This document shows, in pieces, positions 1 through 64,000 of a DNA stretch of 64,000 bases (within the stretch, counting starts at the first letter, position 1; each line of letters opens with the position of its first letter). This stretch comes from Haladaptatus caseinilyticus (GTDB taxonomy: Archaea; Halobacteriota; Halobacteria; Halobacteriales; Haladaptataceae). The DNA is taken from NCBI RefSeq assembly GCF_026248685.1, contig NZ_CP111038.1, forward strand, positions 1 through 64,000, in the 5' to 3' direction. Both the position numbers and the translations under genes were made by a program. The notes beneath the pieces were generated by a model. The model had not been told where the DNA came from. It made no database searches and was given only the letters and a program-made list of their open reading frames with translations.

Positions 1-102
1 GACAACCGTTATCGAAATAATGTTTGATGGTGCTGTCGTCTCTACCTCCAAAGATAACACTTCTTGTGCATCTGTACAATCGTGCGGTGGGGTAGTTGAG
101 GT

Positions 103-518
103 AACTATTGCGGTTTAGTTACCTATTGTTTCTAGAACCCCACTCTCAGCGTCTGAGCTACGGTTAAATCGCCTATACGAATGCGCAAGTCTGAGACAAT
201 AGGTGCAATAGGTACCTAACTTACCTTGGCTATCGTACCTATTGTATCTATTGTACCTATTGTATCTTAAGTATCTATCTCTGATAACGTAGATGTTTTG
301 ACAAGAGTTTACGCAGAGTCCACACTGTGTATCCTGTGTACCTCTGTTTGTTACAATAGGTGGTTCAGGTGCAATAGCTGAGATAGCTAAGCTACCTATT
401 GTAACTTAGCCACCTACTTGCGGTACATTTATCTTTGATTAGTGAGATAGCTATCTCAACCGCCGAGATGAGCGAATTAGGCACAATAGGTGACTAATGT
501 ATACGAGGTGCCTATTGG
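103..518. repeat. Iteron-like repeat field upstream of parA
   Basis: The 9-mer ACCTATTGT or its complement ACAATAGGT, allowing one or two changes, occurs about eleven times in both orientations: at 103, 121, 196, 205, 237, 246, 255, 353, 371, 394, 483 and 510. Copies at 237-263 are packed head to tail and those at 196-213 are adjacent. Nothing in the first 548 bases looks coding. Such a field directly before a ParA gene is expected of a partition site (centromere) or a replication origin, and could also bind an autoregulator of the par operon. No Rep gene is visible; it may lie left of the window. The repeats are plain in the sequence; their role is inferred. Confidence 0.75.
444..457. promoter_or_regulatory. 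14-bp perfect palindrome near parA
   Basis: GAGATAGCTATCTC is a perfect palindrome about 90 bases before the parA start, within the iteron-like field. A related half, GAGATAGCTAAG, occurs near 381. It could be an operator for the par operon or a second class of origin motif. Confidence 0.4.
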
Positions 519-548
519 AAACAGACGCTATGGCGGCTAATTCACACA

Positions 549-1421
549 ATGGGAGCTAACGTAGACACTCCACGCGCTGTGAGCGTGGTCATTTTGAAAG
601 GAGGCGTCGGCAAATCAACAATTTCGATGAACCTTGCGCGGCAACTCACCGAACGTGGCCGTGTCTTGTTTGCAGATCTCGATCCAAACGGACACGCGAC
701 CAACGGTCTCGGATTCGGTGACGTCTACAGAGGTGAGACGAACCTCGGTGACGTTATTCTTGACCAAGGAAACGCCACTGCTGCAGATCTCATTCAGGAT
801 ACCGAATTCGGGTTTGACCTCCTTCCATCGTCGAACACGCTTGAAGACGTTGAAAAAGACCTTGCAGGTGCGCTTCAGGGATCCGCACGCGTCAAGACCA
901 AAATTGTCGATCCGCTTCTCGGGGATCGATACGACTACATCGTGTTTGATTGCCCGGCTTACCCTGGGATGCTCAACAATAACGCATTGGTTGCATCTGG
1001 AAATGTTTTGATTCCTCTTGAGCCAGGTTCCAGTTCTATTGGCGGCTACAAACGCACGATGGAACGACTCATCACACCTTCGCAGGAATACATCGATATC
1101 GACGTGCTCGCACTAATCCCGAACAAACTTCGCGAGCGAATCGACCAACAAACCGAAGACCGCGAGCTGCTCGAAAATCTGAACACGGCGGAGACGACGG
1201 AAGGAAAGGTTCCGAATTTTGCACGCATCACGGCAGAACAGTTCGACGCGATCGACAACGGAGAGCTGCAACCACCGAAGCCTGGTATCCGATACAGTGC
1301 AGCACTTTCAAAATCGCTCAAAGAACATCAACCACTGCTGGATTATGACCCCGAAAACAGCCAAATCGAGAACTTCAAAGAACTGGCATCGATCGTCGTA
1401 AACGGTGGTGTCGAGCGATGA
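549..1421 (+). CDS. parA: ParA-family partition ATPase
   Basis: This 290-residue protein is a deviant-Walker ATPase of the ParA/MinD/Soj family that would position plasmid copies before cell division. The N-terminus carries the signature KGGVGKST (about residues 17-24), followed by the DLDPNGHAT segment and later the switch-like YIVFDCPAYPG motif. It has no N-terminal DNA-binding extension, as in type Ib and chromosomal Soj forms. The stop overlaps the start of the next gene by four bases, so the two are probably translationally coupled, as par operons usually are. The repeat field immediately upstream is the likely cis-acting site. Confidence 0.93.
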   Translation: MGANVDTPRAVSVVILKGGVGKSTISMNLARQLTERGRVLFADLDPNGHATNGLGFGDVYRGETNLGDVILDQGNATAADLIQDTEFGFDLLPSSNTLEDVEKDLAGALQGSARVKTKIVDPLLGDRYDYIVFDCPAYPGMLNNNALVASGNVLIPLEPGSSSIGGYKRTMERLITPSQEYIDIDVLALIPNKLRERIDQQTEDRELLENLNTAETTEGKVPNFARITAEQFDAIDNGELQPPKPGIRYSAALSKSLKEHQPLLDYDPENSQIENFKELASIVVNGGVER

Positions 1422-1831
1422 CTGATGCAAACCCTTTCGACGACCTGAGCGGCGTTGACAACGAAGATGCAGGGGAAGAACCATCCGAAACCCCTCCGGA
1501 ATCCTTCTCGAAATTAGAAGCTGATTCTCCACAAGTAGAGGAACAATCGACAGTCGAGACGACAGCGTCATCGGAATCGTTACAAAGCGAGTCGACTACG
1601 AATATCTCTGGCCCACCGTTCGAATATTCGGAGGTTCGTCAACGTCCATTGTATGCTCGGGGAGATACGTGGGACGAATTTGAAGATGCAGTTGGGATTT
1701 CAGTTGTCCCAGAACTGCGTCGACAAGGCATTCGAGATGAAGAAAAGCGTGAAATTCACGATGCCGTTCTCACGCTCGCGGTGGAAGAACCCGAGCGACT
1801 CGTCGAGATTATTGCTGAGCGACGTCAATAA
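1418..1831 (+). CDS. Small acidic ParA partner protein
   Basis: This 137-residue protein starts inside the parA stop codon. The first 65 residues are low complexity and very acidic (runs of E, S and T), consistent with a disordered tail. The last 70 residues look folded and contain the segment RPLYARGDTWDEFEDAV followed by a helix-rich end. Small genes with this type of C-terminal region commonly follow parA on haloarchaeal replicons and are presumed to be the ParB-like adaptor that binds the centromere. It has no resemblance to classical ParB nuclease or HTH proteins, so the role rests on position and on my memory of similar pairs. Confidence 0.72.
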   Translation: MTDANPFDDLSGVDNEDAGEEPSETPPESFSKLEADSPQVEEQSTVETTASSESLQSESTTNISGPPFEYSEVRQRPLYARGDTWDEFEDAVGISVVPELRRQGIRDEEKREIHDAVLTLAVEEPERLVEIIAERRQ

Positions 1832-2793
1832 CGTGATTCTTTGCCGTATTACGGCAAGTGTTGATATCCTTGAGCTAGTTTGAGAAACCGTCTGTAGTAG
1901 GCTTTCGCTGGCGCAGACGTCGAATCTGCTTCGCTGAGGGCGGCGACCTTGCCAATTCCACTTCCGCTTACAAACAAAAATGGGGAAGTACATCACACAC
2001 CACTACTTCCAACGTAAAACACCGAGAGAAGGGCCGTAGTTGTCATAGAATGGCAATCAAGCATCTATAAATCAGATATGGCTATATCAAAAATCGCTAC
2101 AGAAGATGAGACTTTGTATAAGCAAGACGCACGTTTCGGAGGCTCTAGCAGTCAAAATCTGCCAGTTAGCTCTAGCAGAACGAGGAGAAAGCTGGCGAGA
2201 AGCGAGTGAGAACAGCGGAACCGCCGGGTTCAAACAGACCTGCCGCTCCCGAACAGCGGTCTCGGTCGGTGCTGGAGAACCAGCTATCCGATACCGCTCT
2301 CCCGGCGGACGAACTGGAGGACACGAGAGAAGGGGACGACTGGGCCGTCTTCGACGCCGAAAGCCTGTCGAACCAAGAGATCCACGAGTCGCCACACGTC
2401 GAACAGTAGGCACGCGAACGCGAAGTTGAAAAAACGCAGGACGGGCGACCGAGAAGTCGTCGGAACCGTGAACTGCCTGATGCTCTTGAACGAGTTCTCT
2501 ACCGTCTAGCGGTTACGGTACCGACGAACGACCGACGCAACCGAGTGTAACACGTCGCGTTCCGTCCCACGCAGTCGATATCCGCGTTCTGCTCGAATAC
2601 CGTAAACCGCCTCTGTTCCCCGTCGTGTCCAGTGTCTTCGGCGACCAGCCTCCCACGTCGGCGAACATCCGGCCCCAGTCGTCGTCTTTGACAAAATCCG
2701 TCGTATAAGTGCCGAGAACTAGTAACATAGGGCATCATCTATCGCTGTACATCTTCGTTGAATACAATATACCCTCCCGTGTATGTCCAACGG
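1832..2793. other. Intergenic stretch, no supported gene
   Basis: About 960 bases with overlapping short frames on both strands, none with a convincing start, codon pattern or recognisable family. The GC-rich part, 2200-2700, has the look of decayed coding sequence: a minus-strand reading near 2500-2700 containing DDWGRMFADVGGWSPKTLD is partly open but interrupted. It may be a relic of a mobile element; I could not identify it. An AT-rich TATA-like stretch at about 2760-2772 probably serves the next gene. Confidence 0.5.
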
Positions 2794-3522
2794 ATGCAAA
2801 GGAAGACAAGTGCGCCGACCGAGTGGAAGCGTGGTTACCGACCGGGAACGTTCTCTATCGCGGCTTACGATTCAGAAGAGGAGTCGTTCGGCGTCGCCGT
2901 GGCAACCGGTATCGTCGCCGTGGGCGCGACGTGTCCATACGTTAGTGACACAGCCGCGGTCGTCACCCAATCGTTTACGAAAACGTCTCACGGGTCGGAC
3001 GTCCTTTCACGGGTTGCGGACGGTGAAGGCATTGAGTCGGCATGTGAATCAGTGTTAGCGGAAGACAAATACTCGAACTACCGCCAACTACACGGCGTCA
3101 ACCGGAACGGCGGGCAGTTTGCGTTCACTGGCGACGATTGCATCGAATGGTGCGGTTCAACGACTGGAGCGAACTACTCGGTAGCGGGGAACATGCTCAG
3201 CGATGCTGCCGTCATCGACGCAGTGAGCGATGCGTTTACCGCAGCCACCGGCCCACTCTCCGAACAGTTGCTTAGCGGCCTTGAGGCGGGGCAGAAAGCG
3301 GGTGGAGACAAGCGGGGAAAAGTGAGTTCGGCGTTGCTCGTTCACGCACCCGAGCCGAAATTGTATCATAACCTTCGAATCGACGCTGCCGAGCAACCGA
3401 TTCGAGAACTTCGTGAACTATACGAGACAGCGCGGGAGACCGAACGAAATTTGCAGGACGAAACTGCCCGACAGTTAGGTTCGTATCCGGACGAAATTCT
3501 CGAGTTCGGAGTAAAATACTGA
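2794..3522 (+). CDS. DUF1028 family protein (Ntn-hydrolase-like)
   Basis: The 242-residue product reads as a DUF1028 protein: it begins with the typical GTFSIAAYDSE strand, followed by FGVAVATGIVAVG, a central FTGDDCIEW motif, GANYSVAGNML, and an AGGDKRGKVSSALLV segment near the end, all landmarks of that family. DUF1028 members are thought to have an Ntn-hydrolase fold and often sit beside peptide transporters and amidohydrolases, as here. I chose ATG 2794 because the TATA-like AATATACC at about 2766 would place transcription start almost on it; an upstream TTG at 2758 is possible. It converges with the ABC transporter operon, ten bases from its end. Confidence 0.8.
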   Translation: MQRKTSAPTEWKRGYRPGTFSIAAYDSEEESFGVAVATGIVAVGATCPYVSDTAAVVTQSFTKTSHGSDVLSRVADGEGIESACESVLAEDKYSNYRQLHGVNRNGGQFAFTGDDCIEWCGSTTGANYSVAGNMLSDAAVIDAVSDAFTAATGPLSEQLLSGLEAGQKAGGDKRGKVSSALLVHAPEPKLYHNLRIDAAEQPIRELRELYETARETERNLQDETARQLGSYPDEILEFGVKY

Positions 3523-3531
3523 CTCTATAGT

Positions 3532-5664
3532 TCAATCATCGGATTCCGGTTCAACCGACCCAATAAGCGATTGGCGCTCGCTCATCTTCTCTCTCGACAG
3601 AAGGCAGGATATACGATGGCCAGAGCCGGAGTCTATTTCTTCCAGATTTGGTTCAGTTCGTTCACAAACTTCGCCAATTTTCTTCGGACAGCGGGTCTGG
3701 AACGGGCATCCCGATGGCGGATTCAGCGGACTCGGAACGCTCCCTTCGAGCAGGATGCGGTCGGTCTTCTGTGCCGGGTTGGCGTGTGGAACTGCCGATA
3801 GAAGACTCTCCGTGTAGGGGTGAAATGGCGGCGAGAATATCTGTTCGACCGTGCCAAACTCGGCTATTTTCCCGAGATACATCACCGCGATTCGGTCACA
3901 GATGTGTTGGACAACGCCGATATTGTGGGAGATGAACAGGTACGAGAGCCCGTACTCCGCCTGAATCTCGTTGAGGAGGTTCAATATCTGAGCCTGCACC
4001 GATACATCGAGCGCCGAAACCGGTTCGTCGCAGACGATGAGTTTCGGTTCGACGGCGAGCGCGTGTGCAATAGCAATACGTTGCTGTTGCCCGCCAGAGA
4101 ACTGATGCGGATATTTATTGACCGCGTCCGGTGAGAGACCGACGCGCGTCAGTAACTCCCGCGTGCGCTGACGCTTTGCATTGCCGGTCGCGATGTCGTG
4201 TCGCTCCATCGCTCGCCCGATAATCTGCCCTACCGTCTTTCGCGGGTTGAGAGAGCTGTGCGGATCCTGAAATATCATCTGCATTTCGCGTCGAAGACTT
4301 CGAACCTCCGTACTACTCATTTCGTGTACGGGTTCTCCCTCGAAGTAAACCTCTCCCTCGGTCGGTTCGAGGAGCTTGAGTGCGGTTCGCGCGACGGTCG
4401 ATTTTCCACATCCGCTTTCCCCGACAAGACCCACCGTCTCACCCTCGTAGATGTCGAAGTCGATGCCATCGACAGCCTTGACGGCCCGCCGTTCGAGTTT
4501 TGGCAGGCCACCGTCGGAACGCGTGAGTGTGAATTCGCCCAGGAATCCGTCTCCCGCAGCGAAATGCTTCTTCAGATTCTTCACTGCGAACAGCGGCTCG
4601 CCGCTTCGATGGAGGTCCTTCCGCTTGTTTCTCGAGTTCGTAGGTTCGTATCCCTGACTGAGATCGAGTTCGTCCGCATGGATACACGCTGCACGAGAAG
4701 TCGTCCCTGTCGCCGGGGCAAGCGTGGGGTTTCCACCGGTCCGACAGGCGTCAGTAGCGTATGAACACCGGGGTGCGAAGTTACAGCCCTGCGGCAGATC
4801 GGTGAGATCCGGCATCGCTCCGTCGAGCGTTGGAAGGTCGTCGTATTGAATGTCTGGTTGAGGAATCGAATCGATTAGCCCACGCGTGTACGGATGTTGC
4901 GGATTTCGAAACAGCTCGTCGAGCGCTGCAGTTTCAACGAGGTTCCCTGCGTACATCACTCCCACGTGATCACACGTTTGGGCGACGACACCCAGATTGT
5001 GTGTAATCATCAAGATGGCCATCCCCTTTTCGTCCTGCAATTCGTTCAACAGATCGAGGATCTTCGCCTGCGTCGTCACGTCAAGCGCCGTCGTCGGTTC
5101 GTCCGCGATGATTAAATCCGGTTTACAGGAGAGTCCGATGGCGATGAGGACGCGTTGGCGCATGCCTCCGGAAAATTCGTGTGGGTAATCGTCGAAGCGT
5201 TCCGCAGCATCCGGAATTTCGACGTCGCGCATCACCTCGATAGCCTGTTCGCGCGCTGCCGGTCGGTCGCTATCCTGGTGGTGCATTATTGTCTCGACGA
5301 TCTGCTCGCCGACCGTAAGAACCGGATTGAGTGACGACATCGGATCTTGCGGAATGAGTGCAATCTTGTTTCCACGTACCGTCCGCATCGCTTTCTCGGA
5401 GAACTCCAGTAAATTCTCTCCGTCGAAGATGACCTCGCCGCCAGCGATTTCTCCGGGTGAATCGACGAGTTGTAACAACGAACGTGCGGTCACGCTCTTT
5501 CCGGCACCACTTTCGCCGACCAAACCCATTGTCTCGCCCGTATCAAGGGCAAACGATACATCATTGGCGGCAACGACTGTTCCGTCCTCCGTCAGGAACT
5601 CCGTCCTGAGGTTTCGAACTTGGAGGAGCGGCGACCGCCCATCGTCTATGTTTTTGCAGTTCAT
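3532..5664 (-). CDS. Fused Opp/Dpp-type ABC ATPases (OppD-OppF fusion)
   Basis: One 710-residue chain holds two complete peptide-transporter ATPases. The first half has Walker A GESGAGKS, signature FSGGMRQRV, Walker B LIIADEPTTALD and a C-terminal Cys motif (NFAPRCSYATDAC). The second half has GESGCGKS, FSGGQQQRI, LIVCDEPVSALD and a similar Cys tail (CPFQTRCPKKIGEVC). In most operons these are two genes; here they are one. It would power import of oligopeptides or related small amides, with the two permeases upstream and the binding protein first in the operon. Its start overlaps the stop of the preceding permease by four bases. Confidence 0.93.
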   Translation of the reverse strand: MNCKNIDDGRSPLLQVRNLRTEFLTEDGTVVAANDVSFALDTGETMGLVGESGAGKSVTARSLLQLVDSPGEIAGGEVIFDGENLLEFSEKAMRTVRGNKIALIPQDPMSSLNPVLTVGEQIVETIMHHQDSDRPAAREQAIEVMRDVEIPDAAERFDDYPHEFSGGMRQRVLIAIGLSCKPDLIIADEPTTALDVTTQAKILDLLNELQDEKGMAILMITHNLGVVAQTCDHVGVMYAGNLVETAALDELFRNPQHPYTRGLIDSIPQPDIQYDDLPTLDGAMPDLTDLPQGCNFAPRCSYATDACRTGGNPTLAPATGTTSRAACIHADELDLSQGYEPTNSRNKRKDLHRSGEPLFAVKNLKKHFAAGDGFLGEFTLTRSDGGLPKLERRAVKAVDGIDFDIYEGETVGLVGESGCGKSTVARTALKLLEPTEGEVYFEGEPVHEMSSTEVRSLRREMQMIFQDPHSSLNPRKTVGQIIGRAMERHDIATGNAKRQRTRELLTRVGLSPDAVNKYPHQFSGGQQQRIAIAHALAVEPKLIVCDEPVSALDVSVQAQILNLLNEIQAEYGLSYLFISHNIGVVQHICDRIAVMYLGKIAEFGTVEQIFSPPFHPYTESLLSAVPHANPAQKTDRILLEGSVPSPLNPPSGCPFQTRCPKKIGEVCERTEPNLEEIDSGSGHRISCLLSREKMSERQSLIGSVEPESDD

Positions 5665-6548
5665 TCTATCGAATCCACCTTGGGGTCGAGAACGTCTCTG
5701 AGGCCATCACCGAGCAGATTGAACCCGATGACGGTAATCGCGATTGCGATACCAGGGAAGATGATTATCCAGGGTGCAGATTGCATAAATCCCCGTCCGG
5801 TGTTAATCATCAGTCCCCACGACGGTGTCGGCGGTTGCGCACCGAGACCGAGGAACGACAGGCTTGCCTCCGCGAGCATCGCGAACGCGATGTTCAACGA
5901 CCCTTGCACGAGCAGCGGGGCAGAGCAGTTCGGTAACACTTCCCGGAAGATGATGTGCGGATTGTTCTCCCCGCGGGCGATAGCCGACTCGACGTACGCC
6001 TCGTTTCGCTCGGACAACGTCGCGCTTCGGGCGACGCGAGCAATGTACGGCGTGTACACGAACGCTAGCGCAATAATGACGTTCGTGAGATCCGGACCGA
6101 GGACTACCATCAGAGTCAGTGCGAGGAGGATTGGTGGGAAGGACATCGCGGCGTCCATAAACCGCATCAGCAACTCATCGATAAGCCCACCGTAGTAGCC
6201 GGAGACGAGCCCGATTATCGTCCCGATCAAGAGCGCGCCAGTGATGGCGCCGAAGCCGACGTACAGCGAAATTCGACTGCCCATCACGACGCGACTGAAG
6301 ATATCTCGGCCGAGATCGTCGGTTCCAAACGGATGGTCGACCGACGGCGGTTGTGTTCGATCCGCAACGGACGTCGTATCGATTGCGTAGGGTGCGATGA
6401 CAGGTGCGAAAATAGCGATGACGACGAGCGCAACCACGATGAAGAGCCCGATCATCGCCTTCGTATTGCTCCTGAACTGCCGCGTGAACCGTTGGAGGCG
6501 CTCTATCCGCGCGGACGTGACCGTCGAGTTCGACGTTGAGGTCGCCAT
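5661..6548 (-). CDS. ABC transporter permease, OppC/DppC type
   Basis: This 295-residue membrane protein carries the N-terminal OppC-like segment, a first membrane helix (about residues 35-55), then a periplasm-facing stretch with HPFGTDDLGRDIFSRVV, which is diagnostic of DppC/OppC permeases, and four or five more helices. The EAA loop region reads EAYVESAIARGENNPHIIFREVLPN. It forms the importer channel with the neighbouring OppB-type permease. It is the third gene of a four-gene minus-strand operon and is packed against both neighbours with overlaps of one and four bases. Confidence 0.93.
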   Translation of the reverse strand: MATSTSNSTVTSARIERLQRFTRQFRSNTKAMIGLFIVVALVVIAIFAPVIAPYAIDTTSVADRTQPPSVDHPFGTDDLGRDIFSRVVMGSRISLYVGFGAITGALLIGTIIGLVSGYYGGLIDELLMRFMDAAMSFPPILLALTLMVVLGPDLTNVIIALAFVYTPYIARVARSATLSERNEAYVESAIARGENNPHIIFREVLPNCSAPLLVQGSLNIAFAMLAEASLSFLGLGAQPPTPSWGLMINTGRGFMQSAPWIIIFPGIAIAITVIGFNLLGDGLRDVLDPKVDSIE

Positions 6549-7507
6549 CAGTCCTCACCTCCGTAGCGAATCCGCGGGTCGAAGTAGCCGTAGAGGATGT
6601 CCGCCGCGAGGTTTGAGAGCATGTACATCAGCGCGACGACGATGATACAACCTTGCAACAGCGGGATGTCCCGACTTTGAATGGCGGTCAGCGTCAGCCT
6701 GCCAATGCCCGGCCAGAAGAACACCTCCTCTAGAACGACGACACCACCAAACGCGTAGCTGAACTGAAACGCGATAACCGTGATGACGGGAATGATGGCG
6801 TTTCGGAGCGCGTGTTTGAGGACGATGATGCGTTGCGTCATCCCCTTAGAACGTGCTAGTTTGATGTACTCTTCCGACATGACCTCGAGCATCGATGACC
6901 GGGTCATGCGCATGATATAGGCGGTGAGGGCGAATCCCATCGCCGACGCCGGGAGGACGAGATGAGTAAGCGTTCCTACTGGGTCTTCGTTCGGCGGGAC
7001 ATAGCCTCCTGTCGGGAAGATGTTCAGCCACACGGCAAAAACGAGGATGAACACGAGTCCCCACAGGAAGATCGGGATGGAAACGCCGATGAATCCGAAC
7101 ATCGACGCGAAGAGATCGGGTGCCTCATTTTGTTTTACCGCAGCGACAACGCCGAGCGGCAGCGCCAGGAAAACCGCGATGAACGTCGCCGCCCCGGCGA
7201 GCATGAGCGATTTCGGCAGTTTCTCAGCGATGAGCGTCACGACTGGGTCGCCAAACCGGAGTGACGTTCCCATATCACCCTGTAAGATCCCAATCACCCA
7301 ATCTACGTACTGGAGATGTAGCGGCTTATCGAGACCCAGTTGCGCCTGTAACGCCTGAATGGATTGGTCAGTCGCGTTCGGCCCGAGGATGAGCAACGCG
7401 ACATCTCCGGGCAAAATCGTCGTGACGATGAATGTGATTAACGTCACGAACAGGAGGGTCAGCGTCATGAACCCCAATCGTCTGAGTAGATAGTTAGACA
7501 TGGACAT
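6548..7507 (-). CDS. ABC transporter permease, OppB/DppB type
   Basis: A 319-residue protein with six predicted membrane helices. It opens with the family-typical YLLRRLGFMTLTLLFVTLITF helix, followed by the extracytoplasmic DKPLHLQYVDWV segment and an EAA loop (EYIKLARSKGMTQRIIVLKHALRNAIIPV). This is the DppB/OppB partner of the next permease. ATG at 7507 and ATG at 7501 are both possible starts. Only 14 bases separate it from the stop of the binding-protein gene. Confidence 0.93.
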   Translation of the reverse strand: MSMSNYLLRRLGFMTLTLLFVTLITFIVTTILPGDVALLILGPNATDQSIQALQAQLGLDKPLHLQYVDWVIGILQGDMGTSLRFGDPVVTLIAEKLPKSLMLAGAATFIAVFLALPLGVVAAVKQNEAPDLFASMFGFIGVSIPIFLWGLVFILVFAVWLNIFPTGGYVPPNEDPVGTLTHLVLPASAMGFALTAYIMRMTRSSMLEVMSEEYIKLARSKGMTQRIIVLKHALRNAIIPVITVIAFQFSYAFGGVVVLEEVFFWPGIGRLTLTAIQSRDIPLLQGCIIVVALMYMLSNLAADILYGYFDPRIRYGGED

Positions 7508-7521
7508 TGTCGTTCCTCCAG

Positions 7522-9150
7522 TTACCCGTTGAGCCAGTTATCTTGGAATCGGAGTGTCGAACCGTCGGGTGCGCCGATTTTGCCCTTGTATTTCGTCGAA
7601 CCACTGTACAGGTTCGCCTGCCACCAGAGCAGGAGGTGACCCGCGCGCTCCTCGTGCAGAATCTCGGTTGCCTTGTGATAGAGATCCGCACGCTTCTGTT
7701 CGTCGTACATGTGCCGAGCCTTCTCAACCAGTTCATTGTACTCCTCGTTTTCCCATCCGGTGAAGAAGAACGCTCCATCCGGATGGAGGAACTTGTAGAA
7801 GGACACGTCCGGGTAGTTGAGTGCGAGATACGAACTGGTTGTCGCCTCGAAATTCTGCTTACTGTACACGTCCGAGAGCCACGTGCTCCACGTTATTTTC
7901 TGGATGTTGAGGTTGATGCCGACGTCCGATGCCTGATCGGAGATGACTTTCGCCCCCTGCACTTGCGTCGGGTAGGACTGTGGAATCTTGAACGAAACCG
8001 AGAATCCGTTCGCCATTCCCGCCTTCTTCAGGTGCTCTTTGGCCTTTTCGAGGTTTCGTGGGCGTGGTTTCACGTCCGGATTCACCCACGGACTGTCAGG
8101 TGCTGCGGGCGTCGCGGCGGGTTTGCCAGTACCGTACAGCGCCGCCTCCGTTATCTCTTCCTTGTCGATCGCGTAGTCGAGCGCGAGGCGAGCATGTTTA
8201 TTGTTGAACGGCTTCTTATTGCAGTTCAGCCCGAGGTAAACGAGAGCTTTCGGAAACTGCTTTTCGAACCGGACGGAGGAATCGTTCTTGAGCGACTCAA
8301 CGTCTTTCGGCGGAACGCCGTTGATAAAGTCGTACTCCCCCGCGCGGAACGACTGGAGGCGCACGCTTGGATCAGTTATTTCACTTTTGACGATTTTGTC
8401 GAGGAAGGGGCCGCCATCTTCGCTAGCATTCCAGTACTCGTCGAATTTCGTCATCGTGAACGAAGTCTCTACCTCATGACTCTCGAACTGGTAGGGGCCC
8501 GTCCCGATGGGTTCCCCGATTTTCTCCTTGTTCGTCTGTTCCTTTGGTACGATGTGCATCTCTCCAGTCGCCATCCGTGAGATGAACGGTGCAAACGGCT
8601 CCGACAACTGCACGATGAAGGTTTGGTCGTCCGGATTTTCCATCGAGTCAACAAACTCGAAGAAGCCGCTGGCGAGATAATCGCCGTTAGCGATTCTCTC
8701 GTAGGTTGCGATCACGTCATCGGAGGTCATCTCCTTCCCATTGTGGAATTTCACTCCCTTCTGAAGCGTGAACTCCAGCTTCGTATTGTCCTCGGAAGTA
8801 GTCCAATCCTTCGCGAGATGCGGTTGTAGCGAATAGTCAAAGTCTAGTTTGATGAGAGGTTCGGTGATGTTTTCGAGCACTCGGTTCGTTGCCGCGGCGC
8901 TCTCGAGATGCGGATCCAGCCCCTGAACTGGAACGGCACCTCCCCATTGCAGCGTGCCGCCTGATTGTGGCTTCCCGTTGGCTCCATTGTTGCCGCCGGA
9001 GTTGTCAGAATCGCTTCCTCCGAGACAACCAGCGAGCGCAACTGGAATTCCAGTGGCCGACGCAGCGAGGAACGCTCGGCGGTCAAGCCTCCTGCCACTA
9101 GCGGCGTGGCTGTTATTTTCAAAGTTTCGCCTATTACTATCGCTTGGCAT
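7522..9150 (-). CDS. Peptide/amide-binding lipoprotein of ABC importer (SBP family 5)
   Basis: This is the extracellular solute receptor of the importer and the first gene of the operon. The N-terminus has a Tat motif (RRLDRRAFLAASATG) followed by the lipobox LAGC, so it should be exported folded and lipid-anchored. A Gly/Asn/Ser linker follows, then the family 5 fold, including PHLAKDWTTSEDNTKLEFTL and GTGPYQFESHE. I chose ATG 9150 over 9162 because the minus-strand TATATTATGG at 9180-9171 lies about 26 bases before it, implying a nearly leaderless mRNA. The ligand cannot be read from sequence; the adjacent carbamoylase suggests N-carbamoyl or ureido compounds or peptides. Confidence 0.92.
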   Translation of the reverse strand: MPSDSNRRNFENNSHAASGRRLDRRAFLAASATGIPVALAGCLGGSDSDNSGGNNGANGKPQSGGTLQWGGAVPVQGLDPHLESAAATNRVLENITEPLIKLDFDYSLQPHLAKDWTTSEDNTKLEFTLQKGVKFHNGKEMTSDDVIATYERIANGDYLASGFFEFVDSMENPDDQTFIVQLSEPFAPFISRMATGEMHIVPKEQTNKEKIGEPIGTGPYQFESHEVETSFTMTKFDEYWNASEDGGPFLDKIVKSEITDPSVRLQSFRAGEYDFINGVPPKDVESLKNDSSVRFEKQFPKALVYLGLNCNKKPFNNKHARLALDYAIDKEEITEAALYGTGKPAATPAAPDSPWVNPDVKPRPRNLEKAKEHLKKAGMANGFSVSFKIPQSYPTQVQGAKVISDQASDVGINLNIQKITWSTWLSDVYSKQNFEATTSSYLALNYPDVSFYKFLHPDGAFFFTGWENEEYNELVEKARHMYDEQKRADLYHKATEILHEERAGHLLLWWQANLYSGSTKYKGKIGAPDGSTLRFQDNWLNG

Positions 9151-9162
9151 AGAGAAACACAC

Positions 9163-9360
9163 TCAGACACCCATAATATAGTTTATGGAATTATCGATCA
9201 TCGTATTAGTGAACAAAAGATTTCCACTCCTTATGACAGCCAACAATCGTAGTAGATGGGCACTCCACGCGACGAGTTGCAACGGAACTACAAAATGCAA
9301 CATTTCTTTTTATTTGAGAAACAGTTAAATAGATCGATACGGCAACTTGCCTAGATAGGC
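9163..9360. promoter_or_regulatory. Divergent control region between importer and amidohydrolase
   Basis: This 198-base AT-rich region lies between the divergent importer operon and the carbamoylase gene. It has a minus-strand TATA element at 9171-9180, a plus-strand TTAAATAG near 9324, an 8-bp palindrome GTTGCAAC at 9276-9283 followed by ATGCAAC at about 9295, and the 14-bp perfect palindrome TGCCTAGATAGGCA at 9348-9361 touching the downstream ATG. The TGCAA words resemble the arms of the palindrome before the IclR gene, so this may be where that regulator binds. Confidence 0.5.
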
Positions 9361-10611
9361 ATGCAGATAAGCGAGCACCGGCTGCGACGTGATATCGAAG
9401 CTAATGCGGAGTTCGGTTCCGTCGTGGTTGAAAGCGGTCACGGTCGGTCTGTTCTCACCGGTACGGAGGCGGACAGAAAGGCACGAGAGTATTTTTGCGA
9501 ACGGTTGCGGGACGCTGGTCTCGCCATTCGGGTTGACCGGGTGGGAAACATCGTAGGGCGGTGGACTCCCGAAAGCGCTGACCCAACTGCAAAGCCGGTA
9601 GCCGCTGGGAGTCATCTTGACTCGGTTCCAGACGGTGGTATCTTCGATGGGCCCCTTGGAATATACGCGGCACTAGAAAGCGTCCGAGCGATGCAAGATG
9701 CAGGAGTCACCCCGACTCGTCCAATCGAGGTCGTTTGTTTTACCGAAGAGGAGGGTCAGCGTTTCGACGGTGGATTGTTGGGTTCGGCCGTCGCTGCTGG
9801 CGAGATGACTCCGGAAACGGCACTTGCGCTCGAGGACGACTCCGGAGTGACGCTCAAATCCGCCCTTGACGAAATCGGCTTTCACGGAGAAGGTCAATTA
9901 GTGGCCGACGAATGGCACGCATGGCTGGAACTTCACATCGAACAGAGCGAGCGTCTCGAAGAGGCAAATGTCCCCGCTGGAATCGTAACGACGATCACTG
10001 GACTTTCCCGCTGCGCCATCGAGATTACCGGCGAGGCGAATCACGCAGGCTCGACGCCCATGAGGGATCGGTCAGACGCGCTCACCGCCGGGAGCGAATT
10101 CGTTCTCGATCTCGAGAATACTGCCCGTGAGTGTGCCGATTCGGTATCGGCTACTGCCGTCGCCACCGTCGGCAAACTTCGCGTTCGACCGAATGCACCG
10201 AACGTCATTCCGGGGCACATCGAATTGAGCCTCGATGTCCGCGATATCGAAGTTGGTTCCATCGAGCGGATCATCGACGGCGCAAAGGAAAGTCTCGAGC
10301 GAATCGAGACCGAATGTGACATCGTTACCGAATTCGAGCGCCCGTGGAATCGGCGCCCGATTCCGATGAGCGACCGCTGTCGTAATGCTTTGCGCGCTGC
10401 GGGGGAGGCGGCAGACATCAATACGCAGGAGCTCCACTCCGGAGCAGCTCACGATACGATGCACGTCGCGAAAGTCACGGACGCTGGATTGCTCTTTGCG
10501 CCGTCACGAAACGGAATTTCGCACAATCCGCTGGAGTGGACGGATTGGGACGATTGTGCTGCATCGACACAGGTTCTCGGTGGTGCGCTGAAACGACTCG
10601 CCTGCGAATAG
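9361..10611 (+). CDS. N-carbamoyl-L-amino acid hydrolase / allantoate amidohydrolase, M20 family
   Basis: A 416-residue binuclear-metal amidohydrolase. Metal-ligand motifs are clear: GSHLDSVPDGGIFDGPLG (His and bridging Asp, about residues 85-100) and CFTEEEGQRF (about residues 125-135), then LELHIEQSERLEE and a C-terminal SGAAHDTMHVAK. These fit the hydantoinase/carbamoylase branch (Zn-dependent hydrolysis of N-carbamoyl amino acids, allantoate or ureidoglycine-like substrates to ammonia, CO2 and amino acid). Exact substrate is not decidable by reading. It is divergent from a peptide/amide importer and followed by an IclR regulator, which supports an import-and-degrade module. Confidence 0.9.
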   Translation: MQISEHRLRRDIEANAEFGSVVVESGHGRSVLTGTEADRKAREYFCERLRDAGLAIRVDRVGNIVGRWTPESADPTAKPVAAGSHLDSVPDGGIFDGPLGIYAALESVRAMQDAGVTPTRPIEVVCFTEEEGQRFDGGLLGSAVAAGEMTPETALALEDDSGVTLKSALDEIGFHGEGQLVADEWHAWLELHIEQSERLEEANVPAGIVTTITGLSRCAIEITGEANHAGSTPMRDRSDALTAGSEFVLDLENTARECADSVSATAVATVGKLRVRPNAPNVIPGHIELSLDVRDIEVGSIERIIDGAKESLERIETECDIVTEFERPWNRRPIPMSDRCRNALRAAGEAADINTQELHSGAAHDTMHVAKVTDAGLLFAPSRNGISHNPLEWTDWDDCAASTQVLGGALKRLACE

Positions 10612-11084
10612 TACCGTTTGCGAGCGAGCGAATTATCATATCACTCGAAAGAGCCCCCATTGAGAGGGTTTAGTCCCTAGTACGGTGTTCGTGCACAGAG
10701 AGCTGAATACGATGCCATTGCCAAATTCCGACTGTTAGTCCGTTACATCCCGTTTTCGTACAGTAATTAGTTCGGTTGGCATACAAGCGGAGAATTGTCT
10801 CAAAAGAGAACGGCTTCGAACTTTGAACCCGGTCGTACAGTCTATCTACTCTACAAATTTTACGGAGAGAGATATTCTACTTGGAGACATCCGAAAAATA
10901 GGGACTGAGGGGAATTGTGCCAGGAATCTGTTTACACGCATTCTGAACGATATTAATCGAGATATTCGTCCGAATTCTTGGAAAATCGCCGGAGTAAGAT
11001 GCCATACGGGATCTATTCTCTTTCTAACATAATGATGTGTGGTGCGGTAGCAGCCTCTGCTATCGATTCCGTTCGGTGGAAGTA

Positions 11085-11101
11085 TTTGCACCATATGCAA
11101 A
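11085..11101. promoter_or_regulatory. Inverted repeat before the IclR gene
   Basis: TTTGCA-N5-TGCAAA sits about 33 bases before the IclR start and just upstream of a weak TATA-like GTTTTAC. It is a natural candidate for autoregulation by the IclR protein. The surrounding 10612-11133 interval holds no supported gene. Confidence 0.45.
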
Positions 11102-11133
11102 CAGTTTTACGGTAGGTTTTGGTACGACATAAC

Positions 11134-11949
11134 ATGGCAGATCGAACCGAAACCAGCTCGTCAAGGACGTTGAAAACAGTTACAAGAGCGTTCGACGTGA
11201 TTCGGGCGCTAGAAGAGTTAGATGGAGCGCGCGTCACCGAACTCGCCGACCACCTCGACATGTCAAAGAGCGCGGTTTACAACCACCTCACGACGCTTCG
11301 CGATAACAAATTCGTGATTCAGGAGGGAACCACGTACTCGTTGTCGCTGCAGTTTCTCCTTCTCGGCGAGTACGTTCGTAACCAGAACAAATTATACGAG
11401 ATCGGCAAATCGGAGATAGAAAAACTAGCGGACGAGACAGGAGAATACGCCCACCTCGCCACCGAACAGCATGGGCTCAATGTGAACCTCTATAAAGTAC
11501 GAGGGGAGAAGGCAGTCGGAAGCGAGTACCAGACGAGCAAATTGCAAAAGCCGGACTATTTGCACTTCTCGGGGACTGGAAAGTCGATTCTCGCGTTTCT
11601 TCCCTCCGATCACGTGGACGAGATCGTCGACCGCTACGGGTTGATCCGTAAGACAGAGAATACGATCACCGACCGTGAGGCACTATTCACGGAACTTGAA
11701 CGGATTCGAGAACGGGGATATGCGTACAACGACGAGGAAGAAATTGAGGGTCTAAAAGCAATCGGTGCGCCAGTTCTGGATAGAAACGGTCGCGTTCTCG
11801 GCTCGCTTAGTATTTCGGGACCGACCAACCGAATGAACGAAACGGAGTACCACAACATGGTTGTCGAGAAGGTGGTGAACGCGGCGAACGTCATCGAAGT
11901 GAACATAAATATGTCCGAGAGCGAAACCAACCTTCCCAAATTCATCTAA
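11134..11949 (+). CDS. IclR-family transcriptional regulator
   Basis: A 271-residue regulator with an N-terminal winged helix (TVTRAFDVIRALEELDGARVTELADHLDMSKSAVYNHL split over about residues 15-50) and the IclR effector domain (ETGEYAHLATEQHG, FSGTGKSILAFLP, RERGYAYNDEEEIEGLKAIGAPV). IclR proteins in this setting usually control degradation operons and bind a pathway metabolite. The start is ATG 11134; an in-frame TTG at 11119 exists, but the promoter layout favours the ATG. It follows the carbamoylase by about 520 bases on the same strand and probably regulates the importer and the amidohydrolase. Confidence 0.92.
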   Translation: MADRTETSSSRTLKTVTRAFDVIRALEELDGARVTELADHLDMSKSAVYNHLTTLRDNKFVIQEGTTYSLSLQFLLLGEYVRNQNKLYEIGKSEIEKLADETGEYAHLATEQHGLNVNLYKVRGEKAVGSEYQTSKLQKPDYLHFSGTGKSILAFLPSDHVDEIVDRYGLIRKTENTITDREALFTELERIRERGYAYNDEEEIEGLKAIGAPVLDRNGRVLGSLSISGPTNRMNETEYHNMVVEKVVNAANVIEVNINMSESETNLPKFI

Positions 11950-12228
11950 TTACCGTGAACCAATTACCTTCCCTTGTAATGGAAGTTTTCCCGCTGATAT
12001 TTTAAGGTACTATCAATTACGATAGCAGTGTTGTAATGTCTCCGCAAAATATGAGCGGCCATTTATTGTTCGACCTTAAATTTCAATAATACAATATATA
12101 AGATAATTAATTATCTAATTGGATTTGTTAATATAGCAAGCAAGCTACCATTTTCGTAAACAAAGTCGCAATGTGTATGAAAAAGTCCCATTCATCTTGC
12201 TCGACTCGCTCAGAGCGATCGATTCGGA

Positions 12229-12780
12229 ATGAACCACGACGCTCGAAACCGGGAGCAACTACATACCATCGCGAAACCGGTCGTCGACGAGTTCGCGAAC
12301 GAAACGGGTGAGCGAGTCGCAATCGCACAAAAAGAGTACGGACGGGCAGGTTGGCTATACTACTCAGAGTCCTCTGAAGCAGTGACCACGGACGCACACA
12401 TCGGCATTGACCTCGACCTATACTGTACGGCTATCGGAAAGATAATACTCGCATTCAACCCCGAACCGCGTACTAACGAGCTTCTCGCCGATTGTACTTT
12501 CAAGAGACGGACAGATAACACAGCGACTGACCGGAAGGAATTGCTTGACGAACTGCGAACCATCCGTGAACGAGGCGTTGCGTTCGACGACGAGGAACGG
12601 TTAGAAGGTGTTCGTGGCATTGCTGTTCCCGTTCACAATAGGGCTGACGACGTTCTCATCGGTGGACTGACTATAGCGGGAGCGACCACGAGATTAAAAA
12701 ACGATTGGTATTGGGAGGAGCTTCCCGACCTTCTGAGCCGAGCGGCGAACATGATTGAAGTGAACTTCAACTATCGATAG
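12229..12780 (+). pseudogene. Headless IclR paralogue (effector domain only)
   Basis: The 183 residues match only the IclR effector-binding domain (ANETGERVAIAQKEYGR, LYCTAIGKIILAF, RERGVAFDDEERLEGVRGIAVPV). The DNA-binding half is absent: in the same frame a stop lies at about 12178 and nothing winged-helix-like precedes it. The sequence differs enough from the neighbour at 11134 to be an old paralogue rather than a recent copy. It is most likely a truncated relic, though a free effector domain that still dimerises with the intact regulator cannot be excluded. Confidence 0.7.
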
Positions 12781-13587
12781 TCCCATGATTTGGGACTCAC
12801 CGGATTACGATTCTGTAGCCCGACGAAGCGACGTTAGAGGAAATAGTCTCGAGTCCGATTCGATGATATTCGGCTCCGCTCATAGGCTGCATCACCGGTA
12901 GTGTCTCACGCCTGGTCTCCGAAGTCGAGTCTATTATCTCTCAGCCACCATTACAACCCTACACATGTAACGTATTCTCGACTCATGAACATTTATCGAA
13001 TTGTTGTTAGTCGGATAACCGAAGTATGAGTTGGGAATGATGACTCGAGACCGATACAAACGTGGTTTCTCAAACCAATCGTGAATCAACAGTGAGCAGA
13101 CTCGTGAATCAGAAATAAAACAGTTAGATCAAGATCGGGTGGGGTCGAATCTCAGAGAGATGGTCAATGACGATGTATTCTACCGTGCTATCCGCCGAAC
13201 TTGTGAATATTTCCGATTCTAAATTCGATATAGCCATATACGGTTTATAGATTGGTGTTTTTTCGATATGGGCTCTTTACTACTCGAAATCACTAAACAA
13301 GACCCCTCAGATGCTACTTCTGGTTAGCGCAGTAAGCAGAAGTGGAATACCTACGGGACTCTCAGGTCAATCTGTGCGCAGTTCGTAATGGAAACGCATC
13401 TCAGATTGCCTTCCTCACGCTCAACTTGCCCTCGTTCTGTTGCTATTGCTGGATACTGCGATCGGTTACATCACATGTACTCCTCCGAAAAAAGAGATTG
13501 GCCGATTACTAGCTGCTACCGGCTAGGAGCTCGTAACAAATCGGATGTCAAAGAATCCCGCTTTCACATTTCTGGATGCCGTGCTGT
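12781..13587. other. Long intergenic stretch with a repeat element
   Basis: About 800 AT-rich bases with no supported gene. The right part holds a hairpin-containing repeat (13316-13391) that recurs at 49.6 kb. Near 13229, GATATAGCCATATA is the reverse complement of the TATGGCTATATC seen at about 2082, a possible trace of a mobile element end. Confidence 0.5.
13316..13391 (+). repeat. 75-bp hairpin repeat, copy 1
   Basis: It begins with a perfect 7-bp stem (ACTTCTG at 13316 pairing with CAGAAGT about 14 bases on), followed by about 45 bases that align at roughly 70% to 49628-49702, including TCTGTGC and AGTTCGT. It is noncoding. It may be an end of a vanished insertion element or a small RNA gene. 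Confidence 0.5.
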
Positions 13588-14490
13588 TCAGGGGGCTGGA
13601 ACCGGTGATTCGTGATCGCGTCCAGCTTCACGTAGGCGCTCTTGTTCTGCTTCGGCGAGCGGCTCGTACTCGTTCGCTGCTTCAAGAATGTCCGCCACCA
13701 GGTTCGGATCGCCAGCGCTCGGGATGGTGGTCATACCTTGCGAGAGCGCGTAGCGGAAGCAGTCGACGAGTTCCTCTTTTGTATCGAACGGTTCATACCA
13801 GGTCTCATAGGGACGCTCATCCTCGGAAAGATCCTCGGGCCATGATTGTTTCGCGAAGCCTTTGATGCAGAGGGTACCGAGACCGCGCTCTTGGGCGAAT
13901 TCAAGCACCGATCGGTAGTCGTATTCAGGACCTTTCTTTGAGTCGAGTGTGTAGTTGAACGGGAACATAACCGATTCCAGTTCAGGGATTCGTTTGATAC
14001 TGGTGCGAATGATGCTCGGATCACCGTGGCTCGTCAGACCGATGTGACCGATAAGCCCCTCCTCTTTCGCTTCCTTGAATGCCTCCAACGCGCCAGGGTC
14101 GTGGTCGCCTTGTGACATCTCTGGGTGATAGTCGCCTGTGATAGTGTCCAGTTCATCATAGCGGGTTACTGCGTGGAACTGATACAGATCGATGTAATCG
14201 GTGTCGAGGCGCTCAAATGACTTGTGAAGTTCGCCCCAAGCGCCGTAGTAGGTACGCTCTTGGGTCTTGCATCCGAGAAAGATCTCGTCCCGGTGTTCGT
14301 TCAGCTTGGGGGCCAGCTTCACTTCGGCGTCACCATAGGTAGGAGCGACGTCGAAGTGATTGACGCCTGCATCGAGAACATCCTCCACCATTTGATTCGC
14401 GTCGTCTTGTTCGAGGAAATTCAGCGCGATTGCGCCGAACGTCAGGATCGAACTGTTGTGATCGATGTCGCCGAGTGGTCGAGTTTCCAT
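13588..14490 (-). CDS. Aldo/keto reductase
   Basis: A 300-residue NAD(P)H-dependent oxidoreductase of the AKR superfamily. Expected features are present: GVNHFDVAPTYGDAE (catalytic Asp and Tyr, about residues 40-55), the Lys in FLGCKTQERT, and YQFHAVTRYDE with the His position. A typical SQGMTTIPSAG segment near the end contacts cofactor. It stands alone on the minus strand, flanked by noncoding DNA and decayed genes, so its substrate is not indicated by context. Confidence 0.9.
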   Translation of the reverse strand: METRPLGDIDHNSSILTFGAIALNFLEQDDANQMVEDVLDAGVNHFDVAPTYGDAEVKLAPKLNEHRDEIFLGCKTQERTYYGAWGELHKSFERLDTDYIDLYQFHAVTRYDELDTITGDYHPEMSQGDHDPGALEAFKEAKEEGLIGHIGLTSHGDPSIIRTSIKRIPELESVMFPFNYTLDSKKGPEYDYRSVLEFAQERGLGTLCIKGFAKQSWPEDLSEDERPYETWYEPFDTKEELVDCFRYALSQGMTTIPSAGDPNLVADILEAANEYEPLAEAEQERLREAGRDHESPVPAP

Positions 14491-14582
14491 GTATCCTATA
14501 CTGGCTGGAGGTCACAAAATTCTATGTCTATTATCAAGATACTCTGACTGCTGTACGACAATAGCTATCATATAGCATTAGA

Positions 14583-14870
14583 TTACTCCTCATAACTGAT
14601 GCTGGAGCGGAAACCACCGTACGCCATACGCTTCTCGTCGAAGGGCATCTCTTCATCGAAACTTTCTGGTCCATTGCGGAATCGTCCATCACCCTCGCAT
14701 TCACCTCGTCGCGGTGCTCTCGAGACTCGTACACAATGAATGAGAACACGACCGATTCGTTGTCCTCGGTTTCAGCGAGTTGGGGAAAGGTCCGCATCGA
14801 CATGCCGTCCATGTCTGGCTCCATGTTGTCTCCCACCCCTTCGAAGTACTCTCCCATCGGGAGTTCCCTA
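14583..14870 (-). pseudogene. Frameshifted, N-truncated DUF1428 relic
   Basis: Two minus-strand frames read as consecutive parts of a DUF1428 protein (YbaA-like). The first gives FPQLAETEDNESVVFSFIVY and EHRDEVNARVMDD; after about 14680 the match continues one frame over as ESFDEEMPFDEKRMAYGGF and ends at a stop at 14583. The N-terminal third of the family is missing. The frame change plus truncation mark it as a pseudogene. Confidence 0.7.
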
Positions 14871-14894
14871 GCTCCCCTTCCTGTTCAACCGCTT

Positions 14895-15089
14895 GTGAGC
14901 CGATATACTTCCTTCACAGAATTAACTAAAGACGATATTCTTCGAGTGATCTGTGAGTCCAAGTTTCCGGCAGTGACCGCTCGATGGGTCGTAGATACGG
15001 TTGAGATGGAGCGGCGGTCAGTACATCAACGGTTTGAGGAGCTGCGTGAGTGAGATGAGTTAGAACGTGGGAAGTTGAGTCTTCGATGA
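14895..15089 (+). pseudogene. Winged-helix regulator relic with internal stop
   Basis: From GTG 14895 the frame reads LTKDDILRVICESKFPAVTARW, then ERRSVHQRFEELRE, a TGA at 15051-15053, and continues in frame as DELERGKLSLR to a second stop. This is the usual haloarchaeal short winged-helix layout broken by one nonsense codon and cut at the end. It overlaps a small minus-strand frame. Confidence 0.5.
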
Positions 15090-15262
15090 GTTTCTCTCGG
15101 ATCATCGTAGGCAGGGATCGCACAGTTCGCTAATTCAGTTGGGTCTGCAGGCATCTGATGTTTTTTGGCAAGATGGGCCATCGCCTCGTATCCGACTTTG
15201 GGTCTATTCTCCGCTCTCGCAACAAAACCACAGCCACGGAGACAATCTAACTTGAAACTCAT
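15026..15262 (-). CDS. Small hypothetical protein, DUF1059-like start
   Basis: A 78-residue frame beginning MSFKLDCLRGCGFVARAENR with a later MAHLAKKHQM helix, which recalls the small zinc-like DUF1059 proteins of archaea. The second half (rich in R, S and N) looks like read-through into unrelated DNA and overlaps the relic on the other strand, so the gene may itself be truncated. Confidence 0.35.
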   Translation of the reverse strand: MSFKLDCLRGCGFVARAENRPKVGYEAMAHLAKKHQMPADPTELANCAIPAYDDPRETHRRLNFPRSNSSHSRSSSNR

Positions 15263-15458
15263 CACAAGCAAACCAAAACAGCAACGGCATATATACTCAT
15301 GTGTAGATCAAGATAGACAGTAATACACACATTTAATTTTCACAATTAATAATCTACCTGCGAGATATGTTTTCTGCTCCAGAAGAGTGTGGAACACGTG
15401 AAACCCGGACACCAACGAAAGTGTGCAGACAAGTATGGTGCGGCGGTGGCTTCCGTGC

Positions 15459-17840
15459 TCAGGGTTGACCGTCAGTGAATGTTCCCCGAAGATCAACTTG
15501 TGACTCGCGTCTCTGCTCGCTCGGCAGTGGTCGGTGGTCCTCTTCGGGCACCGATTCCTTCGTGGCATCGATAAGTCGCTGATGGGTGCTTCGAACCGGC
15601 TCCCCATCCGCAGGCATGAGTTGTTTGTAGTTCCCATCAGCGTCCATCCGCCAGCGTTTACGGTTGTCCGAGAGCATGATGTCGAGAATCGTTTGTAGGT
15701 TCTCACGGAGGAGAGGATCCTCTACCGGCGCGACTGCTTCGATCCGTCGGTCCAGATTCCGGGTCATCCAGTCGGCCGACCCAATGTAGTAATCCGACTG
15801 CCCTCGATTATGGAAGTAAAAGATACGCGAATGTTCGAGAAACCGGCCAACAACGCTGTAGACAGCAATGTTCTCGCTTACACCCTCGATTCCGGGTCGG
15901 AGCCGACAAATGCCACGAACCAGGAGGTCGATATCGACACCCGCCATCGATGCCTCGTACAGTTCTCTGACCATTTTGGGGTCTTCGAGTGCATTCATCT
16001 TCGCGACGATTCTTGCCTCCGTCCCCTCACGGGCATGTTTGGCCTCCCGTCTGATACGTTGGACAAACTCCTCGCGCATGTTTTCGGGGGCAACGAGTAA
16101 TTTTCGGTACTGCTCGTGCAGCGAGTGGCCCGTGAAGAAGTTAAATAGTTTGACGAGGTCTTGTCCGATATTACGATCCGACGTCAAGAGACCAAGGTCG
16201 GCGTAGGTCTTTGCTGTCTCTGAATGGTAGTTACCTGTGGAAACGTGTGAGTAAAGTTGGACACCGTCGTCCTCCTCCCGGACGACGAGTGTCGTCTTCG
16301 AGTGTGTCTTCAAGCCGATGGTGCCGTACGCCACGTGGATTCCCTCCTCTTCAAGCCGCTTGACCCACCGGAGGTTGTTTTCCTCGTCAAACCGTGCCTT
16401 CAGTTCGACCATCACGGCGACCTGTTTGCCGTTCTTCGCGGCTTCGATAAGACTCTCGATTACCTGTGAGTCTGACGCCGTCCGGTAGATGGCAGCTTTA
16501 ATCGCCAATACTTCCGGGTCGTTGGCCGCCGTGTCGAGGAACTTCTGAACCGTACTCGAGAATGAGTGGTATGGATGGTGGATGAGGACATCCTTCTGGC
16601 GAATCTCCGCAAAGAGCTCTGATGGATGATCCAGAGTAATGTCTGCGAACCGAGGGTGTATCTGTGGCGTCCATGAGTCGAGTTTGAGTTCCGGGCGATT
16701 CAGATCCACTAGGTCGAAGAGGCCGCGGTAGTCGAGATGGCCTTCTAGTTCGAACACTTCGCGTTCGTCGACATCGAGTTGGTTGATGAGGAGTTCACGT
16801 GCCGCTGCAGGCATACTCGACGCGACTTCAAGTCGAACCACGGTCGCGAAGCGTCGCTGTCTGAGGACGTCTTCGATGACTTCGATAAGTCCTTCCGCTA
16901 CTTCCTCGTTCCGCCTGACTTCGGCGTTTCGCGTGACACGAAACAGGGCAGTATCAACAATCTCGACATTCGGGAACAAGAGATCCAGATTCGCCTCGAT
17001 GACCTGTTCAAGTGGGATATAGGTTATATCCTCGTCACTGTTTGCTTCGTCTATACGGCCGTCATCATCGTCTCCGAGTCCATCGAGACGGACGAATCGA
17101 GGACGGTTCTGTGGAATCTTCACTCGGGAGAATTTCAGCGTCTCGTCTGTTGCATCGTTGCGCGTGAGAACTGCCATCGAGAGGCTGAGATTAGAAATAA
17201 ACGGAAACGGATGCGCCGGGTCAAACGTAAGCGGCGTCAGCGTTGGGAGGACGGAACTTTCGAAATACTGCCGTAGTAATTTCTGCTTTTCATATTCGAG
17301 TGTTTCGTGGTCGACGATGTGGATTCCCGCTTCGTCGAGGGCAGGTTTGATATCCTCATGATAGCAGCGATTTTGCATCTCGAACATCTCGTGGGTAGTC
17401 GAGAGGATTTCACGCCACTGCTGATCAGGGGTGCGGCCATCCGGTGTGCGTTCCGACACCCCAGCGGCCATCTGCTGTTTGAGTCCGCCAACACGTTTCA
17501 TGAAGAACTCGTCCATGTTCTGCGTGAAGATCGAGAGGAACTTCACGCGCTCCAGAAGCGGGTTTCGGTCGTCGAGTGCTTCATGAAGTACTCGTCGTTG
17601 GAACGCGAGTTCGCTCAGTTCGCGGTTAAGATAGAACTCCGATGCCTCCAAGTCGACCGCTGTGGCTTGGTCACTGTCGTCCGCTAGCGTTTCGTTAAGT
17701 TCATTGTCGAGATCGGCGTCACTTCCGATGAGAATCTCGTCGACTGCCTCTCGCTCGGCCGGATTTGCTTTTGGGTCATGGCCGTTGGGATGAGCGTTTA
17801 CGTGCTGTGCTGATTCGTCTACGTCTTCATCTGCCGTCAT
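15459..17840 (-). CDS. ppk: Polyphosphate kinase 1
   Basis: A 793-residue PPK1, which reversibly polymerises the gamma-phosphate of ATP into polyphosphate. The N-terminal 65 residues are an acidic haloarchaeal extension; the PPK N-domain follows (FYLNRELSELAFQRRVLHEA, IFTQNMDEFFMKRVGGL), then DVLIHHPYHSF, the catalytic region LKTHSKTTLVVREE with the phosphorylated His, and the second catalytic segment YYIGSADWMTRNLDRRIE. Length and motifs are complete. It lies 39 bases downstream of the PPP-type phosphatase and is probably cotranscribed with it. With the neighbouring secreted phosphatases it suggests uptake and storage of phosphate. Confidence 0.95.
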   Translation of the reverse strand: MTADEDVDESAQHVNAHPNGHDPKANPAEREAVDEILIGSDADLDNELNETLADDSDQATAVDLEASEFYLNRELSELAFQRRVLHEALDDRNPLLERVKFLSIFTQNMDEFFMKRVGGLKQQMAAGVSERTPDGRTPDQQWREILSTTHEMFEMQNRCYHEDIKPALDEAGIHIVDHETLEYEKQKLLRQYFESSVLPTLTPLTFDPAHPFPFISNLSLSMAVLTRNDATDETLKFSRVKIPQNRPRFVRLDGLGDDDDGRIDEANSDEDITYIPLEQVIEANLDLLFPNVEIVDTALFRVTRNAEVRRNEEVAEGLIEVIEDVLRQRRFATVVRLEVASSMPAAARELLINQLDVDEREVFELEGHLDYRGLFDLVDLNRPELKLDSWTPQIHPRFADITLDHPSELFAEIRQKDVLIHHPYHSFSSTVQKFLDTAANDPEVLAIKAAIYRTASDSQVIESLIEAAKNGKQVAVMVELKARFDEENNLRWVKRLEEEGIHVAYGTIGLKTHSKTTLVVREEDDGVQLYSHVSTGNYHSETAKTYADLGLLTSDRNIGQDLVKLFNFFTGHSLHEQYRKLLVAPENMREEFVQRIRREAKHAREGTEARIVAKMNALEDPKMVRELYEASMAGVDIDLLVRGICRLRPGIEGVSENIAVYSVVGRFLEHSRIFYFHNRGQSDYYIGSADWMTRNLDRRIEAVAPVEDPLLRENLQTILDIMLSDNRKRWRMDADGNYKQLMPADGEPVRSTHQRLIDATKESVPEEDHRPLPSEQRRESQVDLRGTFTDGQP

Positions 17841-17879
17841 TTAGTCGGAACTTGCTTGTCGTCTGTTTCGGGGGTTGTG

Positions 17880-18581
17880 CTACACTGGAACGGAGCGGGG
17901 GTTGATGAACTTAGAATCCTTGCGGTGTTGGACCGTCCGGTCGACACCAACGCTGACGAGTTTGCCCTTCCGCCAGTCGTAGGCGGTCAACTCGCCCCCG
18001 TAGACACAGCCAGTGTCGAGGCCGACAGCGTACTCTCTGTGAACGGGTGCTTCAAGGACGGTATGGCCGAAGAAGACGCGCTCGGGACCCTCGTACTTAT
18101 CCCACCAGAACGGTGGGTCGTAGCTTCCATCGGGAACGAGCGAGCGAGTGTTCTGCAGGTCGTCAACCGTGTGGTCTTCGCGGTCCATCTGAGGGTCGAT
18201 CCCACCGTGGACGACAAGCGTGTCTTCCCACGAAATTGCGACTGGAAGGCCACGAATCCACTGGAGGTCTTCTTCGGTCAGATCGTCGACGACTTTGGTT
18301 CCCCGAAGTAGTTTCTCCTCGTTGTTTCCACGAATCGAGAGCATATTCGGTGATGAGCGGACGAGGTCGACAACACCGTGATTGTTGGGACCTTTCCTGA
18401 TGAGATCCCCCACGAACACCACAAGGTCATCCTCGCTTGGGGCCAGTTCATTGAGGAGCGTCTCAAGTTCTGACAGACAGCCGTGGATATCGCCAATGAT
18501 ATAGATGTCGTCCCAGGCGTTGGCATCTACGTGTTGGTGCTGTGCTTCGATAGAATCGTTGAATCGAGGAGTCCGGCTCAT
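17880..18581 (-). CDS. PPP-type metallophosphatase (ApaH/PrpE-like)
   Basis: A 233-residue cytoplasmic phosphoesterase with the full PPP signature: IIGDIHGCLSELETLL, VFVGDLIRKGPNNHGV, IRGNNEEKLL, VVHGGIDP and a C-terminal FFGHTVLE. It is close to diadenosine tetraphosphate hydrolases and small Ser/Thr phosphatases; which of these it is cannot be read. ATG 18581 is preferred over the upstream 18650 because the TATATA element at about 18650 would lie inside the longer frame. It is probably the first gene of an operon with ppk. Confidence 0.88.
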   Translation of the reverse strand: MSRTPRFNDSIEAQHQHVDANAWDDIYIIGDIHGCLSELETLLNELAPSEDDLVVFVGDLIRKGPNNHGVVDLVRSSPNMLSIRGNNEEKLLRGTKVVDDLTEEDLQWIRGLPVAISWEDTLVVHGGIDPQMDREDHTVDDLQNTRSLVPDGSYDPPFWWDKYEGPERVFFGHTVLEAPVHREYAVGLDTGCVYGGELTAYDWRKGKLVSVGVDRTVQHRKDSKFINPRSVPV

Positions 18582-18777
18582 AGAACTGTTCGTAGTAAAA
18601 GTGTGGCCGCTCACGCCAATAAACAACTTGCTAAGTTTGCTACATAGCAATATATAGCCGTAATTGATAAACAGTATCGTGGAATAGAGGTATCAATGTC
18701 GCAACGGCCGATAAAACAATTCGCCCGTAAAAACAAAATCATCGCTTATCGGCTTGTATCCCGGCGATTTCAGCACC

Positions 18778-19878
18778 TCAAGCGCCTTTCTTGTTCGGGT
18801 ACAAATTGAACTTGAATGATTCCTCTTTGTCGTCACTCCACTTGTCGAGATATGGTGAATACGTGGTTATCTCTGCATTGTATGTTTGTGTGTTTACCGT
18901 CAAAAGGCGGAACCAACCATCCCCGCCGTTATCGATCGTTTGGTAATCCATGAACATCTGGGTGGTACGATTGCCTTCTGCATGGGCGGTACGTCGTGCA
19001 ACGTATGAGCCAGTGATATGGTGCCCAGAGTGAACATTCGCTAGATTCTCGTGGTAGCGCAATTCAGATTGCCACATCTGCTCTCCGTTGTTGTAGTTGC
19101 TGCCTTCAGGGAGGCCTCCACCTTCGTACCAGTTCGGGGCGAAGTTGTCGTTCGCATCCGTTCGGGTGCCGTCGTGATATGTGTATGTATGCGTGACGAG
19201 AAACGCGGTCGCTTCAGCATAGGTTTCCAGAAGCTGGCCGGCCCACTTCAACACCGCGTCACGCGGCCCGAACTCCAGCGTGAGGAAGAGAAATTGCTCC
19301 CCATGAATCTCTTGGAGGAAATAGGCGTTTTCGGCATATCCCTCGAACGTCCCCCAGTCAAGGATCGTCTCGTTGCTCTCCTTGGTCTCCTTATAGCGGG
19401 TCGCCGGGAACCGACTGCGAAATGTTTGCGGATCTCGGATATTGTCTGCATCGTGGTTCCCAAGCGACAGCACGGTTGGGATATTCGCGTCGTCCATTCT
19501 GCCGATTGCATCTTGTGCAACATCCCATTCGGCATCGTTGTCTGATCCGTAACTCTGTACGATGTCCCCTTCGTGCAGGAACATCTGGATATTGTACTGC
19601 TCCTTATTATCGGCGACCCATTGACCCATCTGCTCAAAGATGCCATTATCCTGCTGTGCATAGTACTGCGTATCTGGGAAGATTGCAACGCTGAACTCGG
19701 TGCTAGAGTCAACAGTTGGTTCGCTACTCTCACTCGCACGCTGCGCTGCAGTTCGGTGACTTGCCGTGAACCCCAGTCCGCCAAGGCCGCCGACGAACGC
19801 CAGTGTCTGGCGTCGTGTTGCAGACGGTGCGTTCCGCTGATTCGATTCTGCAGCACTCTCTGTGTGAGCTTCTGACAT
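18778..19878 (-). CDS. Secreted calcineurin-like metallophosphoesterase
   Basis: A 366-residue Tat-exported phosphoesterase. The signal reads ATRRQTLAFVGGLGGLGF; the catalytic motifs are IFPDTQYYA, LHEGDIVQ, LSLGNHD, FLVTHTYTYHD and HSGHHITGSY, the standard series of the calcineurin-like fold (PDTQ replaces the usual DxH, as in several extracellular members). It should act outside the cell on organic phosphate. It is divergent from phoX and has the same ATTATAAA promoter word, 41 bases before its ATG. Confidence 0.88.
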   Translation of the reverse strand: MSEAHTESAAESNQRNAPSATRRQTLAFVGGLGGLGFTASHRTAAQRASESSEPTVDSSTEFSVAIFPDTQYYAQQDNGIFEQMGQWVADNKEQYNIQMFLHEGDIVQSYGSDNDAEWDVAQDAIGRMDDANIPTVLSLGNHDADNIRDPQTFRSRFPATRYKETKESNETILDWGTFEGYAENAYFLQEIHGEQFLFLTLEFGPRDAVLKWAGQLLETYAEATAFLVTHTYTYHDGTRTDANDNFAPNWYEGGGLPEGSNYNNGEQMWQSELRYHENLANVHSGHHITGSYVARRTAHAEGNRTTQMFMDYQTIDNGGDGWFRLLTVNTQTYNAEITTYSPYLDKWSDDKEESFKFNLYPNKKGA

Positions 19879-19910
19879 CGATTTCGCAGATGAATGCCCG
19901 TTAGATAGTG

Positions 19911-19921
19911 CTTTATAATAT
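19911..19921 (-). promoter_or_regulatory. TATA-type promoter of secreted phosphoesterase
   Basis: On the minus strand this reads TATTATAAAG, with the ATTATAAA core beginning 41 bases before ATG 19878. It matches the CTATTATAAAC elements in front of phoX and both phoD genes. Confidence 0.6.
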
Positions 19922-20328
19922 TTCTATTTACAAGAAATAATGGTCCGTAGAATGCTGGGTAGCTCGTCCCGTTCCACATCATCGAACGGTTGGCGTTCGA
20001 CGCACAGCAGTACCTTGCGGAACGCGAGGCTGGTACACTTTCATCCAGGGAGAAATACTGTACGGGTGACCCGATTCAGCTCTCGGAAAACCAGCAGGGC
20101 TGGCACGATTTCGTCCCTGCCCGCCCAACGAGATTACTTCTGCTCATCAATATCTCAACCAGTTTGCCTACATTCGCCGGGATTGGGCTTGGAGTTATCC
20201 TCACCAATGTCAATATCGTTGGTGTCAAGCAAGCCGTTTAGTTGCAGGCAGGGATCGTCAGTTTTGTTTTTCTCGTACTCAACCATGATGTCTGTGAGAA
20301 ATAGTGTCACACTGGACGAACCGAGGAT

Positions 20329-20339
20329 CTATTATAAAC
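20329..20339 (+). promoter_or_regulatory. TATA-type promoter of phoX
   Basis: CTATTATAAAC, with ATTATAAAC starting 41 bases before ATG 20372. It supports the ATG at 20372 over the long upstream frame and is shared with the two phoD genes. Confidence 0.65.
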
Positions 20340-20371
20340 GTTCAAGAACGCTTTCTCTCTTTCTTAGTGCG

Positions 20372-22168
20372 ATGTCCGGTGAATATACTCGTCGTGACGC
20401 AATAGCTATCCTAACTGTTTCCGGGTTAGGCGGTATCGCGAGCACCTCCGCGGCCGCTCGTCGCGGGAATGACGACCATGACCATGAGGACGAACAGTCG
20501 CTCAACCGCTTGGCAACCACGGTTCGAGGCGCAGAAATCACCGGGATGTATCTCACACAGCCTGGTCGGTTTTTCTTCAACATCCAACACCCCAGTGATG
20601 CCAATGACAAACCCTATAACAAGGGTACTGTCGGAGCACTCGTCGGAGCGAACCTGCACGCCCTTCCCCAGGATTTTGCAAGCGTACAAGTTCCTGACAA
20701 CAAAGAAGAAGCCGAAACGGTTCACACTGCCGTCGGCCAGTATCAAGCGCTAGCGACCGGCGGCGACGAGACGGATAACGGAAAGAAACTCGGTATCCCG
20801 TACTCCGCAGACGGTGAACCGATGACGGACGGAAATAGTCCCGACTATAACGGATTCATTCCCGGCGACCATCCGAACGAAGGCTATCTCTTTACGAATT
20901 GGGAGACTCGACCCGGGATGGTCAGCCGACTCCACCTTCGAATGCGCGGTCGACAGGGAAAAAGCACGAACCACAAATGGGAGGTTCTCGGGAGCCAGAA
21001 CCTCAACTTCCGTGACGTTGAAGGCACCTGGAACAATTGCTTTGGAACGGTTACGCCGTGGACTACACCACTGACCTCCGAAGAATACGAGCCAAGTGCT
21101 GCTGACTGGTACAATCCAGGCAACGGCGCGCGCGAGCGGATGTCGGAGTACCTCGGCCGGACAGCGAATCCGTATCGGTACGGCTACGTCATCGAAATTG
21201 ATGAACCGACTGGCGATGCAACGCCCGTCAAGCAGTTTGCAATGGGCCGGTTCTCGCACGAGAACGCGGTCGTGATGCCAGACCGACAAACGGTGTACCT
21301 GAGCGACGATGGCACCGGGACGGTCTTTTTCAAGTTCGTGGCAGACACCCCCGGCGATCTCTCCGCCGGGACGCTCTACGCTGCAAAAGCAACTCAAGAC
21401 GCCGGAAACGACGTCGCAACCACTGGGTTCGATCTCGAATGGATCGAACTCGCCCATGGCACGAACGATCAGATTGAATCGTGGATCACCGAGTACGACG
21501 ACCAAGAGCCGGGAACGAATGCCGACTACATCACCGATGAAGAAGTTGCTCGATGGGCACGCGGAAATGCGGACGACGATCGAGCCGCGTTCCTCGAAGC
21601 GCGCAAAGCGGCCGCCGCAAAGGGCGCGACGAACGAATTCCGCAAGATGGAAGGCGTGAACATCAAGCGGAACGCCAAGCCCGGCGACTATCTGTACATG
21701 GCGATGTCGAATACAAACAAAACGATGCTCTCGAACGAGGATGCGCCGGCGAAGCACGACGATCCGCAGGACGAAATCAGACTTGAGGGCAACGAATGGG
21801 GAGCGGTCTATCGCATGCAACTCGGTGCTGACTACAACGTGGGCCGAATGGAGCCGGTCGTGACGGGTGGCCCGAACGCGAATATCTGTGGTGGCTGTCC
21901 GTACGATGCTCGACCTAACTCGGCCAGCACTGTCTGCCAGGACTGTGAACACAACCCTACAAAGGAGGACGAGAGTGGCATGGTCGGAAAAGGAATGCAG
22001 TCGATGAAGCAGGCATTCTCGAGTCAAGAGAGCTATGATCCCGAGAACACGATTTCCGAACCCGACAACATCGTCGTGATGGATGACGGTCGAGTGATCA
22101 TCGGTGAAGACACCGGTAATGAGGGTCACGACCCACCAAACATGATCTGGGTGTACAACCCGAGTTAA
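20372..22168 (+). CDS. phoX: PhoX-type (DUF839) secreted alkaline phosphatase
   Basis: A 598-residue protein with a Tat signal (YTRRDAIAILTVSGLGG) and the DUF839/PhoX fold. Seen are the family segments MGRFSHENAVVMPDRQTVYLSDDGTG split across about residues 290-315, DYLYMAMSNTNKT, a four-Cys cluster (ICGGCPYDARPN, CQDCEHN) and the end motif EPDNIVVMDDGRVIIGEDT. PhoX enzymes are Ca/Fe phosphomonoesterases that release phosphate from organic esters outside the cell. The frame runs open back to 19940, but the promoter at 20329 and the Tat signal fix the start at ATG 20372. Confidence 0.88.
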   Translation: MSGEYTRRDAIAILTVSGLGGIASTSAAARRGNDDHDHEDEQSLNRLATTVRGAEITGMYLTQPGRFFFNIQHPSDANDKPYNKGTVGALVGANLHALPQDFASVQVPDNKEEAETVHTAVGQYQALATGGDETDNGKKLGIPYSADGEPMTDGNSPDYNGFIPGDHPNEGYLFTNWETRPGMVSRLHLRMRGRQGKSTNHKWEVLGSQNLNFRDVEGTWNNCFGTVTPWTTPLTSEEYEPSAADWYNPGNGARERMSEYLGRTANPYRYGYVIEIDEPTGDATPVKQFAMGRFSHENAVVMPDRQTVYLSDDGTGTVFFKFVADTPGDLSAGTLYAAKATQDAGNDVATTGFDLEWIELAHGTNDQIESWITEYDDQEPGTNADYITDEEVARWARGNADDDRAAFLEARKAAAAKGATNEFRKMEGVNIKRNAKPGDYLYMAMSNTNKTMLSNEDAPAKHDDPQDEIRLEGNEWGAVYRMQLGADYNVGRMEPVVTGGPNANICGGCPYDARPNSASTVCQDCEHNPTKEDESGMVGKGMQSMKQAFSSQESYDPENTISEPDNIVVMDDGRVIIGEDTGNEGHDPPNMIWVYNPS

Positions 22169-22476
22169 TCACATAATTGTGAAATATTCTCCGAAACGAT
22201 CACAACACTTATTTGATTTTTTGCAGTAAATAACGATTCGTCATCCGCAAACCTATGTCAATAATTTAATAACAGAGGTACTGCAGCGATAAAATTTTTA
22301 TGAGCGGTCAGATCCTTAGAAACGCTGGCTAACCAAGTATTTTGTCAGTCATAGATTCCTCCGTGGTACTCTTCTGGCACTTCATCATGGTATAATATAT
22401 CAAAAATATAATCACGCATATAGAGATGTATTGCTTAATCTAAACCCTTCTAAACTAGACTCACGTTGATATAGAT

Positions 22477-22487
22477 CTATTATAAAC
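22477..22487 (+). promoter_or_regulatory. TATA-type promoter of phoD copy 1
   Basis: CTATTATAAAC, 45 bases (from ATTATAAAC) before ATG 22525. The downstream leader is clearly related to that of phoD copy 2, including a shared GTAAAATG/GATAAAATG start context. Confidence 0.65.
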
Positions 22488-22524
22488 CTTCATACTTGGT
22501 CGATTGAGCTATTGTGTGCGTAAA

Positions 22525-25089
22525 ATGACAGAACCTGACAATGGAAATAAGATGGATGCCCAACAAACCACCTTTCTTTCTACTAAACGACGCGACTTCC
22601 TGCGCAATGCAACAGGCGTCGCAGGCCTGACCACGTTCGGAACCACTGGCCTCGCCACCGCAAAGAGTGAGGAAGCTGGCCGTTTCGGCGACGATCCCTT
22701 CCAACTCGGCGTTGCCTCCGGTGATCCTCTTCCTGACTCGGTCGTGCTCTGGACGCGCCTTGCTCCGAAACCACTCCAAGCTGATGGGGGCATGCCCGAT
22801 CAAAACATCGAAGTTCAGTGGAAACTCGCAGCGAACAAAAAGAATGGCAAAGTCCAGAATGTCGTCCAAGACGGCACTGTGTATGCCCGCCCAGAACATG
22901 CCCACTCCGTGCACGTTGAACCAGAGGGCTTGGAACCGAACACCGAGTACTACTATCAATTCAAAGTAAGCACCTACCAGAGCCCAATCGGTCGGACGAA
23001 AACCGCACAAGCACCAGGTTCAGCGGTTGACGAACTTAACTTTGCGTTTGCCTCCTGCCAAAACTATCCCTCCGGGTACTACACTTCCCACCAGCACCTT
23101 GCTGAGGAAGACCTTGATGTAGCATTCCACCTCGGCGACTACATCTACGAGGGAGACGCACAGGGTTCTCTTGGTCGTGGCTATAAGCCACCGCATCAAT
23201 GTGAAACCCTGTCTGATTACCGAATCCGTCATGCCCAGCACAAGACGGATCCAAACCTCCAAGACTCACATGCCGCCTTCCCGTGGATCCTCACATGGGA
23301 TGATCACGAAGTCGAGAACAACTACGCTGACGAGGACGACGGTGCGCCCCCTGAAGAGTTTCTCAAGCGACGAGCCGCTGCGTACCAGGCCTACTGGGAG
23401 CACATGCCCCTCCGCCGAAAGCGACGGCCTGACGGCCCGGATCTCCCTCTCTATCGCCGGTTCACTTTCGGTGAAATTGCTGAGTTCAATGTGCTGGACA
23501 CGAGGCAGTATCGCGATGACCAAACCTCGTCGTCCGAGGAAGCAAAAGACCCCGAGCGAACAATCCTCGGCGATGAGCAAGAGCAGTGGCTGCTTGACGG
23601 ATTCGACAGTTCTAGTTCTAAGTGGAATGTCCTAGCAAATCAGGTTCCGTTCGCAGCAAGGGATAACAACTCGGATCCTGACGAAGTAGACTTCGGTGGT
23701 GGCGACAAATGGGATGGCTATCGAGCCGACCGGCAAACCATCTTGGATTCCATGACCGAGCATCCGGATTTGAATCCAATCGTCATTACGGGCGACGTTC
23801 ATCGAAGCTACGTCTATAATCTCAAGTCTGACTTCTCGGATCCCGACTCCCAAACGGTCGGAACTGAATATGTCGGGTCTTCGATTTCCTCGGGTGGCGA
23901 TTCAAGTGGCACGACAACATATGGTGATCGCGAAAACACCCCGTGGCGCAAATTCTACAACAATAACCGCGGGTATGTCCGGTGTACGCTGACGCCCGAG
24001 GAGTGTCGCACTGACTATCGAGTCGTCTCAACCGTCAGAGAGCCGACTGCATCCGTGAATACCATTGCCTCATTCCTTACCGAAGCAGGAAATCCAGGAG
24101 CACAACTCATCACCGCGCAGGTTGACTTCACTGCTCCTGATTCGTATGATTCATCTAGTGGGTCGGCCGAATCGTTTGAAATCACCGCCGCGTTTACCAA
24201 TCCTGCAGGTGCGGACGCCGAGGCAAACACAATGGAGGGTGTCAATCTCGATGTCTCAGGATTCCCAGATGGATGGTCTGTGAAAGCTAATACCGCAACC
24301 CAGTTTGATACCGTTTCAAATGGTGAAACTGTCACCACAAGCTGGAATGTAACCCCTGACGACACACCTGATGGTGACGTGAAACTTGAATTAGAAACAA
24401 CATACGATATCGGGAGCGAAAGCTATCGGCATGTGTTTCAGGAGCAGATGAGTGAGGTTCAGATTGCGTATTGGAAGTTCGAGAATAGTAACGAGGACAG
24501 CTCAAGCTACGATCACACCTTCTCGCTCAGAAACGGTGCCAGATATGACGATCAAGCCGCTGTCGAAGGCGAGTACTCGCTGCAATTGGATGGGACCGAC
24601 GATTACATCCGAACGTCGAGTAGCGATTTTCTCCATGATGCATTCACCGAACGAACAGTATCCATGTGGGTGAAGCCTGATTCGACGGCAGGGACACAAA
24701 GCATCTACGACGAAGGTGGAAGCGCGAACGGCCTGGGGATGCGTATCAAAGACGACACCCTGGAAGCCGGTGTGATTGACAATAGAAACCTAAGCACTAT
24801 CGAAAACCCGTTCACTCGGACGGATTGGGTACACGTTGCTGTGGTGTTTGACACGGGCTCGCTTACACTCTACGTTGACGGAAGTGAAGTAGCATCGAAA
24901 GCGGATGTTGGCTTCGAGAGCGTCTCTTCCCACGGTGACGAAGGCGAAATCGGTCGCTCCGGTGGGAGCTCGTCTCAGGACGTGTGGGATACCACTGGGA
25001 ACTACTTTGGTGGTCACATCGACGCCACATCCATCTATAGTACGGCTCTCTCCGCAGAGAAAATAGCAGAACTGTCAAATAAATACTGA
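22525..25089 (+). CDS. phoD: PhoD-family secreted phosphatase with LamG-like C-terminus
   Basis: An 854-residue Tat-exported phosphodiesterase/alkaline phosphatase. The signal is STKRRDFLRNATGVAGL. The PhoD N-domain (DPFQLGVASGDPLPDSVVLWTR) and the catalytic domain are complete: FASCQNYPSGYY, FHLGDYIYEG, TWDDHEVENNYADE, NVLDTRQYRDDQ and VITGDVHRSYVYNL. After about residue 535 comes an immunoglobulin-like segment (NEW3-type) and then a LamG/concanavalin-like domain (IAYWKFENSNEDSSSYDHTF, WVHVAVVFDTGSLTLYVDGSEV), which may bind glycans or the cell surface. ATG 22525 fits the promoter; an upstream TTG at 22504 also exists. Confidence 0.9.
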   Translation: MTEPDNGNKMDAQQTTFLSTKRRDFLRNATGVAGLTTFGTTGLATAKSEEAGRFGDDPFQLGVASGDPLPDSVVLWTRLAPKPLQADGGMPDQNIEVQWKLAANKKNGKVQNVVQDGTVYARPEHAHSVHVEPEGLEPNTEYYYQFKVSTYQSPIGRTKTAQAPGSAVDELNFAFASCQNYPSGYYTSHQHLAEEDLDVAFHLGDYIYEGDAQGSLGRGYKPPHQCETLSDYRIRHAQHKTDPNLQDSHAAFPWILTWDDHEVENNYADEDDGAPPEEFLKRRAAAYQAYWEHMPLRRKRRPDGPDLPLYRRFTFGEIAEFNVLDTRQYRDDQTSSSEEAKDPERTILGDEQEQWLLDGFDSSSSKWNVLANQVPFAARDNNSDPDEVDFGGGDKWDGYRADRQTILDSMTEHPDLNPIVITGDVHRSYVYNLKSDFSDPDSQTVGTEYVGSSISSGGDSSGTTTYGDRENTPWRKFYNNNRGYVRCTLTPEECRTDYRVVSTVREPTASVNTIASFLTEAGNPGAQLITAQVDFTAPDSYDSSSGSAESFEITAAFTNPAGADAEANTMEGVNLDVSGFPDGWSVKANTATQFDTVSNGETVTTSWNVTPDDTPDGDVKLELETTYDIGSESYRHVFQEQMSEVQIAYWKFENSNEDSSSYDHTFSLRNGARYDDQAAVEGEYSLQLDGTDDYIRTSSSDFLHDAFTERTVSMWVKPDSTAGTQSIYDEGGSANGLGMRIKDDTLEAGVIDNRNLSTIENPFTRTDWVHVAVVFDTGSLTLYVDGSEVASKADVGFESVSSHGDEGEIGRSGGSSSQDVWDTTGNYFGGHIDATSIYSTALSAEKIAELSNKY

Positions 25090-25394
25090 ACTGTTTTATC
25101 TAAATAATCGATTTTTGGAAGAACCGACATAGGAATAAGGCGGGTATTCATTCGTTCGATTGGAATTATTCCCATAATTATATTTTAATTATAAGTATAT
25201 TCATTCCATAGATTTATTGCACTAATTTCCTTTCTACCGTTGATCAACGACACGGTAAAACAACCTTATATGTAAATTGGTAAATAACATCTACAGTAGA
25301 ATTATTTCTTATATAGGTATATGTGATTCTCTTACTACTAAGACGAGAATTTATTTCTCCTATATCCTCGCATTGGAAATACATCCATAGAGCT

Positions 25395-25405
25395 CTATTA
25401 TAAAC
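25395..25405 (+). promoter_or_regulatory. TATA-type promoter of phoD copy 2
   Basis: CTATTATAAAC, 47 bases (from ATTATAAAC) before ATG 25444. It is the third identical 11-mer in the phosphatase cluster. Confidence 0.65.
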
Positions 25406-25443
25406 GCTCATGTTTGGACGATTATGCTCTTCATGCGGATAAA

Positions 25444-27375
25444 ATGGCAGAAACTGACAGTAACAATAAGATGGATGCTCAACAAAACAAACTTTCCTCC
25501 TCTAACCGCCGTGAGTTCCTTCAGACGGCAACGGGTGTGGCCGGGCTGACGACGTTCGGAACGATAGGACTTGCTACAGCGAAAAACGACAACACGGGTC
25601 AATTCAGCGACGATCCGTTCACCCTTGGTGTCGCTTCTGGTGACCCTCTTCCGGACTCGGTTGTCCTTTGGACGCGTCTTGCACCAGAACCACTCCAAGC
25701 TGATGGTGGGATGCCGGACAAGAAAGTTCCAGTCACGTGGAAGGTAGCCACTCGTGAAAACATGCAGCAGGTTGTGAAAGATGGCACGGCGTACGCCCGC
25801 CCGGAACACGCTCATTCTGTCCACGTTGAGCCTGAGGGGCTCGAGCCCAACACCGAGTACTATTATCAATTCCACGTTGGGCAGAACAAGAGTCCAGTCG
25901 GTCGGACAAAGACTGCGCCAGCACCTGACTCGGAGATTGACGAACTCAATTTCGCATTCGCTTCCTGTCAGAACTATCCCTCAGGATACTACACCTCGCA
26001 TCAACACTTGGCCCAGGAAGATCTAGATATGGTCTTCCACCTTGGCGACTATATTTACGAAGGCGGTGCACAGGGTTCATTTGGTCGTGGCCATGAACCA
26101 CCGCGAGAGATCAAGAGTTTAGCTGACTACCGCATTCGACACGCACAGTACAAGTCTGATTCGAACCTCCAAGACGCCCACGCAGCCTTCCCCTGGTTCA
26201 TTACCTGGGACGATCACGAGGTGGCAAATAATTATGCTGACGAGATCGACGAAGGTACTCCGCCCGAAGAGTTCCTTGAACGGCGGGCCGCTGCCTACCA
26301 GGCCTACTGGGAGCACCAACCGATACGCCGCTCGCGGATGCCCGATGGTCCCGACATGCCGCTCTACCGTCGATTTACGTTTGGCCAGCTCGCCGAGTTC
26401 AACGTGCTCGACACTCGGCAGTACCGTGATGACCAGACCCATTCCAGCGAAGAGGCAAAAGATCCTGAACGGACCATTCTCGGTGACGAACAGGAACAGT
26501 GGCTGCTGGATGGGTTTAATGAGTCTGCATCCAAGTGGAACGTCCTTGCGAATCAAGTTCCCGTCGCGGCGACAGACGAAAATGCGGACCCGACCGAAGT
26601 GGACTTTGGTGGTGGTGACAAATGGGACGGATATCGGGCCGATCGGCAAACATTACTTGATGCGATGGCCAATGATGCAGATCTTAATCCGGTTGTTATC
26701 ACTGGCGACGTTCACCGCAACTATGCCTACAATCTCAAAGCCGACTTTTCGAATCCGGATTCCGAAACAGTGGGTACCGAATATGTGGGTACGTCGATCT
26801 CCTCGTTTGGAGATACGTCTGGACTCACTCAGTACGGCCCATCGGCAGGCGAACCCTGGCAACGATTCTATAATGTCGGCCGTGGCTACGTCCGGTGCAC
26901 GCTGACGCCCGAGCAGTGGCAGGCTGACTATCGAGTCGTCTCGACCGTTGAGGAACAGAGCGCAACGATCGACACCCTCGCGTCGTTCGTGACCGAGGCT
27001 GGCAATCCAGGAGCACAGTTAGTCTCTGAACGACCAGAGGAAGAACCCATTGAGATCACTGATATTCGACCAAATCAGGAAGGAGACCTCAACAACGAGT
27101 ACGCCACAGTGAAGAACGAAGGTGATTCGGGGATCGACATGACGGACTTCATCCTCAGCTTCGAAGGCGGACGCGGACAAAACTATACGTTTGGTGATGT
27201 CATCCTTGGAGCAGGCGAGACGATCACTGTCCGGAACGGAAGTGGCGAAGATACTGAATCGACCTTCTATACTGGATGGGACGGTGCAGTCCTGAACAAC
27301 AGTAACCCTGACACAGTGGTCGTTGCCAACGACGAGGGCATCATTCTCGACGAAGAATCCTATCAACCGACCTAA
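25444..27375 (+). CDS. phoD: PhoD-family secreted phosphatase with lamin-tail C-terminus
   Basis: A 643-residue paralogue of the preceding gene: the Tat signal (SSNRRREFLQ-type, SSNRREFLQTATGVAGL), the PhoD domain with the same motifs (FASCQNYPSGYY, FHLGDYIYEG, TWDDHEVANNYADE, VITGDVHRNYAYNL) and even the promoter leader are similar. The tail differs: after about residue 535 it has a lamin-tail domain (EYATVKNEGDSGIDMTDFIL, YTFGDVILGAGETITVRNGS, VVVANDEGIILDEESY) instead of LamG. It would hydrolyse phosphodiesters or monoesters outside the cell. The two genes look like a tandem duplication followed by exchange of the C-terminal module. Confidence 0.9.
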   Translation: MAETDSNNKMDAQQNKLSSSNRREFLQTATGVAGLTTFGTIGLATAKNDNTGQFSDDPFTLGVASGDPLPDSVVLWTRLAPEPLQADGGMPDKKVPVTWKVATRENMQQVVKDGTAYARPEHAHSVHVEPEGLEPNTEYYYQFHVGQNKSPVGRTKTAPAPDSEIDELNFAFASCQNYPSGYYTSHQHLAQEDLDMVFHLGDYIYEGGAQGSFGRGHEPPREIKSLADYRIRHAQYKSDSNLQDAHAAFPWFITWDDHEVANNYADEIDEGTPPEEFLERRAAAYQAYWEHQPIRRSRMPDGPDMPLYRRFTFGQLAEFNVLDTRQYRDDQTHSSEEAKDPERTILGDEQEQWLLDGFNESASKWNVLANQVPVAATDENADPTEVDFGGGDKWDGYRADRQTLLDAMANDADLNPVVITGDVHRNYAYNLKADFSNPDSETVGTEYVGTSISSFGDTSGLTQYGPSAGEPWQRFYNVGRGYVRCTLTPEQWQADYRVVSTVEEQSATIDTLASFVTEAGNPGAQLVSERPEEEPIEITDIRPNQEGDLNNEYATVKNEGDSGIDMTDFILSFEGGRGQNYTFGDVILGAGETITVRNGSGEDTESTFYTGWDGAVLNNSNPDTVVVANDEGIILDEESYQPT

Positions 27376-27616
27376 GATCGATGATAGTCGGTGATTAGAT
27401 TTTTTGATGGATGGGTGGCAGAGTCAGATAGGAATTGCTAGCGAGACTGGCACCTGTAATACTCGAACCTGAGGCCAGCCCCGTACGTGAAGTATTCTTT
27501 AGTCAAAACGAACCTTTGTAATGCAATGGGTTCTCAATTTCATCTTTGTTTATAATTTGCTACTATATATAGATAATATAAAACAGCATATAGTCTTATT
27601 CGAAATATCCACCAGT

Positions 27617-29893
27617 ATGAAGAACAGAGAGTATGTCAACCGACGAAGCGCTCTCAAAGCGATGGCGGCTGCAGGAATTAGCATCTCATCCTTCGGTGGC
27701 AGCTCATCCGGCAAAGAAACATCCAAAAAGCAAAACCTCAAAACATCTGATCAACCACCATTTGACGTCACACCCGCAAAACGTGCGATTGAGCGAATGC
27801 TCGCTACTCAGACTGAGCACAGTAACCAAACCACTCGTGGCAAACAGTACGTTAACCAAATCGACTTCGAAGCGAGACCAACAAAGGACGGAGCCGATTA
27901 TTTCGAAATTGGGGCGCGTGGTAACCGGCCCGTTATCAAAGGCACGAGTCCGGCTGTCCTTCTTACTGGCTTTAATTGGTACCTGAAGTACATCGTCGGC
28001 GCAAATATCACATGGAATGGTGCACAGTTGAATCTCCCAAACAAACTCCCTGCACCGTCACAATCGATTCGCAAAGACGCATCGGTGGACAATCGATTTG
28101 CACTCAACGACACCACCGATGGGTACACTGAACCGTATGAAAACTGGGACTATTGGGAACACGAAATCGATCTCTTAGCACTACATGGGATCAACAAAGT
28201 CCTCGTGTACCCCGGCCAAGAAGCAGTCTACTATCATGCGCTCCAAGAATTCGGTTACAGTGAAACAGAAGTGCGCAACTGGATACCGAATCCGGCGCAT
28301 CAGCCGTGGTGGCTCCTGCAGAATATGTGCTGTTTCGCCAACCCGATCTCCGAGGAACTCATTCAAAAGCGGATTGGACTCGGACAGCAAATCGTCGAAC
28401 GACTCCGTGAATTAGGGATGACACCCGTCTTCCCCGGGTACTACGGAACGGTTCCCCGAGACTTCGACGAGAAACACTCAGATGCACACGTAATTCCGCA
28501 GGGAACGTGGGCAGGTGGATTCGAACGACCAGGATGGTTGGATCCCACAGGCGAGTACTTTTCTGAAGTCGCAGAAGCCTTCTATCGTCACCAATCCGAA
28601 CTGTTTGGCGACACCTCGATGTACAAAATGGACTTACTCCATGAAGGAGGGACAGCTGGCAATGTGGATGTTCGTGCCGCTTCGAAAGCAGTGCAGAAAG
28701 GGCTTCGAGATGCACACCCTGATGCGACCTGGGCGATCCTAGGATGGCGGGACAATCCATTGCCCGAAACGATTGAAGCGGTCGATACGAGCAAGATGCT
28801 CATTCTTGACGGTATCTCGGAGATGTATAGCGATCTGAACCGAGAACAAGAATGGAACGGCACACCATACGCGTTCGGCACTATCTGGAACTTCGGTGGC
28901 AATACGACGATGGGCGCCAACATGGCCGTCTGGAATGAGAAATTCTGGCAGTGGCACACAAAGTCAAATAGTGCGCTCTCGGGGATTGCGATGATGCCAG
29001 AAGCCGTCGACAACAATCCCGTGGCTTTTGAATTCTTTACCGAGTTGGCGTGGCGAGACGAACCTGTCGATTTCGACGATTGGTTCGAGACCTGGACGCG
29101 GTTCCGATATGGTAGCGAGGATGAAGATGCCGTAACAGCATGGCGTGCGCTCGCACAGACAGCATACTCGATGCCGGACAATGGTTCACGAACGATGGCA
29201 CAGGTGGGGCTCTATGGCTCTCGACCGAGTTTCGATACGGTCTCACAGAGATATGACACCGCAGAATTTGCTCGTGCATTTCCTGCCTTACTAAATGTTG
29301 ACCCCGCTCACCGAGACAACAGCGCGTATAGATACGATCTCATGGATGTCACGAGACAAGTACTCTCGAACCGCAGCTTCGACCTGATACCGCGTATCGA
29401 GACCGCGTATAACGAGCAAAATATTGAGCAGTTTCGTGAATACGCTGACCTATGGTTGCGCTACATTGAACTGATGGACGCAGTTGTCTCGACACATGAA
29501 CAGATGCTGCTCGGACCGTGGGTAAAAGATGCGAGGTCGATGGCAAGTAGTGAAGAAGAAGCCGCGCGACTCGAATACGACGCCCGGTCACTCATCACTG
29601 TATGGGGCAATCAGGACGTCGCTTCCGTGCTCCACGATTATGCGAACCGAGAGTGGGCAGGATTGCTTGATGATTTCTATTACAGCCGATGGCAACAATT
29701 CTTCGATGAACGAGAGGCTGCATTGGTTGAGAACCGCAAACCTGACAAGATCGACTGGTACTCATTTGAAAGCAGGTGGGCCCAGAAACAAAACGACTAT
29801 GCGATCGAGCCGACGGGTGACATCCATCAAATTGCCCAGCGCGTACTCGAAGAAATTCGCGATGATCCCTTGCCGTTTGGCAGTGATTGTTGA
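27617..29893 (+). CDS. Secreted GH89-type alpha-N-acetylglucosaminidase
   Basis: A 758-residue protein resembling the NAGLU (glycoside hydrolase 89) family. Recognisable are the N-domain (TSPAVLLTGFNWYLKYIVGA), the barrel with YENWDYWEHEIDLLALHGIN, PGQEAVYYHALQEFG, FPGYYGTVPRDF, YKMDLLHEGG (candidate acid/base Glu, about residue 340), ILDGISEMYS, and IWNFGGNTTMG, plus the helical C-domain. It begins with a Tat-like signal (NRRSALKAMAAAGIS), so it should act outside the cell on terminal alpha-GlcNAc. ATG 27617 follows an AATATAAAAC promoter by about 40 bases; the frame also opens from 27521 but without sense. GH89 is known mainly from animals and bacteria, so an archaeal copy is notable. Confidence 0.82.
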   Translation: MKNREYVNRRSALKAMAAAGISISSFGGSSSGKETSKKQNLKTSDQPPFDVTPAKRAIERMLATQTEHSNQTTRGKQYVNQIDFEARPTKDGADYFEIGARGNRPVIKGTSPAVLLTGFNWYLKYIVGANITWNGAQLNLPNKLPAPSQSIRKDASVDNRFALNDTTDGYTEPYENWDYWEHEIDLLALHGINKVLVYPGQEAVYYHALQEFGYSETEVRNWIPNPAHQPWWLLQNMCCFANPISEELIQKRIGLGQQIVERLRELGMTPVFPGYYGTVPRDFDEKHSDAHVIPQGTWAGGFERPGWLDPTGEYFSEVAEAFYRHQSELFGDTSMYKMDLLHEGGTAGNVDVRAASKAVQKGLRDAHPDATWAILGWRDNPLPETIEAVDTSKMLILDGISEMYSDLNREQEWNGTPYAFGTIWNFGGNTTMGANMAVWNEKFWQWHTKSNSALSGIAMMPEAVDNNPVAFEFFTELAWRDEPVDFDDWFETWTRFRYGSEDEDAVTAWRALAQTAYSMPDNGSRTMAQVGLYGSRPSFDTVSQRYDTAEFARAFPALLNVDPAHRDNSAYRYDLMDVTRQVLSNRSFDLIPRIETAYNEQNIEQFREYADLWLRYIELMDAVVSTHEQMLLGPWVKDARSMASSEEEAARLEYDARSLITVWGNQDVASVLHDYANREWAGLLDDFYYSRWQQFFDEREAALVENRKPDKIDWYSFESRWAQKQNDYAIEPTGDIHQIAQRVLEEIRDDPLPFGSDC

Positions 29894-30025
29894 GCTGAAG
29901 AGAGAGCACTATTTTGATAATACTTTGGATTTGCGTTGAATACAGAACCTAAATTTCTATCTTTGACAATGTTTGTCTATTGTATCCCAAATTTTATTTC
30001 AATACCTTGGATAGGTGCTACTGTA

Positions 30026-31090
30026 ATGAGTAATTCCGACGACCAGGATCAAGCTGATTTCCAAAGTAGCCCACGAGCCAGCCGACGATCATACCTCTCG
30101 TTTCTCGGACTCGGATCGCTTGTACTCGGAAGTAGCACCGTAGCAGCCAAGAACGAGAATCGATCAAAGGGTATGTCCGAACAGCGGACACCAACTCACG
30201 CCCGGGGTCCACGGCAGAATTCACTTGCAGAGAAATTCAAAACGCTTTCTCGTGGCACAGAGTGGCAACAGGTAAGTCAACAGCAAGTTAATTTTGATAC
30301 GTACCATCCACAGGGGATGAGTAAGGTCGGCGATCAGCTGTTTCTCTCCTCTGTTGAAGTCCTGGAGCTTCCGGGTCGCTATACAGAGCGTGATGACGAC
30401 AATGATAGCCCTGGTCGTGGTGTCGGGCATCTCTTCAAGATGAATGAACAAGGGCAGCTAGTTGACAAAATCGAACTCGGCAAAGAAGCCATTTACCACC
30501 CGGGCGGCATTGACTATGATGGAAACTATCTGTGGGTTCCAGTGGCCGAGTATCGCCCCGACAGCCGTTCGATTATCTATCGCGTCGACCCTGAGTCGAT
30601 GGAAGCGACCCCTGTGTTTCGGGTTGCCGACCACATCGGTGGACTCATCTATAATGCCGACCGGGATTCTCTCTACGGTGTAAATTGGGGATCCAGAACG
30701 TTCTATCGATGGAATCTGACTGGCACCGGAGAGATCATCAATCAGAATAAGCCACTGACAGAACAAGCGATTCAGAATCCGGAACACTACGTGGATTACC
30801 AAGATTGCCAGTACATCGGCGATGACCTAGCACTCTGTTCTGGTGTAGCCGTTTATCAGCCGTCCAATGCTTCCGACGTCCAACTCGGTGGCATCGACTT
30901 AGTGGATCTCCGTTCAGTCACGCCGGAATATCAGGTTCCTGTTACTGAGTGGACTCCCGATGGAATGGTAATGACTCGAAACCCATTTTTAGCCGAAGAA
31001 CGCACTGATAGTCTCCGTTTCTACTTCTTACCGGAAGATAATACATCACATCTGTTCACTTACGAGATTAACACGTCTCAGTCCCGATGA
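30026..31090 (+). CDS. Tat-exported DUF6454-like beta-propeller protein
   Basis: A 354-residue secreted protein with a Tat signal (ASRRSYLSFLGLGSLVLG). The mature part reads like a propeller of the DUF6454 type: HPQGMSKVGDQLFLSSVEV, YHPGGIDYDGNYLWVPVAEY, GGLIYNADRDSLYGVNWGSR, and a C-terminal FLPEDNTSHLFTYE. No catalytic motif is evident. It follows the GH89 gene on the same strand after about 130 bases and may share its biological setting, but function is unknown. Confidence 0.65.
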   Translation: MSNSDDQDQADFQSSPRASRRSYLSFLGLGSLVLGSSTVAAKNENRSKGMSEQRTPTHARGPRQNSLAEKFKTLSRGTEWQQVSQQQVNFDTYHPQGMSKVGDQLFLSSVEVLELPGRYTERDDDNDSPGRGVGHLFKMNEQGQLVDKIELGKEAIYHPGGIDYDGNYLWVPVAEYRPDSRSIIYRVDPESMEATPVFRVADHIGGLIYNADRDSLYGVNWGSRTFYRWNLTGTGEIINQNKPLTEQAIQNPEHYVDYQDCQYIGDDLALCSGVAVYQPSNASDVQLGGIDLVDLRSVTPEYQVPVTEWTPDGMVMTRNPFLAEERTDSLRFYFLPEDNTSHLFTYEINTSQSR

Positions 31091-31915
31091 AACTCGGAAT
31101 TTTTGATTTTTACTGAGGTCAAATGGGAGTTGGAGATACTCCCACTAAGTGTGAGTGCCGCACGGAATGAGCGGTGCGATAGATGACGGAGTATGGCAAT
31201 CAGGTTCGAACCTCGTGAACCAAATTCTGACTGGTTTGCCCTTGACAATCAAGGGCAGATTATGCATAGCCTCCCTACTAATCATCTCTTTATATTTCAT
31301 CTGACTTTGCTTATGTATAACTCTATATTTTCAAAATGAATAATAAATTGCCGTTCAACTGAGGGTGTATGGACAAGATTCTGAACTATTCTGGCTAATT
31401 TCCGTACAAATGAGCGACCACGCGAAAAACTGATGTGGGTTTGCATGTAATCGTATACTGTCGAGCCCGGGTGCTCGGCGTCACGAAAACAATAAAAATG
31501 CGACGTTTGGGCGAGTCTGCTTAGAGAGCTTCATTCGCCCTGTTTCCATCTTGTTACCACTACTCCAGCAGCGACGAGTATCCATCCAGAAGGTTACTGG
31601 CTGGCAATGATCGTCGCTCCGGTAGTGAAGAGTGCAACGGAAACACCATGCGACAGTGTCTCTGTCGTCATTTTGTCCGCCATTTCTGACGAACACGTAG
31701 GCATCTTCAGGGGAATCGTCTAAAACAGCGGCAGACGTTTGTTAGTATAGGATACTAACGGCTATTGCTTTCCTATGCTACTTAAGCAACTGTTCTGATT
31801 ACTGGATTTTGACATCCATAGTTCTCTGCTATTGTCTTAGTGATGTCTACAATTGATACAAAACTATTATACTAGTAGCAGAACGAGTCCGAATTAGACA
31901 TAGAGGAGACCTAGC
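31091..31915. other. Intergenic stretch with palindrome
   Basis: About 820 bases without a supported gene. A short plus-strand reading around 31560-31725 (TTPAATSIHPEGYWLAM) is open but has no credible start and may be decayed coding sequence. It contains the palindrome at 31741-31759 and a TATA-like CTATTATACTAG near 31863 in front of the next gene. Confidence 0.45.
31741..31759. promoter_or_regulatory. Dispersed palindrome GTTAGTAT-N3-ATACTAAC, copy 1
   Basis: Perfect 8-bp arms with spacer AGG. Identical arms recur at 43767 and 50363 and, with changes at the right end, at 40184. It looks like an operator or a conserved binding site of a dimeric regulator. Confidence 0.55.
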
Positions 31916-32503
31916 ATGTACCGACATGGCCACATCGGCATTACGCTCCTTACTCTTGCGCCAATCTCCTATGCACTCGTCCAAAATGGTCAGTTCGCAT
32001 TTGCTGGATTGCTCGCTCTTGGCCTACTCTTCGTTGAACCTCTTCCTGACAATGACCACTGGATACCTGGACTTTCGCACCGTGGCGTGAGTCACTCGCT
32101 GCTGACCGCTTGCATTGTCGGACTCGTGTGTGCCGGGTGTGGCTGGGTTCTTGGACGGTATCTTACCGTCCCACTTGCGCACTGGCTGCAGACGACCGTC
32201 CTTCCAGCGACCAATATCACGGCAGTCACAATCGCGACTGAGCAACTTGCCGCACTCACTCCCGAGACACTCGCCGGACTCGGGTTTGTCATCGGTGTTC
32301 TCGGTATATGTGTCCATCTTGCCGGCGACATCATCACAGTCAGTGGTATCCAGCCGTTCCTCCCGTTCTCTCGACGGCGGATCTCACTTTCACGCCTTCG
32401 TGCGGCGAGCACACTCACAAACACTATCTTCTTGCTGCTTGGCGTGCTCGCGATGGTGACAGTCATTTTCGCACTCTCTCCGTTCGCAGGAGCCTTTCCG
32501 TAA
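31916..32503 (+). CDS. YdjM/DUF457-like membrane-bound metal-dependent hydrolase
   Basis: A 195-residue membrane protein with four or five helices. The opening MYRHGHIGITLL and the segment LPDNDHWIPGLSHRGVSHSLLTA, rich in His and Asp, are the hallmarks of the YdjM (LexA-regulated, membrane-bound metal-dependent hydrolase) family, and a second His/Asp site (VHLAGDIITVSGIQPFLPF) is also typical. Enzymatic role in this family is poorly known. It is divergent from nothing and followed by a convergent PadR gene. Confidence 0.8.
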   Translation: MYRHGHIGITLLTLAPISYALVQNGQFAFAGLLALGLLFVEPLPDNDHWIPGLSHRGVSHSLLTACIVGLVCAGCGWVLGRYLTVPLAHWLQTTVLPATNITAVTIATEQLAALTPETLAGLGFVIGVLGICVHLAGDIITVSGIQPFLPFSRRRISLSRLRAASTLTNTIFLLLGVLAMVTVIFALSPFAGAFP

Positions 32504-32591
32504 GAGAATCAGACCCGAATCAAGTCCTATCGTTGACGATGATGTGACCGACCGTGAGACCGACAATCAGCAGTAAGAGGTGATTTGATGG

Positions 32592-32960
32592 CTACTCTGG
32601 CGTCACAATATCGTGCATGAATCGGTGATACTCTTCGACAGCCCAGTCGCCACGACCGACAGTCGCATACGCGTTTCGTCGCTTATCGCTTGCTTTCGTC
32701 TGCTTCGAGATCAACCCTTTCTCCACGAGTCGATCGAGGCCAGGATATAATCGCCCGTGATTGATCGGCTCGGGATAGATGTCTTCCAACGCCTCCTGCA
32801 GATCGACACCCTCAGCGGGCCCTAAGCGGTAGATGACGCACAACAAGTGTGCCTGAAAGGCAGTGAGATCAGTCGGGAGATTATAGGACGCAAAATCAAG
32901 AGTGGATTTGTTCTCGTGTCTGTCAGCAGAGTCGCCTTGATCGTATTCTGAATTAGTCAT
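32592..32960 (-). CDS. PadR-family winged-helix regulator
   Basis: A 122-residue PadR-like regulator. The winged helix reads LTAFQAHLLCVIYRLGPAEG, INHGRLYPGLDRLVEKGLI, then the basic wing KQTKASDKRRNAYATV and a short dimerising helix. This matches the haloarchaeal PadR group. It converges with the membrane hydrolase gene, and about 245 bases lie between its start and the pilin-like gene at 33206, so it may control the secretion cluster, but no operator was recognised. Confidence 0.85.
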   Translation of the reverse strand: MTNSEYDQGDSADRHENKSTLDFASYNLPTDLTAFQAHLLCVIYRLGPAEGVDLQEALEDIYPEPINHGRLYPGLDRLVEKGLISKQTKASDKRRNAYATVGRGDWAVEEYHRFMHDIVTPE

Positions 32961-33205
32961 ACTAGAGTGACTAATCTTCGCTACTTAAATCCTACTATAA
33001 TATATAGTGAATAATCAATGTAAAACACGTGGAAGAATACGGGATCAACGCTCGTCTTTACTGGGAGAAGATGAGTAGAGACTATCTTGATCGTCCGAAA
33101 CCATCTTCAAAATGAGCCCAGATTGCTCCCCCACGCCAGATAAAATTCAGTATATTATTCATAAGGGCTAAAGTTTTTATCACGGGAAAAAGAACGAAAC
33201 CGTGT

Positions 33206-33547
33206 ATGCACTTCCCATTCCGCCATCGAATTACGTCTCTGGTCACTGCCCTGCTCGCCTTCGGTGTCAGTACCGGTCTTGCCGCCGCTCAACAAAGCGA
33301 GATCAACAACTCGCTCAGTGAGATTGAGCAATTCGTCGCAACTACACTGGGCCAAATCGGGGTCATCGTCTTTCTCGTTGGCGCAGCGCTGTGGTTCGTC
33401 TCCGGGCGGAACGCAAGTCGCACACAGTGGGGCTGGCGCGCCCTCTGGGGTGGCGCTGGGATGATTGTACTCTCGGTCAGCTATAATGTGTTCGTCACTC
33501 TCTTTGAAAACCTTGCTCCGGGGGTGATCGTCCCACCGTTCTTCTAA
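33206..33547 (+). CDS. Small membrane protein, VirB2/TrbC pilin-like
   Basis: A 113-residue protein with a signal-like N-terminus (ITSLVTALLAFGVSTGLAAAQ), a short polar segment, and two membrane helices (IGVIVFLVGAALWFVSG and GGAGMIVLSVSYNVFVTLF). That size and layout (signal, two helices, basic turn between) are those of VirB2/TrbC conjugative pilins. It opens the left half of the secretion-like cluster. A TATA-like GTTTTTATC lies about 35 bases before the ATG. The family match is by architecture only. Confidence 0.55.
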   Translation: MHFPFRHRITSLVTALLAFGVSTGLAAAQQSEINNSLSEIEQFVATTLGQIGVIVFLVGAALWFVSGRNASRTQWGWRALWGGAGMIVLSVSYNVFVTLFENLAPGVIVPPFF

Positions 33548-33615
33548 CGACGGTGCGTCAGTTTCGTCTCCCGTATATCATCGACCGACCATCGCCCTGA
33601 GCACTTTCCCCACGA

Positions 33616-35448
33616 ATGCCACCACTCTCGGATACACGTCTTCGGCCACTCATTCTTGGACTCATTGTGTTGCTCCTATTGCTGAGCTCATTTGCAACTG
33701 GCGTCAGCACCAACCGATTCGCGAACGCCACTGACGTCTTCGTTTCTGATGACACAGACCCCACCATCGGCGCACTGCCGCCGTTCATTCTGCCAGACCT
33801 CCGTACGATTTTCCAGTCCCCGAATATCTCCGCAGCGAATGCCAGTCGCGCTCGTGATTTCACGTATGCAACGTCCCAGCCATCCTACGAAGTCGGGCCT
33901 CACAATCAGACGCTTGCCGAGTATCGCCATAACAACCTCCAGAACCTGCCGCACAATCGGTCGACCAGCGTGTGGTTTCCTGATTCGAATCGTACGAACG
34001 GCACCGTCGTCACAAATGCGCATGTGACGATCCTCGGGACACAGAACGGAACCCAAACCCGTCTGGGACGAACAAACACATCATCACAAAATCTCTTCTT
34101 GCTTCCCCGAAACGGGTCTCTTCTCGCCTCGCTCGATTACTCGACGGCGATTCCAAATCAGACCTGTACAGTCACGAATGGCACCAAGACCTGCATCAAT
34201 TACTCCATCACGAGCCAGTCAATCAACCGGTCACTCAGAATCGGCTCGCAAACATGGTCTACTGGAGAGACTTCACAGGAAGCCAGAGCATCGCAGCCGC
34301 TCACATACACGAACGCACAGGCGACTGAACGCACGACAATGGTCGTGAAAGGAACAATCACAACGCAGTTGGCCATTCACAAGACCGTCTCAATTCGGAC
34401 GAGTTCGGGGTGGGAGCAAACGAATGTGACCTCAAATACGACTCTCCTTTCGCATACTGTTCGCGATGCAGCGCCCGTCGTGATCACACCGAACCAGCAG
34501 CTCAACGCAACACAAACTCTCGTTACTGACAACGGCGACCTCAAACGGATTATTCTCCACCTCGACGGGCCCACGACAGTCACCAATCGTCGACACTGGA
34601 GTTACGCGACATTCAAATCGGGACAAATGCGCCTCCAAAATGTATGGGGTATCTACTCCCAGCATCGCTACCGGAATGCAACGATCGGTACCCAACGCCC
34701 CAACACGACGCTCTCACTCAATACATCACAGCCGTCAATCCCGCTTAACAGGCCAGTCAATCGCTCCTCGCCACTCGGCACGACCTCACAGCGAACAGTC
34801 CCGCCACCAGACGTGCTCGAGAAACAGCTGATCGCCATTCGAAGCAAGCCAGCAATCGCTCGCACAGCCTCCCAGACAGCGTCGACGGCGACTGTTAGTC
34901 GCGTTCGTACTGTTCCGCTTGCTCCAAAGGCTGTACCGCTTAAGCCGACCGTCAACCTCTCATCGGTTCCACCACGGGCGTCCACTCGTGTAGTCATCAC
35001 GAACGTCGATCAGCCACTCACCACGCTCTACGATATTCACGGCGATGCAATTCCACTGAAAACGAGGACTGTCTCCGAACACCCAGCCTCGCTCACATTA
35101 ACGAAACAGAATAAGAGACATGTTCGGATTGAACTCACTGACGCCCAGACCGGGAGCCCGATCACTAACCAATCGATCTACCTTCACGGGGCCGTCCAGG
35201 GCCGTGTCACCACCAACAGTGATGGTGTTGCTGTCGTCACGCGTGATGAGAGTGCTGTCGAGGCCACGTTTCGCGGTGTCGCCAACGATTCGCAGGGAAT
35301 CTACTACGCCCCATCGCACAACCAGGTTCGATTTGCGCCAACACCGTTTAACATCTATAGCGCACTGGTGGCACTGAGTAAGGGGTTCGTGGCTGTCATC
35401 GCGTTTGTGCTATTTTATCTTCCATTTCACTATCTCCGCCGACGATAA
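33616..35448 (+). CDS. Sequon-rich surface protein of the secretion cluster
   Basis: A 610-residue protein with an N-terminal membrane or signal helix (LILGLIVLLLLLSSFATGV), a long extracellular region and a C-terminal membrane anchor (FVAVIAFVLFYLPFHYLRRR). The ectodomain holds 24 N-x-S/T sequons by my count, far above chance, so it is probably heavily N-glycosylated. Near the end, residues about 510-560 (IELTDAQTGSPITNQSIYLHG) resemble an Ig-like or transthyretin-like repeat. It sits between the pilin-like and VirB6-like genes with short gaps and is a candidate for a mating-pair or cell-contact protein. No known family was recognised. Confidence 0.6.
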   Translation: MPPLSDTRLRPLILGLIVLLLLLSSFATGVSTNRFANATDVFVSDDTDPTIGALPPFILPDLRTIFQSPNISAANASRARDFTYATSQPSYEVGPHNQTLAEYRHNNLQNLPHNRSTSVWFPDSNRTNGTVVTNAHVTILGTQNGTQTRLGRTNTSSQNLFLLPRNGSLLASLDYSTAIPNQTCTVTNGTKTCINYSITSQSINRSLRIGSQTWSTGETSQEARASQPLTYTNAQATERTTMVVKGTITTQLAIHKTVSIRTSSGWEQTNVTSNTTLLSHTVRDAAPVVITPNQQLNATQTLVTDNGDLKRIILHLDGPTTVTNRRHWSYATFKSGQMRLQNVWGIYSQHRYRNATIGTQRPNTTLSLNTSQPSIPLNRPVNRSSPLGTTSQRTVPPPDVLEKQLIAIRSKPAIARTASQTASTATVSRVRTVPLAPKAVPLKPTVNLSSVPPRASTRVVITNVDQPLTTLYDIHGDAIPLKTRTVSEHPASLTLTKQNKRHVRIELTDAQTGSPITNQSIYLHGAVQGRVTTNSDGVAVVTRDESAVEATFRGVANDSQGIYYAPSHNQVRFAPTPFNIYSALVALSKGFVAVIAFVLFYLPFHYLRRR

Positions 35449-35521
35449 TTCATAAAGACTAAGAAAATATTTTTACGCGATGGTATTGATATACAAGCAA
35501 ACACCATCTTTTTGACACCCA

Positions 35522-37012
35522 ATGATCCCCACCCTCCAATCACACGGCACAACCATCGTTCACAGTGTTCCCAAGCTCGTACTCGACGCCAGCCACCTCC
35601 CCGCAGAGATGACGTCATTCGTTCTTGCCGCTGGATTCACCGGATGGATCGCGGATCTGTTCACCTGGCTCATGACGAAGCTCATGGGCTTTGTTGGACT
35701 GTTGATGTCCGGCGGCGTGTACACCTTCTTGGTCTTCGATAGCCCCTATACCGATCCGCAGTACCTCCAGGCGTTTGACCACCTATTGGGTATCTTTCCC
35801 CAATTGTTGGTGGTCGTGGTGATGGCTGGCTTTGCCTCACAGCCATTTTCAAAGAAAGCCGACGTGGATAGTGTCATCCTGGTTTGGAAAGCACTCAAGG
35901 CGATTATTTTCGTCGCCGTTGGTCGCCAGCTCATGCATTTCGGCCTGTTGCTCGTGAACGCGGTCATCGCCTACATCTACCCCGAGAGCTATGGCGCATT
36001 CGGGACGCAAGTGCTCAAAACCGGGATGGAAGGTGCAGCAGCTTCAGCAGGTGTCGTCGCAGTCGGCATGGTGATTCTGAGTGTAACCTCCATTGCTGGG
36101 ATTCTCTTGTTGTTTGCGATGCTGGTGATTCGGGAGTTCCTTTTTGTCGCGATGTTTGTGACACTGCCGATTCTGGCAGTGATGCTCTATCTCGACTTCG
36201 GGCCGTTCGAGGATTCAGCGAAGGCCGCGAAGATGTTCATCAACGCCACGCTCTCGCTGTTTCTCGCAGGAATCTTCATGGCTGCCCTCATGTATGTTGG
36301 CGCTGCCGCGATCGGTGCCACTGGATCTGGCACAGCTACACATGCAGCAGCCACTGCAGGGTCGGATCCGGGTTCGTTTAATGATGTTCTCGAGTCGTTC
36401 CTCTTCTGGTTAATCGGTTTGGTGGCGCCTGCCGTCTATGGGTTGAAAACAGCCATGTCATCGGGTTTTGTCCCCGGTCGGATCCGCAGTCGTCGAAAAC
36501 GGACCTCTGGACGTCGGTCGTCGGCATCAACAGGCGGGTCGCAGGAGTCGAGCCGTGCGAGTATCATGAAGCAGGCTCGGTTTGGTGGGAAACGTGCCGG
36601 CAGCGCTGCGACAACAGCGAGTGCTGCAGCGGGATCCGCGATTAGCAAGGCCGATAATCGCGCTACTGGAGGAAAAGTCACAGGGTCCATCAACTCGGCA
36701 AGTTCCGCTGTTGGAAAAACAAAAGAAGGTATTGGATCTACCGCTTCATCGGTCACTCCGGAATGGGCGAAGAAAAAGGGAATGAGTGAATATGGGAAAA
36801 AAGCTGGAAAACGTACAGTGAAAGACGCCCGTGCAGGAACCAACTTCACTTTACGGAATCTCGATCGCTCACCTCTCGATTGGGCAGAGGCAGGCCTGGA
36901 ACATTATCGCGAAGACCCAATCATCGGTGTGAACGATGATAAAACGAAAGCAAATCAATATACCTTGGACGAATGGTCTGGCTCATCTACTAGTAAAGAT
37001 CGGTCAAAGTAG
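35522..37012 (+). CDS. Polytopic channel protein, VirB6/TrbL-like
   Basis: A 496-residue protein with about seven membrane helices in the first 310 residues (for example FTWLMTKLMGFVGLLMSGGV, LLVVVVMAGFASQPF, GILLLFAMLVIREFLFVAMF) and a basic, Ser/Ala/Gly-rich cytoplasmic tail of about 180 residues. This is the build of VirB6/TrbL proteins, the inner-membrane channel of type IV secretion. It follows the sequon-rich protein and precedes the membrane AAA+ ATPase. Assignment rests on topology and context. Confidence 0.62.
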   Translation: MIPTLQSHGTTIVHSVPKLVLDASHLPAEMTSFVLAAGFTGWIADLFTWLMTKLMGFVGLLMSGGVYTFLVFDSPYTDPQYLQAFDHLLGIFPQLLVVVVMAGFASQPFSKKADVDSVILVWKALKAIIFVAVGRQLMHFGLLLVNAVIAYIYPESYGAFGTQVLKTGMEGAAASAGVVAVGMVILSVTSIAGILLLFAMLVIREFLFVAMFVTLPILAVMLYLDFGPFEDSAKAAKMFINATLSLFLAGIFMAALMYVGAAAIGATGSGTATHAAATAGSDPGSFNDVLESFLFWLIGLVAPAVYGLKTAMSSGFVPGRIRSRRKRTSGRRSSASTGGSQESSRASIMKQARFGGKRAGSAATTASAAAGSAISKADNRATGGKVTGSINSASSAVGKTKEGIGSTASSVTPEWAKKKGMSEYGKKAGKRTVKDARAGTNFTLRNLDRSPLDWAEAGLEHYREDPIIGVNDDKTKANQYTLDEWSGSSTSKDRSK

Positions 37013-37064
37013 ATTTTGTTGACAGAATATATTTAAGAGCTAAAAAGAAGAGATGAACTGAACT

Positions 37065-38483
37065 ATGGACGGCCAGGAAAACACTACGTCCACCACAGGA
37101 AAGAACTCCGCAACTAAGAGACGATTTTTTAGCGCTCTCAACACGATCCTACCATTTTTGCTAATGGTTACTTTGACATCAGTATGTTATCTCTTCATTC
37201 CGGTTGGTGTGTTCATAGTTGCTGGAAAATTAACAAGCCGAATAGGAGTTATCATTCCAGCGGTTCTTAGCGTCCTTGGTATTTGGTATCTGCCAACGAT
37301 GATCTCAGGTGCGATAGCAGAGGCTATAGACATTCTTACTGGAAAGAATAATCGTGGTCAGGTGGGCGATCTCTTTGGGATGATAATTGGGACATCTTTG
37401 TTAACCATACTCTGGTTTCTCCCGCTTTGGAATCACGTTTTTCCTGCGTTTGCAGCAATTTTGCAGCCGTTTCACGTTGCCTCTATGTTCGATAACCCAT
37501 GGTTGATAGGACTTAGCTGGCTCGTGTGTATCCCAATTCCAGTGTATGCGACGCTTTCAGCAATTGAAGATCAGGAAACAAATAATTCCACAAACGCAAC
37601 AAAGAGTCAGCAGGTGAGTTTAACAGAGAGCGAGTCTGGTCAGCAGACACACGGAGAATTTCAAAAAAACCAATCCTCTACTGATAATCCCGATAAGAGT
37701 CGTCGAGCGACCAGTAATCAGCCATCTTCAGCACTCACCTTTGACTGGCGGTCAGCACCCACCATGAGGTTTCGCGATGTCGGTGGCATGGACACCCTCA
37801 AACGCAATATAATGCGGTCAGTTCTTCGCCCGCTCTCCCACACCGATGCTGCCTACGAGCGGTTCAACGTCTCGCCACCAAACGGTATCCTCCTGCATGG
37901 CCCTCCCGGTACCGGAAAAACACACTTCGCTCGAGCAATTGCTGGCGAACTCGGCCATCCATACCTCGAGCTGAGTGCTGGCGATATCAAAAGTCGGTGG
38001 GTCAATGAGTCCACTGAGCAAGTCAATCAGTTGTTCAATGAGGCCGAGCAATTCGACCGGTGTGTGATCTTCGTCGACGAGATTGACGCACTCCTCGCGG
38101 GTCGCGGAAACGATCTTCACCGGGAGCACGCCCAAGTCGTCAACGAGTTTCTCGCACACTTGGACGATGAAGACCCGAGCTTTCTGCTTATTGCAGCAAC
38201 GAATCGTGCGGACTTGCTTGATGAAGCCGCGACGCGTCGTGGTCGCTTTGATCAGCAGTATGAGGTGGGTCTGCCCGACAAAAAGGCACGGGAACTGATT
38301 TTCCGCGTACGACTTCGTGAACTCCCATCGGATCTCGATGACGACGAGTATGAGACGCTTGCTGAACAGACAGCAGATCGCAGCGCGGCGGATATCGTCG
38401 GGATGGTCGATGATGCTGCGATGCGTGCGGCCGAACGCGACGCTGAGGCGATCACGAAAGACGATCTCCTTGAGTGTCGTTGA
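37065..38483 (+). CDS. Membrane-anchored AAA+ ATPase
   Basis: A 472-residue protein: four membrane helices in residues 20-165, a polar linker, then an AAA+ module. Walker A is [10 protein letters not shown] (about residue 279), Walker B is [15 protein letters not shown] (about residue 334), followed by sensor 1 ([15 protein letters not shown]) and the arginine-finger region [14 protein letters not shown]. The ATPase is closest to FtsH/Cdc48 type, but no protease domain follows. It may remodel or assemble the secretion machinery. The last 115 bases are duplicated at 42511-42625. Confidence 0.82.
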
Positions 38484-38489
38484 CCAAAC

Positions 38490-38933
38490 TCACCGACGCT
38501 GGAGTACCGTCTCTAACCGATCAAGAACTTCCCACAGTACCCGCACAGGATGTTCACTTCCAAACGCCACTGACTCATATGTGTACTCCTCAGCAGGTGT
38601 CTCTCGCTCTTGATAGTGTTCCCAGCCATTCACATGCGGATTTGGCTCGCAATGCCACCCGCAATCAAATCTCGACGGGTCACTATAGTGAAATGAAAAC
38701 TCGGCTCGTTCGGTTGGAGCCTCTCCGGCAAACCATCGGATCGTGAGCGACCCTGACCGAGCCGATCCACTAAATACAGTGGGATCAAGCGTCGCTTGGA
38801 TACGAGTGAACTGTCCATCTGGAACACCGCGTGCCTCGGTCACGCCTGGGTGTCTCCCAACGTTTCTTCGCAGTTCGAGCAGTATGTCGTGTGACGCCTC
38901 TCCAGCATCATACCCACCGTCAGCAGCAAACAT
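38490..38933 (-). CDS. His/Trp-rich small protein of HTH-linked module A
   Basis: A 147-residue protein whose C-terminal half carries EFSFHYSDPSRFDCGWH and EPNPHVNGWEHYQERE, followed by a helix VRVLWEVLDRLETVL. The same pattern occurs in the proteins at 40848 and, more distantly, at 55916, each time directly after a winged-helix gene. The layout (beta strands, then clustered His and Trp, then a helix) recalls DUF6516/TumE-like toxins, but that is a pattern impression only. The gene ends six bases from the AAA+ stop on the opposite strand. Probable partner of the upstream regulator. Confidence 0.7.
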   Translation of the reverse strand: MFAADGGYDAGEASHDILLELRRNVGRHPGVTEARGVPDGQFTRIQATLDPTVFSGSARSGSLTIRWFAGEAPTERAEFSFHYSDPSRFDCGWHCEPNPHVNGWEHYQERETPAEEYTYESVAFGSEHPVRVLWEVLDRLETVLQRR

Positions 38934-38944
38934 GGGTAATCACG

Positions 38945-39463
38945 TTAGGCAGGTGCAGGCGCTGTGCCCGAGTAATCCGAGTAGTGTTCGATCGCATCCT
39001 CGATAAGGCGCAGTCGATACCGGACGATATCCCAGTCACTCGCGACCTGCCACACTTCTCGTGTTTCCGCAGCTGTCTCTACCTGCGCAGCCAGTTCACG
39101 TAGGCCATCTGGGGAGCGGACATCGTACTCATGTTGCCAGGATTCGATTTGCTCTTGGAGGTCAGCACGCAACTGGATGAGATCATCGCGATCGCGGTCA
39201 TCCAGCAAGTCACGGAGTGCTCGCATCCGTGTGTAGAGCGGGTCAGGCTGATAGAGCGTTGCCTGTTCACCCGAAACAGTCTGGAGGACGTTCATATCGA
39301 CGAGTCGCTGAAGATGGTCACGGGCAGTATTCCCAGCGACCAGGGCTTCTTCGGCGATCCAGTCGGCGGTGCGTGGTTGCGAGAGTGTCACGGCGATCGA
39401 GCGAACGCGGTCGAACGCACTCGTGTTTTCTCTCCACACGTCGGTTCCCGGTGCGTCAGTCAT
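38945..39463 (-). CDS. Winged-helix protein of module A (DUF7342-like)
   Basis: A 172-residue protein with an N-terminal winged helix (FDRVRSIAVTLSQPRTADWI, EEALVAGNTARDHLQRLVDM) and a C-terminal helical region (IESWQHEYDVRSPDGLRELA). It is of the haloarchaeal type I recall as DUF7342; the name is unverified. I start it at ATG 39463 because the palindrome at 39500-39523 lies just upstream and the homologues at 41977 and 56898 start at the equivalent residue. Eleven bases separate it from its partner gene. It is probably a repressor of the pair. Confidence 0.8.
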   Translation of the reverse strand: MTDAPGTDVWRENTSAFDRVRSIAVTLSQPRTADWIAEEALVAGNTARDHLQRLVDMNVLQTVSGEQATLYQPDPLYTRMRALRDLLDDRDRDDLIQLRADLQEQIESWQHEYDVRSPDGLRELAAQVETAAETREVWQVASDWDIVRYRLRLIEDAIEHYSDYSGTAPAPA

Positions 39464-39499
39464 ACTCGGTAATTGGTTGCGAAGTGCAATAATTCTATC

Positions 39500-39523
39500 G
39501 AGAGTGCAACTATATGCACTCTC
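39500..39523. promoter_or_regulatory. Operator-like inverted repeat of module A
   Basis: GAGAGTGCA-N6-TGCACTCTC, perfect 9-bp arms, 37 bases before ATG 39463, overlapping the expected promoter region. Modules B and C have different inverted repeats at the same place. Confidence 0.65.
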
Positions 39524-39608
39524 TATTAGTCCATTAGGTATGTTCGTTAAGCATGCTGATGTTACAGAATCGACGTGATTGACGGCACCAAATTGGATTT
39601 TCCATTGT

Positions 39609-39725
39609 ATGAGAACGAACGAAGCTGACAAGATATTATTGACGTTGCGGCGTACTTCGACCTATGACGATCTCTCGCAATCAACGGGACTCGCATCGGC
39701 GTTCGTCACATCGCAGCGAGAGTGA
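39609..39725 (+). CDS. Tiny HTH-like peptide, first of three coupled frames
   Basis: 38 residues (MRTNEADKILLTLRRTSTYD, then DLSQSTGLASAFVTSQRE). It looks like the first two helices of a small winged helix. Its stop overlaps the GTG of the next frame as GTGA. It could be the head of a gene broken by frameshift rather than a separate gene. Confidence 0.4.
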   Translation: MRTNEADKILLTLRRTSTYDDLSQSTGLASAFVTSQRE

Positions 39726-39910
39726 TTGACAAGAGTCAGTCTCCTGTATATATCGCTGATCATCTTGATATCGCGCTCACGGAGATGTCTGAAGCTCTTT
39801 CATACTACTACTCACACGTGGATGAGATACATGTTCAGAGATACGAGAACGATGCTATGTTTGAGCCCATCGACGCCTATTCGCTCAAACCGAAAGAACT
39901 AGGTCAGTGA
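39722..39910 (+). CDS. Small protein, DUF433-like, second coupled frame
   Basis: 62 residues from GTG 39722. The segment YIADHLDIALTEMSEALSYY followed by YSHVDEI resembles the C-terminal helix-turn-helix of DUF433-type antitoxins. It overlaps both neighbours by GTGA. Confidence is limited by length. Confidence 0.45.
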   Translation: MIDKSQSPVYIADHLDIALTEMSEALSYYYSHVDEIHVQRYENDAMFEPIDAYSLKPKELGQ

Positions 39911-40047
39911 CTGCCTCAGCGAAGAGCCTGCTGGATAAGCATGTGAGTCGCATCGTTGAGCGGGTACTCAAAGAACTTGAACAGACACAAAGTGGGTCTC
40001 TTTGTGCTCATTGGAATCTTTCGACTCTGTCAGTACCCCCTATATAA
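39907..40047 (+). CDS. Tiny frame, third in the coupled chain
   Basis: 46 residues from GTG 39907 (KSLLDKHVSRIVERVLKELE in the middle, an amphipathic helix). It is joined to the previous frame by a second GTGA overlap. It is not recognised and could be part of a frameshifted relic. Confidence 0.3.
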   Translation: MTASAKSLLDKHVSRIVERVLKELEQTQSGSLCAHWNLSTLSVPPI

Positions 40048-40183
40048 GTACATAGTGTTAACCGCAGTTTCACCCGAATGACCGTCGAACAGATTGGATT
40101 TTAACAGAACCAGTATTCTCCGATTACGTCCCCTGATTGTGAGTGAGCAGATTGCCATGGAGTGGTCAATCGGTTATTCGCAG

Positions 40184-40202
40184 GTTAGTATTCTATACTA
40201 CT
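40184..40202. promoter_or_regulatory. Dispersed palindrome, copy 2 (imperfect)
   Basis: GTTAGTAT-TCT-ATACTACT: left arm perfect, last two bases of the right arm changed. It ends 17 bases before the TTTATAC box (40219-40225) of the gene starting at 40249. Confidence 0.5.
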
Positions 40203-40248
40203 CGACGCTGCCCATCGATTTATACGGCATCAGTGGTTACTCGACCGT

Positions 40249-40827
40249 ATGAGTAACTCTGACATGACACGGTTGTCAGTCGGGGATCGGGTGATCGACA
40301 CCGAAGACGACGATCCAGACGTGGGGATTGTCATTGCGAGACCACCTGAGCAAACAATTGAGGATTGGGAATTTTCGACCAGCGACGGACCGATGACGAC
40401 TGCCGACACGAATCCGGAGTATCCAGCCGACACGCAATTAGTCATCATTTCGTTCCGCTCCGAGCTGAACGGCTATTGGGAAGGATGGCAAAATGTCGAG
40501 CCAGACGAGTTATTCAACGGTGTAGAAGACAATGGCGTCCATCGGTATGGGTTTCCCGAACCGCGATTAGCACCCGCCGACGAGAATGAAAGTGAAACGA
40601 ATACGGCTGCAGAGCTGACTGAGCAAAAAGCGAAACCACCGGACAAGTTCACGCCAGTTATCGAGCGCCTTGAGCAGAATGACTTCTCTGTTGCGTACAA
40701 TGCAGACGCCCAGGAGCTGCTGGTTGAGAAGTACGGGGTTGAGCATACCATCGACCATGATGGAACAGTCCAGGGCGAGAGCGGAATCAAAGGGCGGATA
40801 GAGACGATTGTCAATCGCTTTCTCTAA
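40249..40827 (+). CDS. Haloarchaeal hypothetical protein with SVGDRVIDTEDD start
   Basis: A 192-residue acidic protein. The N-terminal half (LSVGDRVIDTEDDDPDVGIV, then WEGWQNVEPDELF) looks like a small SH3/PRC-barrel-like fold; the C-terminal part (VIERLEQNDFSVAYNADAQE) is a compact helix-strand unit. No function known to me. It has a clear TATA box and upstream palindrome. A 5'-fragment of a paralogue, with the same palindrome and TATA arrangement, lies at 43767-43911. It converges with module B. Confidence 0.65.
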   Translation: MSNSDMTRLSVGDRVIDTEDDDPDVGIVIARPPEQTIEDWEFSTSDGPMTTADTNPEYPADTQLVIISFRSELNGYWEGWQNVEPDELFNGVEDNGVHRYGFPEPRLAPADENESETNTAAELTEQKAKPPDKFTPVIERLEQNDFSVAYNADAQELLVEKYGVEHTIDHDGTVQGESGIKGRIETIVNRFL

Positions 40828-40847
40828 GTTCAACAGGATCGTCCCTT

Positions 40848-41429
40848 CTACGGACTCTCTTCCTCCCGTAGTCGAGCTTCGAGAGCGTCCAACACTTCCC
40901 AGAGCACTCCAACAACCGAGGTCGCGGTAAGCGTGAACTCGTCATAGACGTAGTTTTCGTCCGGTGACTCCCGTTCTTGAGAGTGGAGATGACCGCTCAC
41001 ATGCGGATTTGGTTCGAGATGCCATCCGCAATCAAATCCCGAGGACTCGCTGTAATGAAAGGCAAAGTTAGCGGTCAGCGATGTGCGTTTGCGGTCTTCG
41101 AGGCTAGTTCTTGGTGGAAACGTCGGGTTTGGGTGCCATGTCACCCGGAACGTTGCAGTGTCCGCGTCGTGTCCGAAATACCGAGGATCGATGTCTGTCC
41201 GCACTTCGGCGTAGTACCCATCTGGAATGCCATGTGCGTTCGCGATTGCTGGATGATGATCCAGTTGTTCTCGCAGTGCTCGAAGGATACGGTGACGTTT
41301 CTCGGCTGACTCATCCGGGTTGTGTGATCCACCATCTGACCGAAGCGGTAAGCGTGATTTCCTCACTTCTGTGTCTCGTTCTGATTGACGGTGCGCCGCT
41401 AGAATCGGCCCTTTAGATGAATCAGTCAT
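40848..41429 (-). CDS. His/Trp-rich small protein of HTH-linked module B
   Basis: A 193-residue homologue of the protein at 38490 with a longer basic N-terminus. Shared core: ANFAFHYSESSGFDCGWHLE, then PNPHVSGHLHSQERESPDEN and a final helix GVLWEVLDALEARL. It starts inside the stop of the winged-helix gene (four-base overlap), so the two are translationally coupled, as toxin-antitoxin partners usually are. The function is not known. Confidence 0.72.
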   Translation of the reverse strand: MTDSSKGPILAAHRQSERDTEVRKSRLPLRSDGGSHNPDESAEKRHRILRALREQLDHHPAIANAHGIPDGYYAEVRTDIDPRYFGHDADTATFRVTWHPNPTFPPRTSLEDRKRTSLTANFAFHYSESSGFDCGWHLEPNPHVSGHLHSQERESPDENYVYDEFTLTATSVVGVLWEVLDALEARLREEESP

Positions 41430-41977
41430 GCCGAGGCAGAGGGGCGAGCAGTGTAGGTGTCATAGTGATCAATGGCATCTCGGAGCAAGGAAAGATGATA
41501 CTTCGCGGATCCCCAATCGTCTGCTTGCTGGAGACGAGTACGGGCCTCTTCGGCAGCAAGCTCTTCACCAGCGACGGTCGCTCGGAGGCCAGACGGATCA
41601 TCGACCTCGTATTCGTGTTTCCACGCTTCGATGTCGCGCTGTATCGCAACGGCTTGTTCAGCGAGTTCGGCTGCTGAATTCTCGTTCACGAGCTCGCGGA
41701 GTGCGGTTAACCGCGAGTAAATCGGATCTGGATAGTAAGTTCGCCCGTTACTCGTATCGTCCGTGACGAGAATCCCAAGATCGACGAGTCGGCTCAGATG
41801 GTTTCGGGTCGTGGGTTCCGAAACGTATGCTTCGTCAGCAATCCAGCCTGCTGTCCGTGGCTCTTGGAGTGCGAACGCTACTGATCGCACTCGATCGAAG
41901 CCCGTCGTCTGTTCTTTCCACCGCTGGACATAGGACGGATCTGTCCCTTTTCCTGAATCCGACGATGAATCCGTCAT
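41426..41977 (-). CDS. Winged-helix protein of module B (DUF7342-like)
   Basis: A 183-residue homologue of the regulator at 38945: FDRVRSVAFALQEPRTAGWI, YVSEPTTRNHLSRLVDLGIL, YYPDPIYSRLTALRELV, then IEAWKHEYEVDDPSGLRATV. It begins with an acidic Ser-rich leader. An inverted repeat lies 38 bases upstream. It is the likely repressor or antitoxin of module B. Confidence 0.8.
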   Translation of the reverse strand: MTDSSSDSGKGTDPSYVQRWKEQTTGFDRVRSVAFALQEPRTAGWIADEAYVSEPTTRNHLSRLVDLGILVTDDTSNGRTYYPDPIYSRLTALRELVNENSAAELAEQAVAIQRDIEAWKHEYEVDDPSGLRATVAGEELAAEEARTRLQQADDWGSAKYHLSLLRDAIDHYDTYTARPSASA

Positions 41978-42015
41978 CAGTACTTCTTCGACCCTACGTG
42001 TGATAATCTTTCCGT

Positions 42016-42033
42016 AGATAAAATAGTCTATCT
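42016..42033. promoter_or_regulatory. Operator-like inverted repeat of module B
   Basis: AGATA-N8-TATCT, about 38 bases before ATG 41977; it is shorter than those of modules A and C but in the same position. AT-rich context suits a promoter overlap. Confidence 0.45.
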
Positions 42034-42191
42034 CGATAACTACTGGCGTATCACATAGTCACCAAAGCAAACAATACGTTCAGGCCAAGACCACAGCAAC
42101 CAGCAAGGCAGCCGCCAGTTTCTCGTTCACTATCCCGTAACGAGTTGGTGAGAGATGGGTTTACAAGCACCTAGCCCGATGAAAACGAAGC

Positions 42192-42485
42192 ATGACAGCA
42201 ACGACTCGCGATCGACCAGAATTTGACACCGTGCAACTCACAATCGAGCCAGCAGAAGCCCAAGAACTCGTTGACCAGTCATTGAAGGGGCTGCGGTCGT
42301 CAGTCACCGAGGACGGCATCTTCTTGCGATCGTCTGATGGAATGTTGGTCGCGATTCTTCGTGACGACTCACGAAACGATGAGCAGCATCGAACCGAACT
42401 CGCGTATCGCGTTGCCCCACCATCGGAACTTGCAACACGAAAGGGGAAGAAGATATTCGAGAGTCTCGAATCACACCGTACCTGA
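42192..42485 (+). CDS. Small hypothetical protein
   Basis: 97 residues (VQLTIEPAEAQELVDQSLKG, LRSSDGMLVAILRDDS, AYRVAPPSELATRKGKKIFE). It has a regular haloarchaeal composition and a plausible ATG. I do not recognise the family. It is followed 25 bases later by a relic of the AAA+ gene end. Confidence 0.5.
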   Translation: MTATTRDRPEFDTVQLTIEPAEAQELVDQSLKGLRSSVTEDGIFLRSSDGMLVAILRDDSRNDEQHRTELAYRVAPPSELATRKGKKIFESLESHRT

Positions 42486-42510
42486 TAAGGGAGTAGCGGT
42501 GGGACTGAGC

Positions 42511-42625
42511 GGCAGCGGATCGCAGCGCAGCGGATATCGTTGGAATGGTCGATGATGCGACGATGCGTGCGGCTGAGTGCGACGCTAAGGCGAACACGAA
42601 AGACGATCTCCTTGAGTTTCGGTGA
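42511..42625 (+). pseudogene. Duplicated 3' end of the AAA+ ATPase gene
   Basis: These 115 bases are about 85-90% identical to the last 115 bases of the AAA+ gene (38369-38483), reading [20 protein letters not shown] and KDDLLEFR to the stop. Nothing of the ATPase core precedes it. It marks a partial duplication or the scar of a deleted second copy of the secretion cluster segment. Confidence 0.75.
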
Positions 42626-42643
42626 AAAACAGCGGGCAACCCA

Positions 42644-43090
42644 CTAGGCTCCGTCGAGTTCCTCGGCCAACCCGACGATGATGCCTTCGGGGCCGCGTAC
42701 ATAGCAGAGGCGGTACTCGTCTTCGTACTGGGCGACTTCGTCCACGAGTTCGGCGCCGTGGGGGCGGAGGCGGTCAAGGACTTCATCGATGTCGTCGACG
42801 GCGAACATGATACGGCGGATTCCCAGGGTGTTCACCGCCGGTTCCTCGGATCCGTCGTGGGTGGCCTCGGGCGTGATGAATTTCGCGAGCTCAACGCGGC
42901 CGTGGCCGTCGGGGGTCCGCATCATGGCGATGTCGTTCTGGACGTTCTTGAGGCCCACAACGCGGTCCACCCACTCTCCCTCGACGCGCGTCTCGCCCTC
43001 CAACTGCATGCCGAGCTCCGCGAAGAACGCCTTTGCAGCTTCGAGATCCTCAACCACGATGAGGACGTTGTCCATTTGCTTGATCGCCAT
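42644..43090 (-). CDS. Glyoxalase/bleomycin-resistance (VOC) family protein
   Basis: A 148-residue VOC-fold protein with two beta-alpha-beta-beta-beta units: KQMDNVLIVVEDLEAAKAFF, VGLKNVQNDIAMMRTPDGHG, RRIMFAVDDIDEVLDRLRPH and YRLCYVRGPEGIIVGLAEEL. Proteins of this subgroup are dioxygenases, lyases or binding proteins; the reaction is not readable. The ATG at 43090 matches the usual family start. It is GC-richer than its surroundings, suggesting separate acquisition. Confidence 0.88.
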   Translation of the reverse strand: MAIKQMDNVLIVVEDLEAAKAFFAELGMQLEGETRVEGEWVDRVVGLKNVQNDIAMMRTPDGHGRVELAKFITPEATHDGSEEPAVNTLGIRRIMFAVDDIDEVLDRLRPHGAELVDEVAQYEDEYRLCYVRGPEGIIVGLAEELDGA

Positions 43091-43483
43091 GGCCGAATAA
43101 ACTAGGTGAAGGGTGCGCAAATAGGCGTCGCTGGCGGGGGAAACGTGGCGGGAGGTTTCGTCGCGACCGTAAACCGGCCCCGACTGCTAAGGCAGGCAAG
43201 CCGGTTCCAGGCTCTCCTTACGTCCACTCGGGTCGGGGCATCGATGTTCCCTTGAACTGTATCTTGCACGCCGAATATGTCATCTACTGATGGTTTCAGC
43301 AGAGCCCGGAGCGGAGACTATCGTTTTTCGTCGACGATCAACGCTCGCGATCGTGACCGTCGTACACTGGACTAGCAGCGGCGGTTGAAAATGAGACGTT
43401 GTCGACCAACGCGTGATAAGGGGTTTTCAATGTATTCACAAACGTCGTAGAGGGCATCGGTTTCAGTCGTAAACAGTTACTTA
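43091..43483. other. Intergenic stretch, nothing recognised
   Basis: Nearly 400 bases between the VOC gene start and the next small frame. Overlapping short frames only; no promoter or repeat of note beyond ordinary AT-rich patches. Confidence 0.4.
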
Positions 43484-43639
43484 TCAGAGTGCTCGCTCGG
43501 GGAAACAGTCTGGACACAGTCGGAGATCCGTCTCGCTTGGGGCGACGTCTTTCTCTTCTGCGGCTCGAATGGTCCCCTCGCTCAGACCGCAGTCCGGGTC
43601 GGGTGCATGCGCTGTCTCTGCGAGTGCGAGAATCGTCAT
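43484..43639 (-). CDS. Tiny Cys-containing hypothetical protein
   Basis: 51 residues from ATG 43639, ending LSEGTIRAAEEKDVAPSETD then LRLCPDCFPERAL. The CPDC pair and an earlier PDC suggest a small zinc-binding protein. A longer start at 43744 adds an unconvincing Pro-rich stretch. Family not recognised. Confidence 0.4.
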   Translation of the reverse strand: MTILALAETAHAPDPDCGLSEGTIRAAEEKDVAPSETDLRLCPDCFPERAL

Positions 43640-43766
43640 GAGAGAGAGATGGTACTGCGGTTGGAAAGGTGTTCGGGGTGTCAGCCGTTGCCACGACGAG
43701 AAGGCTTCAGAACCGGGTTTCGATTGCTCGAAGAGTAGAGTCACATGTGGGTGAGGTCATTCGTGG

Positions 43767-43785
43767 GTTAGTATGAAATACTAAC
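43767..43785. promoter_or_regulatory. Dispersed palindrome, copy 3
   Basis: GTTAGTAT-GAA-ATACTAAC, perfect arms. A TTTATAC box follows at 43800-43806, 15 bases on, the same arrangement as in front of the gene at 40249. Confidence 0.6.
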
Positions 43786-43826
43786 TATTGGTTTGCCAAT
43801 TTATACCCTTCCAACTGCAACTCGAA

Positions 43827-43911
43827 ATTTCGAGTGAAGCTAACGCAGAACGCCTGTCGGTCGGGAACCACTTGATCGACACCGATGATGACAATCCATA
43901 TACGAAGTTGT
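43827..43911 (+). pseudogene. 5'-fragment of a paralogue of the 40249 gene
   Basis: The frame reads ERLSVGNHLIDTDDDNP, matching TRLSVGDRVIDTEDDDP of the 40249 product, and sits behind the same palindrome and TATA box. The expected ATG is absent (ATT in its place) and homology stops at about 43911, where the Cys-rich frame takes over. It is a truncated duplicate. Confidence 0.65.
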
Positions 43912-44079
43912 GGTGCCCCAATTTGGATCTTGCACGGTCTGCTGGCAGTTCCGACTGGCGGACTCGGTGGACTCGCCTATGGTGCGTTTGTTGCTGGTTC
44001 CTGTGCTGTTATCGGTATCTACAGGTGTGATTACACGGGAATCAGCATGAAGGCCTGCCAAAAAGTCTGCCAGTGTTAA
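43885..44079 (+). CDS. Cys-rich, Gly-rich peptide fragment, halocin C8-like
   Basis: The frame gives a 64-residue product whose part after residue 9 is coherent: a Gly-rich hydrophobic core (LLAVPTGGLGGLAYGAFVAG) with Cys at about 9, 39, 47, 56, 60 and 62, ending KACQKVCQC. A hydrophobic Gly core followed by spaced Cys and a C-terminal Cys pair recalls the mature part of halocin C8-type peptides. Its N-terminus overlaps a foreign gene fragment, so the original leader and start are lost or the piece is fused. A small membrane protein gene follows 30 bases later. Similarity is by eye and weak. Confidence 0.4.
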   Translation: MMTIHIRSCGAPIWILHGLLAVPTGGLGGLAYGAFVAGSCAVIGIYRCDYTGISMKACQKVCQC

Positions 44080-44109
44080 ATTTATATTTACTGTTTCTCT
44101 TAATCAATT

Positions 44110-44283
44110 ATGGTATCTAAAACCCTCGTCACTGCCGTCGTCGCAGTCGTCGCAATTCCGGTTGGGTACCTACTCTACTCGACGCTTCTATCCGTGAATC
44201 TCGGTGATTCATTCGCCTTCACCATCGCTGTCGTCGTGATGATGGGGATGGCAGCGATTCTTCCGGGATTTCTCGCCGATTAG
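44110..44283 (+). CDS. Small two-helix membrane protein
   Basis: 57 residues from ATG 44110: a first helix (LVTAVVAVVAIPVGYLLYST) and a second (FAFTIAVVVMMGMAAILPGF). It is preceded by TTTATATTT about 25 bases upstream. Placed directly after the Cys-rich peptide frame, it could be an immunity or export helper, but it could equally be an unrelated haloarchaeal small membrane protein. Confidence 0.55.
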   Translation: MVSKTLVTAVVAVVAIPVGYLLYSTLLSVNLGDSFAFTIAVVVMMGMAAILPGFLAD

Positions 44284-44718
44284 GCGGTATCTCATTCGGT
44301 CGGGAGGGGCGGTGGTTTCTTTTTCTAGAAGCCAACTACCGTCCCCTTCGACGTAACACCGCTCAGGTAGTCGCTGTCGTCGCAGGGAAGAACCGAATCG
44401 CCTGTACTACGTCGTCAAATTTCGCGGGCGACCACGTGGCAGGTCGTCGGGTAATACGTCCAAGTTTTCGACAACGTAGAGTGAAGCGGCGTTGGCGGTG
44501 ACGCCGTTGTTCTAGGTATTGGCGGCGAGCAGCCAGGTGTACATCAACACGTCCGCTTTGTCGATCCTTGTTTAGCTACCAATGTTTTGCGTGTTCACTA
44601 CTCATGAAATCCATAAGCGGAAGTGCACACACCCCGGGACCCTCGAACTAATCCATGTGTGATTTGTCCAGGAGGACGATCGCAGCGATTAAGCTTTGAC
44701 GGGGGGCAACTGTAGTGC
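44284..44718. other. Decayed coding sequence
   Basis: On the minus strand, roughly 44350-44590, one frame reads DVLMYTWLLAANT, a stop, NNGVTANAASLYVVENLDVL, then PDDLPRGRPRNLTT and another stop. It looks like a real protein decayed by nonsense mutations; the family is not recognised. No intact gene is present. Confidence 0.4.
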
Positions 44719-44877
44719 ATGTGTCCAGAGCTGTCCTCGTATCACATCCAGCGTTTGCAGAGTGACGAGGTAGAGCAGGTCCAAAGTCGTCTTCAGGACG
44801 TGGGAATGATGTGGGAAGACATCGTCAACGCGGATATCTCCCCAGACAGAAGTGAACTCCTGACTATTCTGGATTGA
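44719..44877 (+). CDS. Tiny hypothetical protein
   Basis: 52 residues from ATG 44719 (MCPELSSYHIQRLQSDEVEQ, then VQSRLQDVGMMWEDIVNADI and SPDRSELLTILD). Its composition and codon use look real, with helical and acidic character. No family recognised. The 435 bases that follow, up to the ferritin-like gene, hold nothing I can support. Confidence 0.4.
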   Translation: MCPELSSYHIQRLQSDEVEQVQSRLQDVGMMWEDIVNADISPDRSELLTILD

Positions 44878-45312
44878 TTCGCGGATGGTGACTAATGCCA
44901 TGTACGTTGTCATGAGTTAACATACAATGTCACCTTCCAAACAACTCTTAACAATATGAAGACATTAGTCTGTCTGGAACAGTACTCCGAGTTACGATAG
45001 AGAATGAATACACAGTGAGGTTTGCTCATTTGTTCCCATCCACTGTCGACAGTTCTTCCAGTATCACATCTTGCTCAGATTCGGTTTGAGTGCGTACGTA
45101 GCCGGGCTCCAATTTGGATCAGGTCTTGCCTGTTGTTCCTTCCGGATTCTACTGGTGGGGTCTACAATCTCGATAGTACCACACTATCACTCTAAGGCAA
45201 TTGATTTCTGATTGAACAGTCACCTCGGTTTATTAGTTGTGTCGGTAGAGGAGTAGGAGCGGTCACGCCACTTCTCAGCGGAATCAGGTGGTGTTGCGAA
45301 ACTAACCCAGTT

Positions 45313-46035
45313 ATGACCTCAAACAACGATCCCCCAACAGACGAGCAGACCATTGATTCAATCACAGACCTGTGTACCGACGCAAAACAGCAACTCAACT
45401 CCCGACGCGACTTCCTCGGGAAAACCGCGGCCGGTGCGACAGCGCTCTCGCTTGCGGCAACCGGTGTCGGTAGTGCACACGGCGATGATTCGACGTGCAA
45501 GGACGATGATAAGATGACCGATATTGACGTGTTGAACTACGCGCTTACACTCGAACAACTAGAGGCCACGTTCTACACACGGGGGCAACAGATGTTCACT
45601 GAGAGCGAAATTGAGAGTTCGGACGCCGCCAAGCGCCTCGGCACATCGCTCCAATGTTCGACGTACGATTACTTCAACCTCATTCGAGATCATGAACAGA
45701 CGCACGTCAAACGGCTCACCGAGGTTATCACCGATCTCGGTGGTACGCCCGTCTCTGGGCTGGAGTTCGAATTCCCGCTCGATAGTGTCCAACAATACTT
45801 CGTGCTTGCCCAGACGTTCGAAAACCTCGGTGTCTCGGCGTATGATGGTGCGATTGCACTCATCGAAAATCCGGACCTCCAAACGGCGGGCGCGACGATT
45901 GCGACGGTCGAAGCCCGTCACGCCTCGTATCTGAACATTCTCAACGCGGATGTGCCGTTTCCGACGGCGTTCGATGAACCGAAAACCATGGAAGAAGTCT
46001 TGGCTGCAGCCGGACAATTCATCGTCGACCAGTAA
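45313..46035 (+). CDS. Tat-exported ferritin-like protein, copy 1
   Basis: A 240-residue protein with a Tat signal (NSRRDFLGKTAAGATALSLAA) and a ferritin-like four-helix bundle of the desiccation-related (Ferritin_2) type: VLNYALTLEQLEATFY, IRDHEQTHVKRLTEVI, FENLGVSAYDGAIALI and TIATVEARHASYLN. The E, ExxH and EARH residues are those expected for a di-iron site. It would act outside the cell, perhaps in metal or oxidative stress handling. A paralogue lies at 46914 on the opposite strand, with a regulator between. Confidence 0.85.
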   Translation: MTSNNDPPTDEQTIDSITDLCTDAKQQLNSRRDFLGKTAAGATALSLAATGVGSAHGDDSTCKDDDKMTDIDVLNYALTLEQLEATFYTRGQQMFTESEIESSDAAKRLGTSLQCSTYDYFNLIRDHEQTHVKRLTEVITDLGGTPVSGLEFEFPLDSVQQYFVLAQTFENLGVSAYDGAIALIENPDLQTAGATIATVEARHASYLNILNADVPFPTAFDEPKTMEEVLAAAGQFIVDQ

Positions 46036-46180
46036 GTCGAAATCAGTCGCGCTCAATCTTTCTTTTAGACTTACTCTGGCTAGTAGTAACATCGATTGTC
46101 GAATTCTATGCCATTGTATTGCTACAAGGCAGCCCACAGATCAGTCGTTTCTCTTGAAGCGTTTGTTCAATCCACCCTGG

Positions 46181-46813
46181 TTAGTTTTGCATCGTGACTG
46201 AATCTGATCGCTGTTGACTCACGTGGTATCCTCCTGTAACTAGCCCAAAGAGGAGAACAGTAATGGTCAACACCAGTTGCTCAGATAACTGTGTACCAAC
46301 GGAAACATCAACAGCAGTAATTATTAGAAGGCTACAACTGACTATCGCTACACTCCAGTACCATTGTATCCACCACCGACTTGGAGTTGTGCTCAACTCA
46401 GACTCGGTTGCTTCTGGGATAGTTTGCTGTGTTTGACATGCTATAAGATACGGATCACATTGAGTGGCGGTGTCCGTTCGGGTTACCAGACCATTGGTTT
46501 GATCGTACTCAATCACTCCCTCCTTGTCGAGCTTCGGGAGATGTGATTGATAGAGACTGATATAGGTTCGCTGACGCTCCTTTGATTGGAGATTCTCGAC
46601 CACTGTTCCATGTTCCCGGGCAGCGACTTGCTCCGCGAGATCCCGCATTACGACTGGCTCTGTTGTCCCCTGAAGATACTGGAGTGCATATCGACGGCGT
46701 TGGACTTGTAGGAGATGATAAATCGTATCTTTCGAAAGCTGGTGGGTCGCACTCGCTTCGTCAGAAAATAGATCACCATCGTCTGTTTTGTTTGTCTCGG
46801 GGGTCGTGCTCAT
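46181..46813 (-). CDS. DUF7344-type winged-helix protein with two membrane helices
   Basis: A 210-residue protein. Residues 25-115 form a winged helix of the haloarchaeal DUF7344 type (LSKDTIYHLLQVQRRRYALQ, MRDLAEQVAAREHGTVVENL, SLYQSHLPKLDKEGVIEYDQ); a C-terminal pair of membrane helices follows (WYWSVAIVSCSLLIITAVDV, LVLTITVLLFGLVTGGYHV). It could be a membrane-tethered regulator. Lying between two ferritin-like genes, it may control one of them. Confidence 0.75.
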   Translation of the reverse strand: MSTTPETNKTDDGDLFSDEASATHQLSKDTIYHLLQVQRRRYALQYLQGTTEPVVMRDLAEQVAAREHGTVVENLQSKERQRTYISLYQSHLPKLDKEGVIEYDQTNGLVTRTDTATQCDPYLIACQTQQTIPEATESELSTTPSRWWIQWYWSVAIVSCSLLIITAVDVSVGTQLSEQLVLTITVLLFGLVTGGYHVSQQRSDSVTMQN

Positions 46814-46913
46814 GTGCTAATCCTATCTTTAATCTTATTCGCTTTCGTGAAAAGGGGGTGTGCTCGTTTTATCGCACCAACAGGAATCCTGTAATCGGAT
46901 CCTGTTAGGTGTC

Positions 46914-47660
46914 TTATTCCGAGACGATGAACTGACCAGCGATCTTCTTGACTTCCTCCATGGATTTGGCCTCGTCGAAGGCGTTCGGATACGGCGACTC
47001 CATATTCACGCCGTTGAACACAGCCGCGTGGCGAGCCTCGACACTGTGAATCGAGAGTGCCGCCGAGAGCAAGTCACTGTTCTGGATCGACGGCGCTGCA
47101 CCTGCGTAGGCGGCCACACCCGTGTTCTCGAGGGCCATCGCCACGCCCAAGAATTCAGCGGGCGTCTCGTAGCCGAAGTCGTACTCAGCGGTTGCGACGG
47201 GCTCGCCACCGAGGTCGTTAATCACTGCAGTGAGCTGGTCAACGTGGGCTGCTTCGTGCTGCCCAACGACTTTGACCTGTTCTGGGATCTGTTCTTTTAC
47301 TTCATCACAGACGCCACAGCCCAGATCGGCATTCATGAAGTCGTCAGCGGAGAATTTCTCGAGGCCTTCCTGGTAGAAGGTTGCTTCGAGGTGTTCGAGG
47401 GTCAGTGCGTAATTCAGAATGTCGATGTCGTTCATGCTATTGTCTCCGGAGCTGCTGTCACTACCGCTATTGCTTTCATCACCGCTCGATTCGTGCTCAT
47501 CCGCACCGGCCGTCCCCATGCCGAAGCCGGTTACACCTGCTGCCCCGACGGCTGCAGTGCCAGCGAGAAATGTACGGCGAGAACTGAGTTGTTCGCGCAT
47601 GCTGGTATTGGCCTGTTCGATGCCTTTGGTGTCTGGCTTGTTCTGTGGATCCTGGGTCAT
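46914..47660 (-). CDS. Tat-exported ferritin-like protein, copy 2
   Basis: A 248-residue paralogue of the 45313 protein: Tat signal (SSRRTFLAGTAAVGAAGV), a Ser/Asp/Gly linker, then the bundle with ILNYALTLEHLEATFYQEGL, VGQHEAAHVDQLTAVI, ALENTGVAAYAGAAPSI and SIHSVEARHAAVFN. Both copies keep the LEATFY and EARH di-iron motifs. A CGVC pair near residue 110 is absent from copy 1. Confidence 0.85.
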   Translation of the reverse strand: MTQDPQNKPDTKGIEQANTSMREQLSSRRTFLAGTAAVGAAGVTGFGMGTAGADEHESSGDESNSGSDSSSGDNSMNDIDILNYALTLEHLEATFYQEGLEKFSADDFMNADLGCGVCDEVKEQIPEQVKVVGQHEAAHVDQLTAVINDLGGEPVATAEYDFGYETPAEFLGVAMALENTGVAAYAGAAPSIQNSDLLSAALSIHSVEARHAAVFNGVNMESPYPNAFDEAKSMEEVKKIAGQFIVSE

Positions 47661-47811
47661 GATCGATCACTGTACCCGTCTGGTACAGGCTTAGATACAG
47701 GCATGTCCTACAAGAACGATTTCCGGATTCTCACCCAAATTCAACCCAATATCACTTCCAGAAGCCAGATGGATTATAATTCGACACGCAACCCGAGCAG
47801 AAACAGCGATC

Positions 47812-48117
47812 TCAGTCCCAGGTGATCCAGATCAGAAAGACGAGTCCGATCGTCTCAAAGATCCGGATGAGCATAATCGCTCGCTGGGCAATCATCGGCA
47901 TTTCCGCCGAAAACCACACGTGTAGAACGGGATCAAACTGGAAGAAATACAGTGCTAAGAGGTTCTCCGAGAGCAACATTAACCCAAACACAAAAAGCCC
48001 AAGCGTATGCTTTGAGCGAAATTGGAGGAAGTTCCGGCCCCAGATCGAGAGCAATCCCAGTATCAGCAGGAGATTGACACCGATGGTGAGCCGCAGTGAG
48101 TCGATCCAGATTGCCAT
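47812..48117 (-). CDS. Small three-helix membrane protein (DUF7521-like)
   Basis: 101 residues with three membrane helices (LTIGVNLLLILGLLSIWG, GLFVFGLMLLSENLLALYFF, IFETIGLVFLIWITW). It directly follows a small winged-helix gene, an arrangement repeated at 54486-55132. I recall such pairs as haloarchaeal DUF7521; the name is unverified. It may be the signal-sensing partner of the regulator. Confidence 0.65.
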   Translation of the reverse strand: MAIWIDSLRLTIGVNLLLILGLLSIWGRNFLQFRSKHTLGLFVFGLMLLSENLLALYFFQFDPVLHVWFSAEMPMIAQRAIMLIRIFETIGLVFLIWITWD

Positions 48118-48177
48118 CTATCTATTCCTCCCTCGGTTTCGGACACGGTTACATGCTTTCCCAATTTCAACCATAGT

Positions 48178-48453
48178 TTAACCCATCTGCTCACTAATTC
48201 GCTCAATAGTTTCCCAGTGTTGCGTTGCTTGATCACTAATCAGGTAGATCGCGCCATACCCATCCCCACCACGATCCAGGATATTGTTCTCCAAAAGGAC
48301 ATCTAGATGATGACGGACCGTCTTATAATCGAGATCTAACTCCTCAGCGAGTTGATTCGCGTTACGAGGTTGTTCTCGGAGGGCGCGGACAATACGAACG
48401 CGATTGGGCCCCCCGCGGGTTCCGGTAAACACGTACCATAAAACACCCTCCAT
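48178..48453 (-). CDS. Small ArsR-like winged-helix regulator
   Basis: 91 residues with an ArsR-type winged helix (RGGPNRVRIVRALREQPRNA, NQLAEELDLDYKTVRHHLDV, LLENNILDRGG). A frame start at 48495 is possible, but the TATA-like GTTATACAG near 48505 would leave no leader, so ATG 48453 is preferred. It precedes the three-helix membrane protein gene by about 60 bases and is divergent from the broken DUF389 gene. Confidence 0.75.
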   Translation of the reverse strand: MEGVLWYVFTGTRGGPNRVRIVRALREQPRNANQLAEELDLDYKTVRHHLDVLLENNILDRGGDGYGAIYLISDQATQHWETIERISEQMG

Positions 48454-48596
48454 TACTGGAGACAAACAAACAAGGGTGGTAAAACTATCGAACAAGTTAC
48501 TGTATAACGATGACTGGCTGTCTGGAGGGTGTCAAAATCATAGAGATTTAAAAGCATAGTTCTATACAGATACTGCCGAAAGCCTCCTTTACACGG

Positions 48597-49605
48597 ATAC
48601 GATTGATTCAACTAACGATCCCGCAGGACAAGCAGGATATTGTCTGCCGGATTCTTGAACAGCGGGATCTTAATTTTACTCTCACCGCCGAGACGTCTGA
48701 TCGAGACTATACTGCTGTTATCGCAACTCCCGTCGAAACGGACGAAGTAGAGGATCTGTTAGATGCCTTTCGTAGTGTCGGCATCGAGCGTGATGGCTAC
48801 GCTATCGTTACTGATGTCAAAGCAATCCTGTTTCAGCAACCTGAAACAGAAGCCGATGACAATGGACTAATCGATGTTACTCTAATCTCACGCGACGAAC
48901 TCCGAGCACAGGCAGCAGAGATGTCTGCGTTCACCCCAAATTTCATGCTGTTCACGATCATCAGCACTGTCGTCGCCGCTGCTGGTCTACTGACTGACAG
49001 TGCTGCTGTTGTCGTCGACAGTATGGTGATCGCTCCCCTACTTGGACCAACTGTCGGGGCAAGTGTTGGGAGTATTCGTCAACGATAACGAGTTGTTTCG
49101 CGAAGGAGTGAAAGCCCAGTTTCTCGGCCTAGTCATTGCGATAACCAGTGCGACAGTGTTTGCAGTGGTTGCAAAACTTACTCTGTTCCCAAATATCGAC
49201 ATTCGAGCGCTCGGTGAAGTTGCGGCACGCGTCAATCCAGGTGCGCTTTCACTCGTTGTTGCGCTCGGCTCAGGAGCAGCTGGTGCGATTTCACTCACTG
49301 CAGGCGCAAGTGCACCGTTGGTTGGAGTGATGATTGCGGCCGCTCTCATTCCACTGACTGCTGCGGTCGGCCTCGGAATCTCCTATGGTGATTCCGTGCT
49401 TGCCGTCAGTGCTGGAATTCTCGTGTTGGTCAACATTCTCTCGATCAACTTCGCCAGCTTAGCCGTGCTTTGGATACGTGGCTATCGGCCTGATCACTGG
49501 TTCGAAGAAGATCTCGTCCGGCGTACACACTCAAACGAGTTGCGGTACTCACCATGGGATTCTTGTACTCTCGTACGTGCGACGGTAGCGAGGTCGGTTT
49601 CTTGA
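48597..49605 (+). pseudogene. Frameshifted DUF389 membrane protein gene
   Basis: Two frames together give most of a DUF389 (TIGR00341-like) transporter-like protein: LIQLTIPQDKQDIVCRILEQ through VDSMVIAPLLGPTVGASVG in the first, then FVNDNELFREGVKAQFLGLV to NILSINFASLAVLWIRGYRP in the second. The frame changes at about 49065-49075. The expected start, MRLIQL in relatives, reads IRLIQL (ATA at 48597), and the last helix region is missing. Start loss, frameshift and truncation make this a clear pseudogene. Confidence 0.8.
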
Positions 49606-49627
49606 ATTTGGCCGATTTAGCGGATTT

Positions 49628-49702
49628 ACTTCCTGTGGGCAGTATAAGCAGAAGTAGGTTACCCCCCGGGATCCCCGAATCGATCTGTGCTTAGTTCGTG
49701 GA
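49628..49702 (+). repeat. 75-bp hairpin repeat, copy 2
   Basis: It aligns at about 70% to 13316-13391, with a conserved stem (TACTTC pairing with GAAGTA) and conserved TCTGTGC and AGTTCGTGG words. It lies between the truncated DUF389 gene and the lipoprotein gene. Confidence 0.5.
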
Positions 49703-49790
49703 GCTCATGCATCAATTTGGGACTCTCAACACTACAAGAGGAATTTCAGTCTGTAGAAGATATTTACCGGAGAAGAAACTGCTTATCGCT

Positions 49791-50324
49791 ATGAACCGTC
49801 GATGGTCGCGTCGGAAACTCCTCCACCTTACCGGGATTACCGCTATCCCACTCGCTGGCTGTTCGGCATTAGGGCGCAAGAAGAATGGCCAACCACTCAC
49901 CGAGCTGTACGATAATGATCTAGATGTTCTGGGTGACTCGATCACGTACGAACACGATCAAATACGGCTTTCAGGCCCAGATCAGCCAGTAGCGCTCGGT
50001 GATACTGTCGAATTTACCATCACAAACACGAGTGCGACCGAAATCACGCTCGGATGTCATAATCCATGGACGCTTCAACAGCAGATAAACGGTCGCTGGC
50101 GTGAACTGCTTTGGTCAACAAGTGACGGCGTCCTCCTCTGCGCATCCATCCTTCCCTCTGGCAAATCCTTCACTGAGAAGGTGACACTGACACGCTCTGC
50201 ACTTGAAACGCTCAGTGAGACAAAAACGGTTCAATACGACTTGACCACTGGGCTCTATCGATTCGTAATCCTCGGAACAAACCCCTTCTTGGCAACCGAC
50301 TTTCGTGTGCGATCGAATGATTAA
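49791..50324 (+). CDS. Tat lipoprotein with Ig-like domain
   Basis: 177 residues. The N-terminus has a Tat motif (WSRRKLLHLTGITAIP) and lipobox LAGC, so it should be lipid-anchored outside the cell. The rest is a beta-sandwich-like domain (VALGDTVEFTITNTSATEIT, SGKSFTEKVTLT, YRFVILGTNPF). No catalytic residues are evident. ATG 49791 is chosen for the signal; the upstream frame to 49698 is in the repeat. Confidence 0.75.
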   Translation: MNRRWSRRKLLHLTGITAIPLAGCSALGRKKNGQPLTELYDNDLDVLGDSITYEHDQIRLSGPDQPVALGDTVEFTITNTSATEITLGCHNPWTLQQQINGRWRELLWSTSDGVLLCASILPSGKSFTEKVTLTRSALETLSETKTVQYDLTTGLYRFVILGTNPFLATDFRVRSND

Positions 50325-50362
50325 CAGAGATATGCTCTGGAGTCAGTAGGTGTATTATCGAA

Positions 50363-50381
50363 GTTAGTATAGTATACTAAC
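50363..50381. promoter_or_regulatory. Dispersed palindrome, copy 4
   Basis: GTTAGTAT-AGT-ATACTAAC, perfect arms. It lies between the ends of convergent genes, so here it has no obvious promoter to control. Confidence 0.55.
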
Positions 50382-50471
50382 CCACTCGGCTGACCCTCCA
50401 CAAAATCATGAATGAAATGGGCCTCTTCCGGTACCTCTCTCAATTTGTGTCTAAGTACTCCAGACGCAACT

Positions 50472-50777
50472 TCAGAGCTTGCTCCGAATCGTCGGACTAC
50501 CGATCAAGAGTGATCCGCCAATAATCAAAAAGAGCGCAAAAAGAAGGGGCAGAAAGGGAGAACCATGCAAGTTACATCCATCGAACCATGACACCGTCAT
50601 TGTTCGCACATCAACTCCTGAAAGTCGTGCACGACTGAGATCAATCTGTAGAAAATCAGGCTCATACGCTCGACAAAGCTGTAGTGTCCCGGTTTCTGCG
50701 CCCAACGTCATTGGAATCAGTCGCACTCCGATCAGCACCCAAAAGACACCGATTAGACGAGCACTGAGTCTCTGCAT
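50472..50777 (-). CDS. Small two-helix membrane protein
   Basis: 101 residues from ATG 50777: helix one LIGVFWVLIGVRLIPMTLG, an extracytoplasmic stretch with two Cys (QLCRAYEP and GCNLHG), and helix two LPLLFALFLIIGGSLLIG. It is the last of three minus-strand genes that combine a winged-helix membrane regulator with two membrane proteins. Function unknown. Confidence 0.6.
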   Translation of the reverse strand: MQRLSARLIGVFWVLIGVRLIPMTLGAETGTLQLCRAYEPDFLQIDLSRARLSGVDVRTMTVSWFDGCNLHGSPFLPLLFALFLIIGGSLLIGSPTIRSKL

Positions 50778-50832
50778 GCCTGCTTCTATTCTTGTTTGTA
50801 TCAAAGGTCTGGCGTACACTCAAATCCCAATT

Positions 50833-51441
50833 TTACCGATTGCTATGATGGAGTGTTCGCCATAGCGCAACTCCGATTAAGACCGTAAGTCCGCCAGCAA
50901 AGAAAATCAATCCCGGTGGTACCCAGAGGGATGAATGAGGCTCTGAAGTATTGCTTGCGAGACTGAGGAGCCCAACCGTTGATGATTCTGTTGTTAGATA
51001 CTCACGTTGGGCCAACCACTCAACCACAAGACTTCCCCCGAGCAAGAGGCCAATTCCGCCCAGAAGATCCGAGAGTCGTGAACGTACTTTTTCGAGTCGG
51101 CTCTCCGAGCCACTCACAATAATCAATGGATCGTCAGTCGCCGCATAAACATGCATTTCACTTCCTCGCGAAGAGTACTCCGTATCAACCATCTCGATTA
51201 ACTCTGCCTCGATGAGGTTTTTGAGATGGTACTGCGCATTTTGGATTGAGGTATCGGCATGCTCGGCTATTTCCGTGGCCGTGGCGGGTTCGTCCTGCAA
51301 ATAAAGATAGATTGCGCGTGCTGTTTCTGACGAGAGCACACTAAAGACCGCAGCACCAGAATCATCGGCAAGATCGCAGAGGAGACCGTCTTGGGTTGGT
51401 TGGGAGCGGGTTCCTGAGAGTTTGCGGAGGAGGTCGCTCAT
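50833..51441 (-). CDS. Winged-helix regulator with two membrane helices
   Basis: 202 residues. The ArsR-like winged helix (FSVLSSETARAIYLYLQDEP, ATATEIAEHADTSIQNAQYH, LKNLIEAELIEMVD) is followed by two membrane helices (LLGGIGLLLGGSLVVEWLA and PPGLIFFAGGLTVLIGVALW). Such HTH-membrane proteins are common in haloarchaea and are thought to be one-component sensors. It lies between two small membrane protein genes. Confidence 0.78.
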   Translation of the reverse strand: MSDLLRKLSGTRSQPTQDGLLCDLADDSGAAVFSVLSSETARAIYLYLQDEPATATEIAEHADTSIQNAQYHLKNLIEAELIEMVDTEYSSRGSEMHVYAATDDPLIIVSGSESRLEKVRSRLSDLLGGIGLLLGGSLVVEWLAQREYLTTESSTVGLLSLASNTSEPHSSLWVPPGLIFFAGGLTVLIGVALWRTLHHSNR

Positions 51442-51509
51442 CGTACGTCTGTAACCAGTGAGTCATCTTAAATATCTGTATGTTTGTTTGATCGATGAAT
51501 GGTCCAATT

Positions 51510-51794
51510 CTATTTCCGTTCTAATCGTCGCCTTTCGTGAGTTCGAGAGACGTGGTATGCTGTGGTGGTGAATGTATACAGTCCAAAGACAATGGCGCTC
51601 ACCCCGATTAGTGCAAACACGCAGGGAATCAGCCACTCGGGGTGCGAACCTATCCGGGCAAGAGCTGTGAGTGGGGATGACAGAATATACTCGCCGAAAA
51701 TCGCCAGATTTCTCCAATCGATATTCTGCGTGATAACAATCCCTAATAACCCGATGATGGCTGCGAAGTAGAGTGATTGGCGGTCTGCAGTCAT
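51510..51794 (-). CDS. Small membrane protein
   Basis: 94 residues from ATG 51794, with a first helix (SLYFAAIIGLLGIVITQ), a middle amphipathic part, a second helix (WLIPCVFALIGVSAIVFGLY) and a basic tail (HERRRLERK). First gene of the three-gene membrane-regulator group. No family recognised. Confidence 0.6.
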   Translation of the reverse strand: MTADRQSLYFAAIIGLLGIVITQNIDWRNLAIFGEYILSSPLTALARIGSHPEWLIPCVFALIGVSAIVFGLYTFTTTAYHVSRTHERRRLERK

Positions 51795-51835
51795 GATTAA
51801 AATAAGTTCTAACACTATTAAAAGTGTGGCTTCGA

Positions 51836-51958
51836 TTACCGTCTCATCTCCAGTATCTGTTCAAGCGCGTCGACATATTCTCGATGCTGAAATTTGTCCT
51901 GGTCAACCGACTCGATCGGCTCGTCAGAGAGAAAGACATCTCCTTCTTCATCGAACAT
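51836..51958 (-). pseudogene. Short N-terminal fragment, KAP NTPase-like
   Basis: 40 residues from ATG 51958: MFDEEGDVFLSDEPIESVDQ, DKFQHREYVDALEQILEMRR, then a stop. The SDEPIES...R..YVDALEQIL pattern is that seen at the beginning of KAP-type P-loop NTPases, just before the Walker A motif, which is missing. Probably the stump of a lost gene. Confidence 0.35.
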
Positions 51959-52144
51959 GAGTACAAGTCTCTCATCTTCCAATTAAAAGATAACCCTATT
52001 CTGAAAAAGACTGCTAAGTGAATGTAATGCCAATCAGAAATTTAGCCTTTAGCCTGTGTCTACAGCTCTATCTATTGTATGACTCTACACGGTCGCCACA
52101 AGCGGACAGCGCTCGCGACGGGTGTACAAATCAGTAGATAATCG

Positions 52145-52519
52145 CTATTCTACGGACAAATAGTCCGAGTGAATCCAGTCCAACCCGTTGATTTGTGGCT
52201 TGAGCCATGTTTCAAACTCATCCGACTGATCTTCATCAGAAGATCGCTACACGATAACTGCATTCTTGCTGTCCACTTCGCGTTCGTTAAACGGTACTAA
52301 CGACGCAAATGCGGGTGGATTCGACGTATCCCAATGGTAGAGTGCTCGCTTACCATCAATCTAGAGCCCGACTAACTTGATTTGGCTGTACGCACGACTC
52401 AACACTTTGCTTGCCATCAGCTCGGCATCTTTCTGTGATGTATCGCAGAGTTCGGCGATTTCCTCGGATACCTCTTTGAATAGTTCATTGCGCCCATACG
52501 AAACGAGGTCGTGATTCAT
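52145..52519 (-). pseudogene. Gene with two in-frame TAG codons
   Basis: From ATG 52519 one uninterrupted frame of 124 codons reads MNHDLVSYGRNELFKEVSEE, SKVLSRAYSQIKLVGL, TAG (52361-52363), IDGKRALYHWDTSNPPAFAS, DSKNAVIV, TAG (52247-52249), then DEFETWLKPQINGLDWIHSD to a third TAG. There are no frameshifts. The sequence between the stops is coherent protein. Family not recognised. Recent decay by nonsense mutations is the simplest view. Confidence 0.6.
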
Positions 52520-52719
52520 AGAGAATAGACAGATCAGCACTATAATAGGGGTGAGCCCCCCTGGAGGGAAAATATTCTCGAATAATTTACTGTAATAACT
52601 GTATACCGGTGCGCGAAAATACCAGTGACCAAATGTTGGAAAATTCCGAATTCTGGATCTGAAATTCCGGCACCTTCCACTATCACAAAACTTATTACAG
52701 AAGGTTTTAGCTTCAAACT

Positions 52720-54114
52720 ATGAGATCTCGCGATAACCAACATGAGACCGCACCGCTCACCAACGCAGACAAATCCGAATCCCGCATACCCGTTGACCGT
52801 CGATCATTCTTTGCTGGACTCTGCGGGGCTGTTTCTCTTGGACTCGGAGGTGTTGCCGGAGGAAAGAACTCGACTACACCTGCTGGCCAATTAAAAACCT
52901 CGAACACTCGTGATAGCTTGGAAACCGACGTCGAGGAGCAACTCGTCAAACTCGTCCCCACTGATAATGCTGAAGACGACAGATTTGGTTATTCCGTCTC
53001 CCTTGACAGCGATGGTGAAACTGCACTCATTGGAGCATTTAATAACGACGACAACGGGGAGGACTCGGGCGCAGCCTACATCTTCACGCAGATGAATTCG
53101 GAGTGGAGCCAAACAGCTAAACTCACCGCAGATGATGCGGATGAACGCGACATTTTCGGTTGGTCGGTGGCACTCGATGACGATGGTAAAACCGCCCTTG
53201 TTACAGCCAATGGCCGTAACACAGATTCAGCATATCTCTTTACGAAGGCTGATAATAGGTGGAACCAGACGGCCAAACTCACCGTAGATGAAGACAATCC
53301 GGTTTACGCCTTTGGTCTTTCAGTTGCCTTTGCGTGCAACGGCAAAACTGTACTCATTGGTGCTTCCATTGGCGACCCCGACGGGGGTTATTCGGGCGCA
53401 GCGTACATGTTTAAGAAGACTAATACAGGGTGGAGTCAGACGGCTAAGCTCACCGCAGATGATGAGACTAATCACGATTCATTCGGTGGGTCAGTCGCAC
53501 TCGACAATGATGGCAGGACTGCACTCATTGGGGATTATCGTGACGATGAAAACAGGAGTAACTCGGGTGCGGCATACATCTTTGCCAAAGATTGTGATGA
53601 GTGGATTCAGACGGCTAAACTCACCGCAGGTGATTGTGATTATGTCGTCGCCTTCGGTCGTTCAGTTGCCCTTGATTGCGGTGGCAAAACTGCCATCATT
53701 GGGGCTTCCGTTGATGATAATCACGAGTCGTCGGAGAGGAGTCCGGCATATATCTTTACGCAGACTGATGAAGGGTGGCGCAAGATAACCACCCTCACCG
53801 CAGATGATGGCGACCCAGGCGACAGTTTTGGCAGTTCGGTTGCACTTGACGACCGTGGGGAGACCGCCCTCATTGGGGCTTCCGAAGACGATGACAACGG
53901 GGCTGTTTCTGGCTCGGCGTATATCTTTGCGAAGCGCAATGATGAGTGGAGCCAAATGACTAAGCTTATCGCAGATGATGGTGACGAAAATGATCGTTTC
54001 GGACTGTCAGTTGCTCTCGACTCTGGTGGCGAAACGGCCCTTATTGGAGCATCTTTTGATGAAAACGGGTTTGAATGGACTCATGCGGGATCAGCGTACA
54101 TATACGAAGAATAG
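52720..54114 (+). CDS. Tat-exported seven-repeat FG-GAP propeller protein
   Basis: 464 residues: a Tat signal (VDRRSFFAGLCGAVSLGLGG) and seven repeats of about 55 residues, each with the core D-x-FG-x-S-V-x-L-D-x-x-G-x-T-A-L-I-G-A and an ending like SGAAYIFTQ...WSQTAKLTADD. This is the FG-GAP type and should fold as a seven-bladed propeller outside the cell. Asp-rich loops may bind calcium. The last blades lack long insertions, and the repeats are well conserved, suggesting recent internal duplication. Function likely adhesion or ligand binding. Confidence 0.85.
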   Translation: MRSRDNQHETAPLTNADKSESRIPVDRRSFFAGLCGAVSLGLGGVAGGKNSTTPAGQLKTSNTRDSLETDVEEQLVKLVPTDNAEDDRFGYSVSLDSDGETALIGAFNNDDNGEDSGAAYIFTQMNSEWSQTAKLTADDADERDIFGWSVALDDDGKTALVTANGRNTDSAYLFTKADNRWNQTAKLTVDEDNPVYAFGLSVAFACNGKTVLIGASIGDPDGGYSGAAYMFKKTNTGWSQTAKLTADDETNHDSFGGSVALDNDGRTALIGDYRDDENRSNSGAAYIFAKDCDEWIQTAKLTAGDCDYVVAFGRSVALDCGGKTAIIGASVDDNHESSERSPAYIFTQTDEGWRKITTLTADDGDPGDSFGSSVALDDRGETALIGASEDDDNGAVSGSAYIFAKRNDEWSQMTKLIADDGDENDRFGLSVALDSGGETALIGASFDENGFEWTHAGSAYIYEE

Positions 54115-54485
54115 CCGGACTGACCAAGCTAGTCAAATCAACTACTGACGTGGGTTACTCCATTCATCTTGATAAAATAAACCCGTTCCAGAGAATGAGT
54201 GCCAGCGGGCACTTCCATCTAAAGTCATAAACGGCAGTGGTTGGGAGCACCACCATGTTCTCAGCGAATCACAAAATCTAGCGATGTTCCGATTTGAAAT
54301 ACTGGAAGTGCACAAGGGTGGGTGATACAGTTACTGATACACATCTAGAAAGGAGGGGCGCCAGAAGGGAAGGCAAGGGCCTGCAGGAGAAACGACACGA
54401 GAGACGTTTATAAATTAGGATTCAGTGTTACAGGCACAGAAACAGTGCACTGCTTTTTATACCCTGTTCAGTAGTTGTTTCAAGC
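54115..54485. other. Intergenic stretch with downstream promoter
   Basis: Nothing coding seen. TTTTTATACC at 54454-54463 is a good TATA box for the following GTG start (about 27 bases on), implying a leaderless mRNA. Confidence 0.45.
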
Positions 54486-54827
54486 GTGCCTGAGGATCAT
54501 GCCCCCGCTGATATGTTCGCCATCCTTGATGATGAATACGCACGGGCCATCCTCAAGTTAACGAACACCCAACCCATGTCAGCACCACAACTCGCAGCTA
54601 CACTCGACATTTCACGTCCAACAGTCTATCGGCGAATCGAGCAATTGCAATCACTCAACCTTCTCTCAGAAACAACTGATATCGATGCAGATGGACATCA
54701 TCGAGGGATCTACCAAGCGCGACTCGATCGCGTTATAGTTGACCTAACAGATGACCAATTTTCTATTAGAATAAACCGGAGTGATCACCCCGCGGATCGA
54801 TTTACCGATGTTTGGGAGGGGATTTAA
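54486..54827 (+). CDS. Small winged-helix regulator
   Basis: 113 residues from GTG 54486: AILDDEYARAILKLTNTQPM, SAPQLAATLDISRPTVYRRI, EQLQSLNLLSETTDID, an ArsR/HTH_20 type winged helix. It overlaps the next gene by one base (TAATG). Together they repeat the regulator plus small-membrane-protein layout of 48453-47812. Confidence 0.8.
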   Translation: MPEDHAPADMFAILDDEYARAILKLTNTQPMSAPQLAATLDISRPTVYRRIEQLQSLNLLSETTDIDADGHHRGIYQARLDRVIVDLTDDQFSIRINRSDHPADRFTDVWEGI

Positions 54828-55132
54828 TGTCACAGATTGATGTTATCACAGTCGTCAACAATGGTCTTGCCTTACTCGTCATTGTCCTTGGTTTCAGCAT
54901 CATTTGGCGAGCTTATCAAGGCGCCCGTCGCAATGACAGCCGGGCGATGCTGTTGCTCGCTATTGGGCTACTATTCATCACTGTTATACCAAGTATCATC
55001 GAGATGCTACTTCCTATTTTCGCACGATTTGTCACTCCTGCATCTCCAGCTATTGATTATACAACCATCGCCTCAAGAGCATCCGAAGCTACCGGAATCG
55101 GGATTCTTCTCTACTCACTCCATTCTAAATAA
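54827..55132 (+). CDS. Small three-helix membrane protein (DUF7521-like)
   Basis: 101 residues with three membrane helices (VVNNGLALLVIVLGFSIIWR, AMLLLAIGLLFITVIPSII, ATGIGILLYSLHS). It is translationally coupled to the winged-helix gene before it and resembles the 47812 product in size and layout. The regulator plus membrane protein pair may act as a simple two-gene sensing unit. Confidence 0.68.
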   Translation: MSQIDVITVVNNGLALLVIVLGFSIIWRAYQGARRNDSRAMLLLAIGLLFITVIPSIIEMLLPIFARFVTPASPAIDYTTIASRASEATGIGILLYSLHSK

Positions 55133-55265
55133 TACTGTACTCAAACCAATTTAATCATAATATTGATATTGTATGTGGCGCTAGTTACGCTACGGATTGA
55201 CAGCGTCGTGTCCAATTGCAGTGTCGTGAGGTTCGTCCGTTTCATATTCTGGATCAAGTTGGTGG

Positions 55266-55448
55266 CTAATCCGTCTCGACCTCAAGTTGGTCGACCATCC
55301 CGTCGCGGAACATTTGTCGCGTTTCATCGGGACCTGTTATGGTCAACACTGTCTCCTCGTACGGTGGCGAGACTGTGATTTCGTAGTCAGCAAAGGCACA
55401 ACACTGCAATTCTGACGCCGTGAACTGCGCAACCGTGAGAAGCGACAT
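55266..55448 (-). CDS. Small double-Cys hypothetical protein
   Basis: 60 residues from ATG 55448 (55460 also possible). The core FTASELQCCAFADYEITVSP then VLTITGPDETRQMFRDGM resembles the C-terminal half of small proteins with an SxCCPFxxF motif found near metal-resistance genes. Whether it is complete or a fragment is unclear. Confidence 0.5.
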   Translation of the reverse strand: MSLLTVAQFTASELQCCAFADYEITVSPPYEETVLTITGPDETRQMFRDGMVDQLEVETD

Positions 55449-55625
55449 TCCTAATTTCAAAAGCGGAAGTGGAGAACGGGCGAGTCGCTACTCTCGGAGA
55501 AATACTAATACCATTTACCCCAGCGAGAGGATTACAAAACATGGGCTCGCATTGAAGTTCGTCTATTGAATTAGTTCGATTTCACGAAATGTGGATTGGA
55601 AAGTATCCGTAAAATTAGAATATTC

Positions 55626-55890
55626 TCAGGTTTTGTTTCGCCGTATATCCCATAGATCTGAGAACGTAATAACTTCGATACCCGCTGTATGATCGATATA
55701 CGCAAGGAGTTTTTTTATAATCATGTACTCCCATCGTATTGCTGGAATCAAAATGATGGAAATTGAGTATCGTACATTGGCGGTGCTCAGCCGCAAGAGA
55801 AACCGCACGCTTTGCAATATTGAGGTTCTCACCAATCGTTCGAGGAAGTACAAGCGGATCAAACCCATAATACGTCGGTGGTATTCCCAC
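55626..55890 (-). pseudogene. Polysaccharide deacetylase C-terminal relic
   Basis: One frame reads RAVSLAAEHRQCTILNFHHF, and after a shift at about 55730 the next frame continues KKLLAYIDHTAGIEVITFSD and LWDI to a stop. Together they look like the last 80 residues of a NodB-type polysaccharide deacetylase. The catalytic domain is absent, cut off against module C at 55.9 kb. Confidence 0.5.
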
Positions 55891-55915
55891 CTATAGACAG
55901 AGCGAGTAACAGCAC

Positions 55916-56356
55916 TCAGTCCATCTCGAGGAGTGGATGTTCTTTGATATGGGCAAGCGTTTGCTCGTCGATGTACCGAAGCATCTCGTAGTAATTGTCC
56001 GGGAACTCGGCTGGTTCGGGTGGGTGACCGGCATCTGGTGGGCGATGGTAGTGGGTTCGCTTGCCATCCCGGGGATGCTTGTCCCACCGGCGTTTCCATC
56101 CTCGTTCGTCGCTCCAGTTCTCTTGATAATGCAGTTCGAAGTCGCCACTCGTGTACCAGCGAATATCGTAGTAGGCGTCCTCGACGTCCGGTGGAAAATA
56201 GTCTTGGATGAATGTCGCCGTGAGCGTCGGTTTCCCGTGTTTCAACGAGATGGTAGTGGTGCCGATGTAGGCCGCGGTATCCAAGCGCTGTTTGATACTC
56301 ATAAGGATTGTGCGGTCAACACTCCCGACAGGAGTATGCGCGTCGTGAGAACCCAT
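55916..56356 (-). CDS. His/Trp-rich small protein of HTH-linked module C
   Basis: A 146-residue protein in the same position as those of modules A and B but divergent: DIRWYTSGDFELHYQENWSD, RGWKRRWDKHPRDGKRTHYH, RPPDAGHPPEPAEFP, then a helix NYYEMLRYIDEQTLAHI. The strand-then-His-cluster-then-helix layout, with RWD and HYH, is the most TumE/DUF6516-like of the three. It follows the winged-helix gene by two bases. Confidence 0.7.
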   Translation of the reverse strand: MGSHDAHTPVGSVDRTILMSIKQRLDTAAYIGTTTISLKHGKPTLTATFIQDYFPPDVEDAYYDIRWYTSGDFELHYQENWSDERGWKRRWDKHPRDGKRTHYHRPPDAGHPPEPAEFPDNYYEMLRYIDEQTLAHIKEHPLLEMD

Positions 56357-56358
56357 CG

Positions 56359-56898
56359 TTAGTCAGCGCTCGCTTCAGCGCGGTCACTGAGACGACGGCG
56401 AGCGCGGTCGTGGAGTCGCAGTTCTTCCTTGAGGCTCGCCCATGTCGAAAGATCGTCCCACGCTTCTTCGAGATCAATATCGAGGCGATCGGCCGCCTCG
56501 ACGACGTCGATGCTGGCTGGTGTATCGGCGTCATAGCGATCACGGAACGTTGTGAGCTGATCCCGAATTTCGAGCACATTCCCTCTAAGGTCCTCCAGTG
56601 AATGGGTATTGGCGAGTTCACTCACATACCGCCATTCGAAATATTCTGTGTTACGTTCATACCGGACTGGTCGGCCGTCGCGTTTGGTCGCGACGCCGAG
56701 TTCAGTGAACCAGTTGAGATACTTGCGAGCGGTGTCTGTTGAACACGAGAGTTGCTCGGCGACGTCTGGCGCACTCACACCGCCCGTGTTCTGCACGAGG
56801 AGACTGTAGATGCGTTCTTCGGTCGAGGGAGTGTCAGTGAAGACCGATTCGAGGTCATCGATCGGTGGACGATCTGAGAACGGTGGGTCAGTCGACAT
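56359..56898 (-). CDS. Winged-helix protein of module C
   Basis: 179 residues. The winged helix reads STEERIYSLLVQNTGGVSAP, DVAEQLSCSTDTARKYLNWF, TELGVATKRDGRPVRYERNT, and the C-terminal part is helical (LRGNVLEIRDQLTTFRDRYD). It is related in plan to the regulators of modules A and B, with a somewhat different N-terminus. A 10-bp perfect inverted repeat lies 22 bases before its ATG. Probable repressor/antitoxin of the pair. Confidence 0.78.
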   Translation of the reverse strand: MSTDPPFSDRPPIDDLESVFTDTPSTEERIYSLLVQNTGGVSAPDVAEQLSCSTDTARKYLNWFTELGVATKRDGRPVRYERNTEYFEWRYVSELANTHSLEDLRGNVLEIRDQLTTFRDRYDADTPASIDVVEAADRLDIDLEEAWDDLSTWASLKEELRLHDRARRRLSDRAEASAD

Positions 56899-56919
56899 AC
56901 TAGCGTATAGATGCTTAAG

Positions 56920-56951
56920 CGAGATAATTCTTTCTCCGGCTAATTATCTCG
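56920..56951. promoter_or_regulatory. Operator-like inverted repeat of module C
   Basis: CGAGATAATT-N12-AATTATCTCG, perfect 10-bp arms, starting 22 bases before ATG 56898. It is the clearest of the three module operators. Confidence 0.68.
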
Positions 56952-57097
56952 TTTTGTTGCGTTACGGGGGAACTGGTGTACATCGGCTCTTGTGGGACGT
57001 ATCGTGGTTAGAATAATACCTTAGTGTTGGTGAGAATCAAATCAAAAATCGACATTTAGAGTAATTATTAACTAGTCATAGCATAAGATAATATCAA

Positions 57098-57487
57098 ATG
57101 GAAACGTTCCCAATCGCCGGCCAGATCATCAATACAAAGCTCATTTTTGGTCTGACTGCCCGTGATATTGGCGAAGCACTCGTCATTCCGTTTCTCGGTC
57201 TGGGCATTGCCCAGAGTCTCGGCGCCTCAGGCGATCTCTTTCTCATTGCCACCGGAATTGCGCTTGCTCTCGGTGTGGTGATTCTCCTCATCACGCCTGC
57301 TGCACAGCGGCCGCTGAGCTACGCGCGAGCCTGTGTACACTACTACCTCGGTACGACCACCTACCGCAATCGCCGGATACGACCCGACGCGGAAACGACG
57401 AAAACCCAAGATGTGGTTGGTGTCCGCCACGCTGGGCTCGACATCGAGACAATCGAAGCGGAAGACGACCACGACTCCCATCAGTAA
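57098..57487 (+). CDS. VirB3/PrgI-like membrane protein
   Basis: A 129-residue protein with a short leader (IAGQIINTKLIFGLTARD), two adjacent membrane helices (IGEALVIPFLGLGIAQSLG and LFLIATGIALALGVVILLIT) and a basic, then acidic cytoplasmic tail. Position immediately before the VirB4 genes and this two-helix build are typical of VirB3/PrgI. It starts the right half of the secretion cluster; six bases separate it from the next gene. Confidence 0.65.
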   Translation: METFPIAGQIINTKLIFGLTARDIGEALVIPFLGLGIAQSLGASGDLFLIATGIALALGVVILLITPAAQRPLSYARACVHYYLGTTTYRNRRIRPDAETTKTQDVVGVRHAGLDIETIEAEDDHDSHQ

Positions 57488-57493
57488 TTCACC

Positions 57494-58534
57494 ATGGATT
57501 CACCACCGCCTGCCACCGACACCTCGACAGCCACTACTGGACAGGATGGCACGCAAGACGAAGCAGAGACCGAGACGACTGAATCTGATTCCACGTCAGC
57601 ACCAGATGAGTCAACCACTCAGTCATCCGCTGATGGCCCTACGGTACGGACAGCGCTCGGGATAGCCGATCACGCATCCAAAACCGATGCGGAACGGCCT
57701 GAATCAGATTTGGACGTTCTCCGAGCGATGGATGCCGCCCTTGCAGACATCGACACGGACCTTCCAACGGCGCGTGACGAAGCACGGGCTCGAGACCAGT
57801 TCCACCTTGAGGACAAAATCAACAAGAAAACGACGACACAAGCGCAACTCGGCTTTGACTATGTTCGTGATGACGGTATCGCGGTCGATGGTGACGATTA
57901 TATTGGACTCGTGAAAGTCAAGCCGCGAAACTGGCTGACGCTCAACTATGAGCAACGCCGGCAGGTGATGAGCGACTACATTTCGTTTCTGATGGCACTT
58001 GATTGGTCGATCGCCATTCCGTGCTATCCCCGGGAGTTCGACCTCGGTGAACACTACAACAAGTTCATTCGCGGTGGCACAAGCGTCGCTGCACGCGGCC
58101 AGTCTCCGATTTTGCAGTATGGACGCCGCTACTACATCCAATGGGCACAGGACAACATCGACGGCTCTGGAATCAAGACTCGAGACTACTACATTGTCAT
58201 CCGCGTCAACGCCACACAGGTCACAACAAATCTGGATACCGGGAGCGTCCTCAACCAGCTGAGTACACTCCCACTTATCGGCTCTGCTGGCGCAAACATT
58301 CTCAAACACCTTCCATGGGTCAAGAACCACGAGAAGGCAGAAACCGAACTGTGCATCCGGGAAGTGCACAATCGCCAGCGGCGTGTGATCGACAAGCTTG
58401 GGCGAACGGACGTCGCGACTGAATTAGTCAGCACTCGCCAGGAGACGATGGAGATTCTGTACCACTACTACAATCACGTGAAACCCGAGTTTGACAAATT
58501 TGATCACGCGACATTCTCCGAGGGGGAGATCTAA
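57494..58534 (+). CDS. VirB4 N-terminal-domain-like protein
   Basis: 346 residues: a disordered acidic/Ser-Thr leader of about 80 residues, then a folded domain (GFDYVRDDGIAVDGDDYIGL, VKVKPRNWLTLNYEQRRQVM, YISFLMALDWSIAIPCYPRE, YYIVIRVNATQVTT). This resembles the N-terminal domain of VirB4/TraC ATPases, here encoded as a separate gene. It has no P-loop. Two bases separate it from the ATPase gene, so the two products probably assemble together. Confidence 0.7.
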   Translation: MDSPPPATDTSTATTGQDGTQDEAETETTESDSTSAPDESTTQSSADGPTVRTALGIADHASKTDAERPESDLDVLRAMDAALADIDTDLPTARDEARARDQFHLEDKINKKTTTQAQLGFDYVRDDGIAVDGDDYIGLVKVKPRNWLTLNYEQRRQVMSDYISFLMALDWSIAIPCYPREFDLGEHYNKFIRGGTSVAARGQSPILQYGRRYYIQWAQDNIDGSGIKTRDYYIVIRVNATQVTTNLDTGSVLNQLSTLPLIGSAGANILKHLPWVKNHEKAETELCIREVHNRQRRVIDKLGRTDVATELVSTRQETMEILYHYYNHVKPEFDKFDHATFSEGEI

Positions 58535-58536
58535 CG

Positions 58537-60756
58537 ATGGGCTCTCGCCTCCGATCACTCATTCCTGGCTTCGAAAGTGAGCCGGGACTGGATGAGATCG
58601 ATGACGAGACCTTCGACCGAGCGACCGCCATCCTCGAAGCGAATGGCGACGAGTTGTCCAAGGAAAATATCCAAGCCCAAGCGAGATATCTCCTTGAACT
58701 CGAAAATTCCGAGGACGGTGAGATTCGTCTCGGTGTACTTCAAGACGAGACAGAACGCTCGCTCGCCGACCGGGATATCATCGCCCCACACGAGATCTCC
58801 GAGGAATCAGGGCTCCTAGAGTCGGGATACATGGTTCGTGGTGGCCAGTACGTCCGCACGATGACGATCCATGGGTATCCCGAGCGTGTTCCGCTCGGGT
58901 GGCTTGACGACCTCTACACGACACACGACAATATTCGAGTCACACAGCACATCCGGCCGCGTGATTCACACGAGATTTTACGAAAACTCCGCAATCGACT
59001 CACACAGCTCCGTGCTCGGCTCTATCGAAAAGACGAGAAAAATCAGAGTGATACTCACGAACTCGAATCCGATCATGAGGCCGTCTCCGATCTCATTTGG
59101 GATATCATTCGCGGCGAGACGAAGCTGTTCACCTTCGCGATCTACTTCGAGATCATCGCCGATTCGAAGCAGGAATTGAACGAGGCGACTGAGCGTGCCT
59201 TGGAGATCATCGCCAAAGCGAATACCGAGGCAGTCCCCCTTGAGAAGCGGCAGGTCGAGTCACAAGATGCCCTCGCACCGCTCGGAAATGATCCGATCAA
59301 GGCGACCCAACTCATGCAGGAGACGGCTGTTGGGACGATGTTCCCATTCATTGAGCCTGCACTGGCCGATGACGAGGGTGTCTATTACGGGTTCGACGGG
59401 ACGCATACCCCCGTTCTCCTCGATCGCTACCGATTCTCCTCGTATTCGAAGGTGATTGCTGGTGAGATGGGCTCAGGGAAGACGTTCGCCGAGAAGTACG
59501 AGATGTTCCATCGCATGATGATGGATCCCGAAATCGAACTTCTTGTCCTGGATCCACTCGCGGATTTCGTGGATTTCGCCGAAGATCTTGGTGGGCAAGT
59601 GATCCGCTTTGGTGGCCAGAACACGATCAACCCACTCGAAATTCGACGTGGGATCGACGACGTCGTCGAAGATCCCTTCCTCAAGAAGTACCGATCAGTG
59701 ATGGAGTTATTCCGACTGCATTTTGCTTCGGGTGACGGCCAAGCCCTCTCAAATGAACAAGAGGGGATTCTTCGACGTGCCGTCTTGCTTTCCTATTACC
59801 AGTACGGCATTACCGAAGACCCAGCCACGCACGAAAACACGAGCCCGATTATCGGAGATATCATCGATATTCTCGAACACATCACCGATGGCGATGATCC
59901 CACTGAGTTCCTCGACTATCATCCTGATGCCGACAAACGGCGAGTTGCTCCGAAAGTACAGGACATCGCCGATCGGTTCCGAGAGACGGACGAGCGGCTC
60001 GCCTATCAGCTGTTGCTCGGATTGGAAGCCTTTCAGGAAGGCGGTGAGAACGCGAATCTGAACGGGCGGACGAACGTCGAACTCGATAATCGGCTTGTGA
60101 CCATCGATATGTCGATGTTCTCCGATACGGGGCAAGCGCCGCTGTTCATGCACGTGATGTTCGACTGGATCTATCAGCGGGCTCAAAGCAGTAATCGCCG
60201 GACACAGGTGACGATCGATGAGGCCCATTATCTCTTACGTCGGGCCGCCACGACGGATTTGATCGACCTGTTCATCCGGCATAGTCGGCACTTCAACACC
60301 GGCCTGACGCTGATCTCGCAAACGGTGGATGAGTTCCTCGTTGAGTCCACCGAACAGTCTGCAGACGCACTCGAGAAAGCTCGCGAGATCTACAACCTTT
60401 GTAATATCAAGCAGATTTTCCGGCACGAATCGGTGAGCGAGGAGATGATCGCTGCCCACGACCTTACCCACAACGAACAGCGATTCATCGCTTCTGCACA
60501 GACTGGCGAAGACGGAACTCACTCCGAGAGCTTGCTGCTTGTCAACGACTGGAAGAAACGCATTCAGTTGCATGTCGATGAGTTTGCCGTCCATGTGCTC
60601 GATGAGGATCTCGATCCGTGGGAGTACTTGATTGAGCAGAATGCGCTCGACACGAGCGATGTTTCCTACTTGCTTGCGGACGGACGCGCCGCAGAGTACG
60701 ACATTCCTCAGTCTCTGCTCGAGCAGGCTCGCGAATCCACACCACCCACCAGCTAA
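58537..60756 (+). CDS. virB4: VirB4/TraC-type secretion ATPase
   Basis: A 739-residue HerA/FtsK-superfamily ATPase that would energise the conjugation channel. Walker A is GEMGSGKTFAEKYEMFHRMM (about residue 308), preceded by DRYRFSSYSKVIA; Walker B is VTIDEAHYLLRR (about residue 557), then the sensor-like LFIRHSRHFNTGLTLISQTV. The long middle insertion with FLDYHPDADKRRVAPKVQDI is normal for VirB4. It is the most secure marker of type IV secretion in the window. Confidence 0.9.
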   Translation: MGSRLRSLIPGFESEPGLDEIDDETFDRATAILEANGDELSKENIQAQARYLLELENSEDGEIRLGVLQDETERSLADRDIIAPHEISEESGLLESGYMVRGGQYVRTMTIHGYPERVPLGWLDDLYTTHDNIRVTQHIRPRDSHEILRKLRNRLTQLRARLYRKDEKNQSDTHELESDHEAVSDLIWDIIRGETKLFTFAIYFEIIADSKQELNEATERALEIIAKANTEAVPLEKRQVESQDALAPLGNDPIKATQLMQETAVGTMFPFIEPALADDEGVYYGFDGTHTPVLLDRYRFSSYSKVIAGEMGSGKTFAEKYEMFHRMMMDPEIELLVLDPLADFVDFAEDLGGQVIRFGGQNTINPLEIRRGIDDVVEDPFLKKYRSVMELFRLHFASGDGQALSNEQEGILRRAVLLSYYQYGITEDPATHENTSPIIGDIIDILEHITDGDDPTEFLDYHPDADKRRVAPKVQDIADRFRETDERLAYQLLLGLEAFQEGGENANLNGRTNVELDNRLVTIDMSMFSDTGQAPLFMHVMFDWIYQRAQSSNRRTQVTIDEAHYLLRRAATTDLIDLFIRHSRHFNTGLTLISQTVDEFLVESTEQSADALEKAREIYNLCNIKQIFRHESVSEEMIAAHDLTHNEQRFIASAQTGEDGTHSESLLLVNDWKKRIQLHVDEFAVHVLDEDLDPWEYLIEQNALDTSDVSYLLADGRAAEYDIPQSLLEQARESTPPTS

Positions 60757-60788
60757 CGCACGAAATTACAGGAATCAATTCACCACCC

Positions 60789-63700
60789 ATGACTGCCACT
60801 CGTCGCTACATTCGAATCGAACCAGCCCACGAACGTGTCACACCCTCCGATATCATTTCTCGCCTCGCTGGCCTACGCAAACTAAAATCTGGCTGGAAGG
60901 TCAAATACCATCCTTTGAAAAATGCACCCACGTTCGAGTTTCTCGCGCTCACACAGGGGAATCAAACGCCGGTGCGCTTCTATCTCGGCGTTAATGATGA
61001 GACGCTTTTGTCGACTATCCGCTCGGAGTTGACTACTGCATATCCGGCGAGTTACCACCTGTCAGAGGAAGAACTCACGCTTCCCGACGAACTTCTCGGG
61101 CCGTCCACAGAGAACACCGATACGGACGAAGAAGACTCACCCGAGCCCCAATCCGTTGATGATGCACGTTCGGAACTGTTGAACCGAACACCAATCGCCG
61201 CCCGATGGCGGGGCATTGGAACGCGTTCGGACGATTGGATGACGCCACTTACACAGTATTCACAGCTCCACGCGACAGACCAACGTACCGACAGTGCATC
61301 GGCAAAGGCCCCGCTCGCAACGGCCGTCGAGCGGCTTTCGCAAGCGAGTGCTCCCACTGTGTTGCAAGTGCTCTTCACTCGGTATGCGGACTGGGAGAAA
61401 GCGGCCAATACACGCAAAGAGAATATTCAAACGAAACACGATGGGTTCGTCCAGTCTGCAAAAACTAGCTTCAATGATATGCTTCGTGGCTATGATGAAG
61501 AAGAAATTCGCGATCGACGGCGTGGACGAGACGCCCCCCAAATCGGGGAGAATATCCGACAGTCACCAAACGCCACAAGTGGAGGAGCTGCCTCCCGGCA
61601 AGCACTCATCGACCAGAAAAACCCGTCCCAAACGTATCTGGTAAACATGCGTGCAGCGGGGGTGCCACCCGCAGACGCTACCGAGACGACTATTGGAACG
61701 GTGCATAGTGAGGTCGACGCGCTTGCGAACGCGTTCAATCATCTCGGTGGGGCGTACTATGAACTCGACGGGAGCCGTCTCGCGAAGGGACTGACCAATA
61801 TTCGCGATCCAGCAAAGAAAGAGCTCAAACGGCTGCTCGATCGGTCATTCAACATCTCTCGCCAAGGGCGCAAACGCTCGCAGCTCATTTTGAATGCGGA
61901 CGAACTCGCTAATTTCGTTGCCGTCCCGAGTGCACATACACTGACCACTGAGGGTGCTCGTGGTACTCGTGGCAAAGAGCGGCTCCGCCAGCCGTTGTCA
62001 CTCCCAGCACCGGAGATGTTGGACCGGTTGTCAGCACCCGGCATGGCGATTGGTCTGCCGCTCAAAGATCGAAACCAACCACTTGATGACGCGGTGTATG
62101 CCCACATATCGACACTCGTTACACACTACATTCGCGCTGCCTCGACTGGCTCGGGCAAGTCAAAAAGCGTCCAGAATGACATGCTGACACTGAGCGAGCA
62201 CGTCGGCGGTCCAACAGTGTTGCTCGAGTCGAAAGGCGATGCAATGGTTGAAAACTACCTCAAAGCTCATTACGCGAAATTCGGCACGCTCGATAACGTC
62301 TATCACTTTGATGCGCCGGAGATGTTACCAGCCTTCTCGTTTTTCGATATTCGTCCCAAGCTTGCGATGGGCCGCCGCCGTGAAGATGCAATCCAGGATA
62401 CCGTCGAGCATTTTCACGAGGTCATGCGGCTGATTCTCGGGAAAGAAACACACGATCGGGCATTTGTTGCGAACGAGATTTTGACGTTCTTGATCAAAGC
62501 ACTGTTTGATAAGGAGTACGGGCAAGACGCGTTTAGTCTCGATACGCTTATTGAGGCCGTCTATCAGATGCGCCATGAGCGCATTATTCCGGAAATTTGT
62601 GCTGAGAATGCCCACATCGAGCGGGCGTTACTCCAGCAATGTGAGTTGGACGAGTCGCAATTCCAACAGTCAATGGGTGGGGCTGCGAATCGACTGAACA
62701 AGCTGGTCGAACTCGAACATCTCTATCAGATCTTCAATCACGTCCCTGAGTGGGATGATGAGGCTGGCGAATACACTGAGAACGTCTTCGACTTTCGACA
62801 TTTTCTCGATGAAGACGTAGTGATTCTATTCGACATCGGTGAATTGCGTACCGACTCGCGCAACGCGCTGACGATGGTTCTGCTGAGCAATCTCTGGGAT
62901 GCGGCGCAGGGATGGTCCGATGAGAACAGGACAGGAGAGGACAAACCAGTGACGAGTGATGAGAAGATTGCGAACGTTATTATTGAAGAGGCAGCAGCGG
63001 TTGCGACGTCTGAACTCGTCTATGAGGAATTCTTGCCCCAAGGACGGGGCTTTGGGGTGAGCCTTGGCCTGATCATGCAGTACCCCGACCAAGTGAACGA
63101 TCACAGTCGGTCAAATCGACCGTATAAGGAGATTTTGAACAACGTGAAGACGAAAATCATCGGGAACATCGAGGTTGACGATGAGCTCGCGAAATCAATG
63201 GCCCATGAGAATTTGTCTACACAAGACCTTAGCAAGCGGATACAACGGTTGCCGTCTGGCGAGTGGATCGTGCAACTCCCGAGTCCCGGTTTTGGCAAAA
63301 CCGATCCGACAACATTCTCGCTTGCTCCGTTGCCAATTCCCGAGGGACATCCGGAAAGTGATGAGCCACTCGCCGGTGACGCACACCACCTCTTTGAAGA
63401 GATGGCCCGCCCGCAGGTCAGACGCCGAACCCAGACCGAATGCAGTATCCACAATCGTCCGAGCACAATCGGGCATGGGGATGCACGGGATACGCTTGCA
63501 GAGATGGGTGGTGAAGGTGAAGACACTGCAGGCACAGACGGGTCTCAAGAGCACACACCCGACGCTGAAGCTGCCGACGGTGGCACTCCAGCCGAGACAC
63601 CCTTCTTCGGTGGAAGCGATGTGAGTGACGCCACAGACACAGCTGCAGACGGCGAGGTCGAATCGGACACTGAAGACACACCAGCCAGCGACCGACCGAG

Positions 63701-64000
63701 TGACGACCCGGATTTCGGACGCGCTTCCATGTTCGGCGCTCCGTCGTCGGAGCAGTCACCAGCCGAAGACCCACCGAACTCCACATCGTCCGAGCAGACA
63801 GAAACAGGCAGTCGAGATGAACGTAGTAGCGAAGGAGAGGCGGGAACCACAGACGCAGGCCAAGAGCCGAGGGACACGGACGACGAGGCCGAACGATCGA
63901 GTGATGCTACACTCTCCGAGCACGTTCGCTACAATACGGAGACCGATTGCTACGTCTGTGATCTCTGTGGCACCGAATATGCCGATGCTGAGAAGCGACG
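60789..64000 (+). CDS. VirD4/TraG-type coupling protein (3' end beyond window)
   Basis: An open frame of at least 1070 codons that runs off the window. Residues 1-440 are helical and polar; the ATPase begins at AASTGSGKSKSVQNDML (Walker A, about residue 452), with LLESKGDAMVEN, then VIIEEAAAVATSELVYEEFL (Walker B, about residue 729) and GFGVSLGLIMQYPDQ. This is the layout of conjugative coupling proteins. After about residue 880 comes a very acidic low-complexity tail (S, D, E, T), then a Cys pair motif CYVCDLCG (Cys 1054, 1057 and 1060) that looks like a zinc finger. No N-terminal membrane helix is evident, unlike classical VirD4. ATG 60789 lies 32 bases after the VirB4 stop. Confidence 0.82.
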   Translation, partial: MTATRRYIRIEPAHERVTPSDIISRLAGLRKLKSGWKVKYHPLKNAPTFEFLALTQGNQTPVRFYLGVNDETLLSTIRSELTTAYPASYHLSEEELTLPDELLGPSTENTDTDEEDSPEPQSVDDARSELLNRTPIAARWRGIGTRSDDWMTPLTQYSQLHATDQRTDSASAKAPLATAVERLSQASAPTVLQVLFTRYADWEKAANTRKENIQTKHDGFVQSAKTSFNDMLRGYDEEEIRDRRRGRDAPQIGENIRQSPNATSGGAASRQALIDQKNPSQTYLVNMRAAGVPPADATETTIGTVHSEVDALANAFNHLGGAYYELDGSRLAKGLTNIRDPAKKELKRLLDRSFNISRQGRKRSQLILNADELANFVAVPSAHTLTTEGARGTRGKERLRQPLSLPAPEMLDRLSAPGMAIGLPLKDRNQPLDDAVYAHISTLVTHYIRAASTGSGKSKSVQNDMLTLSEHVGGPTVLLESKGDAMVENYLKAHYAKFGTLDNVYHFDAPEMLPAFSFFDIRPKLAMGRRREDAIQDTVEHFHEVMRLILGKETHDRAFVANEILTFLIKALFDKEYGQDAFSLDTLIEAVYQMRHERIIPEICAENAHIERALLQQCELDESQFQQSMGGAANRLNKLVELEHLYQIFNHVPEWDDEAGEYTENVFDFRHFLDEDVVILFDIGELRTDSRNALTMVLLSNLWDAAQGWSDENRTGEDKPVTSDEKIANVIIEEAAAVATSELVYEEFLPQGRGFGVSLGLIMQYPDQVNDHSRSNRPYKEILNNVKTKIIGNIEVDDELAKSMAHENLSTQDLSKRIQRLPSGEWIVQLPSPGFGKTDPTTFSLAPLPIPEGHPESDEPLAGDAHHLFEEMARPQVRRRTQTECSIHNRPSTIGHGDARDTLAEMGGEGEDTAGTDGSQEHTPDAEAADGGTPAETPFFGGSDVSDATDTAADGEVESDTEDTPASDRPSDDPDFGRASMFGAPSSEQSPAEDPPNSTSSEQTETGSRDERSSEGEAGTTDAGQEPRDTDDEAERSSDATLSEHVRYNTETDCYVCDLCGTEYADAEKR

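Follow-up and report, generated by a model that had tools for sequence, protein, structure and literature searches.

Phosphatase genes and a shared upstream word

The window analyzed here, the first 64,000 nucleotides of contig NZ_CP111038.1 of Haladaptatus caseinilyticus, contains genes for a metallophosphoesterase (MPE), an alkaline phosphatase (PhoX), two PhoD-like phosphatases (PhoD1, with C-terminal NPCBM-associated and LamG-like domains, and PhoD2) and an alpha-N-acetylglucosaminidase-like protein (NAGLU; Table 1). Four copies of the word ATTATAAA(C/G) lie upstream of the ATGs of MPE, phoX, phoD1 and phoD2. The initial annotation had placed them 41, 41, 45 and 47 bases before these ATGs; the distances hold at MPE, phoX and phoD2, but that of phoD1 is 46. 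Its report of the full CTATTATAAAC at three genes was borne out at phoX, phoD1 and phoD2, and MPE has ATATTATAAAG. The element before NAGLU, which had been missed, comprises a variant octamer, AATATAAA, four bases and CATAT. It is conserved at locus L032, and the phoX octamer is identical before the phoX genes of loci L032 and L033. The NAGLU gene is predicted to be co-regulated with the phosphatase genes. Relatives of MPE in 242 genomes (E<=1e-60) amounted to two copies, both in the present genome, the second having a degenerate element (matrix score 6.7).

Table 1. Genes and upstream elements in the window, with one chromosomal gene. Distances run from the first base of the octamer (chromosomal phoD: of the word) to the ATG; ranks are those of matrix scores within the window.
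Feature	Position	Strand	Octamer; distance	Matrix score (rank)	Product and domain
Element before MPE	19903..19929	-	19919-19912; 41 bases	17.0 (4)	
MPE	18778..19878	-			secreted calcineurin-like metallophosphoesterase, 366 aa; PF00149, E=1.3e-6
Element before phoX	20321..20347	+	20331-20338; 41 bases	9.8 (6)	
phoX	20372..22168	+			alkaline phosphatase, 598 aa; PF05787, E=7.6e-39
Element before phoD1	22469..22495	+	22479-22486; 46 bases	23.1 (1)	
phoD1	22525..25089	+			PhoD-like phosphatase; PF09423, E=5.1e-107; PF13385
Element before phoD2	25387..25413	+	25397-25404; 47 bases	20.1 (3)	
phoD2	25444..27375	+			PhoD-like phosphatase with lamin-tail domain; PF09423, E=5.1e-108
Fifth ATTATAAAS copy	27548-27556	-			
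Element before NAGLU	27565..27591	+	27575-27582; 42 bases	20.5 (2)	
NAGLU	27617..29893	+			alpha-N-acetylglucosaminidase-like protein, 758 aa; PF05089, E=9.3e-107
Chromosomal phoD	C1:1276162-1277142	-	47 bases		PF09423

ATTATAAAS occurs five times in the window versus 0.41 expected, a count attained in 0 of 100 shuffles; the fifth copy has no gene downstream of it. The bare 9-mer is non-specific by itself, because the whole genome holds 30 copies of it and 29 of the reversed word, and it was rejected as a marker. Chromosomal phoD is a fifth phosphatase gene preceded by ATTATAAAS. Only four copies of CTATTATAAAC exist in the 4.82-Mb genome, three of them inside the window; the fourth stands before an amidohydrolase gene, with the remaining parts of the element described below missing.

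Architecture of the element and its distance from the start codon

The word is probably the core of a three-block operator-promoter for phosphate-acquisition genes in Halobacteria. The element consists of RTA at -8 to -6 relative to the octamer, T at -1, the octamer [AC][TA]TATAA[AG], four bases and Y[TA]T[TA], with a spacing of about 10-11 bp between blocks, all on the same helical face. YWTW at +12 was present in 65 of 84 sites versus 2 of 25 non-P sites. The MPE site has ATA at -8 to -6; that of phoX is without the upstream RTA and is the weakest of the set. A palindromic reading of the element, judged by eye only, was unconvincing.

The octamer begins 41 bases before the ATG in 26 of 28 PstS motif matches, 42 bases before it in 24 of 26 PhoX motif matches, and 40-42 bases before it at the long PhoX, GDPD, EEP and MPE sites of Haladaptatus; gene families that are not homologous have the element at one fixed distance. 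Such near-constancy would follow from transcription beginning at the start codon itself. The mRNAs of these genes are probably leaderless, and the last block would then be a weak TATA box at -30 to -25 from the start codon, with the ATTATAAA block one turn further upstream, adjoining the BRE position. PMC4983044 gives 72% of Hfx. volcanii protein-coding transcripts as leaderless and the haloarchaeal basal promoter as BRE CGAAA and TATA TTWT. The second block of the element fits TTWT at the right distance, whereas ATTATAAA lies one turn beyond it, where other genes have no A+T peak: among 123 background upstream regions the peak falls at -34 to -26, with none at -42 to -35, and the word occupies -42 to -34 from the ATG.

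Were ATTATAAA itself the TATA box, leaders of about 13 bases would result, and YTTTA and RTA would flank the TATA box as regulator contacts or form a repressor site covering it. ATTATAAA is indeed perfectly TATA-like, and the window's second blocks are poor (CATAC, CATGT, CAAGA and TATCT, the last at MPE). However, the octamer-ATG distance hardly varies among several families, the background A+T peak coincides with the second block, and the leaderless majority given above for Hfx. volcanii also counts against such leaders. We consider this arrangement unlikely; ATTATAAA is probably a separate site, with a weak TATA box one helical turn downstream.

Occurrence across Halobacteria

In 391 Halobacteria genomes, TATTATAAA-N4-YTTTA gave 67 matches versus 10 for the control, of which 55 preceded pstS (28), phoX (26) or a GDPD gene (1), the octamer-ATG distance being 41-42 bases in nearly all of them. 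Among promoter sets assembled by protein similarity, the octamer or one of its variants stood at the expected place in 30/30 near and 12/20 distant pstS, 25/31 phoX, 16/30 GDPD (mostly from one genus, and 0/30 with strict ATTATAA[AG]) and 7/12 phoD promoters; the relaxed octamer was defined only after the PhoX promoters had been inspected, and these counts are not independent events because many rows are close relatives. Only one of 290 ORFs in a 400-kb sample of the present genome had the octamer or variants, and the two positives among 106 ORFs beside PhoX loci were both GDPD genes. Judged by these sequence comparisons, the extended element marks phosphate-acquisition genes specifically throughout the class and is absent from nearly all other sampled genes. 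The specificity for phosphorus genes expected in the initial annotation holds for the extended element but not for the bare 9-mer.

The initial annotation had also offered a common strong promoter, that is, a strong core promoter shared by secreted or stress genes and without phosphate control. The window genes do encode proteins of the secreted type, and the bare word stands before a DoxX gene (by 39 bases) and the amidohydrolase gene as well. A general promoter would not be expected to be confined to one nutrient, however, and the single background ORF and the bias of the composite matches toward pstS, phoX and GDPD make this alternative highly improbable.

A matrix trained on other genera, without Haladaptatus, ranked phoD1, NAGLU, phoD2 and MPE as the four best sites in the window. 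Four of the five window sites exceed 16.0, the best score in the 400-kb sample; that of phoX is below several background sites. When the octamer was omitted and the flanks alone were scored, phoD1, chromosomal phoD, phoD2 and MPE were the top four of the 30 ATTATAAAS sites (P=8e-5). The similarity could instead be inherited, phoD1 and phoD2 being tandem paralogues whose promoters would have been copied along and would have no present function; their upstream regions agree at 78% over 45 aligned bases, and the proteins share 76% identity in the aligned part. Yet phoX, NAGLU, GDPD and pstS are not phoD paralogues and carry the element at the same position, and it has been retained across many genera as the flanks diverged. 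Inheritance without function is thus scarcely credible.

TATTATAAAYNYWCW was derived from Haladaptatus promoters; 19 of its 21 matches inside the genus preceded PhoX, PhoD or GDPD genes (control 3), a test made partly on the same promoters. It was rejected as a marker outside the genus, where it hit 63 of 391 genomes but the reversed control often matched too. At loci L053-L079, the only ones inspected there, matches mostly preceded other genes or none, the exceptions being GDPD (L054), PhoX (L063 and L064) and an MPE-like gene (L069).

The comparison with pst promoters proposed in the initial annotation favored the element in other genomes, as counted above for pstS. A Haloferax plasmid pst operon carries TATTATAAACGCATTTTA, with the octamer 41 bases before pstS, a check made in sister species on named plasmids in place of Hfx. 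volcanii HVO_A0477; we take HVO_A0477-A0480 to be the same operon. In the present genome itself, pstS has only the degenerate version AATAATAG, 41 bases before the ATG (score 9.6).

Probable phosphate control and a candidate regulator

Halobacterium salinarum has two pst operons, whose box, reportedly described by Furtwaengler et al. in 2010, is named the P-box or pho-box. The present element likewise lies in promoters of haloarchaeal pst operons (near and distant PstS and the Haloferax plasmid operons, with a degenerate form at the genome's own pstS), and differs in also covering phoX, phoD, MPE, GDPD, EEP and NAGLU genes, many on plasmids. It is likely the phosphate-regulon operator represented by the Halobacterium box, which it matches by description. 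Our literature search, whose scope lay outside the original Halobacterium P-box papers, found no description of the element for Halobacteria. According to PMC6560208, the Halobacterium pho-box is required for induction and is the motif that PhoU regulators bind; HVO_A0477-A0480 of Hfx. volcanii is induced on phosphate starvation, and the sister operon HVO_2375-2378 is leaderless.

An E. coli-type Pho box was rejected for the window, where up to three mismatches gave one match (29242-29259, away from promoters) versus 6.4 expected. The bacterial Pho box consists of CTGTCAT-N4-CTGTCAT repeats read by PhoB/PhoP, with blocks about one turn apart, adjoining the core promoter of pst and phosphatase genes. 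The haloarchaeal element resembles it in block spacing, in lying near the core promoter and in the genes served, but has another sequence and is set in an archaeal TBP/TFB promoter. This comparison speaks for an archaeal regulator and not PhoB, as had been proposed.

The element holds a fixed position before genes for phosphate uptake and release and probably serves as their common switch, and the class-wide specificity, reaching the Haloferax pst operons, strengthens the original phosphate-regulon reading. We have good confidence in a three-block operator-promoter read by a phosphate regulator as the whole explanation. Bound at the element when phosphate is scarce, the regulator would recruit TBP/TFB, activating rather than relieving repression, and would thereby induce the Pst transporter jointly with secreted phosphatases and phosphodiesterases; the element-bearing genes of H. 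caseinilyticus would accordingly be expected to respond to phosphate.

Proteins combining MazE/AbrB and PhoU are candidate regulators, the likeliest being a haloarchaeal PhoU whose N terminus carries a DNA-binding domain of the AbrB/MazE type. AbrB-PhoU genes lie beside islands or at the end of a pst operon at four of six named loci, but near only one of 31 PhoX loci (3-kb flanks), and none lies between MPE and phoX in the window. In bacteria, PhoU acts through PhoR/PhoB. More tentatively, the AbrB/MazE-PhoU fusion might itself bind the three helically phased blocks directly upstream of the weak TATA box and so govern a class-wide regulon of chromosomal Pst, mobile plasmid phosphatase islands and alpha-N-acetylglucosaminidase.

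The consensus, with its fixed spacing, allows phosphate control to be tested throughout the Halobacteria. Members of the regulon would be predictable from their sequences alone, among them NAGLU and EEP genes without an obvious phosphate role, and a candidate one-protein sensor-regulator can be tested in Haloferax volcanii.

Copies of the motif in the window and host genome

The initial annotation had described a common promoter word before four secreted phosphatase genes. Its list is correct save for one base, since the copies of the 9-mer ATTATAAAS were located at the distances tabulated below, with phoD1 at 46 rather than 45 bases; its gene names were borne out by Pfam. The window makes up the first 64 kb of contig C3 (142 kb) in the 4.82-Mb genome, has Haladaptatus plasmids as its close matches and contains five copies of the 9-mer against 0.41 expected. 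The fifth lies between phoD2 and NAGLU on the opposite strand and precedes no gene.

Over the whole genome the bare 9-mer was rejected as a more-than-chance signal. Five of its copies precede phosphatase genes (MPE, phoX, phoD1, phoD2 and a chromosomal phoD), and the remainder lie before unrelated genes (e.g. DoxX, amidohydrolase) or before nothing. The bare word is as common as its reversed control (30 vs 29 copies), but three of the four genomic copies of CTATTATAAAC lie inside the phosphatase cluster. These results bear out in part the refuting condition named in the initial annotation, an equal frequency of the word before genes unrelated to phosphorus, and show that the information sits in the flanks.

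Window genes and related features, with element distances and matrix scores
Feature	Position	Strand	Bases to ATG	Matrix score	Window rank
MPE (secreted metallophosphoesterase)	18778..19878	-	41	17.0	4
phoX	20372..22168	+	41	9.8	6
phoD1	22525..25089	+	46	23.1	1
phoD2	25444..27375	+	47	20.1	3
NAGLU (alpha-N-acetylglucosaminidase-like), site AATATAAA with gene	27565-29893	+	42	20.5	2
Fifth 9-mer copy	27548-27556	-			
ppk1 (polyphosphate kinase) and ApaH/PrpE-like phosphatase gene	15459-18650	-			
Segment compared with L033 13150-15631	19879-20371				
Second MPE copy (L324, L347)	G000:C7:229205-230302			6.7	

The composite element across Halobacteria

A promoter set was drawn from 31 PhoX orthologue loci of named genera and MAGs; most of its members carry ATTATAAA some 42 bases ahead of the ATG and, four bases on, YTTTA or a relative. 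TATTATAAA-N4-YTTTA was matched 67 times in 391 Halobacteria genomes vs 10 times for the reversed pattern. By local tblastn, the genes behind these matches encode PstS (28), PhoX (26) and GDPD (1). The 12 without assignment include a choice-of-anchor I protein and a solute-binding protein (L142) whose best NCBIfam models, below cut-off, are 2-aminoethylphosphonate binding/transport proteins; the ten left over equal the reversed control in number. The octamer lies 41 bases from the ATG in 26 of the 28 PstS matches and 42 in 24 of the 26 PhoX matches. Six genomes of one genus (g10; L055, L056, L058-L061) carry TATTATAAATRYTCA 46 bases before a gene for a 284-aa membrane protein, for which no Pfam match was found in L056. 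In a Haladaptatus locus (L044), TATTATAAACATACA precedes a gene for a sulfatase/type I phosphodiesterase-like protein.

Gene sets assembled from protein similarity were searched 38-48 bases before candidate starts for a strict form (ATTATAA[AG]) and a relaxed form (also AATATAA/CATATAA), many members being close relatives. Strict and relaxed counts were 19 and 25 of 31 for PhoX; 24 and 30 of the best 30 matches to a PstS query itself taken from a motif match; 9 and 12 of 20 hand-picked distant PstS; 0 and 16 of the best 30 GDPD matches; and 6 and 7 of 12 PhoD loci, two of which (L248, L258) begin inside the gene, with the promoter out of reach. Because several in-frame starts were permitted, PhoX matches appeared in other distance ranges too; once each start was fixed, 25 of the 29 relaxed sites found within 200 bases lay at 40-49. 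As background, a single one of the 290 ORFs that reach 150 aa in twenty 20-kb pieces of the host genome carries the motif; among 106 ORFs adjoining PhoX loci two do, and both are GDPD genes. Fisher's P for strict PhoX sites against the host background was 6e-19, calculated from 17/31 under another start rule and optimistic owing to relatedness.

Across 84 unique sites, where the search itself set the octamer positions but left its surroundings free, the flanks read RTA (-8..-6), T (-1) and Y[TA]T[TA] (+12). YWTW at +12 occurs in 65 of the 84 vs 2 of 25 other ATTATAAAS sites of the host genome. The spacing suggests that each of the three blocks lies roughly one turn of the helix from the next.

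The 61 unique sites used to train a matrix came from PhoX (27 of 31 loci, Haladaptatus left out), PstS (30, plus 19 of 20) and GDPD (6 of 30). The top score in a 400-kb genome sample was 16.0. The NAGLU site is missing from the initial annotation's finding, and the element also precedes NAGLU in L032. The chromosomal phoD site scored 21.8; host pstS has a degenerate site (9.6, 41 bases before the ATG) that is yet the top of its 14 kb. By flanks without the octamer, four of the five phosphatase sites lead the 30 genomic 9-mer sites (Mann-Whitney P=8e-5), phoX being ninth. Four Haladaptatus plasmid loci hold 18 sites scoring at least 11.5: fourteen precede PhoX, PhoD, MPE, GDPD, EEP or NAGLU genes, another (L034 13754) precedes an EEP gene whose annotated start is apparently late, and three have nothing annotated behind them. 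No high-scoring element was found for ppk1 and the ApaH/PrpE-like phosphatase gene adjoining the cluster. The second MPE copy, 89% identical, has a decayed element in the same place.

Promoter position and candidate regulator

The A+T content of 123 upstreams of the host genome is highest at -34..-26 relative to the ATG, which fits the expectation for leaderless mRNAs. In Hfx. volcanii, 72% of protein-coding transcripts are reported as leaderless, and TTWT and CGAAA are proposed as the haloarchaeal TATA and BRE elements (PMC4983044). The A+T blocks of the phosphate promoters fall near -50..-47, -42..-34 and -29..-24. Given these positions, the leaderless share and the proposed elements, we read the last block as the probable TATA box and ATTATAAA, upstream, as a putative regulator site adjoining the BRE. 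That ATTATAAA is itself the TATA box seems rather unlikely, and we retain this alternative because the last block is weak in the window.

As for a candidate to read such a regulator site, the PhoU proteins encoded divergently from host pstS and beside Haladaptatus islands combine an N-terminal MazE/AbrB-type domain (PF04014, E 3e-11 to 1.5e-5) with a PhoU domain. AbrB-PhoU-like genes were present in four of the six named loci (islands or pst), in 1 of 31 PhoX loci and in none of 30 PstS loci, where the flank covered (about 1.5 kb) ends before the operon's end. In H. pallidirubidus the gene sits between MPE and phoX. The window lacks it there, showing a clean 1,987-bp difference from L033 at ~20138, so a protein of this type could control the genes there only in trans.

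Probable link to phosphate

Among 14 named pstS promoters compared, ATTATAAA precedes pstS in four Haloferax plasmid records, Halorientalis and Halorubrum, and ACTATAAA precedes that of Halostagnicola; the others have weak versions or none. From plasmid location and gene order, the Haloferax operons are probably orthologues of HVO_A0477-A0480, which phosphate starvation induces (PMC6560208). The same paper terms the HVO_2375-2378 transcript leaderless and cites work on the two Halobacterium pst promoters, whose pho-boxes are essential for induction and are the sites that PhoU regulators bind. An element of this kind is already known in Halobacterium; in the literature searched we found no description of a class-wide consensus, spacing or regulon extension. 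The comparative evidence supports the reading that the initial annotation had put first, a phosphate-regulon element that would be read by a predicted archaeal regulator.
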